A program made the position numbers and the translations under genes. A DNA stretch of 64,000 bases from Symbiodinium sp. CCMP2592. Its lineage: Eukaryota; Sar; Dinophyceae; Suessiales; Symbiodiniaceae. Below, piece after piece: positions 1 to 64,000 of this stretch; the stretch's first letter is position 1, and every line of letters begins with the position of its first letter. Below the pieces are notes generated by a model that was not told the DNA's origin, made no database searches, and saw only the letters and a program-made list of their open reading frames with translations. Location: NCBI GenBank assembly GCA_905221615.1, contig CAJNDT010006015.1, positions 291,922 through 355,921 of the forward strand, in the 5' to 3' direction.

Positions 1-505
1 CCTGCTCTTGGCAGCTCGGCCTGGTGTGTTCTCTTGTGTCCGGTGCCTCTTGCCGCTAAAGATCCGAATTTACTCTGGGGAAGTGTCGAAGGAGAGGGGA
101 GAGGCAAGCAACTTCCGCCGTCGCCCAGGCTGGCATCTTGCGAGCGGCATTGGAAAATGCTGAATTGCTCACGGTGGCCGAGCAGCACTCAAGTACTTGT
201 GTCTGACAAGACTTCATTATACAACCCAGGGCCACTACAGCAATGTATCGTTTGTTCCAGTATGCTCCAAGATCTCCGAGTGTCAAAACTGTAAAAACGA
301 TAGGGGACGTCCTAATCTAAAACGAAACTGGCATGAACAAATAATTGTGACGCCAGCGGATGTGCATTGTGTACGTGTAGGTGTCTTTCTAAAAGAATGC
401 CTGCCTGCCTGTCTATATGAGGTGTGTATGTACAGACCTATCGCGCTGCGCATCATTCCAATGTGCATGTATACACTATATACTTCTACCTATTACGGCA
501 TACTG
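1..505. other. No gene recognised
   Basis: The short open frames on both strands show no domain, no recognisable motif and no exon pattern. Composition drifts from about even GC at the left edge toward AT-rich sequence. I see nothing else here. Confidence 0.5.
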
Positions 506-599
506 GTCATTTGTGACTCCCTAGGCTCTTGGGACGTTCTTGAACGTTTGTCTTCACGAACCTTGTTGTCCAACAGCCGACCAGGGAGTCACAAATGAC
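506..599. mobile_element. 94-bp element with 17-bp perfect terminal inverted repeats (MITE-like)
   Basis: The segment begins GTCATTTGTGACTCCCT at 506 and ends with its exact reverse complement, AGGGAGTCACAAATGAC, at 583-599. The interior of about 60 bp has no coding content. The same 16-base end motif recurs alone at 694-709 and six more times at 5670-5953, so it looks like the terminus of a dispersed family rather than a chance hairpin. A miniature inverted-repeat element is inferred from this structure. No target-site duplication was confirmed. Confidence 0.5.
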
Positions 600-693
600 A
601 GGTGGTTCAACGGCTGAAAATGGAGACCCTTCCAGGGTTTTGGTACATGCCAGCACATGCACCCGATTGTTTTGATCTTTGAAACGGAAAACC

Positions 694-709
694 GGGAGTC
701 ACAAATGAC
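694..709 (+). repeat. Solo GGGAGTCACAAATGAC motif
   Basis: An exact copy of the end motif of the 506-599 element, 95 bp beyond its right end, without a partner arm nearby. Confidence 0.6.
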
Positions 710-998
710 TGTAGTCAGTTTGCCGGAATCTGCAATATTTCCGAGGCGCGGTGCTAATTTTTAAGAAATCCTAGTTTTCCCTCGGCAGGGTGCATTTTTT
801 GGCTGAAAATGCAGTTTTTCCCAGGCGCGGTGCACTTTCGCATGAAAGTAGTGTTTTTCCCTAGGAGGGGTGTATTTTTCGCACAACCAGATGCTTGCTT
901 CCCATATAGAAGTAATATATAATATATAAGATTATATATATATATATATATAATAGACAATATATATTTAATCTATAATATGTAATATATAGAGAGTG

Positions 999-3900
999 TA
1001 AGACATTACGGGCCCCATATTTTCCAGTCAAAATGCTGTTTTCTAAGAGTTTTCATTACAAAAACTTACAATCGTCATAATTTGCATACTAGTGGTTTTC
1101 AAGCTTACTTAACCCTGTTGCTCTTGATGCCTGATATGGGAGGTACTTTTCCAATCAGCATGGGATGCACTTGTGACTACCTTTCATTGTGGAGTCTCAT
1201 GAAGACTATCCGATAAATCAATGCCACTTCAATCTTGTGGTTGTTCTTTGTGTCTCATAGTATAATCTTGCAGATAAATGAGATACAATGCGTCTGCGAA
1301 ACCGTGCATTTCTCCACCCTTGAATGATGTACAAGACCGGTCAATCTATATAACTTTTGCATATCAACGTAAAGAATCGCTTACATATCCCACCGGTTTT
1401 CGCAGGCCCCATCATGTGCATGGTAACATATGATTTTGGATATAGACGTCCAGCATATACTGTAGCATGACAAGTTGAGTTTGGCATCATACAGGCAGGT
1501 TGCTCAAACAGTTCCCATCGTCTCAAGCTGTATACATGCAGGCGATCAACTGGATCGTGTTACCGGATCCATTTGCATATGTACATATATACATATATGT
1601 ACATAGATGTCTTTGCTACATTCAGTTTCGATACCGTTCTTCGTATGAATGCTAGCTTGTTTAGTGCAACCTCCTTCAAATGTGTATTTACTGTTTGCGA
1701 TTATTGTTGCATTGGTTGTCCTTGTTTCGGAGCTCCCAGTCCAATAATTTGTCCAGTATTTGGAGCTGTGTATGCGGAATTGTGTATTTCAATTGCAACA
1801 GCTTCTCACAGAAGCCAACCCAGAAAACTGAAAACCTACGATCTTCGAAGACAATCATCGCATGGATGTTGCTGTATACATCCTGACAGCTACAATGCTG
1901 GCTTATCCAGATTAGTGATCATTGCGGCTGAAGCCCACGAGCCCCCAAAGGATAAGGATATAATTTAGTTAATATACTTTCCAAGGAGATGGTGCTTTGC
2001 TATCATTATTGTATATGCAGACATATGGAGATCTACCTGCAATATTAATCATTTTCGCTGTCTTGTTGCTCATACCATCTAGTCATAGGTCGACTGCCGT
2101 GAAAACACGTTATTTGCACATGCACACACAAACATACACCGACACGCACATACGATTGTCATCAGCTGTAAACAATACCGCTTGTTGTATCTATGCTGCA
2201 GGCAATGCACCTGTATGCCGCAACCATTCTAATATGGTCTTGTTAAAGCCCATGACGCACTTCATCGTGTGTCTTATGGATATCTCCGTAAACTATATCC
2301 TGTTACCCAAGCAAAAGTATAATACCTATACTATGCCTAAAACCAACTTTCTAATATGTGACATGATCAAGAAGTCAAGTATCTCTTGTGGTGGAAGTAA
2401 ACATGGCAGATTACATTGGCAGCTGCATGCCAGTTTTGGCAAGAGTAATGGAGCCGTCAAAATGAGACACCCAATCGGCAGTTGAACAGGATATTCGCCG
2501 CATTCCTTCAATGTAAAAGGCATGTTATGTGTTGAATATGACCATATCAACATAGAGCACCAGGAAATCTCTTCAACATATCGTTATGATATTGAGCCAT
2601 CCGTATAGATCATCGCAGTAGGTGTCCTTATAAGATGCCCGCATCGTTCGGGCTTCCCCCTTTACGCCTTCCGGCCGCGCGGGCAAGCGGGATTGCACCA
2701 CATATTGGTTAAACCTCTCGGTAGACCTTTCTAAAAGCCCGGAAACTTATTCTCACACATAAACCCAATCTCCCATGAAGTTACAACAGTCACAGCTAGG
2801 TATGAATAGGGCGCAAGATGCAGGCAGCATCTCATGACACATATCTTCTCTATGAGATTTGACTTAGATGTCCTTGTGCATCCCGTGAGCTTGCCAAGCT
2901 CGTATGGCATCTCCCTAGCACCTCATGCTACATGTTTACGAGTGTGTTACGCCATATCATTCTATGATGCGCATGGTTCACGTGAAGATTGATACTTCAC
3001 CATGACGTGCTCATGAGATATATTGTTTCCATATTTAGCCAGTTTTAGTATAGTGATATTCAGATTCCTGCGAGTAGCCGATCATGATCACAGGAACATA
3101 AACCAATAAGGATTTCCACTTGTAAACTCCCCGACAGAGCCCACCATGTTGCTCGAACATCGCACAAGTGGAATATTCAAACTCCCGTTTTCATGCACCC
3201 ATAACATAGTCGGATTCGGATCCCTTACATCGCAACCTGTCAATGAAAGGCGAAGACAGTGTTTCTTGTATATGTTATCGAGGAGATTGCTCATACATGT
3301 ATCTGACATCCGATATATATACCGACCATATGTCCTCGCATATGCTACCACATCATATGCGACGTCAAACATTGTTGTTATCGCTTGACTACTACAGACC
3401 CTTCAACTGGTTGTCCACCTAGCATTGCTCAGGCAGTGGTTGTGTCGTGAGTTCGCATCCGTCGAATGTATGTTAATGTAAGGTCTCCTCGTCATATGAT
3501 GTCATCAGTCATAAATAGTTTATCATCTTTGTGAGATGTAATCTCAGATATCGACTTTTCTATACACAGTAAGTGTCTGAAGTCTTTTATAGATTCTATA
3601 GATGTTTATCTGGTTAGTTTGTAATCTTATTGATCTTAATATTCGGCATAGAGTATCTACTCATTTGTAGTGAGGCTTGGATGGGCTAAGGACACCAGGT
3701 TTAAATCATGTGGCTCTTGGTTGGTGTCCGCTCCCGCAGTATGGCGCACCATGGCGCTGGCTGTCGCTTGCCTTGCTGTCCCCGCGGGAGGGGGGGGGGG
3801 GGTGGCAGCCACCAAAAAAAAAAAAAATCTGGCGGGGGGGGGCAGCGCCAAAAAAAAAAAAAAAGATTTTGGATTTTGGAATTTTTTTTTTGTTTTTGGC

Positions 3901-4224
3901 GCTGCCCCCCCCCCCCCCCCCCCCTCCCTCCAATTTGTTTTTTTTTTTTTTGGACCGCCGGCCCCCCCCCCCGCCTTCCCCTTAGTAGCAGTGTTCTCGC
4001 CCTTCGGGCCTAAACCAGCCAAGAAGTGAGTCAAACCTCCTGCTCTATAGTCACGTCGATAATTGAAACAAGCACATGTATGGGTATACGTGCAAGTATC
4101 CTATTTAAGAATATGCATATGAGGATAACGATATCGTGTGCACGAGTGATGTTGCTTCAAATCTGAAGCAAACCAAAAACATGAAAAACAGGAATGCTGT
4201 AAATATGGGGCCCGTAATGTCTTA
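999..4224. mobile_element. 3.2-kb AT-rich segment bounded by a perfect 24-bp inverted repeat
   Basis: Bases 999-1022 and 4201-4224 are exact reverse complements. The core of the arm is AGACATTACGGGCCCC, and both outer edges carry TA. If TA is the target duplication, the arms are 22 bp and the ends resemble Tc1/mariner-type insertions. That is an inference, because TA is common in the AT-rich flanks. The interior is AT-rich, unlike most of the window. It has no long ORF and no transposase motif that I can see, so the element would be non-autonomous or decayed. Bases outside both arms are AT microsatellite. Confidence 0.45.
3781..3985. repeat. Cluster of G, A, T and C homopolymers forming a large hairpin
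   Basis: Runs of G, A, T and C follow one another. A GGCAGCGCC-plus-A-run arm at about 3841-3863 faces a T-run-plus-GGCGCTGCC arm at about 3885-3908. The four overlapping ORFs here are made of these runs and are not genes. Homopolymer stacks like this are also a common place for assembly or polishing errors, so the exact lengths should not be trusted. Confidence 0.7.
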
Positions 4225-4225
4225 T

Positions 4226-4492
4226 TTTCTGAATATATAATATATCATGTATCATATATAATGCATAATACGTAACATGCAACACAAGATATACAATATA
4301 AAATGCACAGTATAAAATATACAACATATCAAAAATACTAAATAATATGCAGTATATATTCTATAATGTTTAGTATGTAGTATATATAAAATAACATAGA
4401 ATACATGATAAATAGTATTTAATAAATATTATTATAACATATAAATTCTGAATGTAAAATACATAGTATATTACATATAATATGTTAATATG

Positions 4493-4529
<37 letters not shown>

Positions 4530-4980
4530 TATATAATATATAATATATAATATATAAAAAAATAGAATATATAATGTAGAGTATAGAATATAGAATATAG
4601 AATATAGAATATATAGCATATAATATATAATATATAGTATATCATATATAACATATAATATATAATAAATAATATATAATATATAATATATAGTATATAA
4701 TATATAATATATAATATATAATATATAATATATAATTTGATATGTAATTTATCTTATTTTTTATAGTATATATTATATAATATATAATATATACTATATA
4801 GTTTTTAATATATAATATATAAGGTATAGTGTGTAATGTATAATGTATAATATTACATAGTTAAAATATAGGAAAATAATACCTAATAGGTAAAGTATAT
4901 AGTGTTAGATCTAACACTATATATACTACACAATCTACAAAATAATACATAATTTTAAATATATACTATATAACACGTAA
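4226..4980. repeat. AT-rich satellite (TA, ATAATAT and related units)
   Basis: Almost entirely A and T, with long runs of TATA, TATAATATATAA and TAGAATA units. A purer TA tract lies at about 4494-4523. There is no coding content. A similar smaller AT tract lies at about 905-990 on the other side of the 999-4224 element. Confidence 0.85.
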
Positions 4981-5027
4981 TAGAATATCAGCCATTGTAC
5001 CATGGCAATACTAGGCTGTACTAGACT

Positions 5028-5640
5028 ATACCCTAAGGGGTGCATCCAAGAAGAACCTTTCACCCAAGACGAAGACCCTAAGGAGTGTACCCAGCAACAT
5101 TCTATTACCGAAGACGAAAACCCTAAGGAGTGAATCCAGCATGAACCTTTTGCCGAAGATGAAACCCTAAAGGGTGAATCCAAGAAGAACCTTTCACCCA
5201 AGACGACGAGCCTAGGGACCCAGCAACATTCTATTACCGAAGACGAAAACCCTAAGGAGTGAATCCAGCATGAACCTTTTGCCGAAGGTGAAACCCTAAG
5301 GGGTGAATCCAAGAAGAACATTTCACCGAAGACGAAAACCTTGAGGAGTAAACCCAGCAGGAATCTGTTACCCAAGGCGAAAACCCTAAGGAGTGAATCC
5401 AGCAGGAACCTTTAGCCAGAGATGAAACCCTAAAGGGTGAATCCAAGAAGAACCTTTCACCCAAGACGACGAGCCTAGGGGCCCAGCAACATTCTATTAC
5501 CGAAGACGAAAACCCTAAGGAGTGAATCCAGCAGGAACCTTTTGCCGAAGTAGAAACCCTAAGGGGTGAATCCAAGAAGAATCTTTCATCGAAGACGAAG
5601 GCCCTAAGGAGTAAACCCAGCAGGAACCTAGTACCGAAAA
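5028..5640. repeat. Minisatellite, units of about 50 bp containing CCCTAA
   Basis: Repeated units alternate the phrases 'ccctaaggagtgaatccagca', 'gaaccttttgccgaag' and 'gtgaatccaagaagaac'. There is also a longer-period repeat: a block around 5196-5260 reappears with few changes around 5454-5520. Each unit holds AAACCCTAA, close to the complement of a TTTAGGG telomere unit. The two minus-strand ORFs across it simply translate the repeat. Confidence 0.8.
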
Positions 5641-5669
5641 GGAAAACCTGTCCAAAACAAGAAAAAGTA

Positions 5670-5953
5670 GGGAGTCACAGATGGCCAGAGCAAGAAAAAG
5701 CGGGGAGTCACAGATGACCCGTGTTGCTGTGTGAAAATAGCATTGAAAAGCAAGGCAAAAGGGTCGGGAGTCACAGATGACAGGCGCTTGTTTCAGAAGA
5801 AATCACAGGCCTGCCAATGAATAAGAACAGTTTCGGGTGAGGTGATGTGTGGTGATGCCAGGCGGAGGGAGTCACAAATGACGGGGATTTACGTGGCCAA
5901 GAGCCAGGAACGTAGGGAGTCACAAATGACAGAAATAGGGAGTCACAAATGAC
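5670..5953 (+). repeat. Cluster of six GGGAGTCACAAATGAC-type motifs
   Basis: Copies start at 5670, 5703, 5766, 5867, 5915 and 5938. The first three read CAGATG instead of CAAATG. All are in the same orientation, with irregular spacing of 23 to 101 bp. The motif is the terminus of the 94-bp element at 506-599. Confidence 0.75.
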
Positions 5954-6221
5954 AGGTGTGCCACCTATTACAGTATGTCTGTGTTCACGATTTCCTACTT
6001 GACCTGTACATACACGCGGCAGCCCGACCTGAGCTCAGGTTGGAGCATCTGATACGATCTCCTGGCGCTCTCGTGCTGACATGCTGCAGCGGACTTACAA
6101 GTCCGGCAGCATGGGCCGGTTTAGGCTTTGGAAAGCTGCAACATACAGAAAAGACATTGCTGAACTCCTGCAGCTGTCTCCCTCCACACTCACGTCGAGG
6201 CTTCAGCCCGTGGAAGAAGTC

Positions 6222-6965
6222 CTAGCGAGTACGGGCAAGGCTGCGAATCATTGTTTTCGGCGTCGGGTAAATGGCAGCAACACGGAAGTCCTGTGAGGAA
6301 GCGCGCATCATGCAGAAGGAGGGCGAGGTCCCTTTGCCTATGCTGTAGCTTCCAAGGCCAAAGAGATCAAGCACGTGCTTTATGTGGCCAGGTCCCTTTG
6401 CTTGTGCTCGCAGAGGAGCCGACGATTCGCCGATTGCTAGGTGGCCAAGTCGCTCTAAGAGACCATTCTTTTCCGCAGAATCTGGAGCAGACCGCCCCTC
6501 CCCGCCCACATCTCCGAGATGCACTGCATCGTTTGAGGCTCAACCGCGCATGCCTCAAGTCGAGCAAGGCCCACCGACGCCGAGAAGTGCATGCTGCTTT
6601 GCTGTAGTTAACAAAACAGTTGCTGGCCGGCTTACCCGTACTCTGCAACGCTGCAGAGGATGCACGTAAAGACAGATGCTTGAGGTTCAAGACAGTAGAT
6701 GCTACGGTGCAGGCAATGCAGTCAGTTTCACTTCATTTTGATGCAAGCTGCTAATCGTACACGAGCGTGCCGAGCAAGGAAACGATGGAAAATATTTCTT
6801 GTGGTTGCAGGATTCGCTAGATGCTTTGCGGGATGCCCTGCTTGAATCAGAGACGCTGGTCAGCCAAGCATGGTTCAGTGCTTCGAGATCGGTTTCAGAG
6901 TGCACTTGCCACCTGCAAGTTACCAGCCAGGAGTTGGACACCCCTCGTATGAGTTGCCGGGCCAA
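6222..6965 (-). CDS. Hypothetical coding-like segments, minus strand
   Basis: Two open stretches on the minus strand, 6222-6524 and 6702-6965, have ordinary protein-like composition, for example GHIKHVLDLFGLGSYS in the first. The plus strand also has short open frames, such as one with YRKDIAELLQLSPSTL near 6120-6250, so the strand is not settled. I do not recognise the protein. The grouping with the minus-strand pieces further right is an inference from shared orientation. Confidence 0.2.
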
Positions 6966-7173
6966 AAGAGATGGTCACGACCTTGTTCTGTGCTCTTCCC
7001 GGCCACAATCAACCGATTGAGCGCTTCGTCTCAGGCCGGCAAGTGGAAGTTGCAGATTGTCAGGAGCTTGCGGTACTGTTGTGCTGCGGCAGCTGTTTCT
7101 TTCTGTTTGCTGCGATATCGCTTAGTACAACCGTCCGTACTTCTGCAGACTATGCACATCGCTGTGGAGTGCA

Positions 7174-7285
7174 CGACACGAAAGGGGGATCTTATCAGGG
7201 AACAGGGGGGAAGGGTCGAGGGGGGGAACGGGGTGAGGGAGGAGGGAGGTTGAGAGGGGGGTGAAGGGGTAGGGTGGGAAGGTGG
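7174..7285 (+). repeat. G-rich purine tract
   Basis: About 110 bp of runs of G separated by A or single other bases, with many GGGG groups, so it could fold into G-quadruplexes on the plus strand. The long minus-strand ORF across it is proline/serine-rich by composition only. Confidence 0.6.
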
Positions 7286-7564
7286 GTGGGACTGCCTACA
7301 GAGAGCCAAAATTCGTTGGAGAAGGCGAGAATTCACTGCACGACCTTGGGCTCATCTACACGTTTCCATTTTTAGGGGGGGGAGGGGGGGGGTCCAGCTC
7401 TGCGAGGGGTGGGATTAAGAGGTGGGGAATAGAGGGGATCCGAATAGGAACCTCTGGCCGCTTCGGCCGGCCGAGGCGAATATATGAGTCCTTAGATCCT
7501 AGGGGATGGGTTCAGGGGTTTTGGGTGTTGGGGAGTTTAGAGGTTTCGGGTCTAGGCACTCCGA

Positions 7565-7650
7565 GACTCCCAAACCCCCCAATAAGGAATATGCCTTCAA
7601 TGGTACTAGGGTCCCGATGGTATATTCCTTAATTAAGGGGTTTGGGAGTC
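7565..7650. mobile_element. Hairpin element with about 28-bp imperfect inverted repeats
   Basis: The left arm, 7565-7592, begins GACTCCCAAACCCC and ends AAGGAATAT. The right arm, 7622-7650, is its reverse complement apart from two or three changes. The loop is about 30 bp. The outer bases spell GGGAGTC on the right arm, like the hairpin at 25387-25489. MITE-like identity is inferred from structure. Confidence 0.45.
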
Positions 7651-7662
7651 TCCCAATTTGAT

Positions 7663-8098
7663 TCAACCATCTGGATGTACGATCCTATTGCATGAATCTG
7701 CGGACACATTTGGCCCATACATGTCGGCCACTGTGACACCGCGAAATGGCAAGTGCTCCTTCAAGACAGCCTGCATCAGCACTGTGTCCACGGTGTTTGC
7801 AGCGCCTCCCGGGTGCTTGTGGACGTTGGACGACATCAGTTTCACAGTCGGCAAGCGATTTTGATCATATTCGTTTGGTCTGACACCACCAGGAGATGCA
7901 GCAGAAGCGCCAATGGCGCAGGCCTGGCAGGTTCCCTTCGCAGAAGGCCGAAGCATGTAGCCGGTAGTCAAACCAGAAGTGGCACATCTTGACGGGGTAT
8001 AAACAATTTTCTGTGTCGCCCAACGGGCGCCAAAGAAGGATGCGATCGAATTGCGAAAGCTGCTGAAGCACTACTTTGATCCTTTCAACTTGCAGCAC
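7663..8098 (-). CDS. Hypothetical protein exons, minus strand
   Basis: Two overlapping minus-strand frames look like genuine coding exons joined by an intron. One, from 8098, contains QQLSQFDRILLWRPLGDTEN. The other, down to a stop at 7663, contains LMSSNVHKHPGGAANTVDTV and ends NRIVHPDG. Both have balanced composition, whereas the plus-strand frame here is less convincing. A GT-type donor near 8010 and an acceptor near 7900 (minus strand) would connect them. I do not recognise the family. Nearest coding-like neighbours on the same strand lie at 8.15-8.73 and 10.4-11.6 kb. Confidence 0.35.
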
Positions 8099-8145
8099 AA
8101 TCGCGTCTGGGTCCCAGCGGAAGCTGAGACAAATCGGCTTCAGGT

Positions 8146-8730
8146 CTAGGGAGTCCTAGCTGCCAAGCCCTGCCCTAAAGCTGGACGGAGGTGCTGATGT
8201 CTCTGGTGCAGGCCGCTGTGTTCATTGTCGCCGTAGCTTTCGCCGCTGTAGCTGCACTTGCATCTTGACCCGGAGCCGTCTCTTGCCAGCAGCCATGATT
8301 CCGTTCTGCAAATACCAGAGCTGGACTGCTGCAACCTGCGTGACTGCACGCCGGAAGAAAATGCGGGCCACAATAGGTACATTAGATTCACCAGAGTCGC
8401 TAGATTGAACTCCCTTCCAGGTTGCGTCCTGTCTTTCGCTTGAGTGCATTCCAAGCCATGGCGGGCATTCATGCAGAAATGCCACCGCCCAGCGCTGTTC
8501 CCAGCAAGGCCAGCTCCAAGCAAAAGTGCTTTGGCCGCGGGCAGCACGCGTGTTGTGACCTTGCCAGGCATATGCAGCCTTGACAGAGTCTCCCGTGGCA
8601 GCCCAGGCAAAACCAACCCGGTGCAAGAAAGCAGAAAAATGCAGTGCAGACCTGTCGCGGCGTGCGTGCAGGCAGAAACTCGTGCCCAGGCCGTCAACTC
8701 AAGAAAGCAACAGCTTCTTGCAGCATCCAA
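8146..8730 (-). CDS. Hypothetical open frame, minus strand, 194 codons
   Basis: A single frame is open for 585 bp. It contains segments such as REFNLATLVNLMYLLWPAFS but has no recognisable domain. Plus-strand frames overlap it (8258-8443 and 8444-8809), so it may be a shadow. It is kept because it lies between two stronger minus-strand segments. Confidence 0.2.
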   Translation of the reverse strand: MDAARSCCFLELTAWARVSACTHAATGLHCIFLLSCTGLVLPGLPRETLSRLHMPGKVTTRVLPAAKALLLGAGLAGNSAGRWHFCMNARHGLECTQAKDRTQPGREFNLATLVNLMYLLWPAFSSGVQSRRLQQSSSGICRTESWLLARDGSGSRCKCSYSGESYGDNEHSGLHQRHQHLRPALGQGLAARTP

Positions 8731-9325
8731 CCGTAGATTCCGTAGATTGCTTTGCTCCGGCAGGCCACCACTGAGCCTGACCTACAAGCGGTCCCCAAAA
8801 AATGCATAAATTCGCCGCAACCTCGGCTCCCACAGACATGTGCAGATGAACATGTGCCACCATGTCAGGCAGCAGGACCTGGATTTGTTCACCAAGCCTG
8901 GAGCCCAGCAAGATTCAAATATTATCATGAACGAAGCTTCAAGCTGCGAGGTCCAAGCTTTGCAATCAGATTGTGTCTTTTGTTACAGAGCTCGCCGAGG
9001 CCTGTGGGACAAGGGTCGATTTAACCATGTACTATTGGCTCAGCTCAACTGCTCAACATGATGAAAAGCAGAGCGAGGGTGGAGAAGCTTAGACCCGCCT
9101 CGCAAACCGCGTCACGTTCCTTCAATGATTGCTGGTGGTTATGAGTTATGAATAGCTATGCCAGAGACAGTAATGGTGCCAATACGCAGTTGCAGTACGC
9201 GAGCATTTGTGAATCATGCGATCATCACAGCAGCAGCAGCTACTTTCGAAAGGCAACTAGCCGTAGCTAGCCCAGCGACTAACAATCGACGGACCTCGCA
9301 GTTGAGATGGTGGGGCTGGTTTTGG

Positions 9326-9327
<2 letters not shown>

Positions 9328-9401
<74 letters not shown>

Positions 9402-9838
9402 TAAGTGTTTGTTGTTGCTGATGACTGTCGTTGCCTTTGCTGTTGCTGTTGCCGTTGCTGCTATTGTTAATGTTGCTGGTTGGTTGTTATTGTCGTTGTT
9501 GATGTTGTTGGTGGTGGCGTTGGTGGTGTTGGTGTTGGTGATGGTGTTGATGTGGTGTTGGTGCTGTTGGTGTTGTTGGTGTTGTTGGTGTTGTGTTTTC
9601 TGCTGTTGTTGTTGTTGTTGTTGCTCTTGTTATTGTTCTTGTTGTTGTCGCAATGGCTGTTGCGGTCGTTGTCGTTGTTGTGGTGTTGGCTGGCGTAGCA
9701 TGTGCTGTTGCTGTTGCTGCTGTTATTGCTTTTGCCGTTGTCGTTGTGTTTGTGGTTGTGGTTTTGGTCGTGGTCGTGGTTGTGGTTGTTGTTGTTGCTG
9801 TTGTTGTTGTTGTTGTTGTCGTTGTGCTGGTGCTGTTG

Positions 9839-9902
<64 letters not shown>

Positions 9903-10248
9903 GGCTGGTGCCGGTGCCGGTGCTGGTGCTGGTGGTGGTGGTGGTGGCGGCGGCTGCAGTGTCGGTCTTCTGCTTGATGTTATTCGTCTTGTTCGCGGTA
10001 GTGGTCGTGGTGGTCGTGGGTGTGCCGGTGCCGGCGGTGGCGGTGGCTGCGGTCGCGGTCGCAGTGGTGGTGGCGGTGCTTTAGTGGTCGCAGTACAGTA
10101 GCAGTGGCAGTGCTAATCATAGCCATGTAGTCGTGGTGGTGGTCGTGGTGGTCGTTATAATAGCAGTAGTCGGAGGAGTATGTGTAGTACAGTAGGTAGT
10201 AGATTAGTAGAACTAGCAGTTGCAGTAGCATTGGTAGTAGTAGTCGTC

Positions 10249-10282
<34 letters not shown>

Positions 10283-10410
10283 TGGTAGTGGTAGTTGTAG
10301 TGGTAGCAGCAGTAGTAGCAGTAGTAGTAGTAGCAGCTGCAAGAGTAGCAGTGGTGGTGGTGGTGGTGGTGATGGTACTGGTAGTCGGTAGTAGCAACAG
10401 CAACAGTAGC
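9328..10410. repeat. Triplet-repeat expanse: (CTG)24, (GCT)20, GTN and GTA arrays
   Basis: A pure run of 24 CTG units lies at 9328-9399 and a pure run of 20 GCT units at 9841-9900. Degenerate GTT/GTG/GTC triplets fill the gap, and GTA/GTG triplets continue to about 10410. All three frames stay open because the triplets contain no stops, giving leucine, cysteine, valine or alanine runs. Those ORFs (up to 264 codons) are not credible proteins. Confidence 0.9.
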
Positions 10411-10424
10411 CATGGTTCGCGAGT

Positions 10425-11555
10425 CCTCAGGTCCCAGGTCCCTCATGTGTTGATGCCGCATCTCCGTTACGATCCCGCCTTGCCATCTGCATCGGTGTGC
10501 CCAGTGGAAAGAGGCGTCGAAGGGCTTGCCCATGACGTCGGCCAGAAGAGACAAAGCATCACCACTGGTGCTGGCCTCGTGACCTTCGATGACACTGAAG
10601 TGTGGTATTGCGTTGAAGAGCTGTGACGCCAAGCCCCCTGAACTGTCATGGACCTCGTCTCAGGTGCTCGGATTATCCAGCATGCTGTCAGAAATGGAGT
10701 CGCGCTTCTCAGCCACAGCAAGCATCGGCAGTGTCGGGTACGCTGTCGCTGCCCGTCGCAAAACATTCGCACTTTCGAGGCGATGGATAGATGACTTCCC
10801 GCCGATTCCCCAACCGATGCGATTTGGAAACAAAGCTTTCCGGCAATGGTGTGGAACTCAAAGAACGGTATGTTCTGCACAGGCTCTCTGCAATGTCACA
10901 GCATGTAACATGTCGACAGGCATGCTCGACTGTGCGAGAAAGGCGAAGGCCTTCTGGCGGAAGCTCTAAGTGCGACGCTGAGACCGGCATGTTGACTTCC
11001 AGTGCAACAGCCGCGTCGTGAGCATCCGCCTCAGGAAAGGCGCCGACAGCATCAGCAGAGCAGGCAGCGCTGGCTCTGATGGACTGTTCAGCAGCCCTCC
11101 TTAACGCTAGCTTGCACGCTTGGCCAGGTTGCAGCACTCTCGTCGGAGCTGGCACACTACCTTCGGGGCTCATTTGGTGATGAGAGGCGAGGGCAGTCAG
11201 GGATGTTGAAAGCCGATTCTCAATGCCTTCTCCAAAGGCGGATTGACTATGGCACCGGCCATGAGGCACCGTGAAGCAGATAGTTGCGGAAACCAGCTTG
11301 GGGGAGCCCCGATAAGCAGATGGGCAGGTCGCATTTCTCGCGATACTTTTCGCTTTGGGAGCGTGCGGAGCTTGTGCGGGCTTCCGCCGAGAGCAATCGT
11401 AGGGAAGACCCCTTCAGACCCCTACACGCTAGACTTTCCCTCAGGACCGGAGTCCTCGCCCGATCAGATGCAGCTGATGCAGTGCTTGTGGCATCTTGGC
11501 TGAACAGATGAAGCGCAAGGGACATGTGTCTATGTGTCTCGCTCGACCTTTCCAA
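10425..11555 (-). CDS. Hypothetical multi-exon gene, minus strand
   Basis: Three minus-strand segments look coding. 11247-11555 contains EKYREKCDLPICLSGLPQAG. 10709-11269 has no stop for 561 bp and contains NMPVSASHLELPPEGLRLSR. A third, from about 10655 down to the triplet repeats, contains ASQLFNAIPHFSVIEGHEAS followed by DALSLLADVMGKPFDASFHW. The third begins after a minus-strand CAG acceptor followed by GGGG, matching the AG|G habit of the named genes. No domain is recognised. If real, the gene reads leftward into the triplet-repeat region, which would then be intron or untranslated. Confidence 0.4.
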
Positions 11556-12616
11556 TTCGGCACAGCTTCGGGCATGAGTTTAGGCAAAGTTTCAGACAAG
11601 GTCCAGGTCACCGATTTGATAGCGCCCCCATACACCACGTTGGTCAGAAGGTGTTCACGGACTACATCCGAGTGATGCGGCGTTTGCAGAAGGAGCCGGA
11701 CTTAGAGTAGTCGCATCGTCAAACATCATATCCTATGTGATGCCATGTGCATGCTCTGGTCAGCTTGAGGTCTACATGTTGGAGCCAGCAGGCCTTTGCA
11801 CAGAATGAAGTTGGTGTCGTGCTAGTTCCGGAGATAGTCTAGCAGCCTGGGACAGTGCATCAGCAACAGGCAATAGTTCATAGTCAGTACACGTAGCGGA
11901 CGACGCAGTTTCTGCGAGGCTCGCATGGTGTTTGGGGACTAGACGCGGTGCCCCTGGCCACGTGAACAGCTGTGGGCCGCCGTTTCAATCTTGCTTCACG
12001 ACTTAGGATTACCATCACTTACCCTTCTTGTTTGGAGCTGCGCAGCTCATTGGTAAAGAAGATGAGGCCGGGTTCAGAAACATTCACAATCATAGCTTAG
12101 GTGTGCCACGTTTGAATGACCGGACTCACAGACTGAGGATTCGTTCAGAGTCATCCCGTACTTAGCTAAATTCTAGTCGCTGCGTGTGGAGAGCCTAGGT
12201 TTCAAGGCAAACTTAAGGCTTCTTCCAAAGCCACGAAGCTCAGGGAATGCCATCTCGTACAGTCTCATACCATCTGCTCGAAAGGCTGTTGAAAGAAGTT
12301 CCAGCCTCGCTTTCCGATCCATTTCTGTCGTATCCACGCTTGTGCCTTTCTTCTATTATCACCTTTCATCGGTCGTACTAGGGGCTTGAATTGTTTGGGT
12401 TTTACGCGCCATTTGGAAGGTCCCCACCGGCGAGGTGTACAGAGAAAAGGCCCGGCCGATCTTGAGCTGAGAATCTCTAGTACAAGTTTCAAGAATTGAG
12501 TAGCCGACTCGGTGTTGAACAAGTGACAAGTATGAATGTACAGACACGCACACACACACACACACACATGCAATGCCATGCTCCGAGCAATCGCTTTCTT
12601 TACTCGTCCCTGCCAG
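11556..12616. other. No gene recognised; possible divergent strand-switch region
   Basis: This kilobase has no convincing coding frame on either strand. Coding-like segments point leftward on its left and rightward on its right. A CA microsatellite at about 12546-12568 is the only repeat noticed. Confidence 0.35.
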
Positions 12617-12751
12617 ATCGTTGAGCAGTTCGCGGACGAGTACATGTATGCCACCTGCATGGATTTAAGAGAACTCACGCTACTGAGAACCGAAATTTGG
12701 TCCTCGATGGGTCTCGCCAAGGTCGATGCGATACGACAAGTGGCCTCCTGA
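12617..12751 (+). CDS. Hypothetical terminal exon
   Basis: After a CCCTGCCAG acceptor the plus frame reads IVEQFADEYMYATCMDLREL and continues to a TGA at 12749-12751. The composition is typical of a real exon. The opposite strand is also open here but carries CA-repeat translation. I do not recognise the protein, and no upstream exon was linked to it. Confidence 0.35.
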   Translation: MVEQFADEYMYATCMDLRELTLLRTEIWSSMGLAKVDAIRQVAS

Positions 12752-13160
12752 AGCCGGAGCGGGAAGCACAAGTTTCCGGTGTCTTCTCTGCTTTATCGTG
12801 GAAATGAGGTCCTCCTCTCCAAGCGAGGTGCCGCATTTCATGAGACTTCGCCGTACCTCTATGACATCAGTTCAGCATGCTGCTTACATATCTGCCACAC
12901 CTTCGGATGATGTTCGGCGGTGTTGGGGGGGTGGCTGTGGCTGTCGTTTGCCAAGGTGCCTGATTGGCAGCGGACGCGGGGGCCGCGGCTTGATAGTCCG
13001 TGACGTGTCGGTGCCTGCTTGTGCTGTCATCCCTGTATTGCTGGAGCACGGGAGCTCAGGTTGACTGGACTGATCAAGATGTGGAGGGCAGAGGCACGAG
13101 CGGCTTGCTGCCAATGCGAAGCTTGTTTTATCCTGGACAGAGGTCCTTGGAAAGTTTCCT

Positions 13161-13727
13161 GTGATTCAGCACTTCCTGTTCGGGCAGACGCTTCAATGGC
13201 CGGGGGTGTGGATCTTAGACACCTTCGTCACTTTGGACTGCTTTGTGATCTGGCGATTGTGCTTCACTCCAAAAGGCGCACACCGCGTGAATGTCCTTCA
13301 CCTGACACGAGCTGGTTCAGCTTGGGCAAAAAGTTCTGCGTGCCGACTGACAGACCGTCGAGTCATGGAGTTGGCATTGCAAGTGTGGTTCTATCGATTT
13401 CAGCAGGCACAGAGCGGAGCAAAAGGAGCCGGATGCTTAAGATGTTCGCACAGTATTTGGTTTGCGGAAGCGGGAGACCGGCAGAGTGTCAAACGAAGAG
13501 CGACGCCGCATACTAGGTTCTCAAGCACCAGACTCGCCTGTGGTTTTCGATTCAGGACACGTTGCATCTTTGGTTCATTCTCTACCTGGGCTCATGCTTC
13601 CTCAGATCACACCGAGGAGCTTTGCTACATGCCTCGGATACAGAAAAGGTTCGCAATGCTCCGCACTTGGCAGCTCATTCGGAGCTTGCAGCAAACTGAG
13701 AACATGCAAGTCGTTCCTGAGGTATGA
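13161..13727 (+). CDS. Hypothetical open frame
   Basis: 188 codons are open on the plus strand. Two other plus frames overlap it (13019-13516 and 13462-13809), the last with a segment DSPVVFDSGHVASLVHSLPG. It is likely that exons from different frames are interleaved here, as in the named genes. No family is recognised and no exon joins could be fixed. Confidence 0.25.
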   Translation: MIQHFLFGQTLQWPGVWILDTFVTLDCFVIWRLCFTPKGAHRVNVLHLTRAGSAWAKSSACRLTDRRVMELALQVWFYRFQQAQSGAKGAGCLRCSHSIWFAEAGDRQSVKRRATPHTRFSSTRLACGFRFRTRCIFGSFSTWAHASSDHTEELCYMPRIQKRFAMLRTWQLIRSLQQTENMQVVPEV

Positions 13728-15965
13728 TCGCAGCCGTCACAGCGACTTGTTAGCGGCTGCTTTGCAAACGGACGAGGTTGGCGAAAACTCGGCCATGCAT
13801 TGGTGCTGAGTGCTGAGCACTCACCTGGGCACTCCAGGAGTTGCCGGTGCGCTTGCCGTCGCACGGCTACAGAAAGGCACTTTGCTCGGTTGCAATCAGA
13901 AAGCAATCACGCTTGGCCCAGCGGCTTCCAAAGCTTCTCGCTGCAGGAGTGGAAATCTCGTGGAAGTTGGACTAAGTCCGAACTTTGGTTGAAGCCTTGG
14001 GGCATGGCAGTCCTTTCGCGTGGTGCATGGCTTTGTACTGCACTTAGGCTGGAGCTGTCGTATATGCCAGCGTTCCGGTGCGGGAGACAGTTTGAATGTG
14101 GTGAACTGGAGGGCTGGAGGGTTGCAAGCCTTGAACGTTTGGATCAGCTTGACGCAGACAGGCTCTTCCAGACCACAGAAGAGCTCAAGTCTTAGCCGAC
14201 TCACAGTTCTTGTCCCTGGTGCTTTTCTGTCAGTCTCCGTGAGAGCAGATTCATGATTCTTTCAGGCTTGACAGATCTTCACACATCTTTTCCTGACTTA
14301 GAGCGCAGAGTATCGCATCTCAGGTGCGCGGAAGTGGAGAGCATGCTAGAGCCGGAGATCAATGCGGGCCTGGATAACATCGAGGCATGCCGGCAACCGT
14401 AGCACGACCAAGCTTTGTCGTATGTCCACAAGCACCGCAAGGCTTTGCCTCAACATGTGTTCTTGGTCATGCGATGCCCTCAGCACTGCCGTCTCGAAGC
14501 AGCGATGCATTTACAAGCTTAAGCGTCTCCCGCGGGTAGAAGCTAGATGAGCTAGAGGTGCCTTCGAGGATAAACTCATGCTGTAAAGTCACCAGAAACC
14601 TGAGCTCCTGGCCTGTAGGTCGTATTCGCTGTCGTCGGACATCTCCTGCAGACTGTCGCCGAAGGTGCAGGAGGCGGAAGAGGCCAGCCAAGCATAATGC
14701 TGAGCAGTGGGCCAAATGATCCCAGTGACCCAGACCATGCTCGGATGCTTCGTCGTGAGAGGCCATCGCCAAGGGCGAGCTGGATCCGAATGCTGCTGGC
14801 TCAGGGATTGTAGGCACGTATAGGCACGTGACGGATCCTGGGAGAATGTGCGAGGTTGTGTACTGGGAGACAAGACTGCAGCGGATCAAGCGACAGCTGC
14901 ACAACCGGCGGAATTTCCTGGAAACGGAAACTAGCATGTCCATGTTCTTCCTTCATGCAGTGTCTAGCACTAGCAGCTAGCAGTGTCGAATGGCAGGCTG
15001 TGGCATCCTGCGGATGTGATTTCTGTCTGCGACTTAGCTCACGCTCTCTGCGGCACGAGCTGTTCTGCATGTGTGATAGCCGCGGCGGACAGGTCCAAGG
15101 AATCCAAAGCATTGGCTACAGCGATAGGTGCAGTGAGACTCACGGGGAGTGGTTTAGCTTGCAGCTCAGAGCAGTGTTCCGAAAGACTGGTCAGTTGGGG
15201 CCAGCAGCTGATGGGCACCCAGGTAGCGACCAGGAGCCCGTGATGCGGGGACCTCTACAACCCAATTTGCACGACGTACTGCAGATGCAGCAGCCTGCTG
15301 CAGGAACCATCTGGTACACTTGTACAGAGAATTGGCTATGAAAAACTATGGTCGTTAGCTTATCAAGAGCTATCAGCACACTGAACAGTCCCAGCCAAAG
15401 GCTTTGTCTCGTCTCCAGTGCTGCCTCAGGTGTGGCTTTCTCGCCAGCCATGCGTCTCCCTGGAAGCTCAACAGTTTGTTTGGGCAATGCGGCTCTCCAG
15501 CTGCATTCAAGGTCTACACAGGGCTTGTCGCGTAGGTGCAAGACCTGACTGAGGTGTTTTGGAAGCGCAACCGCTGGCAGGCTTCTCGCCGACGCCACGA
15601 AAGTTCGAGATTCAACGTGAGACTTTCTAATTCTTGCAGTTGAAGAACTTCTGGACCGTCCCGAACTGTGCAGTGTGCGTAGAGCATCCAGCTTAGCTGT
15701 CCAGCGCATTCCAAAACTCTGTGTTGCAATTCAAGTCACTCCGTGCTGCTGAAGTAAGGCTCGCATCTCGAGTTCAGTGTCCTGACCTGGTGGTTTGCTG
15801 CAGCAAATCACCTGGCGTCTATGCAATCGAGTGGGGCCTGTGACTTACTGTAGCGCCTGTCGCTGCCGTGGCCGATAAAGATCCTGCACGTGTCACAGTT
15901 CAGGTGAGCAGCTTGAAAAGGAGGTGCTTTTGCATGAGCCTGGATCCAAGCTGGGAGAGCGTCCT

Positions 15966-16547
15966 TGCAGTGGCTTGTTAATTTGTGCTTTGTGCGCGGT
16001 CTAGGTTGGCTCCCTTGCAATCGCAGCTCCTGGAGAAAGCTGCCTCGCAAGATGCAAGGCAAATCCCTCAGGCTGTGTTTAGCCAAGCCAAGCCTTGGTT
16101 GGAAAGTCCACCGCCTCGCTGAGTTCCAGAATCACTGTTCCAGGCCGGTGTGGTGCGGAGACTTCGGCCTGTCAGCAAAGGACCCCTGGGAACATCCACG
16201 GCTCTATCAAGTTTCTTCCGAAGGGTGCAGGGAATGCTGATTGTTGACTCAGGATGTGTTGGAAGGGCTCGGCGAGGATGGGACGTGGTGAGTATTGTTC
16301 AAACTGGATGTGCGCTTCGCTCTTCATCAATGATTTTCTGTGTTGCCGTCGTCAGGCTGCTGCCTTCTCGCCATCTGGCTTTAACGCCTCGGAGGCAGAG
16401 ACTGAGAGCAGTGCGCTGCTGCAAGGGATGCTGGACCTGAAGTGTGACACGCCTGGAAGGTTGGACAAAACATTTGGTGCAAACCTCAATTCAGCAGTTT
16501 CGGAATCGCGGCCTCGGAAATGGAATGTCATAAGTATCATTCGATAA
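15966..16547 (+). CDS. Hypothetical coding segments
   Basis: After a CGCAG acceptor near 16024 the plus strand reads LLEKAASQDARQIPQAVFSQ. Further on, 16360-16547 contains ASEAETESSALLQGMLDLKC followed by GRLDKTFGANLNSAVSE and ends in a TAA. Both look like dinoflagellate coding sequence but match no family that I know. The reading frame changes between them, consistent with an intron. Confidence 0.3.
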
Positions 16548-16833
16548 CATGCTGCATGACTCACGTGGAATCGCGTGGGTCGCCATTAGCAGTTTTGCAC
16601 TCATCATTATTAAGGCTGTTATATTCCAGAACCCTACTATAGATCCCTGATAGTGGCCCTGATAATTAGGACTCTTTTTAAGAACCCTTTAAAGGACCCC
16701 GAGTCCTAAGGCACAGCAGCTGCTTTCAGCTCTTGGGCAGACATCCCGGCACATCGGCCTCGAGGCTTCGGAAGGGAGGCTTCCCGGGTCCTTCCCAGAA
16801 GTTTCAGGCTTTATGCATTACAGACGGTGCAGG

Positions 16834-16876
16834 ATTTAGGGTTCAGGGTTGAGGGTTTCGGGTTGGGGTTTAGGGT
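16834..16876 (+). repeat. Short degenerate TTTAGGG-like tract
   Basis: About six imperfect units (TTTAGGG, TTCAGGG, TTGAGGG, TTTCGGG, TTGGGG, TTTAGGG) in G-strand orientation. TTTAGGG is the telomere unit reported for dinoflagellates. Here it is interstitial. Confidence 0.6.
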
Positions 16877-18677
16877 CAGGATTAAAGTAAGCAGAGGGTT
16901 GGGGCAAAACTGAGGTGCCAGTGCTCTGTGGCCAGCCAGAGTGGGTCTCAGGTTCGCGGAGGGCGCATCCTCCGACCTCATCATGCACGACGGCTCTCTT
17001 CAGCCGTGTTGATCCCAGTTGCGACTGTCCCAACCTCGCACGGATCCCTGACAAACTCCCAGGTTAGCAGTCTTGACTGGGCTGCCTCGAAGTTGCGAGG
17101 GGCAGTCTGAAACTCGGAGCCTGCAACCTCGAATCCAATCTTCGCATCTGCACAACACTCCAAGGCTAAATTGTGTGCAACTTCTCGGCAGCATTGGTCT
17201 CAGACTTTGCAGCAATAGTCCCAGGGCGCAGTGTGTCGGAATATTGCCGAGAAGAGGCAGCCGACGTTGTCGTGACAGCACTATTCCATCTGCTGCCATG
17301 CTACTATTGGATACTGTGGGTTCATAGGCACACTGTAATTTCACAGGGCCATCATTGGCCAATGACGCGGCACAACTGCTATGTTACTGCATATCAGACA
17401 TTTTTGTGATCACAGTTAAACCTATAGGTCTGATTGTCCTTGTCCTTGTCTACCTCTCTTATATATCTATACAAATATTACGTAAGAGCACTTACAAAAA
17501 TTTGTAAAATGTATGAACCAATATAGAAAGCCTGAGCGACTGGTTCAGTGCTAAGTTGCTAGATCTTGTCACAGTGGTTCCTCCATTTGTGTGCTTCCGT
17601 GATCTGTTTTATATATTTGCTTTAGATACCTCCCAGGGCGTCGAGGGGTGCAACTGAAGCCAAGGCGGCTACCCTTCGGACCACCTCCTCCAGGTTGCGG
17701 CTGGCTCAGAGTATCGAAGTTGCTGCCTTTGTTTGCTGTGCTTCTCCTCGAACAGACGGGTGCATGTGTATGTTGTTGTTGTTGTGGCTTTCCTCTACCG
17801 TTCTTGTTCAAGTCTTCCCCAGGCCGTGTTCACGGAATTCCCCTCACAGAAAGCTGCAGACGAAAGCGACAAGGCTCGGGCACAGGGCCTTAGGTTTGGG
17901 GCTGGGTAGTCCTCCGTGTGCATGTCCACACACACCCCTGAACAAGCGCCTCGATGGCAAAGCAACACACCGGCCAACAGGAAGACGCGAGATGCTTCGC
18001 AGCAGCCGATCCATGCCAAAGCCAGGACCATCACAAGTCTCAGCCGCTTTGCTGAGACGATTTGCGGCTTCAGGCTTGGTTAAAGCCAAAGGGTTCCACA
18101 GCAGACTCTAGTTTTGGCCGTGTATTCGTGGCTTCCTCATCTATGGTGCTACGTCGAGTGACCGGTGAAAGAAAGTCATGTCCTTCTTGTCCGAGGTGCC
18201 ATGCTGTGGACAGCACTGGAACAACAGGCACTACAGAAACTCTTGCTGGTTCAACCGGTTCAGCTCCTCACCAGGCCATGCCCATGCCTTGCCATTGAAA
18301 GCTGCGAAGTTCCTGCGACCCGTTTTGAGGAGACCCAGAACCAAGGAGTCGACCAGAGCCGAGTGTGGAGGAAGGCTCGCGTAGGTCGGAAGCAGTGGCG
18401 GTCTTTCCATCCGGACCAGCACTAAGCATTGAATTCGTTAGTATTCATGAGCCGCCATGCGAGAGCGGCGAGCACTTCCATGAAGTGCAACTGAATGGGA
18501 CCTTTGCACAGGAGAGGTCTACCTGCCAAGCTGCCGCACACGGGGCACGTAGGTAAGTCGGTTTTATTAACACGTATATCAGTATATCGATGTGGGTGTA
18601 TCCACATGAATGGGCTTGAGCGGCAAGCTTCAGGAACGGAGGAGGCAGAGTGATCTTACTTGTCTCCGGTATAGCTG

Positions 18678-20608
18678 TTGTACAGATGCGACAATTCGCG
18701 GCTTCTCTGCTCAAAGTCTTTAGACGTGTGGATCCCAACTGTCCGCACGTGTCAGGTGCCGGGAATTCAATTCTTTAGGCGGGCGCAGTCGATGCTTCGT
18801 CAGTTTGAATATGTACACTTCAGCTTACAACTTCTTCTGCAAGAGTTAGGACGATCATCGCGATTCAGGCGCACGCATGCTTCGTACCATAGGAGAGGAC
18901 ATCTTCAGGAGCGGGCCAGGAAAAGGAAGTCTGAGTCTGACGACCCAACTAAACAAAGCATGAACCCTCCGCTGACGTCGACATTGGGGTGCACCCACCT
19001 GCACCTCCCCAGACAAAATGAAGGGAGTCTCTTGACGCAAAGCCTCAGGTGGTGGCTGCTTATGCATGTCGCAGAAGGCCGTTTATTGCCCAAGTCAAGG
19101 ATGTCGCTGCCTTGGCCGGATCCCGGCTTCGTTGTAACGCGTATTTCCAACTTGACTGAACGGGCCGTCACGGTGAAGCAATTGAGGCAGCTGTCGCTTT
19201 TTCTGCAGCGGCTGTGCAAGGCCCTGCTGTTGAAGCACAGCTCTCAGCACTCCAAAGAGACTGGGTGCTATGACGAATACATTACATGGTTCGACATCAA
19301 CATGTACGACATCACATCTGAGGTTATCAAGAAGGTGATCCCCTATGTGAATCCCAAAATACAAGGAGCTCCCCATGCTCAGATGGCACAAGAATGGTGC
19401 AGTTGGAGCGAGTTCGTAGCTCACAAGCCCCAGCCAGCGCGGCTCATGATCAGCCATTGGTGGGGAGGCAGATTCCGAGACTTCATGCGTGTTATTCAGG
19501 AGCTTTGCGTGGACGAAGCCCTTCCTGGGAGTACCCCGCTTTGGGTTTGCACTTTTGCAAATAACCAGTGGGGTGAGGACTTCGGCGATAGGTTGGCTAG
19601 CTGCCCATTCTATCGAACCGTGGCCGCTGCAGACCTCACAGTCCCTGCCTCTGCATTTTGCTCTATGTTGCATTGTGGTATGGATTACACAAGTAAGGCA
19701 TCTAAGACGTCGAATCATCACTGTCTCAGTGCGCTTCAGGTCCTGATTGTGGATCGGTCAGCTGGATCGCTTGGCAGAGTGTGGTGTGGCCTGGAGCTCT
19801 ATCTGACAATCCAGTCCCAGAAGCGTCTGCTGATCTACACCCCGTCAGGACGTTTGCCGCACTTCTCCTGAAAAGCTGTCTCCTTCTTTTGCATGGGGAT
19901 TGTTAGCTGTTGACACCACAATCTCATGAAAACAGTTACAGTCGCAGTTGCTCTCACCAAGTTATCCTCCAGATGCCTTTTAACACACATTTATACGGCT
20001 CCAGCATTTCTATACTTCATGTGTCTTTTGTTACTACTGTTATTAATAATCATATCTTATACCTGTTTCCTTCAACAGGATTGGTGGGTCACTCCTCTGG
20101 GCGTGCCTCTTCCGGACCACTGATCGAAGCCATCAAGGCTTGGGACATTCGCCAAACCAACGCTTCCGAGGTTCGCCAGCTCAAACTCTGTGGCTTTCGA
20201 GTGGGCTGGGAGTTACGATTTGGGTTTCGCTGTGGCAGTGGCACTAGCTAGCAGCTAGCACGACTTGCTGGCACTGAGGATGCATACCGACGTCAAATCC
20301 TGAACTACATCGCCGGCATCGACGAATTTCAAGGCCTGCAGGTGGGGGCGGATGGTCGCTTGCTGCGCGATCATGGCCGGCCGCTGCTGCACCAGGGAGA
20401 CGATGACCATGATGCACGCAGTGAGGGAGAATACGAGCACGAAGCTTGCTTGTTCAAAGACCACTCCAAGGTCTTCGAGGAGTTAAATATGATGGTGCGC
20501 GTCGAAGTCTACGCGACAGTTGGACGAAGTCATCTTCTGCACGGCTGCCATGTGCTGCGCAAGGAGCACAGAGGTGCAAAGCTCCATCATCTTGCTCCCC
20601 TTCACTAA
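18678..20608 (+). CDS. SHWWG-type protein with YxxVCxxANNQW-like motif, divergent
   Basis: The long frame ending at 19871 contains ECYDEYITWFDIN-like sequence, then LMISHWWGGRFRDFM (about 19441), LWVCTFANNQW (about 19540) and GRVWCGLELYLTIQS (about 19776). This order (SHWWG, W-V-C-x-x-A-N-N-Q-W, then R-x-W-C-x-x-E-x-Y) is a pattern I associate with a large dinoflagellate protein family of unknown function. Further exons follow at about 20079-20192 (ending ASEVRQLKL) and 20259-20608 (containing AYRRQILNYIAGIDEF), joined by a GC donor at 20193 and an AG at 20257-20258. The N-terminal part, before about 19200, is the least certain. Coding-like pieces at 18165-18556 may be earlier exons. Function is not known. 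Confidence is high that 19230-19840 is coding and moderate for the rest. Confidence 0.6.
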
Positions 20609-20847
20609 AACACACGTATCCAGAGAAAGTCAGCTCTAAACTTCCTAAACCCCGCACTCCTGGGCCCTCAGACTCCTCTCCGACCCCTCGAGCTTTGAGA
20701 GGTGTGAAGCTGGGGCAATGGCGTGCCTTCACGCGTCAGGCCGAGGCCCGATCTGTATACAACATGAGTACATGTTTAGACTTTGCAGACATGGTAAAAC
20801 CAACATGGAAATCAGAGCGATCGTGCTGATAATGAGACTTCAGAACG

Positions 20848-21300
20848 ACGATGGATGGTGATGATGATGATGGAGGTGATGAAGGCGGCGGTGTTGGTTG
20901 TGATGGTGACGGTTGTGCTTGAGATTGTTGTTCCTGTCACTTTTGCGTGCGAGTGACGTTCGTGTTGTGCTCAGTGGCATCAGTATGATTTTCATCTGCT
21001 GCTGCTCCTGCTCCTAGCCTTGCCACTACTACCCAGTCACCGTAAAGGCTAGAACTATAGGACTAGGAAGACGACGACCGCTCCGCCTCCTCCTACTACT
21101 GCTGCTGCTACTCCTGTTCCTACTACTACGACTGCTACTACTGCTGCTGTCCTACTCCTACTCCTACTACTGCTCCTGCTGCTGCTGCTACTGCTACTGC
21201 TACTACTGCTGCTACTGCTACTGCTACTACCACTACCACTACTACTGCTACTACTACTACTACTACTGCTGCTCATACTCCCAATCCCATTCCTCCTTGT
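20848..21300. repeat. Triplet-repeat region (GAT, then CTA/CTG arrays)
   Basis: GAT/GGT triplets run from about 20850 to 20930. CTA, CTG and CCT triplets run from about 21086 to 21275. Serine-, threonine- or leucine-rich ORFs across it are translations of the repeat. Confidence 0.85.
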
Positions 21301-21461
21301 CCTCCTCCTCCCCCTCCTGCTGCTTCTGCTGTTACCTTGATACTACTGTTTTCTCCTACGACTAGTATCATGTGGTACAATACTGATCTGTGGCTGACAT
21401 ATCGTAAGCTGAGAGGGATTTGAACTTCTCGGATTGCTGACATGATCCGTATTAGCCATTC

Positions 21462-22437
21462 ATGTGTGTGCAATGGGCTCTCCGATCCACAAAGCGTTGG
21501 TCCGTGGGCCTTTATTTCTGTTACTTGGGGGTGTTTGGCAATCGTCGTGTTTCGGGCGGCCGAAGCTTGGCTGGCCTTGGAAGCAAGTCCATCAAGTGCA
21601 TCAGCATTGTTGATAGTATTAGTATTAGTATGGGAGAGAACCGCAACAACAAGAGGCTGCCTGGTGCGAGCGGCGCTGGGTTGATGTCGACACTCCTCCG
21701 CCGTGCTCGAGCTTTCAAGATGCTGAAGTGCGTGTCATCGATAACTTCTTCATCAAGCCGCGAGTCAGCGCCTCGAGGCGTGCCCAGGCCCAAAAACAGA
21801 CTGAAGACTTCTGCTCACAGGTTTCCTTCACTCCTTCTGCTAAATCGCCACACCTGCCCCACTCCTCGTGTTGGCTAGCAAGCGAGAGCTTTCACCCGAC
21901 ACCCTGAGGTTCCTACATGGAAGTTATTTCAGCTGGTCCGCAGCTGCCGAAGTATTATATCAGTTTATCACTGGGAACTCGAATCAGCGATGCTGCGGCC
22001 GCGATCGAATCTTGTTCGGGTGAAGCTTGGGTTGCCTTGTCCATCGCTTCATGCTCGCAGCAGCTGAATAAGGACTGGTGGGCAGAGGCTCTTCATTTGC
22101 CGGACTCGGCGGTGCTTTTTGTGGACTTCCTGTCATCCAGACCCGAAGGATCCAAGGAACCCGGAGAGCAAAGAGACATCGATTCGGCAGAGCACATCAA
22201 GGGTGTCGCGTTCCCGGCGGCAGACGAGCTCTTGGAGTGCCAGGCGCGTGGCAGAAATTGGCGGTATCTGCTCTGCCCTGCAGATGCCAGGCAATGCTGG
22301 GAGTTCTTGATCATGACGCTCCCGAGATGGCAAGTGCGTGGCGGTTTCTGGAGTTCGAGTTTGCATCGCGGAATGGCTTCCCGGCAGAACTGGTTCGGTC
22401 AAGAGTGCCACTGCAGTTCTTGCTGAAAAGGCTTTAA
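21462..22437 (+). CDS. Hypothetical coding segments upstream of the ankyrin exons
   Basis: Plus-strand frames 21462-21878 and 21917-22426 are open and partly protein-like, for example ISDAAAAIESCSGEAWVALS in the second. An overlapping frame at its end reads MASAWRFLEFEFASRNGFPA. No domain is recognised. They could be 5' exons of the ankyrin protein that follows or of a separate gene. Confidence 0.25.
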
Positions 22438-23119
22438 TGAGGTTTGTTAAGTAATTCACATTAATTCACCAACACGAGATCTGCTGAATGGAACGTGTGT
22501 CGTACGTTCTTCGTTTGGCTTGCGGCAGATAGGTTTGGACATCTACTTGGCCTGCGCGACAGGCCACCTGCTGCTATGTTCTGCCATGCAGATGCACACT
22601 TGCCCGTACGGAGTTCTGCTCGTTGGCAGAAGACATCACGTCTCTTATCATGCTGAGCACAAGCATATGATTGATTTGCAGAAAGGGGCATGGTTGTCAT
22701 CGTCATGTTGCTACAGCCTGCATCCGAAGATCTTCTAGCTGATGCTAATTAAAATAGTTGGATGCTTGCATGCATCCTATCGAGACAGTGTGAGCCACCA
22801 GGAGCACTGGCATGCAGCTGTCCATTTGCGGATGGCAGCTGGGTTTTCGGCAGGCGACAGCAGTCGTCCTCTGTGACAGCACTATTGCATGCCCGGGCCG
22901 CAGGTTCGACGCGGACATTGGGCGCAGCATGCAATATGTTTCCAGCCGCAACTGCAGAGCGGATGCATGTGAGCTCCAATCCATCAAGGACTCGACCGAT
23001 GTTCTCTCGATTGCCCGCCTCGAAAAAGTTTCATGCGCTGTCTAGGAGTACTTCGAATCGCGAGGACGCCTTGCTCAAATTCAGGGGTTGCAAGACGTGC
23101 TAAGGCCGGCAGAAGCTAG

Positions 23120-23748
23120 ATGCTGTGTTGTACCGACTTGTTGGTATTGCTGTTGCATCAGCAACAGCCATGCGAACGAAGCATCGATCACACAGAACGA
23201 CTCCACATCAAGCAAGGTCACGGGCAAGCGATCTACGATCAGATCGATCGACGCTTCCAGCGGTGGGGAGCAGGCCCTTCGGTTGACTGCTGGCTTCAAC
23301 GCTGCACTGCTTGGGTCGCAGGGCCAGTGCTCCGCGAAGCTGCGGAGTGTGATGACGATGAGGACCGCTTGGGGCGTTTCGCAGCTCAGCTATTCGGCTT
23401 GCATTGCTTGCCAGTGAAGGAGGTCAAAGCTATTTGCATGAATCCATCCCTTGTTATCAACGGTTCCAGCTGGTGTCTCAGACAAGCACGCATTGCTATG
23501 TATTGCTCGCACAAGGCCGGTGGATGGTGGGCTCAAATTTGTCTGATGCAATAAGGCTTGCAGGGTGCCCACAGTGAAACGGCGTTGCACATTGCAGCTG
23601 CAGCTGGGTCCATGGAAGCTATGAGAGCACTGCTGCCACTTGGCTTTGCGTCAGTTCCTCCACCGAGATGGCAATCGGAATGACATAATGTGATACAACC
23701 TACCGGACATGCAGTGTTTGCCACTCCCTCTCCTGCATCTCCCTCTCC

Positions 23749-23833
<85 letters not shown>

Positions 23834-24400
23834 CGCACTCTCTCAACTTCAACCCGCCTCTGTATTATACAAACTACCTCTATATATATATATATATATA
23901 TATATACAAATGTATATGTAGCCTTAGCGCATACTGGTACGTGTCCAGATTTCTGCACGAGGATTCCCTAATTAGATGCATGCCAAAGGGCCGCGCCCGA
24001 ATCGGACACAACGCCCCAAATGCGAGAAATGCGCGATATGTGTGTGTGTGTGTGTGGATATATATATATATACATATTACACATACACGTATTAACGCAT
24101 ACACAAAAGACCTCATACAGAGACACACACGAATGCGCACGCACGCACGCAGACAAATGCTCCTCAAGCCTGTCTGCATCTGGTACCATGGTCTGGCATG
24201 TTTGAGAACCCTGCGGTGTTCTGCAACACCGAAGCCAGCAGGGGCTGCATTTCATGCATATCAGCGGAGGAGACTGCATGCAGACCCCAACGCACAAGAC
24301 CAGTTGGGCGAGACACCCTTGCACTACGCAGCCCTCGCTGGGCAAAGTGCCGCCGCATCCCTGCTCCTCGAAGCCAAGGCAAGATTTCACGAGCTCAACA
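23120..24400 (+). CDS. Ankyrin-repeat protein (partial, at least three exons)
   Basis: The first exon frame (23120-23554) contains AIYDQIDRRFQRWGAGPSVD and a DDDED acidic stretch. After a TTGCAG acceptor at about 23560, the sequence GAHSETALHIAAAAGSMEAM gives one ankyrin repeat (the T-A-L-H-x-A-A-x-x-G core). A second repeat, DQLGETPLHYAALAGQSAAA, lies at about 24300-24370. The intron between them holds the CT and TA microsatellites. Ankyrin repeats mediate protein binding, and nothing here fixes the partner. The SHWWG-type gene lies just upstream, and fusion of the two cannot be excluded. The 3' end is not resolved. Confidence 0.55.
23754..23828. repeat. (CT)n microsatellite, about 37 units
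   Basis: A nearly pure TC/CT run inside the presumed intron between two ankyrin exons. It is followed by a TA tract at about 23881-23906 and, downstream, by TG and TA tracts at about 24037-24072. The arginine/glutamate- and serine/leucine-rich ORFs here are translations of the repeats. Confidence 0.9.
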
Positions 24401-24555
24401 GGACACTACTGCAGTACTATCCAGAACTGATTCGAATGCAGTGGGTCTGTCAGAGTATCGCCGTTTCCAGGCCAACATTCTTTGCGAAAATTCTCTTGCC
24501 CAGGACTGCTCAGATGCAAGTACCACTGCTGAACCCGCTGTTCCTCGTAGAGTAG

Positions 24556-25386
24556 TGGCGAGTACTGCCTTCTCGTTCTCCTGAGGATCCCTTATTCGTG
24601 GCCCAGCAGAAGCTTGCATGCAACTGTGCCGTCGCCCATGCTTAGCTGACGCTTTGAGCTGAGCCGCCGAGGAACCCCGCTGGCTTTCTCGGCATCTCAA
24701 TGAGCTCCTTTGCCGGCTTTCCGCTCGCGAGCTCTGCTGAAAAGCGCTCTGCCGAAAGGCGCTGCAAGTTGGTTGGAACCGCATGAGACGCGCAAAGGCA
24801 CTCCGCGGCCTTTCGGCTACAGTACTCATCTACATTATCCCACGCACCTGTCACTTGTGTCACTTGGGTTTCTAGCAGTTAAAATCCTGGCTCAGCTCCG
24901 TCAATACTGCACAACATGCGCACACATAACCAAGAAGAGACGAACGACAAGGCAAGCAGCCAGTCGGCATCGGCCTCGCCCACAAATACAAACCCAGACC
25001 ACGTTGCACAAAGGTATCCTTTCCCCTCCTGAAGCTGAGATGCACGCTGGATGGCCATGGCCTACTGGAAGATCCCAGAAGGCCATGGCCAAAAGCTCGA
25101 AACTTGCACTCTGGCACACGTTTGCCACGAGTCTCAAAATCCAGGTGGCGAAGATGCAACCGTCTTCGCGCTGGCGCAGCTCTTGCAGTACCAGACCTAG
25201 CGCTGGCGTCATGGCTTTCCCCCATCCACTCTCCGGGCGTCTCAAACCTTCCCTTTCCAAGGCGATCCTAAGCTGGCTGTAGCATGCAAGGCGGATAATG
25301 TGTGGCTGTTGCCTCTAGAAAGCTCAGAAAGCTCGGCTCAACTTGGCCAGAGCTGGAGTGGGAGGTGTAGCACCCGGTACTGTATT
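24556..25386. other. Open frames on both strands, not assigned
   Basis: A plus frame of 190 codons (24710-25282) and minus frames of 117-144 codons overlap. None has a recognisable domain, and I cannot choose between them. Confidence 0.3.
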
Positions 25387-25489
25387 GGGAGTTTCCGAAG
25401 ATAGGGGAGCCTAGTATAGTACTCTAAGTAGTAGGATCCTTCTCATCAGGACCCCCAAAAACGGGTACCCCTAATTTTCGGAAACTCCC
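25387..25489. mobile_element. Hairpin element with 22-bp imperfect inverted repeats
   Basis: The left arm, GGGAGTTTCCGAAGATAGGGG (21 bp) at 25387-25407, faces its near-perfect reverse complement at 25468-25489, which ends CGGAAACTCCC. The loop is about 60 bp. The terminal GGGAGT is shared with the hairpin at 7565-7650 and with the motif family at 506-5953. It is MITE-like by structure only. Confidence 0.45.
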
Positions 25490-26179
25490 GGGATGGTCTT
25501 TCGAAGCATGGAGCCTCAAGGAGCTGCAACAAGTAACTTGTGGGCTCGACTTGAGAAGTGGTTTTTTAATATAGGAAAAGCAGAGCGCCATTGTTTTGGG
25601 ACCTTTTTGTCAATCTGCTTTCGGTGCTCATTTTCAAATTTTCGTCGAGTGTGGAAAGGTGGAACGGCGGTAGCCGACCTGCTAGCGCTGTTGGATACAT
25701 CTACCGGGAGGCAGAGATGTTGGCAAAGCGGAGTCTGAGGAGTTTCCGGTCCAACCTCGGGCCAGGAAGGCGGCAGCCTCCATCGCTGGGTCGTGCAGTC
25801 GCATGGAGGCGTGCAGAATTTCGTGAACGCTCATGCGGATGCCCGGCCGCCTGGGTGCAATGACGCACGAAGCCTTTCCCACTGCCACGTGGACCAAGGT
25901 TTTCGCTCTGGAACCAAGAAAGCCAGGCAGGTTGGAAGAGAGCACCTGCAAGGAGTAGCGCAGCGGACCAGCCAGACCTGGGATTTGTTTGTCGCTACTG
26001 CTAACCATCTTTGCTCAAGCGTCGGCTCAGAAAGGATGTCTCATGTTAGGCTTCCATCAAGATGCTTGAGAGACATGGCCGGCGCGTATGTGAAGACCAG
26101 TCTTCTTGCAACACTGCAGACAGTCGACTAAACCCGATCAGTGAAGGTGCGTGCTAAGCGGACCTGTGCCGAAGCGCTA

Positions 26180-29100
26180 ATGGCTTTGCATGGCGTGAGA
26201 GTGCTTGAGCTGGAGGGTGACGCGCTCGGAAAGTGTCGGCACGAACCTTTGGGACATGAAGGCATGAAAGCAAATGCGCCCTAGACGTCCCTTCATACTT
26301 AAGCACTATGAAGCCAATATTAAGTCACTACATTCTACCATCTGCGTCCGTAATCACCGCATCATTCTCATCTGCAACAGCATCATCATGCCACTGTTTG
26401 ACTAAGCGGTGTGAGAATCCTTTCGAAGGCATCGGGCCATGCCCACTGGCTGCTTGTGTTCTCGCAGACTTTGGTGCAGATGCGCCACCCCCGGCCACGC
26501 AAGTTGTGCTACCACAGGCTTCTGAGCACCAAAAGTGTGGCGATCGAGGTTGTGACTGTTTGCCGGGCGTTTTGTGCTTACTCGCACGGGTATGAAAGTG
26601 CTGATCTGCAAAATCGGTCTTCAAAAGACTTGCGCAGTCTCCAGTGCGGCTTGAGGCAGGGAGGCCGAGCGCGCTCGCAAGGAGATCCAGTTTCCCGTGG
26701 CAAGCGACCGTCACCCAGCGCACTGCTGCAACGAAACATCGGCAGCTTGGAGCAAACTTGGAGTCGAGGATCCGTCGCTGTGAACATCAAGACTGCGGCG
26801 GGTGTGAAGGCGCACTTTGAATCTGCTGCGATCTCTTGGGATCCATTGCGGCGATCTGTGAAGTCTGCAATAATGAAGCCGGAAGACTTTGCGCATTGCT
26901 CCTGAGCACAATTCGTCCAGCTGCTGTTGCAGCAAACATGCTCCAGCCGATGTCACCGTGGCAGGTTGTCCAGAAGCTTGCTTCGACGGTTGACGTGTTC
27001 CTGGAGCCTTTCCGGCCAGGGGTCGTGACCTCAAGACATCTCACTCAAGGCCAAGTCTCAACGACAGGGTCAAAAGGCTTAGGCTTAGGCAGTATCATCA
27101 GGGCAGAAGCTGAAATATGCCATCCCAATGTTTGCAGTGGGGCTTTAGAGCAGAGGGGCGCATGCAAAGGATTTGCTCGATGCATGTGACGTCCACGACT
27201 GTCGCCGGAAGACACCTTATAGCTTAGAGGCTTAGAGCCCCGCTTCCAAGCGTGTTGTCCAAGAAATCCGAAGCAAAGACCGGGACCCTGGATGGGTTGT
27301 CTCAGTGACCGTTGTGTCATAATTACTGTAACGGCCACATCCTTTCATAAAGCACATCGATGCCGACACCAACCGACACCCATCTCCATGACAGATTCAG
27401 ATGAAAGGGTCCCTGATGACAACGTGGGAACGGACCTGCTACCAGGGCATCCGCTGGGCTTGCTTCCGTGCCCGCACGATGTTTTGTCGGTGCTCTCATG
27501 CTGCTGCTTTCCCAACCACTCAGTGGTACGGACTTTAAAACAAAGCTTTGCGAGGTTAGGAGGCAGGGCATTTATGAGAGGCTATCTACAGATCCCTGCT
27601 TTTCATTTTGCACAGGCAGGCCCCAAAGGCGACACCAAGCAACATCAAGTGCTTGATAGTATGGTCTGGTCTTTTGGCCGCCCCTCCATGCAACGATGAA
27701 CTGCTTCACTCCGGTTCCGGTAGCCAGATGCCTTAGTCTCGTTTGGCAAAGCTGCAAAGGGTGGGCCTGAAGTTGGTCTGTGCTGGGGCGGCGGCCATGG
27801 CACCTGCCGTCGGTGATGACGCATGATGTACGATTCTTCTCGTGCTAGCGGCAGTGGCATTGCAGCATTTGAGAATGATGGTAACAGTGTAATAAGGCTA
27901 TCATGCTGCACGAGTGGGCTGCTGAGTGTTCGAAAACGGCTGCAACCGCAAATGTGACATCACTCGCACAGCGCAAACTGGTCTCAGCTTTTTGGGTCTC
28001 CAGACCTGCCAGACGCAGCGCATCGTGCCAGCTCTCAGCCTAACTCCTCAAGGCTTTATGGGCTTCGGAGCGCAGGCGACAGAAAAGGCCCTAAAAACAC
28101 AGGTCCTAAAGCCTATGTAGACTAGGCCAAAACCAAAGCCTCGCGTTGATCCCCGAGGTGGTGGAGAAGCTCGGTTTGGGCCCCGAGGCTCCGGGCTCAC
28201 GGTCAAATGCATGTCGTTAGAGACAGGGTTACGTACAGCTTGAGACGTTCATGAGGTGCTTTGCAGTGAGAATCCGGGCCTTATCTATGGTCGCATGACA
28301 GGCATGGAGCTTAGTCGACGAGCACGACATCGATTCTTGCAAATTCAGGGATGGAGTCTGAAATGCTGGACTTGGTTGCTGCCTAATATAGCTGAGGATA
28401 TGGCCAGGGTGGAACAGAGTTCAGCTCGATGGCGGGACATGACAACAACTATCTCGCTCTGGCAGGCATGCTTCAAATTTAGAGCCCTTCCGTGGTCCGT
28501 AAGATTTGGCGCCGGATAGCTGTGAGAGGCACGTTGGACTTCTTCAGGCGCGGGAATGAAAAGCCTTTCCCTCCGGCGAACTTTGCGGGCGACTATGCTC
28601 CAGCCTCATCTTATGAGCGTGTATACTTGGATTGGCTTGGTCTTGCGCGGAGAAGGATGTGTGAGCTCGAGGCAGGAGGAGCCATGATGCTGGCGCTGGG
28701 TGTTCTCCTTGTCGGGGCTCCAGTGCACGACCGCTTTGAAACTTGCTTTGTGTCACCCGAACTCGAGCTGGATCCGCAGGCCCTGGTCGAACGCAGCCGG
28801 AGCGGCCGTGGCCAAGTCATCGATGCCGCCATGGTCGATGGCGCCAACTACACGGTGCTCTCCCTTTGCTCTGGGGGGGGCTTTCATTCAGCTCACAGTT
28901 CATCCAAGCAGGCACTCCCACTTTTCAAGTGGATGCAATCTGGCCTTGTTCCAGCCCGAGACTCGGCATCTACATATCATGACGGCTTGCAGGGTTCCGC
29001 GCATCATCTGGAATGGGAGCATAGGTATGTTGTGCAAACTCGGAAGGACCGAATAAACCCTCACTGGATGCATAAACTTTGCGCTGCGCTCAACCGCCTG

Positions 29101-31746
29101 CAAACACTGCATGCATGAACCCGCTTCCACTAAGCAGGCCTAACGCACGAAAGCATCAGACATTCAATTCCTTGCTAAAACTCGACCGTAAAGCCAGCGG
29201 GGATGTTCCAGAATCCGGCCTCGGATGGATGTGAGAACTAAAGCAAATTACAGCCAGAAGTTAGGGAGTTGCTCATCCCACTAACGATGGCGGCGTTGTG
29301 GTCAAAGATACAAACTTGAAGTTTCAAACTTGATCAAGTGACTCATACTTTCTTTGTTACCCCTTGCACATGTCAGTCATGTCACAACATGTCATACAAC
29401 TCTCATACATTCGCGTCAGCTAGCTTTCGCGTCGTGCATTGGCTATCCTTCTGCTTCGGGGGCACTTGATGTCGTGGTTGGCTCTGTGGGAAACTTAAGG
29501 CGGTCTGCCTAGTAGTAAATTGGAGTCTGCCGATTTTGGCAACTCCAAATTTCGTGCAGGGGGTGAAGTAAGCGACACAGACGCGTTGAAGCTTGGCAGA
29601 GTGTGCAAACACAGAGATCAAGACCCAGGTAGGAAGTGATGGCCATGTAGTGGCCTCAGACTTTATCTTATGCCGGGGCCTTTGAGGCAGAATGTTGTAT
29701 GTACCCCGAGCCCGGTGCCTGTGCTCGCCCTGATTGGCGCTCAGGTCAGGCTCCACATTGGTCCGACATATATCTCTGTAAAGAAGATCCAGCAGTACCC
29801 TTACGATGGCTCATTGTTTGCTTGAGCTATGTGTCCTTCTACATCAGTTCATGCTTGGCACGGGAGGGATTTGTGCGAAGGACTGAGTAAAAACATGCTG
29901 AACGACACTGAGGACAAGAAAGGAACACATCAATACATCTCAGTGCGCCCTGTGGCTGTCACGGGGGAACCATTGCAGAAGCTTGTAAAGTCTTGTGCGA
30001 GGGAGAGGTAGGGAATGTGTGAAATTGCAAGAAATTGCAAGGTATGTAGATGTCTTAGATGTCTTCATATCTACAGGTGCACTGGGCATCCAGCACACCT
30101 AAACATTAAGCGAGTGTAGCTCCACGGCTGGCAGACATGGGCTGCTTTCGTGCATGCATCAGGCTGAAGAGATAGATGGTTAGGCAGGACTGCATATGTG
30201 TACAATTATGCAGATGTGCATGTGTACATGTAGACAAGTTCGGCATGGATGTGTGCGTGCTTGTGTATGTATGTATGTATGTATGCATGTACCCATGTAC
30301 GTATACATGCATGCATGTATGGATGTATGTATACATGCATGCGCATGTTGGCAAACACGTTCTAAAACAAAAATTAGGAGTATCATGGGTAGGCAGGTAC
30401 ATAATGGCAGGTAGATAGGGAGATACAGAGATAGAGGCGGAGATAGATAGATAGATAGACGGATAGACAGACAGATAGGGCAGGTACGCAGGTACATAGA
30501 TAGACAGATAGATTTGCACCTACGTTTTGCACAGCATTGTGCAGGTACAGGCGATCGAACCCCAGTTCTACAAGGTGCTCTTGAACGGACTTGGGTCGCA
30601 CAGCTGCAGCGAAACAGTTGGGGCTTCAACTCCTGTGTAATGGTCAACGTTCCATCAGACCAGTGTCAGAGGCCTGTCTTTGCAGAAAAACTCTTCTCGA
30701 GAAGTGGTTGTAAGGGAGCTGCACGTGAAGCAATTCCAAGCAAGGCTTGCGGCAGAAGAGCTGCCAGCACAGTATGATCGCAAGGCAATCAGACACAGAT
30801 CTCAAGTCCCGACCTGCGGCAGCTCCTAGCAGCTGTTCGTTCCTTCAGGCTTGGCCTCAAATGAAGTCCCGCTTTGCCTCGATCTTTCTCACAAAGACTC
30901 GAGACGAATGGGAAGCGAGCTCGGGTAAGTTTCCACGTCCCGGGATTCGAAGATTGATCCACATGGATCCGTTTGCGTGCTAAGGCCAAGGTGTTTGCTG
31001 GCACCGACGCGTGCTGCGTGCCGGTCCTGAATGCATCAGAGGCGGCTCGGTCCTCAGTGATGGTATTTGTAGCTACTAAATCGTATCGACCTCGCTCTTA
31101 CTACTCGTATCAGGCTGCACATCCTCACAACAGAAGAAGGCATAGCTCGGAGCTCGGCGGCTTTTCCTCCCTTCGTTCCCTCTGAAGGGCGTATCGACTG
31201 AGGCTTTGAGCCGACACCCGGCAGGAGTCTCAGTCGAAGCCCAAGGCATGTGATGTCCTCTTCAGTCTTTGAGGCGCACCTGGCGTTTACGAGCCTGCGC
31301 CTGCACCCAAGCTGAGCCGCACCCCGGGCCATGTGCGTGGGCCTCGGCTTGATGCAGTGAGCAAGGTTCTTTCTCGTTCTGTTGGTCCTTGAGGCCAAGA
31401 CCATGCCCAGTGCCGGGATCGAACACCAGAGAGGCGCTTCAAAGACTGTGAACCCAAGACGCGAAAGAAAGCATAACTGGCATAACTCAACGTGAGTGCT
31501 AACCCCAATTCATGACCGCCTTTGGTTCTTCACGTTGAGAGCTTCCAGGTGCTGGTCGCCTCTGGCTACTCAAAACAGGAGGATGCCGCCTCAGAGAACC
31601 CAAGAGCCGCTGCGGAGGAAGGGGTTCTGGGGACGCTGTTAGGTAGATGTCCTCTTCAAGGAGGGTGTGGTCGCAGAAGCTCGAAGCGAGCCATCGAAGC
31701 TTTGAGTGGGAAAAGACTGCTCGTTGGCGGATTCTTGCCTCCATAG
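26180..31746 (+). CDS. AMACR: Alpha-methylacyl-CoA racemase (CoA-transferase family III)
   Basis: Racemises the C2 methyl of branched acyl-CoA esters so that they can enter beta-oxidation, usually in peroxisome or mitochondrion. Homology-guided exons: 26180-26216, 26429-26481, 26549-26566, 26660-26705, 26769-26809, 26965-27021, 28158-28187, 28256-28301, 28397-28469, 28548-28596, 28672-28710, 28780-28854, 28912-about 28959, 29750-about 29794, 29913-29977, 30715-30784, 30849-30914, 30985-31056, 31114-31144, 31274-31332, 31549-31746. Phases agree across exons 1-12 and across the last seven. Landmarks: start MALHGVRVLELEG, DVFLEPFRPGV, MAGHDNNYLALAG, GRGQVIDAAMVDG, EWEAKVFAGTDACCVPVL. The catalytic His/Asp pair (GHD), the Asp in AGDY and a Glu in TGEP align with the known active site. 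The RGxNxLDGG exon (between 28.96 and 29.75 kb) was not found and the C-terminal end is uncertain. No C-terminal peroxisomal tripeptide is seen. Confidence 0.85.
30256..30475. repeat. ATGT/TGCA and GATA microsatellites in an AMACR intron
   Basis: GTAT/ATGC tetranucleotides run from about 30256 to 30345. AGATAGAT/GACAGA units run from about 30417 to 30515. They lie in the inferred intron 29978-30714. Confidence 0.8.
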
Positions 31747-31966
31747 GCAAGCGCTCAATTCGCTGGAAGAGACCAAGCCATTGCCAAACACGAGAGGAAC
31801 CTTAGCCTTTGCTCTTCGGCAGGCGACAGTTGCCCCACCATCCGCCTTCGAAGTGCAGAAGAGCAGATGGCCAGCAAGCTCGGAGCCTTTGCCTTGGCTT
31901 AGAAGAAGCAGTTTCCGGTGTTTTCATGGTCACAGGTTGCAGAGTCCCACTTGCTCGTGCTTGGCC

Positions 31967-31976
31967 TTGGCTCAAG
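31967..31976 (+). other. Spliced-leader relic upstream of Sm-F copy 1
   Basis: TTGGCTCAAG is identical to the last ten bases of the 22-nt dinoflagellate spliced leader. It lies 32 bp before the ATG on the coding strand. The upstream bases (GTGCTTGGCC) no longer match the leader. A genomic relic of this kind is known in dinoflagellates and is read as a sign that a trans-spliced mRNA was once reverse-transcribed back into the genome. A possible AG acceptor for current trans-splicing lies at 31991-31993. Confidence 0.6.
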
Positions 31977-32008
31977 ACCCCAGTCTCTTAGCAGCTGTGT
32001 CTGGCACC

Positions 32009-32920
32009 ATGGCGACCGTGCCAGTTAACCCGAAGCCCTTCCTGAATGACCTTACGGGCATCCTGGATAAACTTTGCTGTGACCAAGTGTCCGCCGGCAC
32101 ACGTCTGCTCTGTTACTTAGGCAAGCTAGTGCTTTGCAAGCTGAAATGGGGCGCCTTGGACCGCGTTTCAATGCACAATGCCTTCGACGTTGCACGTGCA
32201 CGGAACGATGTTTTGAAGCGGGATGTTTTCCAACCAGACTTGGTGAAGCAAGCTCTTGTGGAGGCAGCACAAATGCCAGTGCAATCTCCGAATTTCATGA
32301 GCCCTATCAGTCAGCTGAATGCTGCCAGCAGAAGCCATGCGCACACCGCGAAGTAAAGCTTCCAAAGTAGGGTTCGAATGAAACGGCGGCTTGTGTTCTG
32401 ACGAGATTGGACTCGAGGTATGGAGTACAAAGGCTCCCTGAAATCCATTGACCCTTACATGAACCTCCAGCTGCTCAACACAGAGGCGTCGGCAGTCATG
32501 CTGTTTGGGCTGTTGACATCCGGAACTCATTGTTGCGGCGGCGGTCACCACTTGCGTTCCTGCAGCAGAGACGTTCTTCGTCGAGGTAAGATGCACTGAG
32601 TATGCACCGCTTGGGTGCTCATAGTATCATGGCCCAGACTCCTACATCTCTTTACTTGGACAAACTGTGAATCTGAAGGGCCCTGAGCTTTGCAGGAGTG
32701 GGTTGACGGCAGCTTCCGGGGCAACCTTGGGGAGGTCTTCATTCGCTGCAACAACGTTCTGCCGCTGTACGAAGAGTTGTAGAAATTGCAGACATGTGTT
32801 CATGCTCACGGTTCCTTGCAGCTCCGCAGGCTGCAGTTATCTTTCGACACGGCAGCTGACAGAGTGTGCATGCCGAGGTACATCCGTGGAATGGCCGATG
32901 AGGAGTCAGATATGGACTGA
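32009..32920 (+). CDS. SNRPF: Small nuclear ribonucleoprotein F (Sm-F), copy 1
   Basis: One of the seven Sm proteins that form the ring on U1, U2, U4 and U5 snRNAs in the spliceosome. Five exons: 32009-32057, 32121-32150, 32418-32485, 32696-32760 and 32878-32920. Joined, they give 84 residues, against 86 in human. It starts MATVPVNPKPFLNDLTG, then KLKWGMEYKGSL, the Sm1 core DPYMNLQLLNTEEWVDG, and the Sm2 core GNLGEVFIRCNNVLYIRG, with an acidic tail ending ESDMD. The four introns (63, 267, 210 and 117 bp) all have GC donors and AG|G acceptors. The exon 4 donor was placed after GTTCT so that NNVLYIRG is kept; three bases later would add a proline. The gene starts 32 bp after a spliced-leader relic, and a second copy begins 412 bp after its stop. 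Confidence 0.93.
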
Positions 32921-33290
32921 GCAGAGTAGCCAGATCTGATATAACTGGGCAAGCGAGGCAGAGATTGCTGGCTCGACATTGCCTCGCAAGTGTTTGTCCC
33001 GATGCAGTCGATGGTGAATGCAGGATATGCAAGGCTTTCGCAGCAATCAGCTCAGGCTACTTTACAGCCATAACTTGTACACCGCGCCTTGACATTCATG
33101 ATGCGCTCACCTCTCAGAGTCTCAGAGCAAGCGTGAGAAGCACTGCTGAACGTGCATGGCCCAACAGCCAGTCTGAGAGGCTCGGAGTTTCAGGCAGTTT
33201 TGCTGCAAGCGCAAAAAAGAGCAGAGCCTCCAGCTGCGTTCGCCGGTTGCTCTTGGCATGTGGTCCATTATGATTTGCTCGTGCTTGGCC

Positions 33291-33300
33291 TTGGCTCAAG
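33291..33300 (+). other. Spliced-leader relic upstream of Sm-F copy 2
   Basis: The same TTGGCTCAAG as at 31967, duplicated together with the gene, again 32 bp before the ATG. Confidence 0.6.
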
Positions 33301-33332
33301 ACCCCAGTCTCTTAGCAGCTGTGTCTGGCACC

Positions 33333-34234
33333 ATGGCGACCGTGCCAGTTAACCCGAAGCCCTTCCTGAATGACCTTACGGGCATCCTGGATAAACTTTG
33401 CTGTGACCAAGTGTCCGCCGGCACACGTCTGCTCTGTTACTTAGGCAAGCTAGTGCTTTGCAAGCTGAAATGGGGCGCCTTGGACCGCGTTTCAATGCAC
33501 AATGCCTTCGACGTTGCACGTGCACGGAACGATGTTTTGAAGCGGGATGTTTTCCAACCAGACTTGGTGAAGCAAGCTCTTGTGGAGGCAGCACAAATGC
33601 CAGTGCAATCTCCGAATTTCATGAGCCCTATCAGTCAGCTGAATGCTGCCAGCAGAAGCCATGCGCACACCGCGAAGTAAAGCTTCCAAAGTAGGGTTCG
33701 AATGAAACGGCGGCTTGTGTTCTGACGAGATTGGACTTGAGGTATGGAGTACAAAGGCTCCCTGAAATCCATTGACCCTTACATGAACCTCCAGCTGCTC
33801 AACACAGAGGCGTCGGCAGTCATGCTGTTTGGGCTGTTGACATCCGGAACTCATTGTTGCGGCGGCGGTCACCACTTGCGTTCCTGCAGCAGAGACGTTC
33901 TTCGTCGAGGTAAGATGCACTGAGTATGCACCGCTTGGGTGCTCATAGTATCATGGCCCAGACTCCTACATCTCTTTACTTGGACAAACTGTGAATCTGA
34001 GCTTTGCAGGAGTGGGTTGACGGCAGCTTCCGGGGCAACCTTGGGGAGGTCTTCATTCGCTGCAACAACGTTCTGCCGCTGTACGAAGAGTTGTAGAAAT
34101 TGCAGACATGTGTTCATGCTCACGGTTCCTTGCAGCTCCGCAGGCTGCAGTTATCTTTCGACACGGCAGCTGACAGAGTGTGCATGCCGAGGTACATCCG
34201 TGGAATGGCCGATGAGGAGTCAGATATGGACTGA
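33333..34234 (+). CDS. SNRPF: Small nuclear ribonucleoprotein F (Sm-F), copy 2
   Basis: Tandem duplicate of the preceding gene, with exons 33333-33381, 33445-33474, 33742-33809, 34010-34074 and 34192-34234. Every exon base is the same as in copy 1 as far as I can check, so the 84-residue product is identical. The intron before exon 4 is 10 bp shorter, having lost AAGGGCCCTG or an equivalent. The exon 3 acceptor context reads TTGAG instead of CTCGAG. Both copies share the same 5' flank including the leader relic, so both could be expressed. Nothing suggests that either is a pseudogene. Confidence 0.93.
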
Positions 34235-34891
34235 GCAGAGTAGCCAGATCTGATATAACTGGGCAAGCGAGGCAGAGATTGCTGGCTCGACATTGCCTCG
34301 CAAGTGTTTGTCCCGATGCAGTCGATGGTGAATGCAGGATATGCAAGGCTTTCGCAGCAACCAGCTCAGGCTACTTTACAGCCATAACTTGTACACCGCG
34401 CCTTGACATTCATGATGCGCTCACCTCTCAGAGTCTCAGAGCAAGCGTGAGAAGCACTGCTGAACGTGCATGGCCCAACAGCCAGTCTGAGAGGCTCGGA
34501 GTTTCAGGCAGTTTTGCTGCAAGCGCAAAAAAGAGCAGGAGCTGTCAGCCATGTGGGCATTAGCAAAAGCACTGGTGGAGATTGCAAGCGCACGCGTCAC
34601 GTGCCCAGTTGATACCGCCGTGCCACTACTTCCAGATGGGATGTTGCACGAAAGGTGCAGCTTGCAAGCCTGGCTCTCGGTGAATGGTACTCGTAAGTCG
34701 GGTCAAGTCTGCATGGACTCAAAAATCCAACACATCCAAGAAAAGGTGCTGGGGTCGGGCCCATGACTGAGGTTTTCTCACAGTCTTTCTGCCCCACGAT
34801 CGAGACAGGCCTGTTCTTGTCAGCGGAGACATTCACTTGAGCCCCTCAGCACAAGTAGCGGAGAAGCTAATGTTCGCAAAACTGCTTGCAG

Positions 34892-35412
34892 GAAGAAACT
34901 TTGCGCATGGAAGCCCTGCGACTACAGGCCAGGCGGTCTGTGTGAAGCCTGGTTCGAACTTCGGGAAGCTCTGGGCAGGTGGAGTATTACCTCAGTGACG
35001 AGAACTTGTTGACCGACAGTTTCTTCCAGGCCGGAGCCGAAGCGAGGCGATTTCGGATTTCGCCTCTTTGTGGGGGGTCCTCCTTGCCTCTGAGCCTCTT
35101 TCCCAAGGACTTGATCCACAGTGACGGAGGATGGATCGCGGTCGAAAGCTTTCTAGGCCACGGCACACTCCGAAGCAGAGTGACACGAGTTGAGCGCAGC
35201 AGTCGACCAACGGCCAAAACTTGCCTCCAGGCTGCCCGCGAATCCAACAGCTGCGGGCCACTGCAACGGAGGTGCCCGGGAATCTGTGCATTTGAAGCGA
35301 GCGGGCCTGCCCCGCCTGCTCCTGCGACTTTTTTTGCGCACTGGCTCAGCTCATTGCGGCACTGCGGTGGTCCAAGCAGCTCCGGCTGCGGGAGTGGCCA
35401 CAAGGAAAGGAG
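34892..35412 (+). CDS. La-motif RNA-binding protein (LARP/La-like), partial
   Basis: Exons 34892-34927, 34979-35029, 35108-35156, 35231-35271 and 35350-about 35412 join in phase into a complete La motif. The joined sequence reads LRLQ then VEYYLSDENLLTDSFFQ, DLIHSDGGWIAVESFLG, CPRIQQLRATATE, then LIAALRWSKQLRLRE. The pattern Q-V/I-E-Y-Y-L/F-S/G-D-x-N-L, followed by D-G-W-V/I, is the hallmark of La and LARP proteins, whose winged-helix La motif binds RNA 3' ends. Donors are GC except GT at 35272. The last exon begins with C rather than G, so that join is the weakest. No RRM or other C-terminal domain was found, so La versus LARP4/6/7 cannot be decided. Upstream frames at 34551-34766 may hold the N-terminus. 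Confidence 0.75.
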
Positions 35413-35815
35413 GCGACTTTCCTTTTCTCGGCAGGAACTTAAAGCCAGCTTGTGCCCTGGGCCTGCGCAGGCAGTTTGCCGCACGTCACCCCCGCCCAAG
35501 CCAAAGGCGCTCTGCCACAAAAGTGCGAAGGCACGGGCACTTGGCGACTGTGTGAATGTGCACTTGTTGACAGGTGCATGCAACTACTGTCCCAGTTCCG
35601 GCTGGGGAAGATGCCCTGGAGGTGAGGCCACAGTCTCAGTATCCGCAACAACGGTCTAGCTGAAGATGGAGGCAGAGGCGGTTGCATTCTGGAGGCATCA
35701 GTAAAGCGACGATAGTACGGCCCAGGAGAAGCCATGAATCCTAAAGGGCCGGGGAAATACCCTCCTAGCTCGGCCTGATTACGGATCCGCGAGGGGGGCC
35801 GCAAGCAAGAAAGAT

Positions 35816-36414
35816 GTGATGCATGCCTTCCCTCAGGCCGCTGGCCTTGCTGCGGGACTTCACAGCAGGATGGCAGGCGACTGCTCAGCCGCCGCGAGAC
35901 CAATCACACAGCGGTTAAACTTTGAGGCCGTGGTGGAGGATGCGGATCGCCGATCCTTCTGCTTCGTGAAGCGGACGAGACTTGCTTGCTCTGGAAATTT
36001 CGGGAGAAGCTGAGACGCTGCTAGTGTGCTTGGCTGCAATCATTGAAGCTTCCCAGGAGTGCGCCTGAAGACGTGCTGCGACAGGTGGGTGAAAACTGCT
36101 TGGAATATCATGCCCTAGCCTCTCTCTTGTCTTTATCTGCATCTTCTTCGTGCGCGCTAGAGATGCGCTGGAGCGTCCAGCTAGTCATGGGCATGTCAAT
36201 GTGACTTCTTCAGGAATTCGACCTGCTGCTGTCGTCCGGACACTGGCAGACACTGCCGCGACCTCACCGGTATAACGCGTTTGCAGGTGATGAGACATCA
36301 CATCTCTGCTCGGGTGAGTTTGGAACAACTTGTTGGACCGCTGAGAGCCGCCCTGAATTTCTGACGGGAATTCGTCGTGCCACCCAACCTCATTTTATCG
36401 CATTGCTGCTCTGA
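35816..36414 (+). CDS. Hypothetical coding segments downstream of the La motif
   Basis: A plus frame ending at 36013 contains FEAVVEDADRRSFCFVKR. After a CTTCAG acceptor, another frame is open from 36214 to a stop at 36412-36414, beginning EFDLLLSSGHWQTLPRPHRY. Both have coding-like composition and could be later exons of the La-motif gene. No domain is recognised in them. Confidence 0.3.
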
Positions 36415-39400
36415 GCAGGCCCGGAGCTGATGATAACGACGACGACTGTATCGGCAGTAGTGTAGTGAAATACAGCATGCATGTTCAGAACGGCCATGAT
36501 ACGATCATCATGAGGTTAGTGCTGCGGCTGCCGCCATGCTTCCAAGATTAATTACCATGATGGTGATGACTGAAGAGACGGTTGAGGAGGAAGAGGAGGA
36601 GGAGGATATGTTCGGTGAGGCGATGATCGAGTTGATGATGACTAGAAGGGGACGAGCGCTTTGATGAAGATGACGAGGGGGACTGCGACGAGGGGGACTG
36701 CCGTTGCCGAAGTGTTCATACTTAGATGCCTGTTGCCAGAACTGCCGAAACTATAAAGCCCCTCTTGCGTCCTAGCCGAGGACCAGCAAAACTGGTGCGG
36801 TCACAAGAAGCACTGCATGGCTCGGCACCGAGAGCAACAGGATGCAGACCTACGAGGGTTGCCTAGCTTTGGGGGCACATCGTCCCATGAAGACAGGCTT
36901 ACCTGGTAGCAAGCGAAAGGGGCTGTGGCTGTGCTCTGTCGCTGTCGGTATTAGAGTTTAGGCTGAAACTCGCCCTTGGGAGTCTCCGAAGGTACGTGTC
37001 TCCAGGATGCTGTTGCCGCTATGTCTACGGCGACACCGCCGCTTCGATCTCAGTGTGTCCACAGCTTTGGGACACTCGGTCATGTAGCGGCCAATTCCAA
37101 TACTAGCAGTGGATGTCGTCTGGCCCAGACTTGAAACCCCATGCGGAGGTACTGCCACGAGACAAGCCGCCTTGGCTAGCCGATGTTGAGGCGGTTAGCT
37201 CACGTCTGCACACTGTAGCCTGAAGCTCTGGAAGCTCCGGATTCTGATTCTGAGTGCTTGAACTCCACAGGCCAGAGTCCTCGGAGAGCTCTGTGGGCTC
37301 AGACAAGAAGAGTGGCCGAACAGTGGCGGCCTCGGCATCATATCGAGCCTGTGGGAGACAAAAACCTAAATTGCAGGTGTAAACATGAACCTCTATGAGG
37401 ACGAGGCGCGTGCATGCAGTCTACAATTGCATGTCTTGGTCTTGGTGCGACAGAGCACTGTTTCCGCAGATGCTGGTATATGTTTAATTTTTAGCCGCAG
37501 CCTGCTACTATCACTGCTATTTGAATACCGTGACAGTCGCAAAACGTGGGCTGGCACTCTGATGACGAGGCAGGGACGGCAGCGCTACGAAAATGACTAG
37601 TGCTGTCCCAACGTGGCTCGCCGGATAGTCTAGCTGAGTATTAGCTTTGTGTGCCCAGGGTCTCTTCCGCGGTTGTCAGGCAGACTGCCTGGAGCTGAGA
37701 TCAGTTCAGACGTGCTTGACCGCGACGTTGGCAGTGCCGCGGTCCCCGGTCTGCCGTTCGCTGCTGTTACTGTTTCAGTGCATACTCACGTGCATGCATG
37801 CACACACACACACACACACACGTGTACAAGTGTATATGCACACATATCATGTGTGTATGTACATATATATATATATATATACATATCCGTATGCATGTGT
37901 ATGTATGCATGTGTTTGAGCCTGTGCGGGTCTCCGGCAGGTCGGATCATCTCAGCCTCCTGGGGCGCTTCAAGGAGGTTCGAGGTAGCTGTGAAGGAGCC
38001 CTCAGTGAGGTCTTGCGTTCTCGCCCGCGATCCTTGAACTTGCGATCCCTGTGGGATTGTAGCAGTTTGCTGCATTGCAGGACCGAAACCACGTTTCTGG
38101 AAAGCCCAGCGTCTTCTATGACACACTCCAGAGTGTAACCCTGAATTCAGGCTGCCAGCTGGTCTTGAGTTGTGTTGCTCGGTGCAAAGCTTCCCTTCGT
38201 GAAAAGGAGATCTCTGCACCATGGAGGGGCTTTTCCAAAAGCTGGTATCTCAGCCTTCATTGCGGGCTCTCAGCATGGCAAAACATGAAATGTAGCGCGG
38301 CCTGGGCTGCGAGCAGTCTCGGGCTCTGTGGAGGCACTTCTCACATCAAGTGGCCAAGGCGCAGATTTGTCAGTTCGAGTCAGAGTGGGTTCAGATCATA
38401 TGTCATATGACCGAATGCTGCACAGGGAAACTCTGTGGAGAGTCCGAAGTCCTCAGCCTCCACAACTTCTGAGAGCATGGCATCCCCGGGAGAGAGACTT
38501 GGATGCAGCTGCCACCCCCCACTTGGCATGAGAGATTTTCCTTCGGACGCGCTCGGCCGATCCCAGGACGTCCAGGTACAGATCGGCTCCTTGGCCACTT
38601 CTGCATAGCCTGCGGTTCTCCGCTTGTAGTATTGCTTCAGAGTTGGGTTTCGGGCTGATCATGGATAAGAGTCCGTTTGCTCCTGTTTGCTTTAAGTCTT
38701 TGCGCGTGCTCCAAAACCGAGGCTCGAATAAATCTCACGTGGCGCTACATAGCTCTGGCCTCAGCTCATGAGACTAGGAGGTGCACCGAGTAGGTTTCGA
38801 AGACGAGCAATCCGGCTAGCCGCCAGCATACCTTCATGCAAGGATCGGGATGGTGGCCAACCTGAAACTTGATTTTTTCCCTGGCTCCTGAGGTCAGTCA
38901 TAGATCATACTGCCGACGATCTCGGCCAGATGGCGACAGTCCACGACTCCAGCCGCCTCAAGAGCGCCTGAGAGAAGCCGTCATTCCTAATCCGTAGATG
39001 TCGCACCAGAAGACGAAACCACTTTTTTGAACCAGCTAAGCTAGACAGCGATTCTAAATGAGGGTCTCGCATGTGGGAGCCTGCACGGCATAGGGGTTTG
39101 CATACCTTCGGGGTGGTTGGATGGACGGAGGATGCATCCAAAATAGAGGCATTCGAGGTGAAAAGATATGGAAGGTGAATTGTATAATCTTTGGAAATAG
39201 TCGACTCTTCCACCTTTCGGCGAAAGGTTAGGAGTATCCGACACAGTCGGCTTCTGGTGGCCGGCCGCATCTCTGGTGCAACGTTAACGCGCGGGCATAT
39301 TCGTCTGAACCTTCAGCGTGTCAGACGATTCATGATGCCAAGGTTGACAGTCAAAACACATCCCGTCGAAGGCACAGTCGCAAATTGCCCCTTTGAGATC

Positions 39401-40357
39401 GCAGCAGCCTGATGTCAAAGGACAGGCAGCCTGCTGCATTCACGTAGACTACTTGGTCTTTGGGTTTGTGGCGTGGTGGGCAGCGAATAACAATAAGAAT
39501 GCCACTACACAATTTGGTTAGTTGCATCTCTCCCTGTATACTAGTTTCTGCAGACGGTGCTGTTACCTTTACTCTTTTTGCTGTTGTTACAATTCGAACG
39601 GCGGCTGCTATATACTGCCTGCTACCACCACAACTGGCGCTACTTCCGCCACCAACACAACCTTCGCACCCACACCCTTCAGTTCTTGCTACCATCGCAG
39701 CTACCAGACTGAGTCTGAGTTGACCACATTAAACCTCAAAGTGCTAGTAAAATACTCAAACACAGCACATGGCCGTTGCCACACACTCTGACCAAGCAGT
39801 TTTAAGAACCCCTGCGCAGGAAGCACAAGGGCATTTGAGTCGATATGTTCATGTTTGGCAGGCATGTTGGAGCCGTTTGATCAGGATACGTGTTGAGGCA
39901 CGGGCAGTTGCCTAGAAACCTACAGTACAGTTGCAGAACCTGCTTACAGTGGTGGTGATGCCTGGTTTGCTGAAGCATTTGGCTGATCAATGAAAGCCCG
40001 AGCTGCACTGCAAATCAGCGCGGAGTAATGTAAGTACTGTAGGAGCTGACTCTACGTACAGAGACGTAGCACACATAAACAGCACCGACAGCGGGCTCTT
40101 GCAAAGACTTGAACTTCTGCATGTGGTCTCTGCTCTAGTCAGCACATCATGTGGACGAAGGATTCAAAGCCTGGAGCTCAAATTCCTAGTAGTGATGATG
40201 TGCTCCTTGTATCTTCTTGTCTTCCTTGTCCTGAACCCTCCGAGGTGGGATGGCGTCAAGGCGAATCTGGATCCAGAGCAGCTGTCGAAGCTCCAGGCGC
40301 ACGCTCTCAGCCTCTCAGCCTCGCGCTTTGGCAGAGTGCGAAATCTGGCGAGTTGAG
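36415..40357. other. Mostly unassigned; GAT/GAG-rich and CA/TA microsatellite tracts
   Basis: GAT/GAG-rich sequence lies at about 36550-36700. A CA tract at about 37800-37822 and a TA tract at about 37862-37881 follow. A plus frame at 38075-38410 and a minus frame of 121 codons at 38905-39270 are protein-like in parts (the latter contains KKWFRLLVRHLRIRNDGFSQ). Neither matches a family that I know. No gene could be built. Confidence 0.3.
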
Positions 40358-41640
40358 GATCGCAACAAGCTCTTGGACATTTTAGAGAACCAAGGTCAGC
40401 AGATTGCCTTTCGCCTTGCATATGATTTCTTTGTAAAGCCGCAGATATTGCGTTGCCGATCGAATCCAAGGTAGTGGTGGGAGACACGTCGTCAGGTAAG
40501 TCGACCACAATCAACTTTTTGCATCAAGGCTGCAGGATGCCACTACTCATACTATTACTAATACTACTATTCATATTGTTGCTACTATACTTATTTCCAT
40601 TAGTACTCTCCATTCTAATGGCCTGTCCGCGATTGCTTTGGTCCAAGGCTGGGCTACCCTTTTAACTTCGTCGCTCAGGGCATTGGCACTCGCCGGTGCG
40701 AGCCTTTGGGATGTTTGTTGCCTGCACTCGCGTTTCGGCTACCGGCACACATGCCCCAGGCCATGCGTCATGACGCTGACCCCAGACCCTGAGCGAGAGA
40801 AGGCGGCACTTAGACCACTCGATTTCTTCGAACATCCTGCAACACTCCGGCCTGCAGGTGCTTTTCCGCACGAAGTTTCAGAAGAACGACTTTACTAGAG
40901 AGGAGGATTTCACGTCCTTAGCAGATGTGGTGGCCTCGGGGCAGAGACTGCCACAGAGGGAGGGCAGTGACCGTCTTGCTGCAAGGTGGCCAATCTGGTT
41001 CGAAATGTGAACGACCCGCGAGCTCATCCAGAATGGCCTGCCCGACCTGGTGTCCAAGAGAATTCCTCAAAAGTTCAACCGAGCCACCAGGTTCGACTGC
41101 TTGAACCCTGATCGCGCCCGCACCTGAAGCTGTTTCGTCCTGCCATCGAAACTTGTTCTGTCGCTGCATGAGCTGAGGAGCTGTTTCGTGGACAAATGCC
41201 CCCCATGATCAGACCAGATGATGCTTTCGACGAGACACCCGTGTATGAGTGGAACTTAGCGACAAAGCCTTGCAAACCGAGCCCTGAGAGATACGAAAAG
41301 CCTTGCCAGCGCATTGCAGCAAGGTTCAGCTTTTTCACAAAGACATAGATTGCCCAATGCGTTTGGTGGATGTTCCCGGTCACGGCCCCAGGTTCATCAG
41401 CAGTGCGCAAAGGTGCTGTAGCACTTGAGACTGCAGGTCTCAGTCGTGGCAATCGGCTCACAACCAAGATTGCTCTTTCATTTATCAAGCCTCGTTCTAA
41501 GATGCGTTTTGGGTTTGACACTGGCGGTGCTCGGGTTGGTACGATCCGTGGTGTGCTGCGACGCAAGGCCAGACAATGCTGTTATCCTGGTCATCGGAAA
41601 GGAGCCACAAGTCTTTATCATTGCGCATCACTCGTTGCAT
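40358..41640 (+). CDS. Dynamin-superfamily GTPase (partial)
   Basis: Exons 40358-40394 (DRNKLLDILENQ) and 40445-40528 join in phase to DIALPIESK and VVVGDTSSGKSTTINFL. The arrangement L-L-D-x-I then L-P then V-V-G-D-x-S-S-G-K-S/T is the dynamin start with its P-loop, G-D-T-S-S-G-K-S-T at 40480-40506. Later pieces fit the same domain in order: CVMTLTPDPEREK at about 40764-40803, TKFQKNDFTREEDFTSLADV at about 40873-40929, the G3 motif in RLVDVPGHG at 41360-41386, and PDNAVILVIGKEPQ from 41569. The TRCP-like exon, the G4 (TKxD) exon and the C-terminal GED were not located with certainty. Dynamins remodel membranes using GTP; which subfamily this is cannot be told. Segments at 42.6-44.4 kb may be later exons. 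Confidence 0.65.
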
Positions 41641-42603
41641 CTCAGTTGCTGTGCGATTGCGAAGTGCTTAATTATGCAAGTCAGTTCTAGCGGCACGTTT
41701 GAGTTTAGTAACACGATATGGTGGAGTGCGTACAGTAACTGGACACTTCCAGCGCTGCGACCGCTACTGCTACTACTACGACGACTGCCACTACCGCTAA
41801 ACGAAATGCCCCCCACACAGCCAAGATGCATTGTCTTGGTTAAACAAGTTTGCTTTCTCACAGCCCACACCCTGTTTCCACCCCCCCCCCCTGAATCGAA
41901 TCTTGCTGAGGACGAGAGGTCGTTCAAAAATGCTGCAACCCCTTGCTTTAAGCCTCGGCAAGGGTTATGCGGCTGCAAGGGTAGTGCAGCATCCCAGCAA
42001 CACGGAAAGATAAGCAATGCAGCGTTGTGCGCTGGTGCAGATGGGAGCTGGGAAGGTGAAAACTGGAGGGAATATCTGCAAAAGCCTTCCCGCTTTTTGA
42101 ACGAATGGAGGGCCGTGGAGCAAGCCGACGGTAATCCTGCCCAGTCGCGTGCTGTGCAACCACAGGACCATCCGAACAACGGCGGTTTCCCTCATCTCGC
42201 TGCTGCCATGAGGCCCGCATTCATCATAGTCAGACAGGAGACGAATGCTACCTAAAGCTCAATAAAAGCGACTAGGACCACCGTGGAAATCACGGGCTGA
42301 CATTGCCTGAGCCCACTCGCCCCACTCAACTTTAAACGAAGCTGTCCCCAGAAAGATCGGCACACTGTAACCGAGCATTCGATAAGCAGCTCTGGGTTCG
42401 TTCCGTGGAAGCAGCACAAATAGGTCAGCCCGAGAGGTTGCCCCGAGAAATCTGCTGGCAGGGAGTGCTCCCGCACTATCGTCGTGCAGAACTTCGCCAA
42501 TACGAAGATCCAAGACAATCAGGCAGAGAGAGAGCTTTCGGACAGATCAGATAAGATCAAACAAGGTGTGCCAAAATTTTGGCTGTTCGCGTGGACGCCA
42601 GGT

Positions 42604-44393
42604 GACAGAAAACTTCAATGTCATCTACGAGAAGATGAGTGGGCGCACGGTTTCTCTCCCAGAAATCTTCAGTGCTCTGGTCGACGGCATGCAAACATGC
42701 GGGTCACTTCACAGCATGTCTCAGGACTTGGTCTTGTACTGCATAGACTACGGTTTGCCGTACGAGCCTGGATTGCCCCTGTGGCAAGAAGGCGGGTCCG
42801 CAGCCTAGAAACTTGTGATGAGGCACTGCATGATCAATTCAGAGTGATTCTTGAATTGCCTTCTTCTTCTGCTTGTACTTCTCGCAATCTGGCGGGTCCC
42901 GGGCCGGACCTCCCTTGAGCTTCTAACTTGGCCAACACGCCAGGTTACGACCAGCAGGACTGGCACAAGATCAACAAAGAGCAAGGTTTGCAGGCGGACA
43001 AGCCCTCAGACAGACCTGGGCCGACAGGTGCACTCGTGGAAACGTTTGAACCGATTTCCAGATATGCAATGAGCAGTTTACTCGCAGGGCTTCGCCTGAT
43101 GCGTGAAACTGCTCGGTTCCATCTTGCGTGACATCGTGTCAATAATTGCTTTTTAACTTCTGTCAGAATCGACTTGTCCCTTGTTGCACACCAGTGCTCA
43201 GTGCAATCAGGTTCGAAGAGCCATGGTGCAGCACACGGAAATGCGAGAGAGCACCTCAGTTTTTGCGAATGCGGAACACGACGTTGCCCGACCATGCCAA
43301 AGCGCAATAAGCAGTGGCTGGCGAGGCCAAGCAGTTGCAAGAGCGGTTCAAGGACGGCAGACTTTAGTCGCCTGAGCAATTCGGCGTGCTAGTTGTTGCC
43401 ATCTTTTGTAATGCAAACTCGCAGCATGAGAGGACAGTAAGGTGTTCTCCAATGTCATTGTACCGGGCATCGATTTGGCTTTTACCTCAGTGGCATAGAT
43501 GTGCGGTCAAGAGTTCTCATGTCGATGCTCAAAAAAGCTCGCGTGGATTCCGCGGTTCGTATTGAGGTTCGTAAAAAGCTGAACGAGTTCCAGCAGTGGC
43601 CTTATCAGGATTTTGCTGCTGCTGCTGCCGGCAGCGGCGCAAGATTCGGATGACTCCGCAATCGGCCCCTGTAGGTTCCACGACATCGACGGGCACATTG
43701 GAAGACTGCAAGAAGAGCCATTCTCTCAGAGCTGTGACCTCATTTCAGAAAATGTTGAAATCCCGTTCTGTCATGGCAGGCTGAAACGACAAATCGCAAG
43801 GCGCCAGTCGGAGCTGGAACGTGTTGGCTCCTGAGTCTCCGGGACTTCGCACCGGCAACGCGACACGTCGCTTACGACTTGAGGCTCAGGCCCGCGTGAA
43901 GCAGCTACAGTTCCCACCAGAGCTACGACCTCAGACCACGACAATGGCAAGCATTGTGGTGATGGTGACTACTAGTAGCGACGGTGATGAGGATGAGGAT
44001 GCTGCTGCTGATGATGATAGTTGAGTTGATGATAATCATGGGCATGAATCAAGATGGACTTTGACTGCTCGTTGCTAGAGCCCATAGCAAGGGTCGCTGC
44101 GATTTTAAAGCGTACTGATATATTCTAAGCATGTTTGAGCCATTCGGTGTTGGTCTCTGGGTTGTTTCTGACGGAGCTATCCAGTTCTGTGATATTCTGT
44201 GATCAGGTGGGACAACATGCTGGCATCCTTCGCAGCAACAGTGAGAAAGTATCTGGATGCAACGCATAATGCCACGGCGGTGCCGGCATGTGACTTGCAC
44301 TTTTGCAGATTCTGCAGACTGGGAGCTGGCAATCGGGACATGATTGCAATGCTTTATGACGGACTGCTTTCCAACCTCAATCGCACGTCGTAG
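42604..44393 (+). CDS. Hypothetical coding segments, possibly the 3' part of the dynamin-like gene
   Basis: Coding-like plus-strand pieces: 42604-42808 (NFNVIYEKMSGRTVSLPEIF), 42928-43131 (GYDQQDWHKINKEQGLQADK), 43519-43653 (SMLKKARVDSAVRIEVRKKL, helical) and 44199-44393 (WDNMLASFAATVRKYLDATH). They lie in different frames, as expected of separate exons. I cannot assign them to dynamin middle or effector domains by sight. They are grouped only by strand and position. Confidence 0.35.
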
Positions 44394-44899
44394 CAAGGTG
44401 AGGCATCACTTGGCGAAGGGTCTCACAACGGCTGGTCAGTCGGATCGGGGTCTAATAACGCGAATGCCAGGAGATGTACGACCCAGCGTTGGGACCTTGG
44501 TCTTGGTGCAACTTCTTTTGAGATGGGGCTTTCAAGTATCAGAGGCCACAGACGGAGCTTGCCAGCTACTGCAGTCGAGAAAGAAGATGTGACAAACCAT
44601 GCAGTTTTAAGCGTGCAGCGGGCACGCCGAGGACTGGAAGCATAAAGGAGGATGACTCCTTGCTATGGACATCGGAGGATGAAGCAAGGAGAGTCGCAAA
44701 AGGTGCTTTAGACAGCCCACTTCCCAGCTGCGAGACTAAGACGTGACGGAGCAAGAAGCATGCCTTTGCCGTTTGCAAGGTAACGACAAGCACTCGGATG
44801 ATGACGGACTCGCCTGGCCAGCTGCCAGCAAGTCTGTTTGAGCGGAGGCTTTTTGCATCTGGTACTAAAGTTTGTAGTGCCATTCACGACAGGTTATGA

Positions 44900-46047
44900 A
44901 GCAAGCAGCCTCACTTCGACACGGGTGGTTGTTAGTAGGGGTAAGAGGTGGCTGTAGATTGTTTTTGCGGCCCGGAGTCCGGAGCTTCAGGTTCACTGGA
45001 GATGTCGACAGGAAGGTGGTGGCTTTGCTGACGGAATACTGCGGCTTCGAGGCAACCTGGAGCCCGAGAGTTTAGCGAGCCGAAGAGGCCGTGTGTGCAG
45101 TGTGCATCAGACGTGGAGTTCTGACATCTGACACAGTCCGAGCTGCGGCTTGCCTGCATCCGAAGTTGGCAGCGCCTCGTGGACGAGCCCCGGCCTAAGG
45201 GTTTCGGAATCCTTACGGACGTGGCGCCTTGCGCGGCTCTGCCACCGCTGTCGGACACTGCCTATCTGCAGCATTTTTCTCGTGGTGTTTCTGCAATTAT
45301 GTTTTGGTGTATCCCGCTTCATGGAGTTTCTGATTGTTTCGGCTCTTTTGGAATATCCCCAGAGTCCTTGCGAAACGGTCCGGCGTCTCCCATTGTCTCC
45401 CATGGTCCTCAATTCGATCATAAAAGGCGATGTTAGCCTCGTCACGTCACGAATTTTCAGCACCGCTAGCTACACTAGGAGAACCTGCGGATGCGCGTGC
45501 GTGAACGATGTTGTTTTTGCTCCGTTCCTGCGCGAAAAGAGGGCGGATTGTATTTGCCCAGCAGCGGCACGCGACGGCGGGAGGAAAACATCCGCTTCAC
45601 GACAGGAGGTGTCTGTGTCACCCCAAGACGGCGCCAAGCGTCTAGCAACTTCTCCGTGGGCAGCTGTCGGTGTCCTGCCTTGGCATTGGATTCTTGCCGC
45701 GAGATGCTACTCATGCCTACCCCCAAGATGAGACAGGTGCTAGGTGTCACCTGTGAACGCCGGATGCTGCCCCACCATGAGTCATGTCAAGTGATTGTGA
45801 TGAGCCACTGCTGGTCGAGTCCTCATCAGCGGAACGGTTTGGTATCCTCTGTTACTCCGAGGTTTACCGGAATGCTGGCTTTCGCGCCGATGCCATGCGT
45901 TCCGGCAAGCTTGCATGACATGGCCAAGATGCGAGTCGGCACTGGCCAGCTCGAACCCCAGTGTCATGCAGACATGCAGACTATATCCTCGTACAGTAGC
46001 GACGGCCCTCACTTCCAAGCTAATGGGTCAGCATACTCATTTGACGC
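44900..46047 (+). CDS. Hypothetical coding segments
   Basis: Plus frames at 45150-45731 and 45491-46051 overlap. The end of the second contains CQVIVMSHCWSSPHQRNG and TGMLAFAPMPCVPASLHDMA. Composition is reasonable but no family is recognised. They may be 5' exons of the stronger segment that follows. Confidence 0.25.
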
Positions 46048-46611
46048 ATGAGGTCCGGTCAGCTCAACTTCACGGAGGAGACAGTTAAGGTTGTGGTCGG
46101 CCTTGGTGAGGATTCCAAGCATCGAGGTCTTGTTCGCCCTCTCCTGGAACAGTTGGAACGACGGATGCGTCTTCTCGTCGAGCGTGACTTTCGCAGTGCT
46201 GTCGCTTGCTTGGAAGCACGCTGCGGCGATGAGTTGGACAGGTTCTTCGACTTGGTAGGTCAGGAGGAGTTCGATGAGGTTGCATCTGACCCAGGAGAGA
46301 CGACGGAACAGCCTGCAAGACTTCCAGCTATGACTCCACGCGAGAAGTCAGACAACAGATCAAGTAAGCGGGAAGCTCGCAAGGCGGAGATGACCAAGCT
46401 GATCTTGGCCGGTGTTCTGAAAGCCTTGCTGAATCATGCCGATGAAGTGGTGTCTTCGGTTCTGCAAGGGAGCATTGAGTTTGACGACCACAATGAGCCT
46501 GTGGTTGATCCCGTGACTCAGCGCCCACGGGTACGTGAGCGCTCCGGCATCATGGTCCGTGTGGATGAGACCCTCGGCGGCAAGCCGACAGGATGCTACT
46601 CGAGTCAATAG
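46048..46611 (+). CDS. Hypothetical protein, long exon of 187 codons
   Basis: This is one of the cleanest single-frame segments in the window. It is charged and helix-rich: VRPLLEQLERRMRLLVERDF, then an acidic stretch around FFDLVGQEEFDEVASDPGET, then KREARKAEMTKLILAGVLKA and IEFDDHNEPVVDPVTQRPRV. It ends with TAG at 46609-46611. The opposite strand has only fragments. An AG|G acceptor at about 46049-46051 (CATGAG|GTCC) means that the ATG at 46048 may not be the true start. I do not recognise a domain. It is likely part of a larger intron-containing gene. Confidence 0.5.
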   Translation: MRSGQLNFTEETVKVVVGLGEDSKHRGLVRPLLEQLERRMRLLVERDFRSAVACLEARCGDELDRFFDLVGQEEFDEVASDPGETTEQPARLPAMTPREKSDNRSSKREARKAEMTKLILAGVLKALLNHADEVVSSVLQGSIEFDDHNEPVVDPVTQRPRVRERSGIMVRVDETLGGKPTGCYSSQ

Positions 46612-46716
46612 AGTCCGTTCTGCCAGCACGGTCGCATCTCACTGTTCCTGCTCGTCGAGATACTTGAATTAGTCCTAGATGAGACTTTGTCATGCATTTA
46701 AGTAGCTCTTGCGGGC

Positions 46717-46986
46717 ATGCCAGCTGCTGCGAAGGAACACGACCTCTCCAGGGCCTTTGCACTGGATGCTGCCGTTCAAATTCAACAACAGCGGGAACTG
46801 GCCTCAGAAGCACTTTATATCAACGAAGGGTTTGCTCTGCAGGTATTTTTCAGATGTTCTGCGCACGCTTTTGAGGCAAGTGAGTTTGCGAAAGCTGCTG
46901 TTCAACGAGCGGAAACTGCTGAAGGGCAGCAATCAAGGCAGCAACTCCATGTTCTGCGATCCCTAGGCTGCATGTTGGTTTGCTAA
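46717..46986 (+). CDS. Hypothetical helical exon
   Basis: The plus frame reads MPAAAKEHDLSRAFALDAAV and later ALYINEGFALQVFFRCSAHA, then FEASEFAKAAVQRAETAEGQ. It is alanine-rich and likely alpha-helical, vaguely like TPR-type repeats but without a clear consensus. It lies 106 bp after the stop of the 187-codon segment, in the same orientation. Confidence 0.35.
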   Translation: MPAAAKEHDLSRAFALDAAVQIQQQRELASEALYINEGFALQVFFRCSAHAFEASEFAKAAVQRAETAEGQQSRQQLHVLRSLGCMLVC

Positions 46987-48495
46987 GCCATCGCAGTGGA
47001 GATAAAACAGGTCTGGGCTGGCATGCCAAAGTTAAGAGGCAGCAGCAAGGCTGGGTTTATCGGTGTCGTGTCATGGGTCATATTGCGCGCGGAATGTCAA
47101 CAGGTTTATTGGGTTTCTGGGCGTCAGGCTTTCTGAGATCCATTGGTGCCGGGCTTTCCACGTGCTGCGAAAAGCAAGACGACGACGATGCTGGCCGCGC
47201 TGCCCTCAGCCTCAGCCCAGGCGCTGGTGGAGGTATTCCCAAGTCGGGTCCCTTAGGTCCAGAGGTCGGCTGGAGCCGAAAGTTGATCGATGAGATTGGC
47301 CTTCACTTCGAGGTTCCGCGCATGGGTTATCTTCTCATTTTCGAGGAAGGGGTCACGTTGTGCCTTTGTGCCTTCGCCATCCTCCGAGGCAACTTTCGGC
47401 ATGCTTTACAGACTCTTTAGAGACTCACAGGATGGCACGCCCACGATCAACTGCAGCAACGCGGTGAATCTGCGAATCTTCCGCTTGTGCACCGAGGACA
47501 GAGCCGAGCATCTTCTGTAGATCTTTCTGACGCTGCGTACAGGTTGGGAGGTTTCCATGCTGGCTCAGATGAAGTCTTGCGTTGGGCCGCAGTTTCTGGC
47601 GTAGGGTGGTCGTGGTGGTGGCAACGCCGATGACGGTGTTGACGGAGTAGGTGGGGGTGGTATGGGGTGGTGATAATTACTGGTGCTGGTTCTGTTTCGG
47701 ACTTTATGATGTCAACTTGATGGTGTTCTGTGTTCCTTCATTGTGCTTGTAAAGGTGTCGTTAGTCACTCCTTGTCGTCAACGCCGAGTTACTGTTCTTG
47801 CTCTCGTTTCTACTGCACTCACATCTGATCGTCGCCATGGCTGTGCTTAGATTTGTTGTTGCTCTTGTTCGCGCGATTTGCTGCTGCCACCTGCTGCTGC
47901 TGCTGGTGTTGGTCGCGGCAGAAAAATTCAAAGAGAACAGTTGGTCTAGACACTTGGTATACTTGCTGCACATGCCCTTCTGGCAACTCCTCGCATGTTT
48001 GCAAAAGACCAGGACTACGAGGTTCCGATGAGCAGCTGACTTACCAGGCATACCCAGCACATCCCAGCATCGTCGACAGATATTCGGACCTGAAACAGAA
48101 TGCTGCGCCACAGCCAAGGTCCCAATGCTGCGCCTCACCTCTACGACGTCGAGGTGGCAATCTCAGATAGGATTGTCCTGAATATCCTTGCTATAGTTTG
48201 GATGAGTGTTACAGCGCTCGCAGCGCCACTGATTGCTGCGTGTCTCAGGTGCTCAAGCTTCTCAAGGCACTGCAGTTTGAGATGGCAGCTGCCTGGGCGT
48301 CGATGTGGAGAGGGATGCTGCAGGAGACATATCACGGCATGTGCTGTATATGCTATACTTGCTGTATACATCGAGTATCGTGTGTTTCTCATACACTATT
48401 CATAATGTGCGCTTGTTTTCATACCTATTATCATGTACGCATGCGTGCGAGCAGAGTCGTGTAGATATACTGATATACCGATCCCCCCGTACACG

Positions 48496-49208
48496 TATAT
48501 ATGGTGCAGCGCTGCTAGGCCCCCCCTCCCCCCCCCACCCCATGGTATCCCCCCTCCCCCCCCCTGTGCTTCGCTGTGGTGTGGGCTCCCCCCTCCCCTT
48601 CCCCCCTGTGGCTGCGGTCAGCTGTGCCCCCTTCCATGGCTATTGCTGGTTGGGCGTCCGGCTGCTAAGGGTTTTGGCCTTAGGATGTGATACAGTTCGA
48701 CTGGACTCCGACCTGCCCTGAGCTCCAAAGCCAATGACAGAGATGAATATTCTGGTTATGATAATGACCACCAAGATGGTGGTCATGATCCCCATCCGCA
48801 CTCTCCTCCGGTCCCTTGCTCAAGAGTCCCGAATGAAAATCATTCAAATTCGTGCTCAAACTTACTTTCAACGAACCCAACCGCAATTTGGCCTGGAATG
48901 ACAACGGTCGATACAGTTTTCGCAAGAACATCACAAGCCAAGCACGAATTTCACACTAAATAAAGCAATGAGCATGCGGTGCCGAAGCCCAGAGCAACAC
49001 AAGAGCAAAGGTACCACCGTTCTCTGTCTTGTGGTTCTATGGATTGTTGGTTACCCCTCCCGCTCTCCCCGTTTGCTAAGGAGAGGTATGTTTTGGGGGG
49101 GAGTTGCGTGGATGACTGTTTGCTGGGACGAGAAGCCTGGCCTGGGCAAGGGGGGGGCATACCATGGGGGGTGGGGGGGGGCGGGCCTGCGACGCGGCGA
49201 CCATATAT
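48496..49208. mobile_element. 713-bp segment with imperfect inverted repeats of about 60 bp
   Basis: The left arm, about 48496-48555, runs from TATATATGGT through a GCTGC-rich part into C runs interrupted by CACCCCATGGTATCC. The right arm, about 49150-49208, is the reverse complement of this order: G runs with CATACCATGG, then GCGACGCGGCGACCATATATA. The match is clear but imperfect, mainly in homopolymer lengths. The interior has no recognisable gene. It is a candidate non-autonomous transposon; homopolymers make the ends hard to define. Confidence 0.4.
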
Positions 49209-52200
49209 AACCTGAGGCCATTCGAGGGTGAGATCCAAGTTGGGACACGTATAATGTGCGAATATTCAGAATGCTGAGTACTTCTGTCTGTACACATGCA
49301 TGTACCATCATTCGCAGTTGTATAAATGTGTTGTCCATTGTTCCGCAACACAGAATTGACTATTCTCGGGTTCGAACGATATGAAGGACCCCTGGGGCCC
49401 ACTTTCCTTGGGCACGCAGGGGGTGCAAGGGTAATGCAAGATCTGTTTGGGCATTTGCTGAGCTACCTTTGTCGTATGTTTTTTTGTACGGCTCCGAGCA
49501 TTGCGCTACACCTACTGTCATGATAAACCTCTCTAAGACGCTTCCGTGTCCAACGAAGTCGTTGGTTGGGAAGACAGGAGCTCACAGACAAAGACAAAGT
49601 CAGAGACTTCGTTGCTGAACGAATGGTGTACGAACCCCAGACATGACTGAAAGCATGTCATGATGACCTTAAAAATGGATCCGTCAAGGTGCATGTTTCA
49701 GAGCCTCAAATTCTGCAGGGTTGAGGCAGTGCCTGGCACGAATTGCTTATCTTGCCTGATACCATGGCGCGGGTTGCAGTCACTGGCATGCTTGCTTCAC
49801 AAGTTGGGCGATATCTGTTCCGCTGGCAGACTTAAGGAATGAGCCAGTGGTAGACTACGCAATCAAGCTGCTCGGCAACACTTCGATGGAGCGTGGCTTC
49901 ATTCGAATATGGGGAAAAGTATTTGATCTCCTGGGCCTGGGCCACAGGCTGGACTGGGCCGCCGAAAGGCAACAGTCTGGAAGGCGCAGCAGGGTTCCTC
50001 ACATCTGCACAGTACCCTGGCCTTGATCATGTGGACCATTTCACTGAACTGCAAGCCTTGCCACACAGCTAGCTCTCTAGCAGGGGCACAATGTGAAGCA
50101 ATCTACCTGGCATGGGCATCGACTGCAGCAGGATCGAGCGGGATGCCACTTTGGAAGCTGTGGATGCAGCATTCCTGCCGCGTTGACTGGCTTTCGCATT
50201 CTTGACACCTCGCGGCCATCGGCCGTGCAGTGTAGCAGTGTAGCAGGTGTGTGGGTGGCTCAGCGGCTCCCGTGCTTTGCCGAACGACATGCTGACCACC
50301 GAGGTTCACCTTACTTGGCATTTAGACCCGTTTAGATCACAATTCAGAGTCGCGCAGCTCGGGCCATTCTGGAAGCGCGACAGGAAGAGATCAAGAAAGC
50401 AGGTGAGGAGGCGAGATGGTCCAGTACCTAGCTGGGTTAGACGAGCGTTCGTCTTGATTTGCGCGTGCCACGGTGAAATTTGTGGACTTAGGCCAGATCA
50501 TCAAGGTTACGTTGAGGTGCTGTCCCAGGTGGATGCCAAGCAGGCCAGTCGTGTGGAAGCGGACCACTTGCTTTGTGCATCGCCATTGTGAAGATGCTCA
50601 CGAGGTTAAGACCGCGTTTATGGCAAACAAGAACACAAAGCTTGCAGGGCAGCCGCTCTGGGCTCAGTTAGTTGTCGAAGGGCCATTCGGGCCTGATCTC
50701 ATGAGCACAGGTCCTGGCTGCGCCTTTGCGACGAATTCGTGTTTGTCATTCTGCAGCTGAACATGAAGAGAGCCGCAGCCCCGGTTTTGGCGGGTAGCAT
50801 CACTAGCAATTCAGCAGTTCCATTCAAGCGAAGCCGCATCCGCCGACAGTTCATGATGTGGACTGTTCAGCACTGTGTTGCTCGAAACTTGTGTCTGCAT
50901 GCCAGGTTTCGAACGAAGAGTTAAGCATGGCAAAAGCATCAGCAGGGATGATGTCCGCAGCCCCGGCCCCAGCCACCGTTGGACAGGGAAGCAAGCTTCA
51001 TTAGTATCAAGCAACGGCTGTGCGAGAGCTATCTCGCGAAGAACCGTAGGCAGACTTGGCGGCTGCTTTGTAGCGTCATGTGCCCAGGCAGGCCAGCAAG
51101 AGATGATTGCCAAGCTCGCGCTCCATCGTATGCGGCTCATGTCCGAAAGGTTGCTTCAAGTCGATAGTGCAAGACATTGCAAGACTCTCACAAGACGCAG
51201 ATGATGCAGATTCCACCTCCAGAATGTGCAGGTATGTCCCAGCTGAACATGCACAGCCAGAAGGCTGAAATCGATAGTGTTTTGAGTGTCGTGACTATCG
51301 AGGCCAATCGCAAACTTTTTGGTGAGGTATTCATGAAGCGCTTCAACTACCTTTGGGGGCGAGACGTCGCCACGGCACTCACTGCCATGGAAGGTGTCGT
51401 GGATTGTCCTGCTATGCTACTCTGTCCACGACATATGTTCTTCCAATTTTCCAGATTCGCATGCTGTTTGACACAATTGCTTCGATTTCCGCCCTTGTTC
51501 TCAGAATGAAGGACGATTGAGTCACGGGCTTCCGGTGGATGCACAGCCCAGTTTTAGAGCTCGAGCCTTTGTTCCATCTCGGCTCGATCGGGAGGTGTGG
51601 CACAAAGCCTGCGGAATGTCACGAAGATGGGCATGAACGGTGCGGACACCTTGCTGCAAGCAAGAATTAACAAAGCCTCGCGGAGCATCCTCCCTGTTTG
51701 GGAACCAAAAGAGCAGCCAAACCTGAACTTGTGGGTGGGGTATCCATACTACGTTGGCTTACTTCAGGAAGGACTATGTAATTCCCAACCCCATGGTATT
51801 TGTTTAGGTTTTCTTTGGTGTCCACTACTGCTACCTGGTGAGTTTGCCCTCGGAAGGATTGGCTGGAGGACCAGCTCCATGCGTACAAGGACCCTGTTAT
51901 GCTTCATGGACTTTGCTTTATAGGCATTGTAACAGCGCACCGGCGATCGTCAAGAGTGCCAATGATGATTCGCAGTTGGACTCGCTCAGTAGCCACTCAG
52001 ACAGCTCCGCTCAGCCCAGGGCGATTCACCAGCCTTTCGACCGTGCAGGACAAGGTGATCTCGGGCACACTGCGGGCGTTGCAGGCCAAGTGCTTTCAAC
52101 ATGTAGCTACAGTGCTAGTGCAGGGTGCAATCCCGTAGCTTGGATCGAGGGGCCCAGGGTGTTGAACTGATGCTGCAGCCTTGGTGACGCTTGTGGAAAG

Positions 52201-52400
52201 TCTGAGATGGCGGAAAGTCACCACAGATTCTTTTGGCTGAGAGCACCCGACAACTTACGAAGTGCTGGAAATTATGACAAAGGAATGGAAACCATGCGTG
52301 TACTATCATGCTCCCCCGGCCAGATTAGAAATAGTAACTATGGAACGGCAAACCATTTTATTCTCATTAGTTGCCACTCCTTGAAATAATAGTGGTGCCA
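49209..52400. other. Unassigned region with scattered coding-like pieces
   Basis: Short plus-strand pieces look coding, for example TVKFVDLGQIIKV near 50470, LNMHSQKAEIDSVLSVVTIE near 51245-51300, and QSLRNVTKMGMNGADTLLQA near 51600-51660. None shows a domain and no exon joins could be fixed. Confidence 0.25.
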
Positions 52401-52599
52401 CCAGCAGCCGGCCCCATCCACCCCACATAATGGTAGCATGGTGCTTATAATGAAAATAGGATAATCGTCATAACAACAATAACAATAATAATAACGATGA
52501 GAACAAAGAAATTACAAACCCATGCAAGCCATTTCAGTAATAGCTGTTGTGTGTTTCCCAAGCTTTCCTCCCCATAATGATACTGCAAGTCCCGCCTTT

Positions 52600-52662
52600 G
52601 CAGTCGTCCTGCCCCCCCCCCCCACCCCCGCGCAAAAAAAGATTGTGGACCAACAACAACAG

Positions 52663-52696
<34 letters not shown>

Positions 52697-52750
52697 GCCA
52701 ACAGCAAGAACATTAAAAATAACAGCTGCAGCAGCAGCAGCAGCAAAGCA
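52600..52750. repeat. C run followed by CAA/CAG triplets
   Basis: A C-rich stretch at about 52613-52628 is followed by AACAGCAACAGCAG-type triplets to about 52745. ORFs here are asparagine/glutamine or leucine runs from the repeat. Confidence 0.85.
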
Positions 52751-54071
52751 TGCATGGAAGGAGTTGCAAGCCATGTCAGTGTTATTGTTTGCCCCCCACC
52801 CCCACCCACACAGTTAGTGATGAGAAGCAGTTATGTACTGATGCTTATACGTATTTATTAGATACTAAAAATAGTTATACTAGTAGTAATAATCGCAACA
52901 ACAGCAACAACACTATTCATATTGAAACTACTACAATGTGATCAGTCGATCCTCTCCAATCAAAATAATGCCCCTCGCCCCCCCAGCCCGGCCGGCCCCG
53001 CAGAAATAGTCACATGGGAAGCCGTTTGATTATTATGGTTGTTATTGTCAGCATTGTTTGATAATGCCTTCCCCCTGCCAGGTCCACCCCACAAATCACA
53101 AGCACGAAGTGAGAAGCCATGTCAGTGGTGTTGTGATGATTAAACTCATCATTTGCTCCCAATGGGAAGACTCCCCTCCTCCATGGTCATTATCATGGTC
53201 CAACTCCGGCGCTGACCTCCTCCTCGGATGCAGTGATCCACCCTAATAAGGACGAGGCAAAGCAAATAACAAGAAGCCCTCGGCCCCCTTTAAGAACATG
53301 TTGTCGTGTGTCCTCCCAGACTGGAGTGTGTGAGCATCAGGGTATCGAGCAGGTCAGGAAAGCTTGTGTACTCGCAGCTGGACCTGGGTCAGCCTTTAGT
53401 CCAGGGCTACTAGGGTAGCTTTTATAGCACAGTCTATGATATATGCGAGATTGACGGACAAATCGCACCTAATGGCGAGGGACAGCATAAGTCATACTTG
53501 TAGCTGCAAGAGCAGCATCATTTGGAGCAGGAGTGGCATGGAGTCGTAGTCGTTGTGTCGTTCAAGACTGGAACTGGTTTGTCGTAAGGCCAGTGCGAAA
53601 GTAACTTTTGACCAGGAGAAGTTCGATGGCTTGTTTCCGGTGGATTTTGCGATCCTGCCGCAGCCTTGGCTTAATGGTCGCGGCTTTCCAAGGAGCTTTG
53701 CATGTTGTGAAGACTTGTTGCACATTTCGCAGCTTTAATTTGAGAGTTTGCACGTCCTGCATGTTAAGTCCTCCTGGTAAGGCGGGTATAGCCTAGTACC
53801 GGATGCGTGCCCGGACTCAGCTCTGGTCCAGGAATGGAAGGTTTCCTTTGAACGCGAAGAAGCTGCGTCGGCAGCACTTCGAGTTGGCTACTCAAACACG
53901 GCCAACAAGTTTCAAGCTTGCTGTCTTACTGAGTCTTAGTGAGCAATGCTTCTGAACCCACTTTGCCGACGAACAAACCAGGCTTCAAGACGACGGAAGA
54001 AGCGTTCGACAGCGCGATGCCTACCAGGAAACGGGAGTGTCGGACTATGATGGACCGGACTCTGACTGTGT
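52751..54071. other. No gene recognised
   Basis: Low-complexity C-rich and AT-rich pieces occur up to about 53100. The rest has short frames on both strands at 53492-53796 without recognisable domains. Confidence 0.35.
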
Positions 54072-54257
54072 ATGTCTACTCAGCAGATGCCGTCAGCTGC
54101 TAAGCTGAAGCCCCCTGCAACCAAGAGGAAAGACACGGTCTTGGCCCCAAGTCTTGGCCAGGAGATCAGGGACATGTGGCAGACGGCACGATACAAGCAG
54201 ATGCAAAATGTGGTGGACCTCTTGGCCTGTTTGCTTGCCGTGCCTGTGTCTCTTTGA
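54072..54257 (+). CDS. Hypothetical N-terminal exon
   Basis: Begins MSTQQMPSAAKLKPPATKRK and continues APSLGQEIRDMWQTARYKQ before a likely donor near 54200, where the frame becomes hydrophobic and stops. The basic, proline-containing start and clean composition suggest a true first exon. The family is not recognised. A G run at 54361-54379 follows in the next intron-like stretch. Confidence 0.35.
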   Translation: MSTQQMPSAAKLKPPATKRKDTVLAPSLGQEIRDMWQTARYKQMQNVVDLLACLLAVPVSL

Positions 54258-54824
54258 CAGCCGTTCTTCGGCCCCGATGGCCTGAGAGCCTCTGTCGCCA
54301 GATCTCCCCTGCAGACGGAAAGTCTCCAGGAACCATACAGCCGGGGGTCTCGAAGCATCGGGGGGGGGGGGGGGGGGGGAACCTGCAGCAACTTGCATCC
54401 TGCTCTGCTGGATCTTCTGAGCGAGGCTCAGCGTGGACGGAACTATTTCCGCGTACGAAAACCTTCAGGCAAGTCGGCACTCCAAATGAAGCTGAGATGG
54501 GGAGAAGGTGACTCTGTGCCTGCGATAGGAGCAGCGCGAGCGGGTTGAACAGATCTTCAACCTGCCATGCAGCGGCCCTGCAAGTTTCACCATGCTGTGG
54601 CTGCAGGAACAACACTCTGCTTTTCTGTTCGCTAGTTCGAGCAACAAGGTTCTCCGAAGTAAGCTTGCATAGGCAGTTGTTATGCATTGCTTCTGTTAGT
54701 GACTCTTATGCGATAGTCCGCAGTTGCTTCTGAAGCTAAGAGAGAGCCCAGGTCTCCATCCTCCTGCAGAGAACTACGCAGGTGGTGCCTTCCAGGACAC
54801 TGACAGTCACGGAATTAGTAAGTA

Positions 54825-54888
54825 ATGATAATAGCAATAGTAACAGTAATCGTAATAGTAATAGTAATCGTAACAGTAATCGTAACCT
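54825..54888. repeat. Hexanucleotide array (AGTAAT / CGTAAT units)
   Basis: About ten imperfect six-base units (ATAGCA, ATAGTA, ACAGTA, ATCGTA and similar) in 64 bp. The isoleucine/valine-rich start of the 54825-55343 ORF is a translation of this array. Confidence 0.8.
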
Positions 54889-54980
54889 TCTCGGCCCGGG
54901 CCGCTGCCAATGTGATGTTCTTATCCCGGTTGATGTGGGTTTTGCGAGGTGGTTTGTCGGATGGCGAAGTTGTTTCGGAA

Positions 54981-55658
54981 GGGAATCTCGGTGGTTTACC
55001 TGCAGGGGCTAGTGGCCCACGAGTTGTAGAGTTTGTCTCACAAGAAGCAGGAGCTGTGCCTCAAGTTTTTCAAGGGCATCCATGTAGACGCCATCCATTT
55101 CTGCCGACCCCGGCTGAAGGCTGGAGGGTCCTCGGGTTGTCGGCGATGAAAGAACACGAGTGGAGAGCCCTTCCTGAGGCAATGATGGCGAGGCTCTATC
55201 AGGAAGAGCATCTGAGACGTGTCGTGACCTCGGGGCAGTTGGATCATGTTGGATGTGCTCCAAACTTGCGGCAAATGGCTACAGAATGTCTCAACATCGA
55301 CCTGCAGAGGCTTTGCAAGAAAGCCCTGCGTTGGACTACTTGAAGGAGTTGGCTGGTCCCATCCTATCCTAACCTTCCCAGATTATGAAGCTCTGAAAAA
55401 GCACGTTTGCAACAACACACACACACACACACTCTCACAGAGCCCCTGCCATGTGCGCAGGACTTCGGAGGCCACATACTGGAGAAGCAGAAGTTAAGGT
55501 GGGTGGCACTTCCAAGACATGGTGGACACCTGAAACTGTGCTTCCGCCGTCAGGATGGAAAGCCTCAGGCGAGATACATCACGGTCAGTGAGTCAATGAC
55601 TGTTAGCAGCAGCACAAATTGCCAAGATTTTGATGTATGTCGGTGTGCACAGCGATGA
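54981..55658 (+). CDS. Hypothetical coding segments
   Basis: The plus frame from about 54981 to a stop at 55343 contains GASGPRVVEFVSQEAGAVPQ and EHEWRALPEAMMARLYQEEH. A second piece at about 55440-55620 reads FGGHILEKQKLRWVALPRHG, then LKLCFRRQDGKPQARYITVS. They are separated by a region with a CA microsatellite (about 55414-55432). Both look real, but no domain is recognised. They may belong with the exon at 54072. Confidence 0.4.
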
Positions 55659-55854
55659 CCCCGAATTCTGTTGTGAAAATGGGTTCAAGATGTTGTTCGC
55701 CCACAGGTGTAAGCTGTCAGCGATGCAGCAGACTCTGAGGGAGACGGATCGCTCCCAGCGAGGTCTAAATGCAGAATACTGATCTTCCCGTCAGCGCGAC
55801 GGCAGGTGAGGCGACGTTGTTTCGCGCCATCACCGCGATGATTTCACAGCCACG

Positions 55855-56614
55855 TTGACCTTAGAGGGTGGCGGTGCAGTACTTTTTCAATTGTGTCAAA
55901 TTTTCCTGGCTAAGCAAGCAAGACTGATCAGCCCAAGCGAGACAGTAGCTGCTGAGAGTCCAGCAGGAAGGACTGCTCGACAACTCCGGCAAAGCATCCA
56001 GAGACCAAAGTATGTCATCATTCCCAGCTGCCAGCCAGATGGAGCACGCCCGAAAGGGCACCGTCTTTAGCTGCTCTTTACTATGCAGCCAGGGAGAATG
56101 AGATTAGTGCGAATGCCGCATGATTACGGTAATCATACTCGAACAAAGCACAGTGCCACCTGCAGGTGAGCAGCTGGGTGGTTTTAGGTCTGTCGCGACA
56201 TCGCCGCAACATGGGGTACAGGCTAGTCAAGCTAGACCAAAAGAGGACGATGCAACACGGGCAATCACCGTCAATGGCAAAGCTCATCAAAGCTCTCCAC
56301 ATCCATCATTTGTGCCTCAAACCCTATCTCATCGCCCCAAGCCTCGTTTCAGGTCAGCCATGTCTTCCCTTTCCCACAGGTTGAACCCTCCAAGCGCCAG
56401 AGCACTCCAGGTGCACATCAGCTTGGGTTGTCTAGGGCTTGATTTGCATCATTATCTCCTGCGGGTCTCGGATCAAGCTTCCACTGGCGCTTCACAATGT
56501 GTTTGGATCGTCCGACAAAGACATCCGTCCGGGCATGCTAAACTAGAAAAGATGCGCCCAGAACATCTCCCGGCAGAGAGCAAACAAGCATCGATACCAG
56601 ACACTTGCTCGTAG
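55855..56614 (+). CDS. Hypothetical coding segments
   Basis: Plus frames 55855-56070 and 56120-56614. The second contains GVQASQARPKEDDATRAITV and later RPKPRFRSAMSSLSHRLNPP. It is rich in serine, proline and glutamine, so probably disordered if translated. It ends 144 bp before the start of the CFIm25 gene. No domain is seen. Confidence 0.3.
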
Positions 56615-56757
56615 TTCGACGCAGATTCCCATACAGCCACACTGAAACCCACATAGATATCCAGAGGGAGAGCCTTCCCTTGGAAATGCCCCTTGGCAGA
56701 ACAGTGTCGTGGCGACAAGCAAGCTTTCGCCTTGCTTCTTGCAAGTAAGGCTGTATC

Positions 56758-58184
56758 ATGGAGCTGGACCGGAAGGATTGGCCTTTGTTCCCGCAGTCAG
56801 GCTCGAGGACTGTGCCTTCAGACACGTCGGATTTCGATGAAAGCTTCCAGGCTATGATACTCAAGGGGCCAAGCCGAAGCCATCCAAGGCAAGGCTGCAC
56901 ATCCTGTAGTCAGCACCGAAACAGGAAAGTAGCTGGGGGAATTAAGAGGTTTGGTCCCTATGAAGGATGAGCCCCTCATGCTTCGACGGAAGCGGAAGTA
57001 CGAGAGCGAAGGCCGTGCAGCCAAGCATATGTGGGCATCAGGGATTTCATGCGACCCAGGCATGCGACGAACCGTTCGCGCAGTCCTCCTTGTGCACGTC
57101 AGGGCCCCGGCGTTAATCTCCGTAGGCGATCTTGACTCCGTCAGCTCAAAGGTCAACTACCACCCGCACATCCTCGCGTTGCAGAGCACTTGTCTTACAT
57201 CATTCCGGGCCCTGAGTCTAGATCTGGAGTAGGAAAAGGAGCACTGCCGAAGAGCTTTGCGATGTGATGCGAGAAGTCTTCAAGGTGAAGCTGGCTATGC
57301 TCTTCCCGGCGGCACACTGCGGCCTGGGGAGTCAGAGAAAGATGGGCATTCGACTCAGCCGGCAATTTTCCAGATCAATCGGGAAGGACCCTGGGAGCCA
57401 AGGCTAAATCGAAAAATGCGACGATTCATCTTCAATGCGGATCCAAACATGGCAGCCACCTAAGAAGGTCACAGCTTCGACAGCAATGCCGCACTTAGTT
57501 CGACCGCAAGCAGGTCTGCGAGTGGAAGATCGGTGACTTGCTTTCCGTTTGGTGGCCGACCCAGCATGGGGACAGAGTGAGCTTTACGTAATTGCAGACA
57601 TTCCCTCAGCTCGCAGGTGGTGCCCAAGTTTCGATAGCACCGCTTATCCGTACCTGCTGTGCCCTCAGATTCCCAGTTCACAACGGCCTAGTCGTAAAGC
57701 ATTTGCTCACGGACGCCATCGTTGCTGGACGAGTTCAAGGCCGCCACATGTTACAAGACCGAAAGAGTGCGTCAAAGTCTATCAGGCAAGTGAGTATTTT
57801 GACAGCTTCTTCTTGAGTGACGCTTCCATGCTTTGCCCATAACTTGACCGATTGAACCAGGTGAGCCTACCGCAGAGATGTGTTTTCGCCGTGCCTCCCA
57901 AGGCTAGGGCTAGGATTCTGACATGGCGCATGCACTCTACAGTGAGTCTACTAGTTAATGAAACTTGTGGAGATCGGCTTTGAAGCTCAGGACAAGCTCG
58001 TGGCAATCCCCTTCTTCGACCTACACGAGGACCCTGCTGCCACGCCCTCACGGCCCAATTTTTGAAGTTCTCAGCCTGAGTCCTCTGCGAAGCAGAGGCC
58101 TACCCCGAGCTTCGCGACATCCCTCAACTTGCTTCCTCGGCGAACTTTGGATTCTCAAGACCGCCTCACATGCCGACCACTTAA
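56758..58184 (+). CDS. NUDT21: Cleavage factor Im 25-kDa subunit (CFIm25, Nudix family)
   Basis: Subunit of the pre-mRNA 3'-end cleavage factor, which binds UGUA upstream of poly(A) sites. Eleven exons: 56758-56800, 56949-57097, 57152-57185, 57285-57345, 57403-57436, 57514-57551, 57617-57655, 57740-57785, 57861-57902, 57991-58038 and 58098-58184. Joined, they are in phase throughout and give 206 residues (human 227). Landmarks: DWPLFPQSG, PGMRRTVRAVLLVH, HPHILALQ, the Nudix segment ALPGGTLRPGESEKDGL, WKIGDLLSVWW, TAYPYLPPHVTRPKECVKVY, CVFAVPP, KLVAIPFFDLHEDP and RDIPQLASSANFGF. As in other CFIm25, the Nudix box lacks the usual catalytic glutamate pattern, so hydrolase activity is not expected. 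Eight introns have GC donors and two have GT; every internal exon starts with G. The first exon join rests on spacing with the human protein. A pyrimidine-rich tract ending GCAAG at 56745 could accept a spliced leader. Confidence 0.88.
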
Positions 58185-58997
58185 GCTGCGTAAAGCTCCG
58201 CCAGGTGAGTCGCTATGCAATATCCCTCTACGAGCAGAGCTGATGCGCAGTGATGCACATTGCGCGGATCAGCGTACCAAGATTTGCCCCCCCGAAGCAT
58301 GCTCCACTTTCTGCTGGTATGGTACATGCCCGTATTATCAGCACAGCAGCAGAATAGAACAGTTGGTGTTGAGGTTTCATGAACATCTTCTGGGAGAGGG
58401 GTAAGGCGAAAAGTCGCAACAGTGCTTCGCAATTGTTTGGTGATGTCGTGGCTCTTCAACTGGTAGCGATCACTCGGCGCAGCTCTCAAAGCACGAGAAC
58501 ATAAATCATGATTCTTGAATCGACGTTGCAACGCAGCATGCTTTTCAAGCTTGCTGCTGCAATGTTAGGCTTGCGAAGCATGTCATATTGCAAGTCCACT
58601 TATGGGCCTGACACAGACTCGAACGTTGGCTCATTGCTAGCAGCTGCTAGCAGCTCTTTGCGCAATGTCGGGGATTCTGCGGCATCATCCGCGAGTCCAA
58701 GTCGGGCGTGTTTCGTCCTGGGAGCCCTTTCTGCTCAGGAGGATCCTCTGCAGCAAAGAAATACCAAAGACTGCAACAAAAAGATCGTCATCGGTAATAA
58801 TAATAATAATAAGACTAAGATAAAAATCTGGGCAGTTGGAGAGGCGCGCAGCTGTTTAGCCCTACAAGTTTGTTCTGGTGCCTGTCAGAGATTCAGAAAG
58901 CCCTGCTGGCAGGAGAGAGGTTCAAAGAAACCAGAAGGAGCAGTTGCGAGACGCTGGAAGCTGCAGGTGGAGCTGCGCTGGCTCCATAGCCCCAGCG

Positions 58998-60167
58998 ATG
59001 TGTTTGGCCCGCTACGTGCGCCGCAATCGTTTGGAACGGATTATGTGCACGGGGACAGGATGCCGAAACGTGCGAGGAGCCCTGGCAGCTGCAAGGCGTT
59101 CGCTGTCATCGGTGCGGCTGGGACAGAGCCCTCCGATATCTACAGCCGAGGACCTGCCACCCATGAGCACAGATGGAGGTGGAGAAGAAGAGTTCCAGGA
59201 ATACTGGGAATGGTTTCGAAAGCCTAAGGCTTGGCCGGATGGTTGGGTGGAAAGGCGCACGCATCCTCAAGTTGGAGTTCTACCCTACTGGTATAACACC
59301 GAAACACAGCAGACTTGTTTCGAGCCACCATCAAACAGGGAGAGCTCCGAAGAGCTGCATCAAACAGAGGAGCCCCTTGAGATGGAAGGACCTGCAGCAG
59401 ATCTCTCGATCAAGGAGCTGCGCCAGAAGCTGCAAGATCCTGATGAGCTTCAGCGCTTGAAGCTTACCGATGACATCCTGGCTCGACGTGCAGTTTGGGA
59501 ATACGAGATCTTCATTCCTCGAGTTCTTTCGTGGCATGACTACCAGTATAACACGTTCTGGTTTTTCATCGAGGATCGTGAGAAAGGTAAGGGGAAAGGA
59601 AAGGGCGGAGGACGCGGTTCCGGCAAGGGATACTTTGCCGCCGAAACAGAGAAGAACAAGAAGATGTTCGCTCATCAAGGCTTCTTTGAGGCTGTTGCCA
59701 AAGTTGCGAGCCAGCGGCTGGAGCGGATCCACCCAATCAATCTTGTTTACCTTTTATGGACCTTTACTCGAGCAGGGGTGCGTGCACAGACTTTCTTCGA
59801 CCAGGCCGCAGACCACTTCTGCAACGGTTTGCTTCCTTCCCTAGATCGTTGCGGTTTGGGAACCCTCGTGTGGTGTTACGCAAGACAGAAGTTTCGGCAT
59901 CACCGTTTGTTCGATGAAGCTGCCAAAGAGCTGCAGCGAACCGTGCGCGTTCGGTCCCTGGCACCGCGGAACTTTCAAAACACCATGATAGCCTACCGCT
60001 GGTATGGGATGGGCCGTCCCACAACGCGATCACTCATCGACAAGCTTGCCGCTTGGCTGCCGCGACTCTTGGACGATCATGACGAGCGGAGACCGAAGTT
60101 GAGGCAAGGGGCAGGGGGCAGGGGTCCCTTCTTCGCATCAGCATTCGTGCTCCCAGATCTCTGGTGA
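58998..60167 (+). CDS. WW-domain plus helical-repeat (RAP/OPR-like) protein
   Basis: A single frame of 389 codons from the ATG at 58998. The N-terminus (residues 1-42) is rich in Arg, Ala and Ser with almost no acids, like an organelle-targeting peptide. A WW domain follows at about residues 81-112 (DGWVERRTHPQVG, then YWYN, then CFEPP), with Phe in place of the second Trp. Next come a Gly/Lys-rich linker (KGKGKGKGGGRGSGKG) and two or three helical repeats of about 38 residues (INLVYLLWTFTRAGV, LGTLVWCYARQKF, FQNTMIAYRWYGMG). That pattern is shared by RAP/FASTK/OPR RNA-binding proteins, which are abundant in dinoflagellates. No RAP domain is seen before the stop. The last 15 or so residues read like intron, so further exons probably follow. 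Confidence 0.65.
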   Translation: MCLARYVRRNRLERIMCTGTGCRNVRGALAAARRSLSSVRLGQSPPISTAEDLPPMSTDGGGEEEFQEYWEWFRKPKAWPDGWVERRTHPQVGVLPYWYNTETQQTCFEPPSNRESSEELHQTEEPLEMEGPAADLSIKELRQKLQDPDELQRLKLTDDILARRAVWEYEIFIPRVLSWHDYQYNTFWFFIEDREKGKGKGKGGGRGSGKGYFAAETEKNKKMFAHQGFFEAVAKVASQRLERIHPINLVYLLWTFTRAGVRAQTFFDQAADHFCNGLLPSLDRCGLGTLVWCYARQKFRHHRLFDEAAKELQRTVRVRSLAPRNFQNTMIAYRWYGMGRPTTRSLIDKLAAWLPRLLDDHDERRPKLRQGAGGRGPFFASAFVLPDLW

Positions 60168-60475
60168 GGCCGGACGTCATGTTCTCTTACACTTGCAAAG
60201 ATGGCCCGGCACACAGCGGGCGAGGGCTGCGCTGCACGTAGCTAAGATGGTATGCGTTCGTGCTCGTGATGCCCGAGGCTCTGTAGTCCCGGCCGATTCT
60301 TTCCGGATCAGTGGTGCAGAGCTTGGTTTTTTCGCGGGGACTTCGGTAACATTGCAAAGTCAAGCAGCTTGGCCAAGGTCTGAGCGTTATCGCGCGCGGC
60401 TTCGTGCACCTGGATGCCAGCACCGAGCCTGTTGAGGCAGCGTTTGGGGCGGTGGGAGGGATGTGGTAGGCTTGG

Positions 60476-60811
60476 GTGGCAGGGTGCGGCGTGATGCTGT
60501 GTTGTGGAGCTGAAAGCAGCTGCATGCAGCATCTATTACTGTCGTTTCAGCTTCTTGGATCTTGTCACCGTCAGTCGAGTCATCGACGAGTCAATGAGGC
60601 ATGCCTGGCCTCCATGACGGACTACGTGCTGCGCAGTGCACGACGTTCTCCAGCTTCCGCCCCAAATCAGCATGGTGTTTGTCGCAACTTGTCCGACATG
60701 TTGACAGCCACCGAGACATGGATGCGGACTGACGGCGATGTTGCAGTCTTCACCACTGTCGTTGCCGAGGACTTGCAGCGTTCAAGTCGTCTTGAAACTA
60801 CTGCACACTAG
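60476..60811 (+). CDS. Hypothetical coding segment
   Basis: A plus frame with NLSDMLTATETWMRTDGDVA and FTTVVAEDLQRSS ends at 60811. It could be a 3' exon of the WW/helical-repeat gene or a separate gene. No domain is recognised. The opposite strand at 60308-60532 is also open. Confidence 0.3.
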   Translation: MAGCGVMLCCGAESSCMQHLLLSFQLLGSCHRQSSHRRVNEACLASMTDYVLRSARRSPASAPNQHGVCRNLSDMLTATETWMRTDGDVAVFTTVVAEDLQRSSRLETTAH

Positions 60812-61149
60812 CGCGTCTAGCAGCCTAGAAGGGCCTAACGGGCCTAACATCTTCATTGTGCAGAGTAGTGCCAGCTGCCACATACTTTGACGCCGCAAGA
60901 GAACTCGTTGGCTTTCACAGGCCGTTGTCAAAGGATGGCCCGCGGCACCAGACTGGTTGGCAGACCTCGAGGACCCGAACCAGTGGTACTTCAGATCGCT
61001 GTTAGTGGTGCTGCAAAGGCATAGTTGCCCATGATAAGTTATAACACGTTATATTAAAGCTGTCCCTTGACAACATGCAACTGGAAGGTATCTGTATAGC
61101 GACAATTTTCATATGTAAATTCGCTCAGATGCAACCGTTGTGATATTGC
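60812..61149. other. No gene recognised
   Basis: Short stretch with repeated GGGCCTAAC near 60830-60850 and no coding frame of note. Confidence 0.4.
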
Positions 61150-61680
61150 CCCAAACCCTAAAACCCTAAAGCCCTAAACACCTTATGATTCGAAACGCTG
61201 CTACACAGGTTCTCCGGGAAGTGATGGACGAGTTCTGACGCTGGAACATTTAACTTTCTTAATTGGTGTTCCCCTTGCAAAACTGCGTTGGGGGTCTCAC
61301 GTGTTCAACCACTGGGGACTCTCAATCCAAGTGCGTGCCTAAAGCCCTAAACCCGCAAAGCTGAAACCCTCAACCCTTAAACTCTGAACCCTAAAACACC
61401 AAAGCCCTGCAACCCTATACTGTTTTTTAGGGTTTAGGGAAACCCTAAAACCTAAACCGTGGACCGTGGTGTTTGAGACCGGCCAGGCCGAGCTGCCTCT
61501 GGTACGCCGAGGAGCGAAGGAGCGCGAGCCGGCGCCTCAAGGGCTTCTCGTGCTCTACCTAACTCATAAGGGTCCTTAGGGAGGTAGGGGACGATGCTAT
61601 GACTAAGGGTTTAGGGTTTTGGGGTGTTTTAGGGATTGGGGTTTAGAATTTAGGGTTTGGGGGTTTGGGGTTAGGGTTCA
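61150..61680. repeat. Interstitial telomere-like repeats in both orientations
   Basis: Scattered CCCTAAA units occur at 61153-61180 and 61336-61420. A TTTTAGGGTTTAGGG block at 61425-61439 directly abuts AAACCCTAAAACCTAAACC at 61440-61458. TTTAGGG-type units follow at 61605-61680. Between them, at about 61460-61600, is a GC-rich non-repeat stretch. No coding content. Confidence 0.75.
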
Positions 61681-61892
61681 AGTCCAGATGTCCTGTCAGA
61701 TTCACCCCAAGTCCTGTTTAAAGACCAGTTCGGACCACTCGCATCAGACCAGTGACAAGAGGGCATGGAGCAGGGACAACACTGATATCTTTTGCGTGTG
61801 GATCAAAGATTTTATTATCTATTATGTACAGGCATGCATACATACATCGACATATACATACATATACACACTCACCACCCCCCCCCCCAAAC

Positions 61893-62420
61893 CTCGGATG
61901 CGAAAACATCGACAGTGATCAGATTACCTAAAGTTGTCAATCCTGAAGGTGCGAAATCACCCACAGGGATTCAATTGCCCCCAACTTTGCAAAAAATCTT
62001 GAGCAACTCTGGCCCCGCATCTCCCCCACAGATGCCAGGATTCTGGCAAGTTTTGAGGCCATTCGATACCTGCCAATGTTTCACATCTCAGGCTTTTACA
62101 GAGTCAAATTGGAGCCTGGCAGCATGTTAGCAACCCCGGCTGCGACAACATCAGCAGAACCGAAAAGTGAACACTCATGGCCCTATGGATGCCAGCATAA
62201 GTGGAAATTGGAACCTGGCGGCGTTTTGTCAACCTCGGATGCGAAAACATCAGCAGGAATCGACTTTCCTCAAATTCCCAAAATCTGAGCAACCATGGCC
62301 CCGCACCCCCGATAGATGATAGGAATTTTATGAAAATTCGATCCTTGCAATTGGTTTGGCACTTCACGCTTTACTTTTGTTGGTTTAATTTGAGCCTGGC
62401 GGCAGCTTAGCAATCTGGAA
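61893..62420. repeat. Degenerate tandem repeat (about 100-bp spacing)
   Basis: The phrase 'aacctcggatgcgaaaacatc' occurs at about 61893 and 62231, with a variant at 62130. 'gagcctggcagcatgttagcaa' and variants occur at about 62111, 62211 and 62392. The copies are diverged and irregularly spaced. ORFs across them share related short peptides and are not taken as genes. Confidence 0.6.
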
Positions 62421-63530
62421 CTAGATGAACAACAACAAGCAGTAATGTTTGCACCAGTAAGTGTCGCAGTGCTAGTAGCGGTATTGTTGCTTTTAATAGT
62501 TGTTGTTCTTGTTGTATAGATGTGGTTGAACCTTCGAGCTTGTCGAGGCTTGAATTCTGTACTAATAGTTCTTGCTAAAGCAATAGTACCTATCCTGACT
62601 AAGATACAGGAGCTCTCACTCTTCATGCTCACAATATGGTGCGACTATGCATACCTAATCATCTTGTTTTGCTATGGAAGCGCGCGTGCATATACGTCTT
62701 CTGCTTCGTGGGAATTAGGACAAAGATATATCTGAAACGCATTCGCTGTTCCTCTCTTATTCAGAAGCAAAAGACCACTTGGCTCATCAACCATTAACCG
62801 GACTCCTCCGCGCCATACTACCAGCAAAGATCAAGAGAGCTGCTGCTCTGTTCAGCAAGACATGAAATGGCTCCTGTCTTCTCATCTCTTAACTGTGCTT
62901 TACTTGGTCTTGGTTTTGTCCTTGCACGAAAATTTCACCTGCTATTCTGATTGTAACAGTAGTTGTCTGGTTCCACATGATATGAAGAAACGAGCAGTTG
63001 TTCCATTCGTGTTATGAAGCGAAAGAGGCTCGACACACTTTACTTATGATCGAACTTATTCGGCTTCTACGGAACACTAAGATGTACTTTTGCGATATTG
63101 GCAGCTTGTAGGGGCTCCTTGAGTTCCAGCCACTGATACTCTAAGGGACCAAGGAGCCTTCTCGTGCTTCTGTGTTTTAAAAGGATGTCCAATGAGAAAA
63201 AACACATGAACTATGAGGAAATAGTTGGGTTTTTTGGTGTCTTTGTTAGTCGAGCAGGGCTAAGGCGCTTCTTCCGATAAGCGCAGCCACAAAACCAGCA
63301 CAAGAAATAGAGGTCAGTATATGTGAAGTGCAGAAACCGCAGTAAATCTGGACGTCGACGAACAGATGGCAAGAATGTTGCAGTGGATCATGGAGAGGTG
63401 ACAATACCTATTTCGTATATACAAGCATGTATAATACACATACATATCTAATTACATCCGTAATGGCGTGCGTGTATGTGTATAAGAACACACATGCACA
63501 CACATACCTTTCAACCTTAATGATCAGTTT
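62421..63530. other. AT-rich, no gene recognised
   Basis: No frame of interest. An imperfect inverted repeat (AGGGGCTCCTTGAG near 63112 and CCAAGGAGCCT near 63150) is the only structure noticed, plus CA-type tracts at about 63488-63506. Confidence 0.45.
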
Positions 63531-63538
63531 CATAATGA

Positions 63539-63745
63539 TGATAGTGGAAGTTGTCGTCGGCAGTGCTGGTGCTGATCCTGATACTCGTTCCGGTACTGGT
63601 AGCAGTTGTGGTCGTCGTAGTAGTTATAGTCGAGTAGTAGTCGTCGTCGTAGTAGCAATAAGCAGTCGTAGTAGTACTTGTGGTCGTCGTAGTCGTAGTA
63701 GTAGCAGCAGTTGTAGCTGTAGCTGTAGTCGTCGTCGTGGCAGCA
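63539..63745. repeat. GTA/GTC/GTT triplet region
   Basis: Imperfect GTAGTA, GTCGTC and GTTGTA triplets over about 200 bp. The serine/arginine- and threonine-rich ORFs here are repeat translations. Sequence from 63770 to the right edge is open on the plus strand (LSQLDAALESARRTLCS) but not recognised. Confidence 0.8.
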
Positions 63746-64000
63746 AAGCACAACGAGGGAGGGAAAAAGAGTGGCCAATGTGGCGTGCTGAAGTTTCCAG
63801 ATGTCTGAAGTGGCATCATCTGAGGCTATCTCAGCTGGACGCTGCACTGGAGAGTGCACGAAGGACTTTGTGTTCTATCCGCTCACTACAGTAACTGAAG
63901 CATAGTCCGAGACTGATTGTTTACAGGATCTGAACGACAAAGCGGAGCTTGTGCCTGTCCGGTGCGTGTAATTCAGCAGTCAGCACGACGGATCCGCGAG

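Follow-up and report, generated by a model that had tools for sequence, protein, structure and literature searches.

The stretch of DNA analysed here (64,000 nt from Symbiodinium sp. CCMP2592, hereafter the window, in which all positions are counted) holds two Sm-F genes in tandem, delimited by alignment as unit 1 at 31951-33224 (1274 bp) and unit 2 at 33275-34538 (1264 bp). The two copies encode an identical protein of 84 aa, and the 255-nt CDS of each is interrupted by four introns, all four of them GC-AG; alignment and gene model, the latter built from sequence and homology, thus bear out the tandem Sm-F genes with four introns each that a first-pass annotation had placed at 31951..34538. 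The protein carries an LSM domain (PF01423, 76 bits) and matches human Sm-F at E = 2e-36, against 8.5e-17 for the best LSm6, which makes it a member of Sm-F (SNRPF). A tRNA scan and an Rfam scan at gathering scores gave no match. The features are as follows:

31951..33224, +, Sm-F gene copy 1, duplicated unit (alignment, repeats, genome DNA search)
31967..31976, +, TTGGCTCAAG of copy 1, identical to the 3'-terminal 10 nt of the spliced leader of dinoflagellates, with a possible trans-splice acceptor CAAG
32009..32057, +, copy 1 exon 1, ATG at 32009 (gene model, protein match)
32058..32120, +, copy 1 intron 1, GC-AG, 63 nt, phase 1 (gene model)
32121..32150, +, copy 1 exon 2 (gene model)
32151..32417, +, copy 1 intron 2, GC-AG, 267 nt, phase 1, substitution at 32414 (alignment, gene model)
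32418..32485, +, copy 1 exon 3 (gene model)
32486..32695, +, copy 1 intron 3, GC-AG, 210 nt, phase 0, indel at 32673-32682 (alignment, gene model)
32696..32760, +, copy 1 exon 4 (gene model)
32761..32877, +, copy 1 intron 4, GC-AG, 117 nt, phase 2 (gene model)
32878..32920, +, copy 1 exon 5 including the stop codon (gene model)
33213..33219, +, copy 1 AAAAAAG, resembling the A. carterae poly(A) site motif as given in the available text of PMC2488372
33225..33274, +, spacer between the copies, 50 bp
33275..34538, +, Sm-F gene copy 2, duplicated unit (alignment, genome DNA search)
33291..33300, +, TTGGCTCAAG of copy 2, 32 nt before the ATG
33333..33381, +, copy 2 exon 1 (gene model)
33445..33474, +, copy 2 exon 2 (gene model)
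33742..33809, +, copy 2 exon 3 (gene model)
34010..34074, +, copy 2 exon 4 (gene model)
34192..34234, +, copy 2 exon 5 including the stop codon (gene model)
34527..34533, +, copy 2 AAAAAAG

The copies differ, as had been claimed, by two substitutions and one 10-bp indel, every one of them non-coding: the substitutions lie at 32414/33738 (intron 2) and 33047/34361 (3' flank), the indel in intron 3 at a CTGA repeat. This near-identity had been taken as the sign of a very recent duplication; either the duplication is indeed recent, or conversion has kept the copies alike. The 50-bp spacer does not significantly resemble either flank or the rest of the window, and an older duplication, sought through homology between spacer and flanks, was rejected, the comparison with either flank not rising above shuffles. 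The duplicated unit ends 5 nt past AAAAAAG, the sole AAAA[GC] from the stop codon to the unit end. Common to both copies are the 16 nt preceding the leader-like ten bases and the GAGCAG following the A-run; since these flanks are shared, the duplication took place in DNA, independently of any relict and not through a leader-tagged mRNA, and neither copy is a leader-tagged retrocopy of the other.

The pair also lacks the marks of a classical retrogene. Such a gene is intronless and has an intron-bearing parent, whereas Sm-F has four introns and no other copy was found; the A-run is internal to the unit in both copies, in place of a poly(A) tail with a target-site duplication, and reading by eye showed no flanking direct repeat around the units. 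Protein searches of the 1.098-Gb genome returned four exon matches, all from the pair, the fifth match being LSm6, and the DNA search returned the two window copies only; apart from the pair, these searches thus brought up no Sm-F copy, intronless or otherwise, in the 1.1-Gb genome to which the window belongs, nor was Sm-F found in viral contigs. In its sequence anatomy, the pair resembles dinoflagellate tandem arrays, with same-strand copies, a short spacer, an AAAAG/C motif and an upstream AG acceptor, features described in the available text of PMC2488372; the low intron density of such arrays is not found in the pair.

The ten bases TTGGCTCAAG stand, exactly as first annotated, on the coding strand with their last base 32 nt before each ATG, and no further exact copy exists on the two strands of the window. 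This is a leader-like sequence near a start codon, of the kind by which relicts are recognised, and an exact 10-nt suffix in both copies. The match covers 10 of the 21 leader bases contiguously, after which only 1 of the next 11 positions agrees, and a gapped extension did no better than random 16-mers. Ahead of the CAAG there is no AG for 30 nt in copy 1 and for 65 nt in copy 2. The relict criterion in print, as worded in the available part of PMC8045281, is a BLASTn match to the leader with word size 9 and default limits in the 500 nt upstream; our re-creation of it, run with 40,000 simulated flanks and with controls of 15 and 21 nt, which were found, does not call the Sm-F ten bases (E 73 with megablast and 88 with blastn, for a limit of 10), and the laxer blastn-short lists them at E 104.

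Leader remains near the start were also found at two of the 14 other Sm/LSm loci of the same genome. At LSm6, a gene with two introns, 16 of 21 leader bases are identical, ending 54 nt before the ATG (among 127,960 positions in the window, the highest value is 15); at LSm4, with at least three introns, an 11-nt leader suffix ends 104 nt before the ATG. Both are, like Sm-F, intron-bearing Sm-family genes, and they differ from it in their longer leader similarity and in that one locus of each was seen. In all three genes the best-preserved part of the leader is its 3' end; an AG-free stretch also precedes the CAAG of LSm4, with only 10 AG-free nt ahead of the relict AG of LSm6. No start-proximal relict was found at the other 12 of the 14 loci (the start codon was read in three of the 14) or at any of seven proteasome loci. 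For SmD1, SmG, SmD2, SmB, LSm5 and LSm8, where the first exon was not located, the flanks were covered upstream of the first recognised exon, the word being sought over 3 kb and leader identity over 1.5 kb.

Genome-wide, the 15-nt relict word with at most one mismatch occurs 1131+1048 times, versus 29+47 for the reversed pattern. The ten-base word with the five preceding leader positions all mismatched occurs 1206 times, near the 848-1119 expected from base composition, so that most of these truncated words are chance occurrences. In viral contigs, 37 stretches carry the leader pattern, with the fuller leader in L001 only, and the leader 21-mer has two matches in prokaryote genome contigs. A separate observation, stronger in itself than the Sm-F match, is that, of 81 intact relict words, 43 are preceded at no more than 60 nt by GA, telomere-like or TATG repeats; the 5' flank of Sm-F, the only one of the three genes put through this classification, is without such repeats.

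Judging from the sequence, we regard a real leader relict, decayed at its 5' side, as likelier than chance for the Sm-F ten bases. The match alone is no proof and leaves room for chance, but the remains at LSm6 and LSm4 place the relict reading of the first-pass annotation on a somewhat better footing, and a leader origin of the ten bases appears most likely. Taken as a whole, our preferred account, which we hold with moderate confidence, is that this is the sole Sm-F gene found, intron-bearing and duplicated once in DNA, whose ten bases are the 3' remnant of a relict and whose CAAG could be the trans-splice acceptor. The relict would have lost its 5' part, by deletion or decay. The transcript would probably be trimmed at the CAAG and receive a fresh leader there, because this CAAG sits where an acceptor is needed; the four GC-AG introns would be removed through cis-splicing, and the mRNA would end up with one leader. 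A double leader is improbable even for a true relict, since the relict's own CAAG is a plausible acceptor.

The main competitor, which we consider clearly less likely but by no means negligible, is that the match is fortuitous, a mere part of the 5' flank of an intron-rich Sm-F gene that came down by normal vertical descent and was duplicated in tandem in the ordinary way. The chance of the match had been put at about 4 in 100,000 per gene; it is low indeed, but this value is somewhat underestimated, as the probability under Markov models of the window is 0.9-1.2 in 10,000 for a stretch of 50 nt and 1.8-2.3 in 10,000 for one of 100 nt with orders 1-4, and half of these values with order 0. At about 2 in 10,000 per 100-nt flank, and with the word in the last 100 nt of 10 of the 40,000 simulated flanks, several genes per genome are expected to carry it; that the similarity stops at ten bases and that such words are about as frequent in the genome as base composition predicts also speak for chance. 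On the other hand, the per-gene probability is low, yet leader remains precede two of the 14 sibling loci, and the word is placed at a plausible acceptor.

If the ten bases are a relict, the route by which leader sequence reached a gene that retains its introns has to be inferred. Contrary to the premise of the first-pass annotation, the field does not expect relict genes to be intronless: relicts on intron-bearing DinoSL genes have already been published (PMC6050394; PMC12014239), and an intron-rich gene with a relict is therefore no paradox. One speculative route is that in this lineage resident genes with introns often have relicts patched onto their 5' ends, with no retroposition of the whole gene; a short trans-spliced RNA or cDNA would serve as template for repair or conversion at the trans-splice site, and the 3' end GGCTCAAG would be retained because it works as an acceptor. 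We give slightly less credit to the explanation in print for intron-bearing relict genes (PMC6050394), namely retroposition of the whole gene from a pre-mRNA that had been trans-spliced but not cis-spliced, after which the parent copy was lost. No parent copy came up in our genome searches, as with most published retrogenes; however, all four introns would have to be left unspliced, the same course of events would have to be assumed for LSm6 and LSm4, and the A-run and flanks show no retroposed end.

Retroposition of a mature mRNA followed by the gain of four introns, one of the solutions first proposed, finds no positive evidence in Sm-F and is in our opinion improbable. Introners do give dinoflagellates a high rate of intron gain, according to the available text of PMC11453091, but their hallmarks (terminal inverted repeats, target-site duplication, shared intron sequence) were not found in comparisons within the window: introns 1, 3 and 4 have no terminal inverted repeats above shuffles, the weak ones of intron 2 are equalled by 42 of 1000 shuffles, direct repeats by the splice sites reach 4-6 nt at best (a figure without a control run), and the introns are unlike each other and unlike the rest of the window. 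Introns are, moreover, found in an Sm gene of another dinoflagellate, SmE, which has six (PMC2488372, in the part available). As to inheritance of the introns from early eukaryotes, the comparison of positions covered LSm6 of the same genome, and none of the four Sm-F positions coincides with either of its two. Slightly more doubtful still is the view that CTCAAG-like words are merely the trans-splice acceptor consensus of the species: a CAAG preceded by an AG-free stretch in Sm-F and LSm4 would suit it, but sense GCTCAAG is absent from the searched upstream sequence, at most 3 kb long, of nine of the 14 other Sm/LSm loci and from the vicinity of the matched exon at all seven proteasome loci, and beyond AG no simple consensus was found in the available text of PMC2488372. 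Least likely of all is an assembly artefact, since although the copies are nearly identical and the pair is known here from the assembly alone, the spacer is unique, the window has no Ns, three differences separate the copies, and other Sm genes of the genome are duplicated too.

Leader relicts serve to count dinoflagellate retrogenes, put in print at 20-25% of genes, and a relict on an apparently sole, intron-bearing core splicing gene and on two of its siblings raises the question of whether a relict means a retroposed gene. Should relicts be added to resident genes, retrogene counts would need revision; under the patching route, Sm-F, LSm6 and LSm4 would be three patched genes, and retrogenes would be fewer than a count of relicts suggests. 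Should the Sm-F match be chance, it shows how short leader matches are to be judged.

Among known systems, the closest are the DinoSL relict genes, also called recycled genes or retrogenes (Slamovits and Keeling 2008 and Song et al. 2017, as presented in the available parts of PMC6050394, PMC3229502 and PMC12014239). Sm-F shares with them a leader-like sequence just before the start, a genome rich in relict words and, for the published intron-bearing cases, the presence of introns; it differs in having ten bases only, under the re-created calling limit, in the absence of a parent copy from our searches, and in the DNA-level origin of the pair. In A. carterae, as far as the available text of PMC2488372 goes, the peridinin-chlorophyll protein and actin genes have a leader-like motif exactly at the trans-splice site or just before the start; the likeness to Sm-F lies in a leader-like motif present in the genome at the actual or possible site of leader addition, in short tandem spacers and in an AAAAG-type poly(A) site, whereas in one A. 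carterae case 21 of 22 bases match, and highly expressed genes of this kind are mostly intron-poor. The same source offers psbO as an exception to this low intron density, tandem and intron-rich like Sm-F but, unlike it, present in high copy number and with no relict mentioned in the available text. The Sm-F pair is thus unusual as a combination, yet it fits patterns published for dinoflagellates.

Two Sm-F gene units lie in tandem in the window as direct copies:

31951-33224, + strand, Sm-F copy 1 unit
33275-34538, + strand, Sm-F copy 2 unit

The first-pass annotation was right about this pair: each unit carries four introns, and aligning the two gives two base differences and one 10-bp indel, all of them outside the coding exons (intron 2, intron 3 and the 3' flank). 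As slippage would predict, the indel sits at a CTGA repeat. Removing the introns leaves an identical 84-aa protein from both copies, which, judged from its sequence, is Sm-F: it holds an LSM domain (76 bits) and matches human Sm-F at E 2e-36, the best LSm6 being far worse (8.5e-17). The splice sites are predictions from homology and sequence; all four introns of both copies have GC-AG boundaries with a G after the AG, in phases 1, 1, 0 and 2. GC-AG was also the rule in 6/6 introns read in Sm-F (window 32058-32877) and in its paralogue LSm6 (L113), and 25-74% of Symbiodiniaceae introns have GC or GA donors according to PMC11453091. None of the Sm-F intron positions equals an LSm6 position in this genome; in other eukaryotes the two genes have one position in common, and deep conservation is frequent for Sm/LSm introns (PMC2650416, in part). 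About 440 bp 3' of copy 2, on the same strand, an exon at 34976-35029 (+) with a La-domain match under the curated cut-off (E 4.5e-6) probably belongs to a La-related protein gene; an ankyrin-repeat match lies within an open frame at 24277-24417 (+).

The ten bases TTGGCTCAAG, identical to the end of the 21-nt dinoflagellate spliced leader, end 32 nt 5' of the ATG in both copies, as had been claimed, and these are their only exact occurrences in the window. Under Markov models of orders 1-4 fitted to the window, they have a probability of about 2e-6 at each site, an expectation of 0.23-0.30 exact copies over both strands of the window and a chance of 1.8-2.3 in 10,000 per 100-nt flank (about half at order 0); 10 of 40,000 simulated flanks held them within 100 nt of the end. 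Given this low per-flank probability, the word is unexpected for a given gene, yet would occur by chance in several genes per genome. The remaining 11 leader positions add a single match, a total of 11/21 that is reached or exceeded at 903 of 127,960 window positions (both Sm-F sites counted in), and a gapped extension of the match is equalled by 42% of random 16-mers. Under a published BLASTn relict criterion, re-created here from PMC8045281, the Sm-F flanks (E 73-88) would not be called, and 15- and 21-nt leader controls are; a laxer blastn-short setting lists the flanks at E 104, plus 1615 of 40,000 random flanks.

Across the 1.098-Gb assembly (5383 contigs), the 15-nt relict word CCATTTTGGCTCAAG occurs 1131 + 1048 times with at most one mismatch, versus 29 + 47 for the reversed pattern, a surplus as expected for a dinoflagellate; besides gene starts, some of these hits fall in repeats and perhaps in leader genes. 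Without a leader match at any of the five positions before it, the ten-base word was counted 595 + 611 times, where models of base composition trained on 296,222 bases of the genome (both strands counted) expect 848-1119; the reversed ten-base pattern was observed 209 times versus 230-402 expected. As the observed count is near expectation, most such ten-base words are thus due to chance, with a possible small excess.

For comparison, the genome was searched for exons of the LSM domain family (16 matches), and 14 other Sm/LSm loci, named by comparison with human protein sequences, were scanned 5' of their first recognised exon, for GCTCAAG over as much as 3 kb and for leader identity over as much as 1.5 kb (638 nt at LSm6). 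Start-proximal leader remains were found at two. LSm6, with two introns, has 16/21 leader identity ending 54 nt 5' of the ATG, against a best of 15 among the 127,960 window positions; LSm4, with at least three introns, has an 11-nt leader suffix ending 104 nt 5' of the ATG (13/21 overall). The other 12 loci lack leader remains near the first recognised exon, among them LSm7, the only one besides LSm6 and LSm4 where the start codon was read. Remote GCTCAAG words number four in sense (1192-2735 nt off, one at LSm4) and three on the opposite strand; three further loci attain 14/21 at 468, 991 and 1099 nt, as antisense and reversed controls likewise do. No leader remains were found before proteasome alpha genes at seven loci, of which five pass the family cut-off: the longest suffix in 700 nt is 8 nt, 633 nt distant, and none attains 14/21. 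Other duplicated Sm genes were SmG (a tandem pair), SmD1 (a tandem pair and one further locus), and SmD2 and SmB (two loci each), on L131, L134, L135, L140, L133, L141, L137 and L139.

A relict at Sm-F is credible, given how frequent such remains are and that relatives with introns carry them. We regard it as likely but short of proof, the remains at LSm6 and LSm4 speaking for it, and consider a chance match distinctly less probable. Leader remains are not a universal acceptor consensus, as they occur at 3/22 loci (Sm-F pair counted once). The first-pass annotation had seen a paradox in a relict on a gene with introns; since the combination is already known, the puzzle is mild. Intron-bearing relict genes are reported in PMC6050394 and PMC12014239, and in PMC2488372 Amphidinium carterae SmE has six introns and a table entry for a leader-primed cDNA. 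About 22-25% of genes are reported to have relicts (PMC6050394, PMC12014239, PMC3229502, each in part), and only 0.68% and 2.31% of Polarella full-length transcripts have one relict (PMC7245778, in part).

The Sm-F flank is without repeats of the kind preceding intact relict words, which counts against a relict. Simple repeats stand within 45-60 nt upstream in 43 of 81 exact 15-nt sites (GA 24, telomere-like CCCTAAA 16, TATG-type 3), these being the first places listed rather than a random sample; the same classifier finds them at 4/81 slightly downstream and at 1804/30,000 random genome positions. Telomere-like repeats are oriented CCCTAAA in 16 cases versus TTTAGGG in 4. The sites come from 60 + 20 fetched stretches (L048-L107, L152-L171), one with sites on both strands; one repeat family accounts for 9 of the first 61, and the classifier results cover these sites, not LSm6 or LSm4. 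This association may show how leader-tagged cDNAs join the genome. The nine family members (L048, L055, L065, L066, L069, L070, L074, L079, L105) share sequence 3' of the leader, 8/9 with GA repeats before it; the family is leader-headed and perhaps a short retroelement. Two contigs filed under Dehalococcoidia genomes, probably dinoflagellate contamination, hold the full 21-nt leader:

L039, 4334-4354, minus strand, full leader, followed by GTAC as in the leader RNA gene
L038, 32-52, full leader

L001, from a viral collection (22% GC), has two leader copies 147 nt apart (2746-2760 and 2893-2907, minus), and after the second comes a stretch of higher GC content that resembles the start of a host transcript; the contig is possibly chimeric.

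By bringing AG acceptor sites with it, the leader is reported to favour its own persistence (PMC3229502, in part). Were CAAG the acceptor, the ten bases would be removed with the outron, leaving an mRNA with a single leader and a relict that can be seen in DNA alone. The AG-free stretch before CAAG measures 30 nt in copy 1, 65 in copy 2, 63 in LSm4 and 10 in LSm6; other candidate acceptors are the AGs at 31983, 31991 and 31994.

Had one copy come from a leader-tagged, polyadenylated mRNA, the two would be expected to differ at either end. The 16 nt preceding the ten bases are identical in both copies, and GAGCAG after the A-run is common to both, which points to a pair made at the DNA level with the ten bases already in place; the duplication noted in the first pass thus holds, as a DNA event independent of any relict. 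No intronless Sm-F was found in the genome by protein or DNA searches: the protein search, which works exon by exon and scores its best candidates only, gave five matches (four to exons of the pair and one to LSm6), and the DNA search with copy 1 plus edges gave the two copies only. Judged against shuffled sequence, the 50-bp spacer has no excess similarity to either flank. The duplicated unit extends from 16 nt upstream of the ten bases to 5 nt downstream of AAAAAAG. This is the sole AAAA[GC] from the stop to the unit end and resembles AAAAG/C, described as the poly(A) site motif of A. carterae and K. veneficum (PMC2488372, in part). With these limits, this motif and this spacer, the Sm-F copies resemble a short tandem array of the dinoflagellate type; A. 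carterae psbO is likewise tandem plus intron-rich in the same source.
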